In this document: positions 1-30,685 of the stretch, piece after piece
Position numbering within the stretch: position 1 is the stretch's first letter
Layout of the letters: each line of letters starts with the position of its first letter
From: Chitinophagales bacterium
GTDB lineage: Bacteria > Bacteroidota > Bacteroidia > Chitinophagales > UBA2359
Assembly (NCBI GenBank): GCA_020629335.1
Contig: JAHDDN010000012.1
Span: 1-30,685, forward strand
Direction of reading: 5' to 3'
Length of the DNA stretch: 30,685 bases
Made by a program: the position numbers and the translations under genes
The notes under the pieces: generated by a model
The model's input: the letters and a program-made list of their open reading frames with translations, nothing else
Databases searched by the model: none
What the model was told of the DNA's origin: nothing

Positions 1-44
1 AGGGCGGACACATAGGTCCGCCCCTACTAGCGCATGGGAAGCCC
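1..44 (-). repeat. Modular repeat, copy 1 (cut by window start)
   Basis: This is the beginning of a repeat element read on the minus strand. The first anchor, GGGCTTCCC, is at 44-36. It is followed by the arm start ATGCGCT and by a GC-rich mini-palindrome at 2-27, whose stem GGGCGGAC (2-9) pairs with GTCCGCCC (16-23) and is followed by CTAC. The rest lies outside the window. The mini-palindrome is identical to the free-standing one at 15670-15695. Confidence 0.75.
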
Positions 45-63
45 CAAATACCAACATTTTATG

Positions 64-71
64 TATATTTG
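64..71 (+). promoter_or_regulatory. Candidate -7 box of ligA promoter
   Basis: TATATTTG fits the Bacteroidota -7 consensus TAnnTTTG. It lies 32 bp before the ligA ATG, so a transcript would have a leader of about 25 nt. The expected -33 TTG is not visible; that position falls in the end of repeat copy 1. Confidence 0.5.
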
Positions 72-87
72 AGCTTTCTAAAATTGA

Positions 88-2256
<2,169 letters not shown>

Positions 2257-2261
2257 TGTTT

Positions 2262-2483
2262 GGGCGTGCCCTATTTATTTTTTGGCCATCGTTGGGCCGA
2301 CACATCGGTACGGCCCCTACATACGATGGCCAAAAAATAAATAGGTCGGGCTGTCCGCTCTTATGTGGCTATGTCACTCCTACTCTGCTAAGTGCTGCTT
2401 GTCTGCCCTGCGGGCCAGCCATCGCATCACTAAGCGCCGTAAGTCGTGTCATAGACGCCACATACCGCTACCATCCCTCACGC
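2262..2483 (+). repeat. Modular repeat, copy 2 (complete, long-arm type)
   Basis: Anchor 1 (GGGCGTGCC, 2262-2270) leads into a perfect 23-bp inverted repeat, 2270-2292 against 2323-2345. Its loop holds a GC-rich mini-palindrome (2294-2320; stem GGGCCG/CGGCCC). Anchor 2 (TCGGGCTGTCCGCT) follows at 2346-2359. A second module is closed by TATGTGGC (2362-2369) pairing with GCCACATA (2457-2464), with a small CCC-TGCG-GGC hairpin inside. Anchor 3 (CCGCTACCATCCCTCACGC) is at 2465-2483. The copy starts 5 bp after the ligA stop codon and runs in the same direction. The open reading frame through it is in frame with the next gene but is not considered coding. Confidence 0.9.
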
Positions 2484-2506
2484 AGACCAAAAATCATAAA
2501 AATCCG

Positions 2507-2514
2507 TACCTTTG
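2507..2514 (+). promoter_or_regulatory. Candidate -7 box for the biotin carrier gene
   Basis: TACCTTTG matches TAnnTTTG and lies 20 bp before the ATG at 2535. A transcript from here would begin at about 2521 and exclude the upstream in-frame sequence, which supports the 2535 start. No clear -33 TTG is seen. Confidence 0.5.
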
Positions 2515-2534
2515 CTCCTCAAAACAACCATAAT

Positions 2535-3008
2535 ATGCTCCAAATAAACGTCAACGAGAAATTTCAATTTCAATTAGACCATGCCGAATTAGACTGGGAT
2601 ATTATGCCCATAGGCAATAATCTATTCCACATTATCAAGGATCACCAATCTCTTACCGCAGAAGTGGTTTCCTATGAGCGCAAAAACAAAACCCTCCAAT
2701 TGAAGTTGGAGGGGCAAGTCTATGATATACAAATCAAAGACAAAATGGATTTGTTATTGGAAAAGATGGGCATCAGTAATGCAAACGCAAATAAAATCAG
2801 CAGTATCAAAGCACCAATGCCTGGCTTAGTATTATCTATTGAAGCCAAAGTAGGCGATGAAATTCAAAAAGGCGATCAAGTGCTCATCTTAGAAGCTATG
2901 AAAATGGAAAATGTCCTCAAATCTCCTGGACAGGGAGTTATCAAAAGCATTGCTGTAAAAGCAGGGGATGCCGTAGAGAAAGGGCAAGTATTGATTAATT
3001 TGGAATAA
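2535..3008 (+). CDS. Biotin carboxyl carrier protein-like protein (biotinyl domain)
   Basis: This 157-residue cytoplasmic protein ends in a biotinyl/lipoyl domain (about 85-157). The motif EAMKM at 120-124 makes K123 the predicted biotin attachment site, 34 residues from the C-terminus as is usual. It should carry CO2 as carboxybiotin for an acyl-CoA carboxylase, but no biotin carboxylase or carboxyltransferase gene is nearby, so the partner is unknown. The first 80 residues resemble the small carrier subunits of Bacteroidota. A longer in-frame start at 2256 is possible but would translate repeat copy 2; the ATG at 2535 follows a promoter-like TACCTTTG and is preferred. It converges on prfA with one base between the stops. 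BirA, encoded at 4145-4903, is the likely modifying enzyme. Confidence 0.9.
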   Translation: MLQINVNEKFQFQLDHAELDWDIMPIGNNLFHIIKDHQSLTAEVVSYERKNKTLQLKLEGQVYDIQIKDKMDLLLEKMGISNANANKISSIKAPMPGLVLSIEAKVGDEIQKGDQVLILEAMKMENVLKSPGQGVIKSIAVKAGDAVEKGQVLINLE

Positions 3009-3009
3009 A

Positions 3010-4089
3010 TTAAGCCTCCCCTGCCTTCATTTTCTCTGCATTTTCTGCCACTCTAAGCGCATCAATGATATTTTGAATATCCCCATTGATAATGCTATCC
3101 AAATGGTATAAGGTCAAACCAATACGGTGATCCGTTACCCTTCCTTGTGGATAGTTATAAGTACGAATCTTAGCCGATCGATCACCTGTAGAAACCATAG
3201 TTCTACGTTTAGCAGCAATGGCATCTAAATGCTTTTTCTGCTCGATATCATATATCTTTGCCTTTAAGGCTCTCATCGCAATTTCTCGGTTTTTAAGCTG
3301 TGAACGCCCGTCTTGACACTCAGCCACTATACCTGTTGGTATGTGGGTCATCCTAACGGCTGATTCTGTTTTGTTGACATGCTGCCCACCAGCACCTGAT
3401 GCTCTATAAGTATCTACCCGAATATCTTCTGTTCTCAATACAATGTCTACATCATCTACTTCTGGTAAGACTGCTACAGAGGCCGCTGAGGTGTGTACTC
3501 TACCTTGCGATTCGGTAGCAGGGACTCTTTGTACACGGTGTACACCCGACTCAAACTTAAGTTCTCCATATACTTCTTGCCCAGAAACACTGAAAGAAAC
3601 CTCCTTGTATCCACCTGAAGAACTCTCGTTCATGGTCATAACTTCGGTCTTCCACTTTTTACTTTCACAATACTTGATGTACATACGGAATAAATCGCCT
3701 GCAAATATACCTGCTTCATCCCCACCGGTACCAGCTCGAATCTCCACGATCACATCCTTTTCATCTTCTGGATCTTTAGGGATCAGTAGTTGTTTGATCT
3801 CTTCTTCTAAAACTTCTTTTTCTTTGCTTAGAGAATCTAACTCTTCTTTAGCCATTTCCACTAGTTCAGGATCCTTCTCCGTGCTAAGCATTTCTTTGCT
3901 ATGCTCTAAATTACTTAATACATTACTGTATTTCTCGTAAGTATCAACTACTAGCTTTAAGTCTTTATATTCTTTATTTAACTTAGCATAGGCCTTCATA
4001 TCTTTCATCACTTCTGGATCGATGATTTTTTCACCGACTTCTTCCCATCTCATCTTGATCGCCTCCAGTTTTTCTAATAAATTTCTCAT
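3010..4089 (-). CDS. prfA: Peptide chain release factor 1
   Basis: RF1 recognises UAA and UAG in the ribosomal A site and triggers hydrolysis of peptidyl-tRNA. The 359-residue protein has the normal length. The codon-reading tripeptide PAT is at 190-192 (within RVPATESQGRVHT), which marks RF1 rather than RF2. The catalytic GGQ is at 234-236 (within SGAGGQHVNK); its glutamine is normally methylated by PrmC. The N-terminal 100 residues are helical and highly charged. A promoter-like element lies 20 bp before the ATG, so it is probably transcribed separately from birA upstream. Confidence 0.97.
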   Translation of the reverse strand: MRNLLEKLEAIKMRWEEVGEKIIDPEVMKDMKAYAKLNKEYKDLKLVVDTYEKYSNVLSNLEHSKEMLSTEKDPELVEMAKEELDSLSKEKEVLEEEIKQLLIPKDPEDEKDVIVEIRAGTGGDEAGIFAGDLFRMYIKYCESKKWKTEVMTMNESSSGGYKEVSFSVSGQEVYGELKFESGVHRVQRVPATESQGRVHTSAASVAVLPEVDDVDIVLRTEDIRVDTYRASGAGGQHVNKTESAVRMTHIPTGIVAECQDGRSQLKNREIAMRALKAKIYDIEQKKHLDAIAAKRRTMVSTGDRSAKIRTYNYPQGRVTDHRIGLTLYHLDSIINGDIQNIIDALRVAENAEKMKAGEA

Positions 4090-4108
4090 CTAATTCAATA
4101 TTTTTCCA

Positions 4109-4116
4109 CAAAAGTA
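4109..4116 (-). promoter_or_regulatory. Candidate -7 box of prfA promoter
   Basis: On the minus strand this reads TACTTTTG, matching TAnnTTTG, 19 bp before the prfA ATG. No TTG is found at the usual distance. The upstream side is occupied by the hairpin at 4120-4146. Confidence 0.45.
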
Positions 4117-4119
4117 ACT

Positions 4120-4146
4120 AATTGAAGTCATTAATTGACTTCAATT
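4120..4146. repeat. Perfect 11-bp inverted repeat between birA and prfA
   Basis: AATTGAAGTCA (4120-4130) and TGACTTCAATT (4136-4146) pair perfectly around a 5-nt loop. The right arm overlaps the birA stop codon. It could end birA transcription, although no T-run follows on the minus strand. Because it adjoins the prfA -7 box, it could also be an operator. Confidence 0.55.
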
Positions 4147-4903
4147 ATAGAAACTCTAGTTCTTTTACGTTAAAGACGAACTCATTGGCATCGGTTTGCA
4201 ATACTAATTGGCCATTTTCATTCACGTCTGTGATGCGGCCTGATAACTCCCCATAGCTGGTCATATAATTACCTACTTCTTGAAAACGGTAGAGTCGTTC
4301 TAAGTAGTTGGCTTGTATAATGCCCCATTCATCTCGCTTAAATAAGAGATATTGTTGCTCTAAAAGTTCACATAAACGAACAATTAAAGAAGAAATATGC
4401 AAATTACCTCCCACTATCAGCTTTAAAGAAATGGGGTTTACTAGTTCATCTGGGAATTTTACTTGATTGACATTAATTCCTATTCCGATAACTGAATTAG
4501 TTAATTGATTGCCAGCGTATACGTTTTCTATGAGTATTCCTGCTAGCTTTTGGTCTTGATAATAGATATCATTCGGCCATTTAATACGCACTTCTTCTCC
4601 ACCTAATTGCTCTGCTATCAGTTGATGACAGGCAATAGCGACACATTTGTTAAGATAGGCCTGTTTGTGATGGATGGTATTGGGTTGGTAAATTACACTC
4701 ATGGCAATATTCTTCCCTGCTTGGCTTTGCCAGACCCTTCCTCTCTGGCCTTTACCTTTAGTTTGATCCTTGGTAGTGATGAGCATTCCTTCTTTTGCTG
4801 CGTCTGATCGCACCAATGACATCGCATAATCGTTAGTAGAATCTAGCTGCTTAAACTCTATCAGAACTTTTCCAGTAAATATGGTGTTGTTTACAGTCAG
4901 CAA
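4145..4903 (-). CDS. birA: Biotin--[acetyl-CoA-carboxylase] ligase
   Basis: The enzyme activates biotin with ATP and attaches it to the lysine of a carrier protein. Family motifs are all present in the 252 residues: LDSTN (20-24), the biotinoyl-AMP loop GKGQRGR (50-56), KWPNDI (108-113) with K119 following in KLAGIL, and a small C-terminal beta domain. There is no N-terminal helix-turn-helix, so this is a catalytic-only type and not a repressor. The start is probably TTG at 4903; there is no ATG before residue 28, and that would cut off the STN motif. It is divergent from rsfS. Its probable substrate is encoded at 2535-3008. Confidence 0.93.
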   Translation of the reverse strand: MLTVNNTIFTGKVLIEFKQLDSTNDYAMSLVRSDAAKEGMLITTKDQTKGKGQRGRVWQSQAGKNIAMSVIYQPNTIHHKQAYLNKCVAIACHQLIAEQLGGEEVRIKWPNDIYYQDQKLAGILIENVYAGNQLTNSVIGIGINVNQVKFPDELVNPISLKLIVGGNLHISSLIVRLCELLEQQYLLFKRDEWGIIQANYLERLYRFQEVGNYMTSYGELSGRITDVNENGQLVLQTDANEFVFNVKELEFL

Positions 4904-4920
4904 AAGAATTTGTATTTTTG
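4890..4920 (+). promoter_or_regulatory. Candidate rsfS promoter overlapping birA start
   Basis: TTTA (4890-4893), a 19-bp spacer and TATTTTTG (4913-4920) resemble the Bacteroidota promoter with one mismatch in the -33 box. The element lies over the first codons of birA on the other strand, so the two genes could interfere. The leader to the rsfS start would be about 115 nt. Confidence 0.45.
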
Positions 4921-5040
4921 TTCGTTGAATTAAGTAGGATGCCTATTTTGGGACAAAAAAGCCTAAGATATCTAATGAATCACTTACTTAATAATGATAT
5001 TGTAATGAAATAAGATTACTTAATCAAAAACAATAATTAT

Positions 5041-5430
5041 TTGAAAGCTAATTTATTAAAAAAAGACAGTTCAAAAGAATACAGTATAGAAAAATTGGAA
5101 CAAACGATTATCGAAAGTATTCTTGATAAGAAGGGAGAGAAAGTTGTCAGCATGGATCTTTCTAAAATTATGGAAGCTTCTGCTAGCAAATTTATTATTT
5201 GTGAAGCGACTTCACCTCGGCAAGTGAAAGCCATCTCTGATAATGTTCAAGTGGAGGTAAAGAAGCAATTGAAGGAGTGGCCGATGAAAGTAGAAGGCGC
5301 TCAAAATGCGGAATGGATATTAATTGACTATTTTGATATCATGGTTCATATTTTCCAAAAGGAGAAAAGAGAGTTTTATCAATTGGAAGAACTATGGAGC
5401 GATGCGGTATTCACGAATTACGATTCGTAA
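5041..5430 (+). CDS. rsfS: Ribosomal silencing factor RsfS (Iojap family)
   Basis: RsfS binds ribosomal protein uL14 on the 50S subunit and blocks joining to 30S under nutrient limitation. The 129-residue product has the Iojap/RsfS domain over about 17-115: IIESILDKKGEKVVSMDLSK, then the conserved core SKFIICEATSPRQVKAISD, WILIDYFDIMVHIF and EFYQLEELWSDA at the end. The only start that keeps the whole domain is TTG at 5041; the first in-frame ATG (5152) would remove the first helix. Gene order (birA divergent, then rsfS and ftsH) is common in Bacteroidota. A deleted repeat copy lies between it and ftsH. Confidence 0.93.
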   Translation: MKANLLKKDSSKEYSIEKLEQTIIESILDKKGEKVVSMDLSKIMEASASKFIICEATSPRQVKAISDNVQVEVKKQLKEWPMKVEGAQNAEWILIDYFDIMVHIFQKEKREFYQLEELWSDAVFTNYDS

Positions 5431-5441
5431 ATACACTGGCT

Positions 5442-5582
5442 GGCTTAGGGATGGTAGTAGGGACCTAGCAGTGCTACGTCCGTACGGCGCACGGCCATGC
5501 GCCTTCGGCGAATGCTTAATGCATAATGATGAATGATAAATTTGTTTGTTATGCCATACTTTTACGAACGCATGGGAAGCCC
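5442..5582 (-). repeat. Modular repeat, copy 3 (internally deleted, short-arm type)
   Basis: Read on the minus strand, it has anchor 1 GGGCTTCCC (5582-5574), then short arms CCATGCG/CGCATGG (5569-5575 with 5495-5501) around an AT-rich loop containing ATCATTCATCATTATGC. Anchor 2 and the second stem are gone and replaced by unrelated GC-rich sequence (about 5458-5494, containing the palindrome CCGTACGG). The terminal CTACCATCCCTAAGCC of anchor 3 remains at 5457-5442. At 141 bp it is about 80 bp shorter than complete copies. Unlike them it opposes the gene in front of it, rsfS. Short open frames across it are considered non-coding. Confidence 0.75.
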
Positions 5583-5710
5583 CTAATACAAATAAAATGT
5601 CCGTTTTAGCCAATTATACAGGTAATTGGGTACTAATAAAGAACCCTTAGTGTGTTTTATGTGTTGGTAAGTAAGCGTGAATTTTGAAAACTAAAATAAT
5701 AGACTGATAA

Positions 5711-7672
5711 ATGTCTCAAAACGAAAATAACAATACTGAGCCTAAAAAAAGTAGGTTCAACTATTATTGGATATATGGTTTAATACTGGTGGGGATTATC
5801 ATTATGCAATTCATCCCTTACAAGCCTAACGCCAGTAAATTAAGTACTAATGATTTCTTCCAGGAATATTTGGCGAGCGAAGATGTAACTGATATTAAAA
5901 AGTTATTGATCGTCAATGAAAAAACGGTAGAGGTTTATTTGACTCCTGAAGCTTTGGATAAAGAGAAGCATAAGGAGGTTCGTACTATTCCTCCTTTTAA
6001 TACTTCTAATCAGAATGGCCCTCACTATCAATTTAATATTGGTTCTTTGGAGCATTTTGAAACACAACTGAAGGATATTCAATCAAAGAAAGCTTATAGG
6101 GATCATGTTAATGTGGATTATGTTACTCGTACTGATTGGGTAGGTAATATGTTAGCATGGATATTACCATTTTTGATCATTATTGGTATTTGGGTGCTGA
6201 TTATGCGTCGTGTAAGCGGTGGCATGGGCGGCGGCGGAAGCCAAATATTTAATATTGGTAAGTCTAAGGCAACTTTATTTGATAAGGATACTAAGGTAGA
6301 TGTTACTTTTGGTGATGTTGCTGGCTTAGAGGAGGCGAAGGAAGAGGTCATGGAAATCGTTGATTTCTTGAAGCATCCTGAGAAGTATACTGCTTTGGGT
6401 GGTAAGATTCCTAAGGGTTGTTTGCTGGTAGGTGAGCCTGGTACTGGTAAGACCTTAATTGCTAAGGCGATGGCTGGTGAAGCTCAAGTACCTTTCTTCT
6501 CTATATCTGGTTCTGACTTCGTAGAATTATTTGTGGGTGTTGGTGCTTCTCGTGTGCGTGATTTATTTAAGCAAGCCAGAGAGAAGGCGCCTTGTATCAT
6601 CTTTATTGATGAGATTGATGCTATAGGTAGAGCGAGGGGCCGTAATATGATGCAGGGTAATGATGAGCGTGAAAATACGCTGAATCAACTTTTAGTGGAG
6701 ATGGATGGATTTAGTAGTGAGAAAGGAGTGATCCTTTTAGCGGCTACTAACAGACCTGATGTACTGGATTCTGCCTTATTAAGACCAGGGCGTTTTGATC
6801 GTCAGATTGCGATTGACAAGCCTGATTTAGCGGGTCGTGAAATGATCTTTAAAGTTCACTTAGGCCCTATCAAAACAGGAGATGATATTGATGTCTTTAA
6901 ATTAGCAGAACAAACGCCAGGTTTTGCAGGGGCTGATATTGCGAATGTTTGTAATGAAGCGGCATTGATTGCGGCTCGTAAAGAGAAGAAACAAGTGGAT
7001 ATGGTCGACTTCCAAGCGGCGATTGATCGTGTAATTGGTGGTTTGGAAAAGAAAAGCAAAATTATTGCTCCACATGAAAAAGAAATCATTGCTTATCACG
7101 AAGCGGGTCATGCTATTAGTGGTTGGTTCTTAGAGCATGCTCACCCTTTATTAAAGGTGACAATTGTGCCGAGAGGTATAGCGGCTTTGGGTTATGCTCA
7201 GTACATTCCAAAGGAGCAGTACTTATACACTAAAGAACAACTCATGGACGAGATTTGTATGACTTTAGGGGGTAGAGCTGCTGAGGATATCATCTATGGT
7301 AAAGTTTCTACAGGTGCACAAAATGATTTAGAAAAAATCACTAAGATGTGCTATGCCATGGTTACGATCTATGGTATGAACGAAAAAGTGGGTAATGTCT
7401 CTTTCCATGATCCTCAAGGAGAATATGGATATGGCAAGCCTTATTCTGATGAAACGGCAAGATTAATTGACGATGAAGTTAGGTCTTTAATTGATGAGGC
7501 TTATGTTCGTACTAAAGCACTTTTGAGAGAAAAGAAGCAAGAACTAGAAATTATTGCAAGAGAACTCTTAAAGAAAGAAATTCTTTTCAAAGCTGATTTA
7601 GAGCGCTTAATCGGTAGTAGGCCATTTCCCGTAGGAATTGACTCTCCTAAACTAAATGGTAGCGCTGGCTAG
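5711..7672 (+). CDS. ftsH: ATP-dependent zinc metalloprotease FtsH
   Basis: FtsH is a membrane-bound hexameric AAA+ protease that extracts and degrades misfolded membrane proteins and some soluble regulators. The 653 residues show transmembrane segment 1 (about 18-35), a periplasmic domain, and transmembrane segment 2 (about 147-165). A glycine-rich stretch is followed by the AAA+ domain with Walker A GEPGTGKT (241-248), Walker B ending D300-E301, and the SRH region ATNRPDVLD...RPGRFDR. The M41 protease domain has HEAGH (463-467) as zinc ligands plus catalytic glutamate, and D539 (GAQNDLEK) as the probable third ligand. Walker A has glutamate where proline is usual (GPPGTGKT), which leaves the catalytic K and T intact. 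The ATG start is clear. A strong terminator follows 58 bp after the stop. Confidence 0.98.
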
Positions 7673-7730
7673 TTCAAAAAGCGATTTTATCACAATTAAT
7701 GTTTGCACTCCAAATAAAACTATTATCTTT

Positions 7731-7773
7731 AAAGCCACTAAAGTTAACATTAAATTAACTTTAGTGGCTTTTT
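7731..7773 (+). terminator. Intrinsic terminator after ftsH
   Basis: A perfect 17-bp stem (7731-7747 with 7755-7771), containing AAAGCCACTAAAGTTAA and its complement, closes a 7-nt loop and ends in a short T-run (7769-7773). It lies 58 bp after the ftsH stop. A second small palindrome (7781-7800, GAACTGCTT/AAGCGGTTC) follows before the next gene. Confidence 0.85.
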
Positions 7774-7815
7774 ACCATTAGAACTGCTTTAAAGCGGTTC
7801 CCTAAGTCTTCCCCT

Positions 7816-8439
7816 ATGACCAATAGCACTAGTAGAAATAATATCATTGATCAGCTGAGATATGTAAGCCGAGTCAAAGTTCCTGCTCCTTATCCTGACC
7901 TTAATATAGAATTATCTTCTCTTTATGCCGATAATGAAGAGGATATTTTGATTGAGTTTGTTGAAGAGTTCAAAAAAAATGGTGGCAAGTTTTTAGTTTG
8001 TGATAGCTTCCTTGATGCCTTAGAAAAATCTATACAAATCTTCCAAATCAAAGAGATGAAATATGTGTACTGTATGAGTCCTAAGCTACGCGAAGCATAC
8101 AGTATCATGGAGTTTCACGATATTTATCACGACCAATTCATTGATAAAGCGCAAGCTACTGTCACTACTTGTGATGCTTTGGTGGCTAATACGGGTAGTA
8201 TTTTAAGCTCTTCTCGCTTACATAATAATATCTCTATGAGCATAGAGCCTTATGCTAATTTGATCTTTGCTTATAGAAACCAAGTATTCCCTAATCTTTC
8301 ATCGGCTTATCAATACCTTAACAATAAGTACAAGGAATTACCTTCCATAATGAACTTCAATAGTGGCCCTAATAAAAGCGATAACAACGCTAAAGGTCCA
8401 CAAGAACAATATATTCTATTAATTGATCAAGAAGGATGA
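7816..8439 (+). CDS. LUD-domain protein (LutC/YkgG family)
   Basis: The 207-residue soluble protein belongs to the LUD family. The hallmark core is QATVTTCDALVANTGSILSS (about 114-133). It is followed by the region around IEPYANLIFAYRNQVFPNL and a NFNSGPNKS segment near 180, ending with QEQYILLID. In other bacteria LutC works with the iron-sulfur proteins LutA and LutB in lactate oxidation, but neither is present here. In Bacteroidota this single-domain protein commonly follows ftsH, and its role there is unknown to me. It begins after the ftsH terminator, and its last four bases (ATGA) overlap the start of lpxH, indicating translational coupling. Confidence 0.85.
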   Translation: MTNSTSRNNIIDQLRYVSRVKVPAPYPDLNIELSSLYADNEEDILIEFVEEFKKNGGKFLVCDSFLDALEKSIQIFQIKEMKYVYCMSPKLREAYSIMEFHDIYHDQFIDKAQATVTTCDALVANTGSILSSSRLHNNISMSIEPYANLIFAYRNQVFPNLSSAYQYLNNKYKELPSIMNFNSGPNKSDNNAKGPQEQYILLIDQEG

Positions 8440-9191
8440 GTCAAGCCCGCAAAATCTTTTTCGCTTCCGATCTTCACTTAGGAGCTCCCAATTGGGAAGC
8501 TAGCAAAATTAGAGAAAAACGATTTATTAGATGGCTCGATAGCATCAAAGACGAAGCCGAAGCCATTTATCTAATGGGCGATATTTTTGATTTTTGGTTT
8601 GAATATAATACCGTCGTCCCAAAAGGCTTCTTACATCTCTTTGGTAAGCTTGCCCAATTACGGGCTGCCAATATCCCAATATTTCTTTTCAGAGGCAACC
8701 ACGACCTCTGGCTGCTCGACTACTTTGAAAAGGAATTAGGCATTCCTGTCTTTAAAGAGCCAATCATCAAGGAAATTCATGGTAAGAAATTTTTCCTAGC
8801 ACATGGCGACGGACTCGGCCCTGGTGATCACGGCTATAAAATGCTCAAAAAAGTTTTCACCAATCCCGTCTGCCGATGGCTGTTCAAATGGCTTCATCCC
8901 GACATAGGGACCGCAGTTGCCAATTATTGGTCTCGAAGAAGTCGCCTTAGTCAAGGTGAAACAGCAGAGAAATATCTCGGAGAAGACAAAGAGTGGTTAA
9001 TCCTTTTTGCAAAAGAACAGTTAAAAAAGGAGGCCTTTGACTACTTTATTTTCGGTCATCGACACCTACCACTTGAAATTCATTTAAATAATAACGCCAA
9101 ATACGTTAACTTAGGCGATTGGATCAATCATTATTCTTATGCAGTATTCGACGGTCAAAAACTGGAACTACAGTACTATCAAGACATTTAG
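8436..9191 (+). CDS. lpxH: UDP-2,3-diacylglucosamine diphosphatase (LpxH-like)
   Basis: This calcineurin-like metallophosphoesterase should hydrolyse UDP-2,3-diacylglucosamine to lipid X on the inner face of the inner membrane, in lipid A synthesis. Within 251 residues the metal-binding motifs appear in order: D12xH14 (SDLHLG), GD 48-49 (MGDIFDFWFEY), GNHD 87-90, AHGDG 122-126 and GHRH 207-210. LpxH-specific features include DFWFEY and the helical cap around PVCRWLFKWLHPD. The ATG overlaps the previous stop by 4 bases and follows AAGG. The following gene starts inside its last 18 codons. A different diphosphatase of the same fold cannot be ruled out. Confidence 0.9.
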   Translation: MSQARKIFFASDLHLGAPNWEASKIREKRFIRWLDSIKDEAEAIYLMGDIFDFWFEYNTVVPKGFLHLFGKLAQLRAANIPIFLFRGNHDLWLLDYFEKELGIPVFKEPIIKEIHGKKFFLAHGDGLGPGDHGYKMLKKVFTNPVCRWLFKWLHPDIGTAVANYWSRRSRLSQGETAEKYLGEDKEWLILFAKEQLKKEAFDYFIFGHRHLPLEIHLNNNAKYVNLGDWINHYSYAVFDGQKLELQYYQDI

Positions 9192-10002
9192 TCTTATCGG
9201 CTTACTAATCGGAGCCTTTTTCTTATTCGCTTTTAGCGGGCCATTGCAGCAGCAATACCAACTAGTCAATAAAGTTGATATCAATAGCGGCTTTATGACC
9301 TCTGATATGCTCAAAAACGTCTACATCATCAATGAAGATAAGCAATTGATACGCTATGACTCCACTGGGCGAGCTACAGGAGGCTATAACGATACTCGCT
9401 TTGGAGAGCTACACTCAGTAGATGCGACCAGCCCCTTCAATGTGCTACTGTTCTATAAGGATTTTTCAACAGTAGTCATGGCTGATAGCCGATTGAATAC
9501 CAAAACCCTTTACAAACTTTCCACTTTAGGCATGAATAGCGTTAGTGCTGCCTGCCTTTCCTTTGATAATTATATTTGGGTATACGATAGCGATGAAGCT
9601 AAATTGAAAAAAATCAATACACAATACGAAGTCATACAGGAAAGTTTAGACCTTAGTAGCGTATTAGGCATGCGCCCTGACCCCAATTTCATTATCGAAA
9701 GAGAAGATTTTGTCTTTTTAAATGATCCTAACTTAGGGATTATTTGCTTTGATATATTTGGGAATTATGTCAACTCCTACCCAATGTCAGGCTTAGAAAA
9801 CTTCCAAGTAATCGGCAATAATATCGTTTTCTATGATGGCGTTGCACTAAGAATACTCAACTACAAAAGCATACAAGGCATGAGCCAAGAAGTTAACTCT
9901 TTCCCACTTCCAGATGCTGATGGCATCAAAGATGTTAAGGTGGAAAAAGGCCACTTATTCCTAAGAAAAGAAGGAGAAGTACACTTTTATAAGGTCCTAT
10001 AA
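9139..10002 (+). CDS. Exported protein of unknown function, propeller-like
   Basis: I do not recognise a named family. The 287-residue product has a short N-terminal segment followed by a hydrophobic stretch (about 17-34, FSLIGLLIGAFFLFAFSG) that looks like a signal peptide or membrane anchor. The remainder repeats short strands such as KNVYIINEDKQLIRYDSTG, NYIWVYDSDEAKLKKIN, DFVFLNDPNLGIICFDIFG and NNIVFYDGVALRIL. That pattern suggests a beta-propeller exposed to the periplasm. The only ATG that keeps the signal segment is at 9139, so the gene overlaps lpxH by 53 bp in another frame. Co-transcription with lpxH is likely. Repeat copy 4 starts about 30 bp after its stop. Confidence 0.75.
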   Translation: MQYSTVKNWNYSTIKTFSLIGLLIGAFFLFAFSGPLQQQYQLVNKVDINSGFMTSDMLKNVYIINEDKQLIRYDSTGRATGGYNDTRFGELHSVDATSPFNVLLFYKDFSTVVMADSRLNTKTLYKLSTLGMNSVSAACLSFDNYIWVYDSDEAKLKKINTQYEVIQESLDLSSVLGMRPDPNFIIEREDFVFLNDPNLGIICFDIFGNYVNSYPMSGLENFQVIGNNIVFYDGVALRILNYKSIQGMSQEVNSFPLPDADGIKDVKVEKGHLFLRKEGEVHFYKVL

Positions 10003-10034
10003 ATAAGATTTAAATAAAATATTATTACTTTTGG

Positions 10035-10253
10035 GGGCTTCCCCTTTCTGATTTTTTTCATCGGCCCGTAGGGGCGCTACCTATGTGTGCGCCCTCCGAT
10101 GAAAAAAATCAGAAAGGGTCGGGCTGTCCGCTATTATGCGGCTATGTCGTTCCCACTCCACTAAGCTGTACTTGTCTGCTAAAGCCAGCCTGCGTCCAGC
10201 TAAGTTCCGTAGGTCTCGCCATGAACGCCGCATACCGCTACCATCCCTAAGCC
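10035..10253 (+). repeat. Modular repeat, copy 4 (complete, long-arm type)
   Basis: Anchor 1 is GGGCTTCCC (10035-10043). A perfect 23-bp inverted repeat (10042-10064 with 10096-10118) encloses a mini-palindrome at 10068-10094, with GGGCGC/GCGCCC-type stem. Anchor 2 (TCGGGCTGTCCGCT) is at 10119-10132. The second stem reads TATGCGGC (10135-10142) with GCCGCATA (10227-10234). Compared with copies 2 and 5 both strands have changed so that pairing is kept. Anchor 3, ending CCATCCCTAAGCC, is at 10235-10253. It lies about 30 bp after the preceding stop, in the same direction. Confidence 0.9.
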
Positions 10254-10353
10254 GTTTAAAAGGTTGAAAATGAATAATTTGGAACGTTTTAACTGTATAA
10301 GGTAACTTAAAATTAATAATCATCCTTCTAAATAATGATGAAAAAATCATAAT

Positions 10354-10797
10354 ATGAGAATCTGCCTGCTTATTATTTCTCTACTATTCTGTGTACAAAG
10401 TCTCCAAGCCCAACAATATGATACTGGTGTGGGCCTCAAATTTGGCTTTCCTATCGGTTTAACCTACAAACAATTTATTTCCGATCAAGGAGCAATTGAA
10501 GCCATCCTTGGGGTTCGTAATGGTGTCACAGGCACCTTAGTGTACGAACACCATATCGAAATCATTGATTATCATGTCCAATTCTACTTCGGAGGTGGAC
10601 TAAGTGGAGGAATTTACGTCAATCCCTTCGATGAAAGCATACCAGAAATTGCCTTGACAGGTATTACAGGCTTAGAAATGAATTTTGATCGAATCCCAAT
10701 TACTTTCTCTTTTGATGCCCTACCTAAACTGGCTTTGAGGAAGGGAGATATTCTTTATTTAGTCAATGGTGGCTTAGCTGTTCGATACGTATTTTAG
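10354..10797 (+). CDS. Small secreted or outer-membrane protein, unknown function
   Basis: The 147-residue product begins with a clear signal peptide (MRICLLIISLLFCVQSLQAQ, cleavage probably after QAQ). The remainder consists of alternating strands with many glycines and aromatic residues (VGLKFGFPIGLTYKQF, YHVQFYFGGGLSGGIYV, DILYLVNGGLAVRYVF) and ends in phenylalanine, as outer-membrane beta-barrels often do. A small barrel of about 8 strands would fit, but no family is recognised. It stands alone, with repeat copy 4 upstream and a long gene-free stretch downstream. Confidence 0.7.
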   Translation: MRICLLIISLLFCVQSLQAQQYDTGVGLKFGFPIGLTYKQFISDQGAIEAILGVRNGVTGTLVYEHHIEIIDYHVQFYFGGGLSGGIYVNPFDESIPEIALTGITGLEMNFDRIPITFSFDALPKLALRKGDILYLVNGGLAVRYVF

Positions 10798-11299
10798 CTC
10801 CTATTAAATCTCTTTGTGCGCTTTTTTAAACAGTAAGTGTTGCCTTTTTAAGATATAAATTGCCGCAATTCCAATTCCAGTTTTACAACTGTTTTTTATT
10901 TCTTTTTTATCCCTAAATACATCCAACTTATGCCTATATCACTATCTTTCATATGAAAAGACAGAGGAGGTTTCAAAAATTTAATTCACGCCATTTATCA
11001 ACACAAAACGAATTTCAAATATTTTCAATGCATTAAATTTTATCAAGTAATGATTTCTTAATTATTTTTTAGCTGATTTATTAATTTGAATACTGGCATA
11101 TAGATTGAACTTATTAGGGCATATCCACAATTCTATTTTCTTCTACTTAATTATTATCAAACAAAATAATCGTGCTTTGCTTTACGCACATACACTACTG
11201 ACAATTATTACTACCCATATAGTGATTTATTTTCTCAATAATTAGTGTAAAGCATGTATTAAATTAATAAATTACATAATCAAAACTTTTATTACACTT
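10798..11299. other. Gene-free stretch, AT-rich
   Basis: No convincing gene, repeat copy or strong hairpin is visible in these 502 bases. TGCTTTAC near 11177 and GTAAAGCA near 11249 are complementary but 65 bp apart. The 3' part must contain the promoter of the gene at 11300; no exact TAnnTTTG box is seen there. Confidence 0.6.
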
Positions 11300-11968
11300 A
11301 TGAAAAATTTTATCATTTTATTCGTATTAGCAGGCTTTATGATGACACCTGCATTAGGTCAGGAAATCTTTCGTACCCAAACAATTGGAGGATGGGGTAG
11401 CAATGATAAAGGCCAAAGCCCTGGTGCTTATTTAGCTGAAAACTTCGAAGCTGCTTTTGCAGATGGAATTGAAATAGGTTATGGCGATAACACTGTCTTG
11501 TTCACAGAGTCTGTAGCAATCAAAAAGTTCTTACCTGCTAGTGGCACACCAGCAGCATTAGACGGCAGCTATATTGATCCATTAAAGCAAGAAATTAGAA
11601 ACACATTGGTTTCTCAAACACTTGCAACTACTATTTCAATCGGATTAGATAGAGCTATTACAGACTTTGGAGAGTCTGCTTATTTATTAGAAAGCCTTGT
11701 TGCTTCTGAAGGAACATTTGAAGGCATGATGGTAAAAGAGATTTTATTAGAAGCTAATAAATTCTTAGGTGGCTTAGAATCTCAGTACACTGCGGCTGAA
11801 TTAAATGCAGCATTAACAGAGATTAATCAATCGTATGTTGATGGCGAGCTAACTGGAAGTGCTTACTTAATGGTTACAGAAAAGTCATATACTGCTGTAA
11901 AGACTGATAGCGCAATTAAAACGGAGACGCAAACTTTAGAGTCATCTAAAACGCTTATCACAAGATAA
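11300..11968 (+). CDS. Secreted protein with recurrent Bacteroidota GWG/YLxxNF domain
   Basis: The 222-residue product has a signal peptide (about 1-20, ending ALG) and is then soluble. The mature part opens with QTIGGWGSNDKGQSPGAYL, then AENFEAAFADGIEIGYGDN, a segment AIKKFLPASGTPAAL, and later ILLEANKFLGGLESQYTAAE and LNAALTEINQSYVDG. From memory this series (GWG, GxYLxxNFxxAF, FLPxxGTPxxL, EANxxLGG, LNxxLTxINxxxVDG) recurs in large extracellular proteins of Bacteroidota, usually near the C-terminus; here it is nearly the whole protein. Function is unknown. There is no obvious type IX secretion C-terminal signal, and the last 25 residues are Thr/Ser/Lys-rich. A terminator follows. Confidence 0.75.
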   Translation: MKNFIILFVLAGFMMTPALGQEIFRTQTIGGWGSNDKGQSPGAYLAENFEAAFADGIEIGYGDNTVLFTESVAIKKFLPASGTPAALDGSYIDPLKQEIRNTLVSQTLATTISIGLDRAITDFGESAYLLESLVASEGTFEGMMVKEILLEANKFLGGLESQYTAAELNAALTEINQSYVDGELTGSAYLMVTEKSYTAVKTDSAIKTETQTLESSKTLITR

Positions 11969-12014
11969 AATGTAAGCTCATAGAGTGCAAGTTTTCCTTT
12001 TTTTCATAAAATCT

Positions 12015-12067
12015 AAAAGCTCAGAAAAGATAATTAAGCGTTATTTTTCTGGGCTTTTTGTTTTTTT
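12015..12067 (+). terminator. Intrinsic terminator after the secreted-protein gene
   Basis: AAAAGCTCAGAAAA (12015-12028) pairs with TTTTCTGGGCTTTT (12045-12058) with a single G-T wobble, and is followed by a long T-rich run up to 12067. It is 47 bp after the stop codon at 11968. Confidence 0.85.
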
Positions 12068-12086
12068 CACCATCGACATCATACGT

Positions 12087-12119
12087 TTTGTGAATAGAAC
12101 TTTTTATCGCTTATATTTG
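12087..12119 (+). promoter_or_regulatory. Promoter of the DUF4834 gene
   Basis: TTTG (12087-12090), a 21-bp spacer and TATATTTG (12112-12119) match both boxes of the Bacteroidota promoter. Transcription would start near 12126, about 50 nt before the ATG. Confidence 0.65.
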
Positions 12120-12174
12120 TAGTTTCATTGGGCGACTTGTCACGTCTCTCAGATATAAAACTAATTAGCTTTCA

Positions 12175-12432
12175 ATGGGCGTTTTACTGAAAATCATCAT
12201 CTTTATCATGGCTGCTTACTATCTAATGAAGATCGTAGGGGGCTTCCTAATGAGGACATTTCTCAATTCTCAAATCAAAAATTTCCAAGAACAAATGGAA
12301 AGGCAAAGAGAGCAATATGCTCCTGAAGACAATCGTAAAGAAGGCGAAATTTCCGTCAAAAATGCTCCTGTTGATAATAGTGCTTCAAGTATAGATGATG
12401 GCGAGTACATTGAATACGAGGATGTGAGTTAG
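12175..12432 (+). CDS. DUF4834 family membrane protein
   Basis: This 85-residue protein has one N-terminal transmembrane segment (about 3-25, VLLKIIIFIMAAYYLMKIVGGFL) followed by a polar tail. The C-terminal signature DDGEYIEYEDV is typical of the small DUF4834 proteins of Bacteroidota, whose function is not known. A good promoter lies about 60 bp upstream. It converges on the pseudouridine synthase gene with 14 bp between the stop codons. Confidence 0.8.
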   Translation: MGVLLKIIIFIMAAYYLMKIVGGFLMRTFLNSQIKNFQEQMERQREQYAPEDNRKEGEISVKNAPVDNSASSIDDGEYIEYEDVS

Positions 12433-12446
12433 GAGATCTTGATTAA

Positions 12447-13202
12447 TTATGATTTTTTTAGCTGAATAATTTCTCCTTCTGTTAAGAAGCGCCACTTGCC
12501 TCTTGGCAAATTCTTTTTAGTCAATTCGGCATATAATACCCGATCTAATTTTTCTACTTCATAGCCTAAATGCTCGAATATACGTCTCACGATTCGATTA
12601 CGGCCTAGATGTATTTCTAATCCAATACGCTTTTTATCTCCTTGTACATAAGCCAAATCATCCACAGCTACCGGCCCATCCTCCAAAGTCAAACCTGCTT
12701 GAATTTTGTTAAAATCTTTTTTAGTCAACTCTTTATCAAGGAAAGCTTGATAAATCTTCCTTACTTCAAAGCTTGGGTGAGCTAGTTTTTGAGCCATATC
12801 TCCATCATTCGTCAATAGTAGTATACCTGTTGTATTACGGTCTAACCTTCCTACGGGATACAATCGTTGATCAGAAGCTTTCTTGACTAAATCCATGACT
12901 GTTTTGCGACCTTGTGGGTCGTGAGTAGTGGTAATGGTGTTCTTTGGCTTATTCAGCAGCACATAAACATGGTTTTGGATCGGCTTAATAAGCTTTCCTC
13001 TAAATTTGACCACTTCTCCCTCTTTGACACGATAACCCATTTCTAAGACTTCCTTGCCATTGACAGTTACTAGCCCTTCTTTGATGTATTCATCGGCTTT
13101 TCTGCGTGAGCACACCCCTGAGTTAGCGACATACTTATTCAAGCGAATCGTATTTTCCGCTGACTGTTCTGACTTGTTTGACTCTTTATTATTCGGTTTC
13201 AT
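12447..13202 (-). CDS. rluB: rRNA pseudouridine synthase (RluB/RsuA family)
   Basis: The enzyme converts a uridine of rRNA to pseudouridine; RluB-type members act on 23S rRNA near the peptidyl-transferase centre. The 251 residues contain an N-terminal S4 RNA-binding domain (about 18-65, IRLNKYVANSGVCSRRKAD) and the catalytic domain with GRLDRNTTG, in which D121 is the nucleophile. The C-terminal GRNRIVRRIFEHLGYEVEKLDRV motif is characteristic of this family. The first 17 residues are a polar extension. It overlaps the end of scpB by 14 bp on the same strand, so the two are co-transcribed. The choice between RluB, RluE and RsuA is not certain. Confidence 0.9.
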   Translation of the reverse strand: MKPNNKESNKSEQSAENTIRLNKYVANSGVCSRRKADEYIKEGLVTVNGKEVLEMGYRVKEGEVVKFRGKLIKPIQNHVYVLLNKPKNTITTTHDPQGRKTVMDLVKKASDQRLYPVGRLDRNTTGILLLTNDGDMAQKLAHPSFEVRKIYQAFLDKELTKKDFNKIQAGLTLEDGPVAVDDLAYVQGDKKRIGLEIHLGRNRIVRRIFEHLGYEVEKLDRVLYAELTKKNLPRGKWRFLTEGEIIQLKKS

Positions 13203-14334
13203 CTGTGTCTAATCCTCCAATGTGTTCTAGTGCTTTGTTTTTAATTCGTTGAATCTCATCATCGCTGGCTTTTTTACGGAACCAAGGATCGAGTTCTTCT
13301 TCTTCCTCATCTCTTTTTTCCCATTCCCCATTTGAGCTTGCTTCCTCCTGAGATTCATCATTCTCGAATTCTGCTATTTCTTCTGTTGCTTCATTTGCCT
13401 CCTCTAAGACCTGCTCAGTCGTTTCTACCGCTTCTTCAGGTATATCTTCCACCTCTTTGGTCACTATTTCCTCAGTTGTTTCCTCCTCTTCTGTGGTTGC
13501 TGTTTTATCCACTACTGCTTCCTCCGCCTCTTCTACTGTCTCTTCGGTTTCTGCTACTTCTGTTGTTTCAGTATCTTGAGTTGCTGCTGTTTCTTCTAAG
13601 TTTTCGGGCTGTTCGCCACTTGCTTCTCCCTCTAGGGTTTCTACTTCATCGGCAGTTGTTGGATTTTCTTCTTCTGTTTGGGCGGTTCCATTCTTAGAGG
13701 TACCATTTACTGCTACAAACTCTCCATTGACCATAGCACCTTTAACACCACTACCTTCTTCGAAATAATCGCTTGACTCCTCCCCTCCTATTTCATTAGC
13801 TGGTGGCTCAATATCTTTGAGCTTAGGTAGGTCATCAATGGAATTAATACCGAAGTAATCCATGAATATTTCTCCTACAGAATATAATAGTGGTCGGCCT
13901 GGGCCATCGCTACGGCCTGATATTTTAATCAGTTCTTTCTCTAATAGCTTTTGTACACCATGATCGCAATTCACACCTCTGATTTGCTCCATTTCTGCTT
14001 TGGTAACAGGTTGTTTATAGGCAATGATGGAGAGTGTTTCCATTGCTGCTTTAGAGAGGCGGCGCTTAAATTTTTGATTGACATATACCGATACCAGTTT
14101 ATGGTAAGCGGGCTTGGTCATAAATTGTAGTCCTCCACCTATTTCCACTAGTTCAAAAGGAAATTCTGGAGACATATATTGTAGTCTAATAGCCTCTAAT
14201 ATAGTGGCTATTCTTTCTTCATCAAACTCTTCTTTGGGGTGGAATTTAATTAAGCTTTCGCGTATTTCTTCTATTGTGATCGCATTTTCTGCCACAAATA
14301 TCAATGCTGTTACTTGTTGCTGAAGGTCTTGCAT
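13189..14334 (-). CDS. scpB: Segregation and condensation protein ScpB with acidic C-terminal tail
   Basis: ScpB binds the kleisin ScpA in the Smc condensin that organises the chromosome. Residues 1-165 form the usual two winged-helix domains (RRLSKAAMETLSIIAYKQPVT, then GVQKLLEKELIKISGRSDGPGRP and YFGINSIDDLP). The protein is 381 residues long, about twice the usual size. Residues 220-350 are low-complexity sequence dominated by Glu, Thr, Ala and Val. The tail ends in a short ordered-looking segment, LDPWFRKKASDDEIQRIKNK. The reading frame is unbroken, so this is not an obvious fusion. An ATG start is followed by conserved sequence. ScpA is not in the window. It overlaps the pseudouridine synthase gene by 14 bp. 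Confidence 0.93.
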   Translation of the reverse strand: MQDLQQQVTALIFVAENAITIEEIRESLIKFHPKEEFDEERIATILEAIRLQYMSPEFPFELVEIGGGLQFMTKPAYHKLVSVYVNQKFKRRLSKAAMETLSIIAYKQPVTKAEMEQIRGVNCDHGVQKLLEKELIKISGRSDGPGRPLLYSVGEIFMDYFGINSIDDLPKLKDIEPPANEIGGEESSDYFEEGSGVKGAMVNGEFVAVNGTSKNGTAQTEEENPTTADEVETLEGEASGEQPENLEETAATQDTETTEVAETEETVEEAEEAVVDKTATTEEEETTEEIVTKEVEDIPEEAVETTEQVLEEANEATEEIAEFENDESQEEASSNGEWEKRDEEEEELDPWFRKKASDDEIQRIKNKALEHIGGLDTDETE

Positions 14335-14355
14335 AGTTAATTATTAGTAATTGAG

Positions 14356-14384
14356 TAGTGGATGTTTTCTTTTTCAATCCACTA
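14356..14384 (-). repeat. Small inverted repeat after the transpeptidase gene
   Basis: TAGTGGAT (14356-14363) and ATCCACTA (14377-14384) pair perfectly around 13 bases, and the right arm includes the stop codon of the transpeptidase gene. It could be a weak terminator or processing hairpin between that gene and scpB; no T-run follows. Confidence 0.4.
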
Positions 14385-15053
14385 TCGTTTGATATTAATA
14401 GGGGTTCTCTTACTTACTAACTTATACAGCTCGTTTACGTCACTATTTTTGAGTGATACGCAGCCAGCTGTCCAGTTATATTTTCGATCTATCCAATGAT
14501 CCATATCTTCGGGCACTCCATGAATGCCTATTTCTCCTCCAATTTCTACAAAATCTGCGATGGTTCCTTTGGCTTTGGCTTTACTATGCTTCCTCCAAGA
14601 ATCTGGAGTTGGATAATTGAGCCACATGAATTTTTGCCATCGACTATGTGGGTAATGAGCTTGGATGATGAAATCGCCCTCTGGTGTTCTCCCATCTCCT
14701 ATTTGTAATTTATCATCTCTTGGGTTAGGCCCAAATACCACTGGATACATCTTTAATAGCTGTTCTTTGTAGTAAACGGCTAAGGAATAATCAGATTTAT
14801 CTACTTGGAATTTGATCTTTTTCCTATCCAATGTATCAAAATCAAAGATTTCGTGTAGACATTTTTCATAATTGATATAGTCTACTCTGGGCTTGAAAAT
14901 ATCCTTAACTGCCTCTACATCAAAGGGGAAGGTAGGAATACTACCTACACAATCTACGGTGTCTGTGATAGGTATTATCTCTGGTGGTGGTGGCAACTCT
15001 CGCTGACAAGACCAACAAAGCAAAATTAATAATAGCCCAAGTAGATTTTTCAT
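14382..15053 (-). CDS. L,D-transpeptidase (YkuD domain) lipoprotein
   Basis: The 223-residue product starts with a lipoprotein signal peptide. The stretch LLILLCWSC ends in a cysteine at position 16 that would be lipidated, and it is followed by a proline-rich linker. From about residue 80 it has a YkuD domain, with YSLAVYYKEQLLKMYPVVFG, DGRTPEGDF and the active-site segment IGIHGVPED ... TAGCVSLKNSD, where the Cys is the nucleophile and the His of HG is catalytic. Such enzymes make 3-3 cross-links in peptidoglycan or attach outer-membrane proteins to it; which applies cannot be told. It should face the periplasm. It lies 47 bp upstream of scpB on the same strand. Confidence 0.9.
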   Translation of the reverse strand: MKNLLGLLLILLCWSCQRELPPPPEIIPITDTVDCVGSIPTFPFDVEAVKDIFKPRVDYINYEKCLHEIFDFDTLDRKKIKFQVDKSDYSLAVYYKEQLLKMYPVVFGPNPRDDKLQIGDGRTPEGDFIIQAHYPHSRWQKFMWLNYPTPDSWRKHSKAKAKGTIADFVEIGGEIGIHGVPEDMDHWIDRKYNWTAGCVSLKNSDVNELYKLVSKRTPINIKR

Positions 15054-15136
15054 AAAATAGGGATGTAAAGCTAAGTAAATTAGCTTAGATTGTTGATACT
15101 TTCATGAGTGTTTTTATAATTAATAGCGGCCCATTA

Positions 15137-15160
15137 GTCACAAGCGAGACGCTTGCGACA
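15137..15160. repeat. 24-nt REP-like palindrome, unit 1
   Basis: The unit has a CAAGCG-AGA-CGCTTG hairpin flanked by GTC on the left and GAC on the right, with one A/C mismatch in the stem. It is the first of three near-identical units spaced 95 and 86 bp apart. Confidence 0.85.
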
Positions 15161-15231
15161 GATGGATTTATTAGCGATGAGTAGTGAGCACATACATTTT
15201 CGTTGGGCAAAAATATTGGCATCATTGGAGG

Positions 15232-15255
15232 GTCACAAGCGAAACGCTTGCGACA
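15232..15255. repeat. 24-nt REP-like palindrome, unit 2
   Basis: It is the same as unit 1 except that the loop is AAA instead of AGA. Confidence 0.85.
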
Positions 15256-15317
15256 AAGGGCTTACCGAATATTAGGCACCAATCAAAAAGACTTGCGCCA
15301 TAGTGTATTATTGAAGA

Positions 15318-15341
15318 GTCACAAGCGAGACGTTTGCGACA
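15318..15341. repeat. 24-nt REP-like palindrome, unit 3
   Basis: It is the same as unit 1 with CGTTTG on the right, which turns one pair into G-T. The bases following units 1 and 3 are also alike (TTTA, then TAG, then GATGAG), so a larger segment was probably duplicated. Confidence 0.82.
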
Positions 15342-15381
15342 GAAGGTTTTACTAGTGATGAGCTTTTACATCGCTAAAATC

Positions 15382-15599
15382 GGCTTAGGGATAGGAGCGG
15401 TATGTGGCGTATATGACGTGGCTTATGGAGCTTAGTGATGTGCAGGCTGGCCCGAAGGGCAGACAAACAGCGCTTAGCGGAGTAGCCGCGGCATAGCCAC
15501 ATAAGAGCGGATAGCCCGCCCTTTTCTAATTTTTCATTCGTGGGCGCACACATAGGTAGCGCCCCTACAGTCGAATGAAAAATTAGAAAAGGGAAGCCC
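15382..15599 (-). repeat. Modular repeat, copy 5 (complete, long-arm type)
   Basis: Read on the minus strand, anchor 1 is GGGCTTCCC (15599-15591). A perfect 22-bp inverted repeat (15519-15540 with 15572-15593) surrounds a mini-palindrome at 15542-15568 (GGGCGC/GCGCCC). Anchor 2 has GGGCTATCCGCT (about 15517-15506). The second stem is GCCACATA (15496-15503) with TATGTGGC (15401-15408), and contains a CCC-TTCG-GGC hairpin. Anchor 3, ending CCTATCCCTAAGCC, is at 15400-15382. It lies about 110 bp downstream of the nrdA stop in the same direction. Confidence 0.9.
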
Positions 15600-15618
15600 C
15601 TGATTAAGTTGAATAGTG

Positions 15619-15661
15619 TATTAGTTAATTAGGAATATTTGTTTACCCTAATTAACTAATA
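15619..15661. repeat. Perfect 15-bp inverted repeat downstream of nrdA
   Basis: TATTAGTTAATTAGG (15619-15633) and its exact complement (15647-15661) enclose 13 bases. It lies between the nrdA stop and repeat copy 5. No T-run follows on the minus strand, so it is not a classical terminator, although it is the only strong simple hairpin after nrdA. Confidence 0.7.
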
Positions 15662-15669
15662 TACGAATT

Positions 15670-15695
15670 GGGCGGACACATAGGTCCGCCCCTAC
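15670..15695 (-). repeat. Free-standing GC-rich mini-palindrome
   Basis: GGGCGGAC (15670-15677) pairs with GTCCGCCC (15684-15691) and is followed by CTAC. The 26 bases are identical to 2-27 and belong to the same family as the loops of copies 2, 4 and 5, yet here no long arms surround them. It sits 12 bp after the nrdA stop codon. Confidence 0.85.
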
Positions 15696-15707
15696 ATTTT
15701 CACCATA

Positions 15708-18185
15708 TTATGCGCTGCATGATTCGCAATCTGGATCGTCTATTGAGCAGATTTTCTTGACTGCGGCTAATTCTTCTGCGCTGGTGGTTGTAAGAACTGG
15801 GCTATTTACTTGCTTAGTGGCTACAGCTTCTGCTACAGTAGCTGTTTCTTGGACCATTGCTGGTTCTGCGGCTGATTTTTTGTAGAAGCTACGACCGCTT
15901 CCGCTATTAGCTTCGGCGAGGTGAGCGGCATCGACTGTGAATTTAATTGGATCGACGGCGGCTCTTGAACGTAGGTAGTACATGCCTGTTTTTAGGCCTT
16001 TTTCCCATGAATAGAAGTGCATGGAAGATAGTTTCTTGTAGTTGGCATCTTGGACGAATACATTGAGACTTTGGCTTTGGCAGATGAATGCGCCTCGATC
16101 GGCGGCCATGTCAATGACGTTTCTTTGCTTGATTTCCCAAGATGTTTTGTAGAGTTCTTTTAGCTTGTCTGGAATGCCCTCTATGTGTTGGATGGAGCCA
16201 TTATTAGCGATGAGCATGCTTTTCATCTTATCGTCCCAAAGGCCGAGTTTGATGAGGTCTTTTAATAGGTGTTTGTTGATGACTACGAATTCTCCTGAGA
16301 GTACTCTTCTTGTGTAGATATTAGAGGTATATGGTTCGAAGCATTCGTTATTGCCTAGGATTTGTGAAGTGGAAGCGGTAGGCATAGGTGCTAAAAGCAA
16401 ACTATTGCGCACTCCATTTTCTTTGATTTCGGCTCTTAATGTTTCCCAATCCCATCTATTAGATGGTTCTACATTCCACATATCGAATTGGAAGATGCCT
16501 TTACTGATTGGTGAGCCTTCGTAGGTTTCGTAGGCTCCGTCTTTTTTGGCGATGTCCTTAGAGGCAGTCAATGCTGCAAAGTAGATCGTTTCAAAGATGT
16601 CTTTATTGAGTTGCTTGGCTTCATCGCTTTCAAAAGGGAAACGCATCAGTAGGAAGGCATCAGCGAGTCCTTGAACGCCTATACCGATTGGTCGGTGTCT
16701 GAAGTTAGAAGTTTCGGCTTCTTTTACTGGATAGTAATTGATGTCGATTACTTTATTCAGGTTTTCGGTAACGGTATAGGCAATATCGTATAGCTTTTCG
16801 AAATCGAACTCTTCATCTTTTACGAATTTAGGTAATGCTATAGAAGCTAGATTACAAACTGCTACTTCATCTTTAGAAGTGTACTCCATAATTTCAGTAC
16901 AGAGGTTACTGGAGCGAATAGTTCCTAAGTTTTTCTGATTTGATTTTTTATTGGCCGCATCCTTATACAACATATAAGGGGTACCTGTTTCGATTTGAGA
17001 ATCTAAGATTGCGAACCAAAGTTTTTGGGCATCAATTTGTTTTTTGAATTTGCCTTCCTCTTCGTATTTCGCATACAATTCTTCAAATTCCTCTCCATAT
17101 GCATCGTATAAGTCTGGCGATTCATTTGGGCAGAAAAGCGACCATTTTTCATTGGCTTTCACTCGTTTCATGAAAAGGTCTGGTATCCAAAGGGCGTAGA
17201 ATAAATCTCTAGCTCTTTGTTCTTCTTTACCGTGATTTTTCTTGAGTTCTAAGAATTCGAATACATCTGCATGCCATGGTTCGAGATAAACGGCAAAGGC
17301 GCCTTTACGCTTTCCGCCTCCTTGATCTACGTAGCGAGCGGTATCATTGAATACTTTCAACATAGGTACGATCCCATTAGACGATCCACCTGTTCCTTTG
17401 ATATAGCTACCATGTGCTCTAATATTGTGAATGCTTAGTCCTACGCCACCTGCATTTTTTGAAATCATGGCGCACTGCTTCAATGTATCATAGATGCCTG
17501 TCAGGGAATCGTCTTGAACTGTCAATAAAAAGCAGCTACTTAATTGAGGTTTGCAAGTTCCTGCATTGAATAAGGTAGGTGTGGCATGAATGAACCACTT
17601 TTCGCTCATTAAGTTGTAGGTTTTGATTGCGCTCTCAATATCATTTCCATGTATTCCTACAGCGACTCTTAAGAACATGTGCTGGGGTCTTTCTACGACT
17701 TCTCCATGCATACGTAATAGGTAAGATCTTTCTAAGGTTTTAAAGCCGAAGAAGTCGAACCAATAATCTCTGTCGAATATGATAGCAGAGTCTAGCAAAT
17801 CTTTATTTTCCATGATAATATTGTAGGTATTATCAGAGATCAATGGTGCTGGATCGCCAGTTTTGGGATCGACATAGGCATGCAAAGCAGCCATTGTTTT
17901 AGAGAATGACTTCTCTGTATTCTTGTGTAAATTAGATACAGCGATTCGAGCGGCTAATATGGCAAAATCTGGATGACGTGTCGTCATAGAGGCTGCTGTT
18001 TCTGCGGCTAAGTTATCTAGCTGAGTAGTAGTTACACCATCAAATATCCCCTCAATTACTTTTTGAGCGACCATGAGGGAATTGACATATTGCGGATTAA
18101 GGCCATAGCATAGTTTATTAACACGCGCTGTGATTTTATCAAAACTAACGGCTTCTTTTTTGCCGCTTCTTTTAATTACGTACAT
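15708..18185 (-). CDS. nrdA: Ribonucleoside-diphosphate reductase, alpha subunit (class Ia)
   Basis: NrdA carries the active site that reduces ribonucleoside diphosphates to deoxy forms, using a radical generated on NrdB. With the start at 18185 it has 825 residues. An ATP-cone comes first (about 1-90, [24 protein letters not shown]), so allosteric control of overall activity by ATP/dATP is likely. The catalytic residues are N427, C429 and E431 in NLCTEI, with the redox pair C218 and C444. The tyrosine pair in GMYYLRSR relays the radical. A linker rich in Ala, Thr and Val leads to the C-terminal CESC that regenerates the active site. A start 33 codons upstream is in frame but precedes the conserved ATP-cone. 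It lies 161 bp after nrdB. Confidence 0.96.
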
Positions 18186-18304
18186 AGGGAATGGAGATTT
18201 AATGGGTGAAATTAATGATGTTAATTCATAACAGACTTTACCTATAGATAAACCATAGGGTAAATGTATGTTAGATAAAGTCACAGCTGTATAGGGACAC
18301 TATA

Positions 18305-18341
18305 AACTGCTTAAATTTGGTTAGTGTGTATTAAGGCAGTT
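18305..18341 (-). repeat. Imperfect hairpin between nrdB and nrdA
   Basis: AACTGCTTAA (18305-18314) pairs with TTAAGGCAGTT (18331-18341) with one bulged base. It is just downstream of the nrdB stop and could act in attenuation or RNA processing to set the NrdB:NrdA ratio. No T-run follows, so termination is not implied. Confidence 0.4.
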
Positions 18342-18346
18342 AAACA

Positions 18347-19321
18347 TTAGAAGTCTTCATCAAGTGAGAAGGCACGATTTTCTTTTTCTGTCATGACGCC
18401 AGATTTTTGATAATCGCCTACCCGTTTCTCAAAGAAATTAGCTTTTCCTTGAATACTGATGAGTTCCATCCATGGGAATGGGTTGGCCGTATTATAAGCT
18501 TTTTCGCAGCCTAAGGCTACTAAGAGACGATCGGCAACAAACTCAATATATTCGCTCATTAGGTTAGCGTTCATACCTATTAGGGAGACTGGCAATGCGT
18601 CAGTTACAAATTCTTGTTCAAAAACTACTGCATCGCAAATAATTTGTGTTACTTCTGCTTTATCTAATTTTTCAACTAGCATGGAATAGAGTAGGCATGC
18701 AAAATCACAATGTAAGCCTTCATCACGGCTTATTAATTCATTAGAAAAACATAATCCTGGCATTAAGCCACGTTTCTTCAACCAAAATATGGAACAGAAG
18801 CTACCTGAGAAGAAAATTCCTTCTACTGCTGCAAATGCGATTAGGCGATGAGCAAATGAAGGAGCATTGTCTATCCATTTGAGTGCCCACTCTGCTTTTT
18901 TCTTAACACAAGGGACCGTTTCATAAGCATTGAAGAGATGATTTCTCTCTACGATATCTTTAATATAGGTATCAATGAGTAAGCTATAGGTTTCTGCGTG
19001 AATGTTTTCGATAGCGATTTGGAACCCATAAAAACATCTAGCTTCTGGAATTTGCACATCTTGCATAAAATTCACGACTAAATTTTCATTAACAATACCA
19101 TCACTGGCAGCGAAGAAAGCTAAGACATGCTTTATAAAATGTTTTTCATCATCGGTTAGGGATTCCCAATCATTTAGGTCTTGAGAGAGATCAATTTCTT
19201 CTGCTGTCCAGAAGCTTGCTTCATGTTGCTTGTACATTTTCCATATTTCATCGTATTTAATAGGGAATAGTACAAAGCGATCTTTGTTTTCTTGTAATAT
19301 AGGTTCGATGCTATTAGCCAT
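18347..19321 (-). CDS. nrdB: Ribonucleoside-diphosphate reductase, beta subunit (class Ia)
   Basis: NrdB houses the di-iron centre and tyrosyl radical that drive NrdA. The 324 residues closely resemble the eukaryotic R2 type. Visible ligands are D44 (EEIDLSQD), E105 and H108 (ENIHAE), E167 (VEGIFFSG), and E201 and H204 ([10 protein letters not shown]). The radical tyrosine is Y112, four residues after H108. The C-terminal tail ([10 protein letters not shown]) should dock on NrdA. The ATG start is clear. It is upstream of nrdA in what looks like a two-gene operon. An inverted pair of DnaA-box-like sites lies about 160-180 bp upstream. Confidence 0.97.
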
Positions 19322-19821
19322 AATTGTATTAAGATTTAGAAATTAAGTTAAGGTATTGATCAAAAGAAAAATTATTACACACCACTTTGAAAGGGGAGGT
19401 AAAGATAGGTATGAAAGAAAATCAATTCCTTGTTGAAGTGACGCTAATATAAGGGCATTATCTGGAAAACAAAACCTCACTTTTCCACAAGGTGTGCATA
19501 ACTTTTTAAACCCTTGATTATCTGTTTGATTTTAGGTCAAAGTTTTTGAAATAAGTAAAAATATAATGTGTGTGTACTGAAATTTAGGCGGTAAAAACCA
19601 ACAAACAATGTTTGAACACAATTAAAAATTCAACACAAAACATATAAAAATAAACAGATAAATCAAAAAAATACGGCTTAAATGTTTAATTATCAAATTT
19701 TTGAGACAAAAAATATCTTGTAGATTTATTTTTATATAGATATAAGGGCTACATAATAGGCGCCACTAACTAAAGATAAGCACTCAATCCAAAATATTAG
19801 ACAGTATTTTTTTTCATATTT
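19322..19821. other. Gene-free stretch upstream of nrdB
   Basis: These 500 AT-rich bases separate glpD from nrdB, both on the minus strand, and hold no convincing gene. They contain the DnaA-box pair at 19481-19501. No exact TAnnTTTG box and no clear NrdR box pair were found by eye, so the nrdB promoter is not identified. Confidence 0.6.
19481..19501. promoter_or_regulatory. Inverted pair of DnaA-box-like sites upstream of nrdB
   Basis: TTTTCCACA (19481-19489, plus strand) and TTATGCACA (19501-19493, minus strand) are separated by three bases. The second fits the DnaA box TTATNCACA exactly, and the first differs at one position. In Escherichia coli DnaA boxes control nrdAB, so a role in coupling dNTP supply to replication is plausible here. 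Confidence 0.5.
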
Positions 19822-21489
19822 TTAAAAATCCAGTACCGCTTTATACTCTTTTTCAAACTCTTCCAAATCTTTCATTTTTTGTTCGGAACTCCAATCAAAT
19901 AAAAGCGCTATTTCATCTAATAAAAAGGGATAAATTTTGGCCAGATTCTCTCGGTCAAAATACAAGCGTCCAGTTCGTCGAATTAAAAAATCAGAAAGGC
20001 AATTAACCATCTCATGTTCAATTCCATACCTTAATTCGGCTAGTAATAGTTTTTGCTCTATAGAGTCCGCTCGTTCTCGATCTATGTCATTAATAGAGGC
20101 TACAATTGTGGCAGTGTTACAGCCGTATTTATAGAATAATTCTTTCAGTTGTTCATGGCTTAGGCCTAAGTGATGATAGTTTTTGAATAGATCTTCAATA
20201 AATTGAGCGGGGTGATTTGTGGCTTCATCCTCGCTGCCAGAAAAGCGAATATTTTCAGTTTCACTTAATTCAATACTATGCCCGAACTGCTTTCTCAATT
20301 CTACGATTACTTGATCCACTACCCTTTCAGCCATTTTTCTAAACCCAGTCAATTTTCCACCAGCAATAGAAATTAGGCCAGTCTCTGAGTTAAATATTTC
20401 ATCTTTACGAGAGAGTTCGGACGGATCTTTTCCTTCTTCATGTATCAGTGGTCTTAAGCCTGACCATGAAGACACCACATCTTCTTTACTTAATTCAATT
20501 TGAGGAAAAATGAAATTAACTGCTGATAATAGGTAGTCTACATCTGCTTGGCTTATATCAGGGCGCTCCAACTGATTTTCATAGAAGGTATCTGTCGTTC
20601 CAATGTAGGTTACCTTAGCTCTCGGAATTGCGAAAATCATTCGGTTATCTCCATTCACATCGAAATAACAAAGTTGATTGATCGGTAATTTTTCATGGGG
20701 AACAACGATATGTACACCTTTGGTCAATTTCAGGTGTTTTCCTTTAAGAGATTTATCTTTTTCTCTTAAAGTATCTACCCAAGGCCCACATGCATTAACG
20801 ATAGTTTTACCATATATGGAATAAGTCTGTTCTAAAAAGGCATCCCTTACTTTTACACCTATCACCTTTTGATTCAAGTCATATAAAAACTCTTCTGCCT
20901 CTGTATAATTAATGCTTTGAGCACCAAAGCTAGCTGCTGTCTTGATCGCTTCTATCACTAGGCGAGCATCATCAGTCATATATTCATAGTATTTCCCTGC
21001 TCCTTCAACTACCTCTTCATTCAATAAGGGTTCAATTGCGAGCACCTCTTCTTTGCTTAGCATTTCCCTACGTTCTTCCCGTTTCACTCCAGCTAATAAG
21101 TCGTAAACATATAAGCCTACAGAAGTAGAATTGCCTCCTAAGGAGCCATTCTCAATAATCGGTAAAATTAACTGTTTGGGGTGTACTAAGTGAGGGACAT
21201 TTTGATGTAGGATGGCTCTTTCTCTACCCACCTCCCGAACCAATCCTATTTCTAATTGCTTAAGGTATCTTAATCCACCATGAATAAGCTTTGTTGATCG
21301 GCTACTAGTACCAGCACCAAAGTCTTGTTTTTCAATAACACAACACTTTAGGCCTCTGGATGCAGCATCCAATGCTATACCTGCTCCAGTGATACCTCCT
21401 CCCACAATAACTAAATCATAGTATCGAGATTGGAGTTTTTCTACAATCGAAGCTCGATCAAAGCTTGATAAAGAAGCTTTCTTTTTCAT
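19822..21489 (-). CDS. glpD: Glycerol-3-phosphate dehydrogenase (FAD, respiratory)
   Basis: GlpD oxidises glycerol-3-phosphate to dihydroxyacetone phosphate at the inner membrane and passes electrons to quinone. The 555 residues start with an FAD-binding Rossmann fold, VIVGGGITGAGIAL (about 27-40), followed by GTSSRSTKLIHGGLRYL (60-76), a hallmark of this family. Further signatures are ACGPWVDTL and IAGGKLTGFRKMAE near 380-395, the C-terminal part of the FAD site. A helical C-terminal domain (about 400-555) completes it. No glpK or glpF is adjacent. It is transcribed alone from the minus strand, 118 bp after a DUF5606 gene, with no recognised promoter box. Confidence 0.95.
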   Translation of the reverse strand: MKKKASLSSFDRASIVEKLQSRYYDLVIVGGGITGAGIALDAASRGLKCCVIEKQDFGAGTSSRSTKLIHGGLRYLKQLEIGLVREVGRERAILHQNVPHLVHPKQLILPIIENGSLGGNSTSVGLYVYDLLAGVKREERREMLSKEEVLAIEPLLNEEVVEGAGKYYEYMTDDARLVIEAIKTAASFGAQSINYTEAEEFLYDLNQKVIGVKVRDAFLEQTYSIYGKTIVNACGPWVDTLREKDKSLKGKHLKLTKGVHIVVPHEKLPINQLCYFDVNGDNRMIFAIPRAKVTYIGTTDTFYENQLERPDISQADVDYLLSAVNFIFPQIELSKEDVVSSWSGLRPLIHEEGKDPSELSRKDEIFNSETGLISIAGGKLTGFRKMAERVVDQVIVELRKQFGHSIELSETENIRFSGSEDEATNHPAQFIEDLFKNYHHLGLSHEQLKELFYKYGCNTATIVASINDIDRERADSIEQKLLLAELRYGIEHEMVNCLSDFLIRRTGRLYFDRENLAKIYPFLLDEIALLFDWSSEQKMKDLEEFEKEYKAVLDF

Positions 21490-21607
21490 TATGTACTATT
21501 ATTGGGATTTTAAGTGCCTTGTTCAGCATAAAATTGATCTAATCAGGAAATTTTGATTATTTACATTCAGGTACTTAAAGCAATAAAATTTTTATTTCAA
21601 CATCCCT

Positions 21608-22039
21608 TTATTCTGCTTGATCTTCTTCCGCTACTGCCTCTTCTTCTCTGGCATGAATCAGATCTAATGGCTTTAAAATATTGTACCACTTAACGATCTT
21701 TTTAATATCGCTTGTGTACACTTGATTTTCATCGTGTGAGGGAGCTATTTCTTTAAAAAAGTTTCTCAAGCTCTCTTTATCACCTTTAGGATCAACAATT
21801 GCTTTGCCGCCTTCCTCTTCTTCTTTCATTTTAAGTAATACATCTCTAAGCATCAGAGGTTCTTCTTCTGTAGAATAAATAGAAATGGTTTCTAATGGAG
21901 AAAAATCATATTTTCTACCTGAAACAAACTGTGTCTTTTTTGATTCCAACGATTTTACAATCATACCATTACTCTTTTGATTGAGTAGATAGTATAAGCC
22001 TGGCATTCCGCTTATTGATATTATTTTAGTAAATTCCAT
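21608..22039 (-). CDS. DUF5606 domain protein
   Basis: The 143-residue protein starts MEFTKIISISGMPGLYYLL, followed by VKSLESKKTQFVSGRKYDFSPLETISIYSTEEE and a NQVYTSDIKKIVKWYNIL segment (about 105-122). These match the DUF5606 proteins of Bacteroidota, for which I know no function. The N-terminal half looks like a small beta domain, and the last 15 residues are acidic. It is soluble, with no signal peptide. It has its own good promoter, which overlaps the end of the sulP gene. Confidence 0.82.
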   Translation of the reverse strand: MEFTKIISISGMPGLYYLLNQKSNGMIVKSLESKKTQFVSGRKYDFSPLETISIYSTEEEPLMLRDVLLKMKEEEEGGKAIVDPKGDKESLRNFFKEIAPSHDENQVYTSDIKKIVKWYNILKPLDLIHAREEEAVAEEDQAE

Positions 22040-22059
22040 ATTTATATTTTTTTCAGTTG

Positions 22060-22089
22060 CAAAAGTAGTGTAAGTAATGATAAAATCAA
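22060..22089 (-). promoter_or_regulatory. Promoter of the DUF5606 gene
   Basis: On the minus strand TTG (22089-22087), a 19-bp spacer and TACTTTTG (22067-22060) match the Bacteroidota consensus. The -33 box overlaps the sulP stop codon. The leader would be about 14 nt. Confidence 0.6.
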
Positions 22090-23900
22090 CTAAGTTGTTC
22101 CAACTTTTTTGCTTTACACTCTATAAAAATTCGAGCTTTGCAGCTTTTACAAACGTCTTCATCCAATTGTTGATAAATAGCTGCTATGGCATCCTTCTTA
22201 CTTAGGAAAAAATTATCCTTTCCTATCGTTTGCCAATAATTTCCTTTTTTAATGTACTTAAATGCATTTTTTCGTAAACCAGAAAAAAAGAGTTGACCTC
22301 CTCTATCTCTCCAATTGTTCGCTTCTTGAACCAATAATTCCAAACCTGAAATATCAATTTGATTGATACCATTGCCAATAATCAGTAAATTTTTATGCTC
22401 ATTATTCGCTCTAATTTCACTAAATACATTAGCGATATGACTTACTGCTCCAAAATATAGAGACCCATCAATACGAATCACCTTCAACTGAGGACATTCA
22501 TGTACTTTGAAACGCTCAATATTAACAAACTTTTGATTCGGCAATTGAGGATTCGGGGCTATTATTGCTACACGTGGTTGTGAAGTTTTTTGCAAATAGA
22601 ATACCAATGATAAGATCACCCCTGAATAAATTGCCAGCTCTAAAGATAAAAAGAGCGTTGCAAATAAGGTTGATAACAAGACTACCGCTTCAGATTTGCT
22701 TGTAGCGATAATCATTTTGATCGAGTTCCACTTTAATAACTGCCAAGCTACTAATAGAATCACTCCACCAAGTGAAGCATAGGGCAAGTAAGCTGCTAAA
22801 GGCGTAATATATAAAATAGCAATGGTTAAGAAGATAGCTGCAAAAATAGCTGCTAAGGGTGTTCTCGCTCCGCTCTCCGTATTAATTGCTGTACGTGTGA
22901 AAGAACCCGTTCCTGCATAGCCTGAGAAGAAGCTAGCTACTATATTAGACATGCCTTGACCAAAAAACTCTTGATTATTATTGATATTTTGTTTGCTTTG
23001 GATGCCTACTGCTTGTGCTATAGAAACTGCTTGTATCAATCCTAATAAAGCCACTGCAAAAGCTGGGCTAGAGAGTTTGGACATCGTTTCCACTGATAAG
23101 TCAGGTATGGATAAAGGAGGTAAATGGCTTGGTAATTCTCCAATTAAAAGAATTCCCTTTTCTTTTGCGCCCCAATAGTAAGTTAGGAGGCTGGTACTGA
23201 TTAATGCTATCAATAGATTTGGCGAACGACGCCAAATTTTTTTAAGTACTACTGCAATAATAATTGTTAAAATTCCAATAGCGAATACATATTGATTGGT
23301 TTGTGGTAGTTGTTCAAAAATGCTATACCAGGTTGCAAAGAAGGAGCTTCCACTGGGTATTTCTATACCTAATACATCTTTCATTTGGCTGGTAGCGATG
23401 AGTATGGCTGCTCCAGCAGTAAATCCTGTTAGTACCGAACGAGATATAAAGTTAATCAATGCTCCTAAGCCCAAGAAACCTAATAATAACTGAAATCCCC
23501 CTACTAAGAAAGCCAAGGAAAATGCCAGTTGAATATATTCTGGTGTATTGATTTCTGCTAAAGGACTCAGCGCAGCAAACACCATTAAAGACAAGGGGGT
23601 GGTTGGGCCTGATATAAGATGATGTGAAGAGCCAAATATTGCTGCTACTATAGATATAACGATAGCTGAGTACAGTCCATACTCAGGTGGCAAGCCTGCA
23701 ATGATGGCAAAAGCAACCGATTGGGTTAGGAGAATGGTAGCTACTGTAATGCCTGCAATAAAGTCAGATTTAAGCGTATTTCGGTTGATAATTCTCCACC
23801 ATGATTTGGGTGGAAATAGATTTATATCAGTCTTAAATTTCAAATTTAATGGGTTTGTTGGATATTGATTTCGTGAAGCTGAATAACCCCACGAAATCAA
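22086..23900 (-). CDS. SulP family anion transporter with STAS domain
   Basis: This inner-membrane permease (604 residues) resembles SLC26/SulP transporters of sulfate, bicarbonate or other anions. After a polar N-terminus comes the family motif SDFIAGITVATILLTQSVAFAIIAGLPPEYGLYSA (45-79), split over two membrane segments. The membrane domain extends to about 440 with 10-14 segments. A C-terminal STAS domain (about 476-580) contains QIDISG. A cysteine-rich tail (C584, C587, C595) follows. There is no ATG before the conserved part; TTG at 23900 is the most plausible start. It begins 14 bp after serA on the same strand, so the pair is co-transcribed, though a functional link is not obvious. The substrate cannot be told. 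Confidence 0.88.
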   Translation of the reverse strand: MISWGYSASRNQYPTNPLNLKFKTDINLFPPKSWWRIINRNTLKSDFIAGITVATILLTQSVAFAIIAGLPPEYGLYSAIVISIVAAIFGSSHHLISGPTTPLSLMVFAALSPLAEINTPEYIQLAFSLAFLVGGFQLLLGFLGLGALINFISRSVLTGFTAGAAILIATSQMKDVLGIEIPSGSSFFATWYSIFEQLPQTNQYVFAIGILTIIIAVVLKKIWRRSPNLLIALISTSLLTYYWGAKEKGILLIGELPSHLPPLSIPDLSVETMSKLSSPAFAVALLGLIQAVSIAQAVGIQSKQNINNNQEFFGQGMSNIVASFFSGYAGTGSFTRTAINTESGARTPLAAIFAAIFLTIAILYITPLAAYLPYASLGGVILLVAWQLLKWNSIKMIIATSKSEAVVLLSTLFATLFLSLELAIYSGVILSLVFYLQKTSQPRVAIIAPNPQLPNQKFVNIERFKVHECPQLKVIRIDGSLYFGAVSHIANVFSEIRANNEHKNLLIIGNGINQIDISGLELLVQEANNWRDRGGQLFFSGLRKNAFKYIKKGNYWQTIGKDNFFLSKKDAIAAIYQQLDEDVCKSCKARIFIECKAKKLEQLS

Positions 23901-23914
23901 TAGTATAATGAGTC

Positions 23915-25153
23915 CTAAAATAAGATCCTTGCATTAATCGTATGCGGTACTTGTTTTAAGTCTTTTAGTGCTAGAGTATTGGAATCGTCTTCCTCTACAT
24001 CTAGTACAACGTATCCAATATGCTCATTAGTCTTTAAGTATTGACCTAATATATTAAGATTGTTCTTAGAGATATTGGAGTTAATGGCAGCCATAATACC
24101 TGGCTGATTATGATGTATGTGTAGGATTCGGTGAGTCGTTTTGTTTTGTTGGGTAGGTAAGTTGAGCGCTGGAACAGAGTGCGAACCAACGGTACTACCT
24201 TTATCCATATAGTTGATCAGTTTAGTGGATGCATCTAAGCCGATATTATATTGGGCTTCTTGTGTAGACCCTCCAATATGCGGCGTGAGAATGACATTGG
24301 GTTTATTACGCAAGGGTGTATCAAATGGATCTGCGTTAGACTTTGGCTCTGATGGATAAACGTCTACTGCTGCGCCTGCTATATGACCAGAATCTAATGC
24401 TGCGACTAAATCATCTATTACCACCACAGTTCCTCGACTTAAATTGATTAGCATACTGCCAGGCTTCATTTTAGCGATAGCTGCCGCATCTATCATTTCA
24501 TGTGTTTCTGAATCGGCAGGGACATGCAGCGTTAGGATGTCTGATTCTGCTAATAGCTCATCTATAGAGTCTTTGCTAACGGCATTGCCTAGTGGTAATT
24601 TAGGTTCTACATCGTAATAGATTACTTTTAGACCGAGTGCTTCAGCTAATACGGATACTTGTGAGCCTATATGACCGTAACCAACGATTCCCAGCGTCTT
24701 CCCTCTTAATTCATGGCTACCTTTTGCGGTTTTTAGCCATTCGCCTGCGTGGGCAGCTCTGTTTTTGTCGATAATACCTCTATATAGCATGATAGATTCT
24801 GCTATGACTAACTCTGCTACTGAACGGGTATTAGAATAAGGAGAATTAAAAACGGCAATGCCATCTTTAGTTGCTTTTAAAAGGTCTACTTGATTGGTTC
24901 CGATACAGAAACAACCAACAGCCCATAGTTTTTTGGCGTGCTGTAAGACTTCTTCGGTTAGCTTGGTTTTAGAGCGAATACCTATTAGGTGTACATCTTT
25001 AATTTTTTCGATTAGCTCTTCTTTGGGAAGGGCTGTTTTTAGTAGTTCTACATTCGTATAGCCTGCTTTTTCGAAGTTTTCTTTGGCTATAGGATGAATA
25101 TTCTCTAAGAGCAATACTTTGATTTTCTCTTTGGGGAATGATGTTTCTATCAT
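23915..25153 (-). CDS. serA: D-3-phosphoglycerate dehydrogenase
   Basis: SerA catalyses the first step of serine synthesis, oxidation of 3-phosphoglycerate with NAD+. The 412-residue form is of the E. coli type. The Rossmann motif GYGHIG is at 158-163. Catalytic residues are R240 (NLSRGTVV), E269 (YPSEP) and H292 (TPHIGGSTQEAQ). A C-terminal ACT domain (about 340-412, ILHIHHNQPGIMAAINSNIS) would bind serine for feedback inhibition. Other family marks are CFCIGTNQVDL (81-91) and FNSPYSNTRSVAELV. The ATG start lies just after a good promoter. sulP follows within 14 bp. Confidence 0.96.
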   Translation of the reverse strand: MIETSFPKEKIKVLLLENIHPIAKENFEKAGYTNVELLKTALPKEELIEKIKDVHLIGIRSKTKLTEEVLQHAKKLWAVGCFCIGTNQVDLLKATKDGIAVFNSPYSNTRSVAELVIAESIMLYRGIIDKNRAAHAGEWLKTAKGSHELRGKTLGIVGYGHIGSQVSVLAEALGLKVIYYDVEPKLPLGNAVSKDSIDELLAESDILTLHVPADSETHEMIDAAAIAKMKPGSMLINLSRGTVVVIDDLVAALDSGHIAGAAVDVYPSEPKSNADPFDTPLRNKPNVILTPHIGGSTQEAQYNIGLDASTKLINYMDKGSTVGSHSVPALNLPTQQNKTTHRILHIHHNQPGIMAAINSNISKNNLNILGQYLKTNEHIGYVVLDVEEDDSNTLALKDLKQVPHTINARILF

Positions 25154-25173
25154 GATTTGGATTTTTTAAGGCA

Positions 25174-25203
25174 CAAATGTAAGTAACTTCCTTGATAATC
25201 AAA
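25174..25203 (-). promoter_or_regulatory. serA promoter
   Basis: On the minus strand TTTG (25203-25200), an 18-bp spacer and TACATTTG (25181-25174) match both boxes. Transcription would start near 25167, about 13 nt before the ATG. It lies 50 bp beyond the end of repeat copy 6. Confidence 0.7.
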
Positions 25204-25252
25204 TTACTAAGGCATTGATTAATGCATAGATTGTGCCATTTTGGGTGGAAAT

Positions 25253-25480
25253 GCGTGAGGGATGGGAGCGGTATGTGGCGTGATGAAGTAGCTTACGGAA
25301 CTTAGCTGGACGTAGGCTGGCCCGCAGGGCAGACAAGTACGGCTTAGTGGAGTAGCTGCTGAATAGGCACATAAGAGCGGACAGCCCGACCATGCGCCTT
25401 CGGCGAATGATAAATGCGTAATGATGAATGATTAATTGGCTTGTGTTGCGCAATTGCCTTTGCGAGCGCATGGGCACGCC
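25253..25480 (-). repeat. Modular repeat, copy 6 (complete, short-arm type)
   Basis: Read on the minus strand, anchor 1 is GGCGTGCCC (25480-25472), followed by arms CCATGCGC/GCGCATGG (25390-25397 with 25466-25473) around a loop of about 68 nt. The loop contains AAGGCAATTGCGC, ATCATTCATCATTACGC and GCCGAAGGC. Anchor 2 (TCGGGCTGTCCGCT) is at 25389-25376. The second stem TATGTGGC (25272-25279) pairs with GGCACATA (25366-25373) except for one position. Anchor 3, CCGCTCCCATCCCTCACGC, is at 25271-25253. Short open frames through it are not considered coding. Confidence 0.88.
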
Positions 25481-25564
25481 ATAATAATGATGAATAATGA
25501 ATTATAAACAATGAAAAATTTGGCTTGCGCTGTGCTGTTGCCTTTGCGAGTGTATGGGCACGCC
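25481..25564 (-). repeat. Half-copy of the modular repeat (left module only)
   Basis: Starting with GGCGTGCCC (25564-25556) it follows copy 6 closely: CCATACACTCGCAAAGGCAA, then CGCAAGCCAA, then AT-rich ATTCATTATTCATCATTA. It stops where copy 6 begins. Anchors 2 and 3 are absent. The left modules are thus in tandem. Confidence 0.7.
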
Positions 25565-25569
25565 CAATT

Positions 25570-25621
25570 TAACTATGAATGATGAGCTATGAATAGTTTG
25601 GCTTGTGCTATACAATTTGCC
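25570..25621 (-). repeat. Second half-copy, abutting the porP stop codon
   Basis: AAGGCAAATTGTATAGC, then ACAAGCCAAAC and ATTCATAGCTCATCATTCAT correspond to the loop part of the left module without its anchor. It starts directly after the porP stop codon. It makes the third tandem left module. Confidence 0.55.
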
Positions 25622-26638
25622 TTAGAATCTTGGGCAATTGAGTTTGCTGGCTCTTGGACGGATACCGCCTACGTGAACTAAGGATATTTCTAATCCGCCT
25701 TGTGCGTTACTGGCTGAGTTTAGTTCTGATATATTCACATCATAAGAGACTAAGAGTCGGAATCGGTTATAGTCAAATCCTACTAATGGGATGATTGCGT
25801 CCATTGGGCGGAACCATGCTCCTAAGTAGAATCGAGAGCCTTCTGTTTGGTCGCCACTGATTTGGAAGGCTACATTAGAACCTACGATTAGTTCTCTTGC
25901 TTTCTTTTGTGTAGAGAAGTAAGCGGCTGGTTCTATAGTTAAGACACCTGTGTAGATGCTTGCTCCGATATTAAAGACTGGCTTCAAGCCGACTTTATTA
26001 CGGACTGGCACATTGATATTTGAGTAGAAAGTTTCTTCTGGTCCATTGGCGTGATAGATGGCGCCACCGAAGTAAATACTGGAGTATTCGCTTATCTCAT
26101 AATTACCACTAATACCTGCATTAAGCGTTAGGTAATTGGTAGAACTGCCAATATAATTTTCATTGGTTGGTAAGCTAGGATCGAAGGCTGTTTCGTCCCA
26201 TTGAGCATCAAAGTATAAGCTACCGAAATCTACTCTTCTGTTGACATAACCAACGCTAACTCCATAAGACATATAAAAATCGCTATTATAGGCTTTATGG
26301 AAGGCTACCGATCCAATGATTTTGGTGTAAGATAAGCCTGAATCACCTGCGCGATCGGTATAGGCAGCTAAGCCAGTTCCTATCCAGTTGCCATTCATGG
26401 AACCTTGCATGAGACCCAAATCTGCAAATCCGCCTATTGTTTCATAAGGAACTGTTACGGATGCCCATTGACGACGGGCATGTAAACCCACTCTATAGTT
26501 TCCGTTAAAGTTGCCTGTATAAGCAGGATTGGATAATTGAGGTGCTGCATAAAATTGTGAGAAGTGTATGTCTTGTGCGAATAAATCGCTATGTGCAAAT
26601 CCTACAAATAGTATTGTTAGTAGTAGATAATTTTTCAT
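25622..26638 (-). CDS. PorP/SprF family type IX secretion system membrane protein
   Basis: The 338-residue protein has a signal peptide (about 1-21, ending LFA-QD). The PorP/SprF opening QDIHFSQFYAAPQLSNPAYTGNFNGNYRVGLHARRQWASVTVPYETIGG is split over about 22-70. The rest forms an outer-membrane beta-barrel: many alternating strands, GASIYTGVLTIEPAAYFS, YLGAWFRPMDAIIPLVGFDYNRFRLLVSYDVNIS. SprF helps assemble the gliding adhesin SprB at the cell surface in Flavobacterium, and PorP belongs to the type IX secretion apparatus. Bacteroidota often have many paralogues, commonly paired with a large adhesin gene, but none is adjacent here. An upstream in-frame start at 26776 precedes the signal peptide and is rejected. 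Confidence 0.9.
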   Translation of the reverse strand: MKNYLLLTILFVGFAHSDLFAQDIHFSQFYAAPQLSNPAYTGNFNGNYRVGLHARRQWASVTVPYETIGGFADLGLMQGSMNGNWIGTGLAAYTDRAGDSGLSYTKIIGSVAFHKAYNSDFYMSYGVSVGYVNRRVDFGSLYFDAQWDETAFDPSLPTNENYIGSSTNYLTLNAGISGNYEISEYSSIYFGGAIYHANGPEETFYSNINVPVRNKVGLKPVFNIGASIYTGVLTIEPAAYFSTQKKARELIVGSNVAFQISGDQTEGSRFYLGAWFRPMDAIIPLVGFDYNRFRLLVSYDVNISELNSASNAQGGLEISLVHVGGIRPRASKLNCPRF

Positions 26639-26735
26639 CCAAGTTGATTTTAGTACCAATTTAACGCAATTTAAGCCAAAATACTCTAAAATAAAGGCAT
26701 TATTTGAAAATTGCGTCAAAGTAATGTCGTTAGGA

Positions 26736-27785
26736 CTACCCTTTTTGCAAAGTAAAACCAAAGGTCGTGCCGACATCAGGCGTGCTTCTGACGTGTATTA
26801 GTTCGTTATGTGCTTCTATAATATGCTTGGCAATGGCCAATCCGAGCCCGCTTCCGCCTTGCGATCTGGATCGATGAGTGTCTATTCTGTAGAAACGTTC
26901 AAAAAGCCTTGGCAAGTGTTTTTCTTCTATTCCAATTCCATTATCTGTTACTTCTATGAGTATGTTTTTGTCCATATGGTAGAGGCCAATCCAGGTGGTT
27001 CCTCCCACTTTTCCATACTTAATAGAATTGGTAATCAAATTGGTTAATACATGTCTTATTTTTTCTCTGTCGGCATTGACATTCATAGCGATATTACAAC
27101 CTTCCTTAAAACATAACTCAATATCAAATGAATCTGCTATAATTCCTAGCTCTTCAAAAATTTCGGCAATCAGCGCTGTAATATCAAATTTTTGGTAGTG
27201 GATGGTCATTTCCCCTGCTTCGTGCTTCGTAATGATTTCTAAATCCTTTACAATCGCATTGAGTCGCTCGATATTTTTATAGGCTTTAATGAGATAATCC
27301 ATATTCACATCCTCATCATATAGCGCACCATCAATGAGGGTATCTAAATAACCTTGAATACTGAAGAGAGGTGTTTTTAGTTCATGGGAAACATTACCTA
27401 TAAATTCTCTTCGAAATTCTTCCGTGGCTTTCAGCTTTTCTATCTCCGCTTGATTTTCTGTGGCCCAAAGGCTCACTTCTCGGCCTACTTCATCAATGAT
27501 ATCCTCATTCATATCGACTACATTAGCCTCTTTATCTTCTGGAAAGCTTTTATCTGTTCGGATAATCTTATAAATCAACTTAATTTTTCGGTGCAAGAAA
27601 AGCTCCAAAGCATAATAAAGTCCTGCAAAAGTAGCCAAGGCAGTTACTATAAACACCCCTACTATCACCAATACATTTAGAGAAGATCCCAATAATAGAG
27701 ATAATAGACTAAAGTTAAGTGTAATTCCGATAGCCAATAATAAAGCAATAGTATAGGCTAGTTGTATGGGGGTTATATTTTTCAT
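26736..27785 (-). CDS. Sensor histidine kinase (PhoR-like)
   Basis: The 349-residue protein has two transmembrane segments (about 9-31 and 38-60) with hardly any periplasmic loop. A short linker leads to the HisKA domain with FIGNVSHELKTPL, in which H134 is the phosphorylated histidine. The HATPase_c domain follows with N253 (N box), DNGIG (281-285), FERFYRID (F box) and GSGLGL (311-316). It would autophosphorylate and pass phosphate to a response regulator. No regulator gene is in the window, so partner and signal are unknown; the small extracellular part suggests a membrane or cytoplasmic signal. ATG at 27785 follows AAGG and is preferred over TTG 10 codons earlier. Confidence 0.93.
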   Translation of the reverse strand: MKNITPIQLAYTIALLLAIGITLNFSLLSLLLGSSLNVLVIVGVFIVTALATFAGLYYALELFLHRKIKLIYKIIRTDKSFPEDKEANVVDMNEDIIDEVGREVSLWATENQAEIEKLKATEEFRREFIGNVSHELKTPLFSIQGYLDTLIDGALYDEDVNMDYLIKAYKNIERLNAIVKDLEIITKHEAGEMTIHYQKFDITALIAEIFEELGIIADSFDIELCFKEGCNIAMNVNADREKIRHVLTNLITNSIKYGKVGGTTWIGLYHMDKNILIEVTDNGIGIEEKHLPRLFERFYRIDTHRSRSQGGSGLGLAIAKHIIEAHNELIHVRSTPDVGTTFGFTLQKG

Positions 27786-27842
27786 CCTTGTAGCAAGATA
27801 GTGATATATTGGCAATAATAAGTCAACAAATTGTTAAATCAA

Positions 27843-28853
27843 TTAGGCGACTGATTTCAGACGAAGCCATGTGTATAACTGAAATGCAAACAATAAGCAG
27901 GCTGATAATAAGTGTACCGGCTGCAAAAAGGCGGGCATAGACGCATAACTCAGCACTACTCCAACAATGATTTCTAAAGCTAACAAACCGACCACCCAAT
28001 TAAAGGCGCTTAAGCTGATCGACTGCTTTTTGAGCTGAGTATATAAAAAGGCATTAGCAATGATTACTAATATAGCAAAGCTTCGGTGTATTTCAAAAGA
28101 GGCGGGTAAAGCTTCTATCCATTCTCCTCTTGGGAGTGTGTGAGCGACAACATCTACAGCTTCTCTTACTTGAGTTCCTAATACGATCTGGACTAAAGAC
28201 AAAAGCATCACCCCAAAGGCAGTCCACTTCAAACCACTACTGACTGCTATTGGCTCGCTTTCTAAATGGCGTAAACGTGCAATCATCGCAATCAACAAAC
28301 CCACTATAGCAATGGCCCCCATCATGTGGATGGTAATTTGACCAGGTATGAGGTTTCCATCTACCACTAATTTTCCTAACCAAGCTTCAAAAGCTAGCAT
28401 AATCAAAACAAGAAAGGCCAAAATGGGTTGCCACTTATCTCGTTTAAACATCAAAAAGGACATCCCAAAAAGTATCAACACAGGCAATCCGGAGAATGCC
28501 CCTAACAATCGATTAATATACTCTATCCAAGTATGAACAGGGTTAAAAATGGCGTAGTCATGCTTCTCGTATTGCTTCCAATTTTGGCTATCAAAACTAC
28601 CAATTGATATAAAATCCGTTTGCGCAACTAAAAGCTGCTCGTTTTTAATAATCATCTGTCCAGTTTCAAATGCTCTCCCCTCCTTCCAAGTCAATGGTTC
28701 TACATCAGTTGGAGGAATCAAATAACCGAAACACTTAGGCCAATCGGGACATCCCATACCTGAACCAGTCATACGGACTACGCTTCCAGCTATAATGACT
28801 AAAAAAATACTTATTAAACTCAGCCAAGCGATTTTTTGATAGAAATTGGTCAT
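27843..28853 (-). CDS. ctaA: Heme A synthase (COX15/CtaA)
   Basis: CtaA oxidises heme O to heme A for aa3-type terminal oxidases, in the inner membrane. The 336-residue protein has eight predicted membrane segments. The four conserved histidines that bind the hemes are H107 (VHTWIEYINR), H176 (TIHMMGA), H256 (EIHRSFA) and H314 (PVHLLSA). GSGMGCPDWPKCFG (30-43) near the N-terminus contains the pair C35 and C41. A start 19 codons upstream is in frame but would precede the promoter-like box at 28891-28898, so ATG at 28853 is chosen. No cytochrome oxidase or ctaB gene is adjacent. Confidence 0.94.
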   Translation of the reverse strand: MTNFYQKIAWLSLISIFLVIIAGSVVRMTGSGMGCPDWPKCFGYLIPPTDVEPLTWKEGRAFETGQMIIKNEQLLVAQTDFISIGSFDSQNWKQYEKHDYAIFNPVHTWIEYINRLLGAFSGLPVLILFGMSFLMFKRDKWQPILAFLVLIMLAFEAWLGKLVVDGNLIPGQITIHMMGAIAIVGLLIAMIARLRHLESEPIAVSSGLKWTAFGVMLLSLVQIVLGTQVREAVDVVAHTLPRGEWIEALPASFEIHRSFAILVIIANAFLYTQLKKQSISLSAFNWVVGLLALEIIVGVVLSYASMPAFLQPVHLLSACLLFAFQLYTWLRLKSVA

Positions 28854-28890
28854 AGAATATAAATTGATTGATATAAAAACAACAAGCCAA

Positions 28891-28898
28891 CAAAGGTA
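28891..28898 (-). promoter_or_regulatory. Candidate -7 box of ctaA promoter
   Basis: On the minus strand this reads TACCTTTG, matching TAnnTTTG. Transcription would begin near 28884, about 30 nt before ATG 28853. No TTG is present at the expected upstream position. Confidence 0.45.
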
Positions 28899-28969
28899 AC
28901 GTTTAAACACTTCATTGCTCTTTTAAGAAAAATGAATTTCAAATAATGACCTTATTTTTTTATCATTAA

Positions 28970-29000
28970 TTGCCATTAAAGCTATTTTTTTGTTAATTTG
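28970..29000 (+). promoter_or_regulatory. Possible promoter of the OmpA-family gene
   Basis: TTG (28970-28972), 20 bp and TTAATTTG (28993-29000) differ from the consensus at one position of the -7 box. The leader would be about 40 nt. Confidence 0.35.
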
Positions 29001-29047
29001 AAGTTCCACATTACAACTTAACAGATTTTATTACGTAGACTTTACTT

Positions 29048-29902
29048 ATGAAAAGGAGTTTTATCTTCATCCTAATGCTATTATCCATGAGCATTTTATG
29101 CCCCTTATTTGCTCAAGAATTAGTCTTCCCTGGCGATAGTGTCTTAGATGCTAAAGTGAGAGGAAGAGAAGGATTTTTACTGAATCTCATGTTTTATGAT
29201 AAAGACTCAGGCTTTGTTTTGGAGAAGGTAAATGCTAAATTATTTAACGTCACTCTCAAAAAGACAGAGGAAGGGATGACGGATGAAAATGGCCTCGTTA
29301 CTTTCTACTTAGAACCTGGCTATGATTACGAAATATTAGGCGTCAAAAAACGCTACTTAAATAGGCGTACCAAAATCAATGACTGCAAAGTGGACGACCA
29401 ACCAGAATACATCTTTTGTATGACGGGCTTTAACTCCTTCAACTATGCTGATGCCAATAGAAAAAAAGCAAAGAGCTTATACGGAGAGATTGCCTTAGAA
29501 AAAATCGACTTCGAGAAAGCCTACAAAATAGAAAATATCTACTATGATGTAGATAAAGCAGATATACGATCAGACGCTGAACCGCCCTTGAACCAAATCG
29601 TCCAAGTACTGACTGATAATCCAGATATAGTCATCGAGTTGAGTTCTCATACCGACTCCAGAGGAAGCGATACTTATAATCAAGATCTTTCTCAAAGAAG
29701 GGCCGATGCTGCCGTCGCCTACATCATCAATAAAGGCATAGATCCCAAAATGATCACCGCCAGAGGCTACGGAGAATCTCAATTAGTCAATGGCTGTAGC
29801 AACGGAGTCCAATGCTCCAAAGCCAAGCATCAACAAAATCGCCGCACCGAATTTAAAATCATTGATCTTTTAGAGGTAGAAGAAAAAGATAAGGCTCAAT
29901 AA
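29048..29902 (+). CDS. OmpA-family outer-membrane/peptidoglycan-binding protein
   Basis: The 284-residue protein has a signal peptide (about 1-22, ending LFA-QE). Residues 43-110 look like a carboxypeptidase-regulatory type beta-sandwich (LNLMFYDKDSGFVLEKVNAKLFN, split with TDENGLVTFYLEPGYDYEI). Residues 163-270 form an OmpA_C domain, starting IYYDVDKADIRSDAEPPLNQ. D203 and R218 (SSHTDSRGSDTYNQDLSQRRA) are the pair that binds diaminopimelate of peptidoglycan. Between C250 and C256 lies the insert SNGVQ, common in Bacteroidota members. It should anchor the outer membrane or an envelope complex to the cell wall. There is no beta-barrel domain. Confidence 0.92.
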   Translation: MKRSFIFILMLLSMSILCPLFAQELVFPGDSVLDAKVRGREGFLLNLMFYDKDSGFVLEKVNAKLFNVTLKKTEEGMTDENGLVTFYLEPGYDYEILGVKKRYLNRRTKINDCKVDDQPEYIFCMTGFNSFNYADANRKKAKSLYGEIALEKIDFEKAYKIENIYYDVDKADIRSDAEPPLNQIVQVLTDNPDIVIELSSHTDSRGSDTYNQDLSQRRADAAVAYIINKGIDPKMITARGYGESQLVNGCSNGVQCSKAKHQQNRRTEFKIIDLLEVEEKDKAQ

Positions 29903-29919
29903 TAGAACAGTTCAATCAC

Positions 29920-29950
29920 TTGATAAACAAATACATTTACTTTATATTTG
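29920..29950 (+). promoter_or_regulatory. Promoter of the toxin-antitoxin operon
   Basis: TTG (29920-29922), a 20-bp spacer and TATATTTG (29943-29950) match the consensus. Transcription would start near 29957, just 17 nt before the antitoxin ATG at 29974. This argues against the longer in-frame start at 29920. Confidence 0.65.
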
Positions 29951-29973
29951 CTTTTACACGAAATTACAATATC

Positions 29974-30186
29974 ATGAAAACTGTAACCATTGAGTTACTA
30001 AACGAGGAAGCCTTACTATTACTTAAGCAACTAGAACAGTTAAATATCCTTCGTTTACTAAAATCAGATGCCTCTACAGCCACTCCTAATAACAAAGAAT
30101 GGGCAGGTAGTATATCCAAAGAATCTGCCAAAAAAATGTTGCAAAAAACAGAACAAGAACGAAATGATTGGGACAGATGTATTTAG
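29974..30186 (+). CDS. Antitoxin of a VapBC-like pair
   Basis: The 70-residue protein has a beta-strand start (MKTVTIELLNEEALLLLKQLEQLNILRLL) and an acidic, toxin-binding C-terminal half with the segment WAGSISKESAKKMLQKTEQERNDWDRCI split over 43-70. I know this form from small antitoxins preceding PIN-domain toxins in Bacteroidota. No classical ribbon-helix-helix or AbrB fold is obvious, so DNA binding is not shown. It overlaps the toxin gene by 10 bp, and the operon has its own promoter. ATG at 29974 is preferred because the upstream alternative lies within the promoter. Confidence 0.82.
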   Translation: MKTVTIELLNEEALLLLKQLEQLNILRLLKSDASTATPNNKEWAGSISKESAKKMLQKTEQERNDWDRCI

Positions 30187-30557
30187 TAGATACCAATGTT
30201 GTAATTGAGTTTTTAGGTGCTACCCTTCCTCCTAAATCAAGCAAATGGATACAACATATTGTTAATCAAAATCAACATCATTTATCTATTATTAATCAAA
30301 TGGAGCTTTTAGGTTATAACGGAAATCCTAGTGAAATGCAAATAATAGAAGCTTTTGTTAACACATCTAAATTACTCTCTATAACTCAGCCTATTGTGCT
30401 TAAAACCATTGAAATTAGAAAAGCTCATTCAATAAAATTACCTGATGCTATTATTGCTGCTACAGCCATCATACATAATTTAGAGTTATTGACTAGAAAT
30501 ATTAGCGATTTCAAAAACATTATAGGTCTAAATATCACTGATCCAAGAACAATTTAA
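30177..30557 (+). CDS. PIN-domain ribonuclease toxin (VapC-like)
   Basis: The 126-residue protein is a PIN-domain nuclease. The acidic metal-binding residues are D5 (YLVDTNVVIEFL), E43 (INQMELLGY), D90 (IKLPDAIIAATA) and D111 (TRNISDF). VapC toxins cut tRNA or rRNA when the antitoxin is degraded. The target here cannot be predicted. The ATG at 30177 fits the family start; a TTG 3 codons earlier is also in frame. All catalytic positions are intact, so the pair should be active. Repeat copy 7 begins 23 bp after the stop. Confidence 0.88.
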   Translation: MYLVDTNVVIEFLGATLPPKSSKWIQHIVNQNQHHLSIINQMELLGYNGNPSEMQIIEAFVNTSKLLSITQPIVLKTIEIRKAHSIKLPDAIIAATAIIHNLELLTRNISDFKNIIGLNITDPRTI

Positions 30558-30580
30558 CTCAAAATAGATTATTAATATTT

Positions 30581-30685
30581 GGGCGTGCCTATGCGCTCGT
30601 TAAAGCGAAGTTCACAGCACCAACCAATTTATCATTTATCATTAAGCCGAAGGCGCATAGTCGGGCTGTCCGCTCTTATGTGGCT
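30581..30685 (+). repeat. Modular repeat, copy 7 (cut by window end, short-arm type)
   Basis: Anchor 1 GGGCGTGCC (30581-30589) is followed by arms CTATGCGC/GCGCATAG (30589-30596 with 30653-30660). Compared with copy 6 (CCATGCGC/GCGCATGG) the second pair has changed from C-G to T-A on both sides. The loop has TTTATCATTTATCATTAAG and GCCGAAGGC. Anchor 2 (TCGGGCTGTCCGCT) is at 30661-30674, followed by CTTATGTGGCT at the window edge. It runs in the direction of vapC. Confidence 0.88.

Follow-up and report, generated by a model that had tools for sequence, protein, structure and literature searches.

Integron attC sites combine fixed anchors with a variable palindrome, are recognized as one folded strand, and lie in cassette arrays. 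The repeat family described here resembles them in its fixed anchors, its variable palindrome, and the recognition as one folded strand that we propose for it; its copies, however, are singly dispersed and not arrayed. A second point of comparison is BOX of Streptococcus, interspersed repeats that one paper describes as modular, with middle parts that are optional; BOX has terminal inverted repeats, carries target duplications, and has been proposed to be a non-autonomous mobile element (PMC3049150). Our element is likewise modular and interspersed, with optional middle parts and a proposed non-autonomous mobility, but it has no target duplication, and each of its arms is an individually paired hairpin. 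It also resembles the palindromic intergenic repeats of the REP/BIME and RAYT systems, as these are set out in one paper (PMC3733652), and GTAG-tagged hairpins lie nested in one of its arms (P3). The host element, however, is ~220 bp long, has no GTAG or CGTC tag at its ends, and does not track Y1_Tnp. A REP survey counts REP-like sequences by the thousand in two genomes of Flavobacterium, and hairpins of the present kind may be included in these counts. Finally, Flavo-1 RNA (Rfam RF01705) was described by Weinberg et al. 2010 (PMC2864571), and a review places it with the bacterial sRNA families of highest abundance (PMC9029176). The available parts of the literature on Flavo-1 and on interspersed repeats of Bacteroidota yielded no account of the stem (P1), the arm (P3), or the arm exchange described below.

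The window, that is, the whole 30,685-nt stretch of DNA that was analyzed, holds seven copies of this repeat and one fragment; four copies are complete, one is collapsed in P2, and two are cut by the window ends. A sequence-only reading had proposed the family, and it is real: the anchors were found where that reading put them, and pairs of anchor 2 and anchor 3 within 300 bp, with up to two mismatches, occurred four times in the window versus never in 100 first-order Markov shuffles. Its count of seven copies stands, but their completeness had to be corrected, the complete ones being those at 2262, 10035, 15382, and 25253. The three-way junction into which each complete copy folds lies on the strand running against the anchor order used earlier. 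Anchors 1 and 3 pair as a closing stem of 5 bp (P1), arm P2 occupies the stretch between anchor 3 and anchor 2, and the copy-specific palindrome is P3. On the folding strand the order is 5' T-(T/A)-Y-Y, P1 (GCGTG), A, GGGATnGnAGCGG, the P2 hairpin, AGCGGAnAGCCCGA, the P3 hairpin (CC...GG), one base, P1' (CACGC), and CCAAA 3'. The outer motifs, T-(T/A)-Y-Y ahead of P1 and CCAAA behind P1', are the end consensus of 68 copies from one relative, G003; because no U-run follows the fold on either strand in this consensus, an intrinsic terminator was rejected. A further reason is an ordinary-looking terminator hairpin, seen by eye beside one element site in both G003 and another genome, G531.

The first complete copy (2262-2483, folding on the minus strand) pairs 2264-2268 with 2479-2483 in P1 and has its P3 arm at 2270-2345 and its P2 arm at 2348-2477; inside P3, a GTAGGGGC-tagged hairpin is nested at ~2294-2320. 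The copy at 10035-10253 (minus) pairs 10036-10040 with 10249-10253 and has a REP-like hairpin nested in P3 and starting at 10068; in P3 of the copy at 15382-15599 (plus), such a hairpin ends near 15568. The copy at 25253-25480 (plus), with P1 formed by 25253-25257 and 25476-25480, has a P3 without REP and is adjoined by the fragment (25481-25567, plus), a duplicated anchor 1 with a partial P3 arm. The P2-collapsed copy (5442-5582, plus) sits between rsfS, which has an RsfS domain match, and a putative gene that we take to be ftsH; it retains P1 and P3, and its P2 is a small hairpin. The copy cut by the window start (1-46, plus) comprises the end of P3, with a nested REP-like hairpin, and the 3' strand of P1, and that cut by the window end (30581-30685, minus) comprises one P1 strand, P3, and the start of P2. 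The REP-like hairpins nested in P3 of copies 1, 2262, 10035, and 15382 are all GTAGGGGC-tagged. A free-standing hairpin of the same kind lies at 15670-15695 (minus), ~90 bp from copy 15382-15599.

Anchor 1 varies in step with the end of anchor 3, the two reading GCGTG/CACGC at 2262 and 25253 and GGCTT/AAGCC at 5442, 10035, and 15382; the two anchors form the closing stem, and P1 is swapped in the window as a unit. A covariance model (A2), trained solely on 24 copies from other genomes and then run on the window, recovered all four complete copies (E = 4.9e-13 at 25253, 6.5e-12 at 2262, 1.6e-10 at 15382, and 7.4e-9 at 10035) and matched the end-cut copy at 30659-30685 (E = 0.015); a weak match at 13602-13728 (E = 0.5) was taken as chance. 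The window has 33 ORFs of at least 80 aa, and the 20 that were scanned against Pfam included 17 with matches, mostly to housekeeping domains, and no transposase.

Folded as DNA, copy 2262-2483 reached -67.7 kcal/mol (z -10.4) on the folding strand versus -55.9 (z -7.4) on the other, and the RNA folds of copy 25253-25480 were unremarkable against shuffles on both strands (z -0.66 and -1.18); single-sequence energy is therefore insufficient, and the case rests on comparison between copies. We read 84 of them, 4 from the window, 60 from G003, and 20 from two further relatives, G001 and G006. An exact 5-base P1 partner stood 3' of P2 in 63 of 64 and later in 83 of 84 copies, a perfection that is partly by construction because the partner was sought by exact complement; by our own arithmetic, chance would supply an exact 5-mer partner within 170 to 180 nt in about one copy in six. 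In the one exception (L239), four of the five bases pair, by eye. P1 occurs as nine different sequence pairs among the copies read. The basal P2 pair is paired in 61 of 63 copies (A-U 51, G-C 5, C-G 4, U-A 1, A-A 2), and the pair counts of these 63 copies reveal that P1, this basal pair, and P3 all contain compensating changes. Mutual information among 59 G003 copies had a mean z of 20 for the 17 paired columns versus 0.8 for 1,593 other column pairs, with 10% of the unpaired column pairs exceeding z 3 and several unpaired neighbors or apical columns among the 40 strongest pairs. Conserved mismatched positions persist in the P2 core, where simple correction of the palindrome should tend to remove them.

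Mismatches in P3 are biased by strand. With the arms aligned without favoring wobble pairs before counting, G.T exceeded A.C on the folding strand of P3 by 106 to 35 in G003 and by 36 to 7 in G001/G006, in count cells that are not independent. For P2 the counts were 37 versus 18 in G003 and 28 versus 29, i.e., no excess, in G001/G006; the four copies of the window do not inform the comparison (2 versus 3 in P3, 7 versus 2 in P2). Counted per copy, G.T prevailed in 54 and A.C in 12, with 16 ties, and the excess is present whichever way the neighboring genes point. Rfam-form copies of Flavo-1 show the reverse, G.T versus A.C being 4 versus 21 in the Flavobacterium genome G180 and 2 versus 20 at one site, mainly at two fixed positions, and the difference at two other sites is not significant; the strand argument therefore holds for the three-way form only. 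Template switching at RNA hairpins can, according to the authors of one paper, also explain asymmetric pair frequencies (PMC8794818), and this account bears on our argument from G.T and A.C.

P2 is a Flavo-1-like arm with a fixed asymmetric core, and P3 is a cassette-like hairpin arm. At a permissive threshold, Flavo-1 matched P2 of two window copies with 24.9 and 24.8 bits, the gathering cut-off being 42. The second match covers the 5' strand of P1 and the P2 domain of copy 2262-2483 (2344-2483, minus, with the E of 6.5e-12 given above), which aligned to the full model, 1-76, in both the sequence and the pairing of the P2 core, the long loop being a local end. What is shared is the core GATnG...AGCGG / AGCGGAnAGC with short paired blocks, in a repeat that is interspersed and found in Bacteroidota, so the repeat is not wholly undescribed. 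The Rfam-form copies in Flavobacterium differ, by eye, in lacking P1 and P3 and in having a short P2 and other ends. No Rfam family recognized the element at its curated cut-off, either in the window or in any of 20 related loci; with a shared core but a score below the cut-off, the window element is not detected as a Flavo-1 member. Rfam miRNA and fluoride matches were set aside as due to chance.

Flavo-1 matches at E <= 0.001 occurred in 27 of 198 Bacteroidota genomes, 21 of them above the cut-off, and in none of 14 control genomes; the survey scored 22 candidates per genome, so copy numbers are lower bounds. The anchor of the three-way junction, ANCGGANAGCCCGACC, was found in 45 of 395 Bacteroidota genomes at 1 to 11 copies each, and since the reversed anchor gave single matches in 8 genomes, several of the 45 may be chance. 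Ten genomes were reached through FtsH-type relatives of the window (FtsH again being the name that we presume), and a strict exact two-anchor pattern counted 82 copies in G003, 16 in G001, 10 in G006, and 0 in the other seven; G002, at 0 by this pattern, later yielded at least two copies. A single exact anchor has 262 matches in G003 (3.4 Mb; 139 plus, 123 minus) versus 0 for the reversed control. The sequence-only reading had named rare anchors, or a single segmental duplication, as outcomes that would tell against a family; neither is seen here, given the copy numbers in these three relatives, the 262 anchors, and flanks that mostly differ, even if an upstream block recurs in some G003 copies. 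The exact 14-mer matches at least 120 viral stretches, and paired anchors, when 200 loci and the window were scanned, were found only in L003, L006, and the window. A blastn search with one copy gave nothing in plasmids or phages, and carriage by viruses, plasmids, or phages was rejected.

The two long arms vary independently of each other. In G003, P2 similarity and P3 similarity are unlinked (Mantel r 0.014, 788 of 2,000 shuffles as high, 58 copies; -0.01 and 0.018 with 57 copies), and within-arm coherence by the same test is 0.359 for P2 and 0.602 for P3 (0 of 1,000 shuffles each). The nearest neighbor by P2 had the same P3 family in 7 of 58 copies, against 4.6 expected, and the same P1 type in 36, against 32.9 expected. 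In the seven window copies with a readable P1 strand and a P3 that is at least partial, each P1 type is seen with each P3 family (nested REP present or absent), which makes up all four combinations.

P3 has been replaced at two of the three related sites read, one of them with a single matching flank. At element 3 of G003 and G531, the P3 arms are unrelated and both flanks homologous; at L263/L264 (G001/G006), the P3 arms are again unrelated, homology being shown for the downstream flank alone (76% over 149 bases). Element 1 of G003 and G531 has kept its P3 family (identity 0.78) and gained a nested palindrome in P2, and at a fourth G003/G531 site, cut by a contig end and partly read, P3 is still related. 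The palindrome in P2 of element 1 in G531 (L512), absent from the G003 ortholog, is of the AGACGTTGCGTGCAACGTCT kind, and GTAGAGACG...CGTCTGTAC hairpins are present in some P3 arms. By BLAST, two G531 copies that are not orthologs of G003 element 3 match the first 146 bases of this element at 93%; for the ortholog itself the figure is 84.5% of the P2 columns aligned, stretch and measure being not quite the same in the two figures. Outside elements, 14-mers from P3 were found at 33 places versus ~12 expected and words from P2 at 19 versus 14; two of the three strongest P3 places are elements cut at contig ends, and the third is unexplained. Given that P3 words are rare outside elements, other copies are a likelier source of the arms than stray hairpins are.

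We interpret the family, with a probability of roughly 0.6, as a non-coding, non-autonomous interspersed repeat of Bacteroidota that works as a folded strand and whose arms are exchanged by conversion or template switching. Copies would be multiplied by an enzyme that recognizes the folded strand, either as ssDNA or as a transient RNA. The long arms may be exchanged between copies by conversion or by replication template switching, and the fixed anchors bordering each arm could serve as microhomology for the exchange. A more specific version, which we put forward tentatively and hold to be less likely than not, is a one-strand mobile element of a new enzyme type, with a third arm swapped among hundreds of copies via the anchors and with Flavo-1 as its worn core. 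Neither an enzyme, in a search for Y1_Tnp, nor an autonomous copy was found: 19 of 20 suspected lone anchors were complete elements, and L449 reads N on its 5' side. At one syntenic site the element is present in G003 and absent from G531, where the site is ~280 bp shorter; CGCCCTCAA remains there, so that a loss is as likely as a gain. The earlier observation that no target duplication is visible was borne out in 68 copies, in which the longest flank repeat was 4.0 versus 4.1 with shuffled pairing, and the family in this respect lacks the target site duplication of a MITE of a DDE transposon. Should Flavo-1 indeed be an arm of a DNA repeat that is scattered over the genome, sRNA annotations need rereading, for the widely listed "small RNAs" of the Flavo-1 kind may be a DNA repeat of mobile type. 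A folded-strand repeat with exchangeable arms would also offer hundreds of parallel natural experiments per genome in hairpin exchange, in the upkeep of perfection, and in the copying of a folded strand by an enzyme without target duplication.

Three candidates had been left by the sequence-only reading, a non-autonomous mobile element, a structured RNA, and a chromosome-organizing site; the first two fit in part, the repeat being dispersed, high-copy, and structured, and the third is disfavored. As a functional structured RNA (an sRNA or a cis element), the class in which Rfam places Flavo-1, the copies would be transcribed and selected. The strong covariation and the one-strand wobble bias in P3 speak for this, as does retention in Flavobacterium. 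There, each site was sought in 121 genomes, and the best 30 loci, with the query genome G180 included, were read; the queries contained the element, which favored loci having it, and gene names were read off translations without a family search. By eye, the Rfam-form element is kept between udk and ftsB in 27 of 30 loci, between gcvT and nnr in 29 of 29 (one locus was without a flank), and between a putative mevalonate kinase gene and hmgR in 16 of 30, including one remnant and one degenerate copy; a strict end regex gave 22 of 30, 21 of 29, and 12 of 30. The copies at the first two of these sites are old, which we counted against the mobile-repeat explanation. An RNA is nonetheless unlikely in our view. 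In a Flavobacterium psychrophilum transcriptome study, Flavo-1 matches lie in sense, in antisense, and in many cases outside transcribed regions (PMC9723704), which argues against an sRNA gene with a transcript of its own, and unrelated inverted repeats stand instead of the element at one orthologous site. Moreover, 77 complete elements on 40 G003 contigs (545 kb, chosen for carrying copies), 65 of them outside crude ORF calls, show no preferred gene context (++ 19, -- 18, +- 13, -+ 10, the other 17 at contig ends). An excess of downstream genes pointing at the element (47 versus 23) in a cruder earlier set was not repeated in this one.

The Flavobacterium sites also differ in detail. The same orthologous element has different apical hairpins in different species. 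A second small palindrome, CGAAGTTCACTGAAC ... GTGAAGTA, is nested in the arms of the Flavo-1 element at two orthologous sites, at one in 6 of 30 loci and at the other in 5 of 29 (L344, L351, L353, L359, L365, L366, L373, L374, L376, L388, and L392). At the putative hmgR site, 13 of the 14 element-less loci (L405-L410, L412, L413, L419-L421, L423, and L425) have a TTGGAATT-type inverted repeat.

Folding as a single strand, the lack of target duplication, and GTAG-tagged REP-like hairpins inside the arms would suit ssDNA mobility driven by a Y1 HUH transposase of the REP/RAYT or IS200/605 type. Yet Y1_Tnp does not track the element, occurring in 13 of 18 entered carriers versus 13 of 18 entered non-carriers (14 of 19 versus 12 of 17 after G002 was moved); it is absent from the carriers G003 and G006, both MAGs that may be incomplete, and the tag is confined to the nested hairpins. 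There is no replichore bias among the 28 above-cut-off copies of the complete-looking genome G180 for any origin (best 17 of 28, with the terminus assumed opposite each tried origin), nor any GC-skew bias in G003, where skew is positive on the folding strand in 37 of 77 elements. These two results leave lagging-strand ssDNA insertion unsupported, and we consider movement by a Y1 enzyme very unlikely.

A neutral process in which replication template switching by itself makes hairpins grow and corrects them, with neither mobility nor selection, would account for P3 arms that are near-perfect and copy-specific, and the study cited above describes the process for RNA hairpins (PMC8794818). The mismatched P2 core, P1 strands ~200 nt apart, and 262 dispersed anchors, however, exceed local correction, and we give this explanation little chance. 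A chromosome-organizing or protein-binding site, which the dense spacing of copies in the window and G003 might suggest, is highly improbable, as 77 elements show no orientation relative to skew or genes and copy numbers among ten genomes are very uneven by one exact pattern (82, 16, 10, and seven 0).

Although the flanks of the G003 copies mostly differ, some copies have a common upstream block, and similarity in the upstream flank is linked to neither P2 nor P3. The block, AATCGTTCAAACGT..., stands in many G003 copies (L211-L250, e.g., L228, L229, and L233), and some copies have GATTGGATGATTGG runs downstream.
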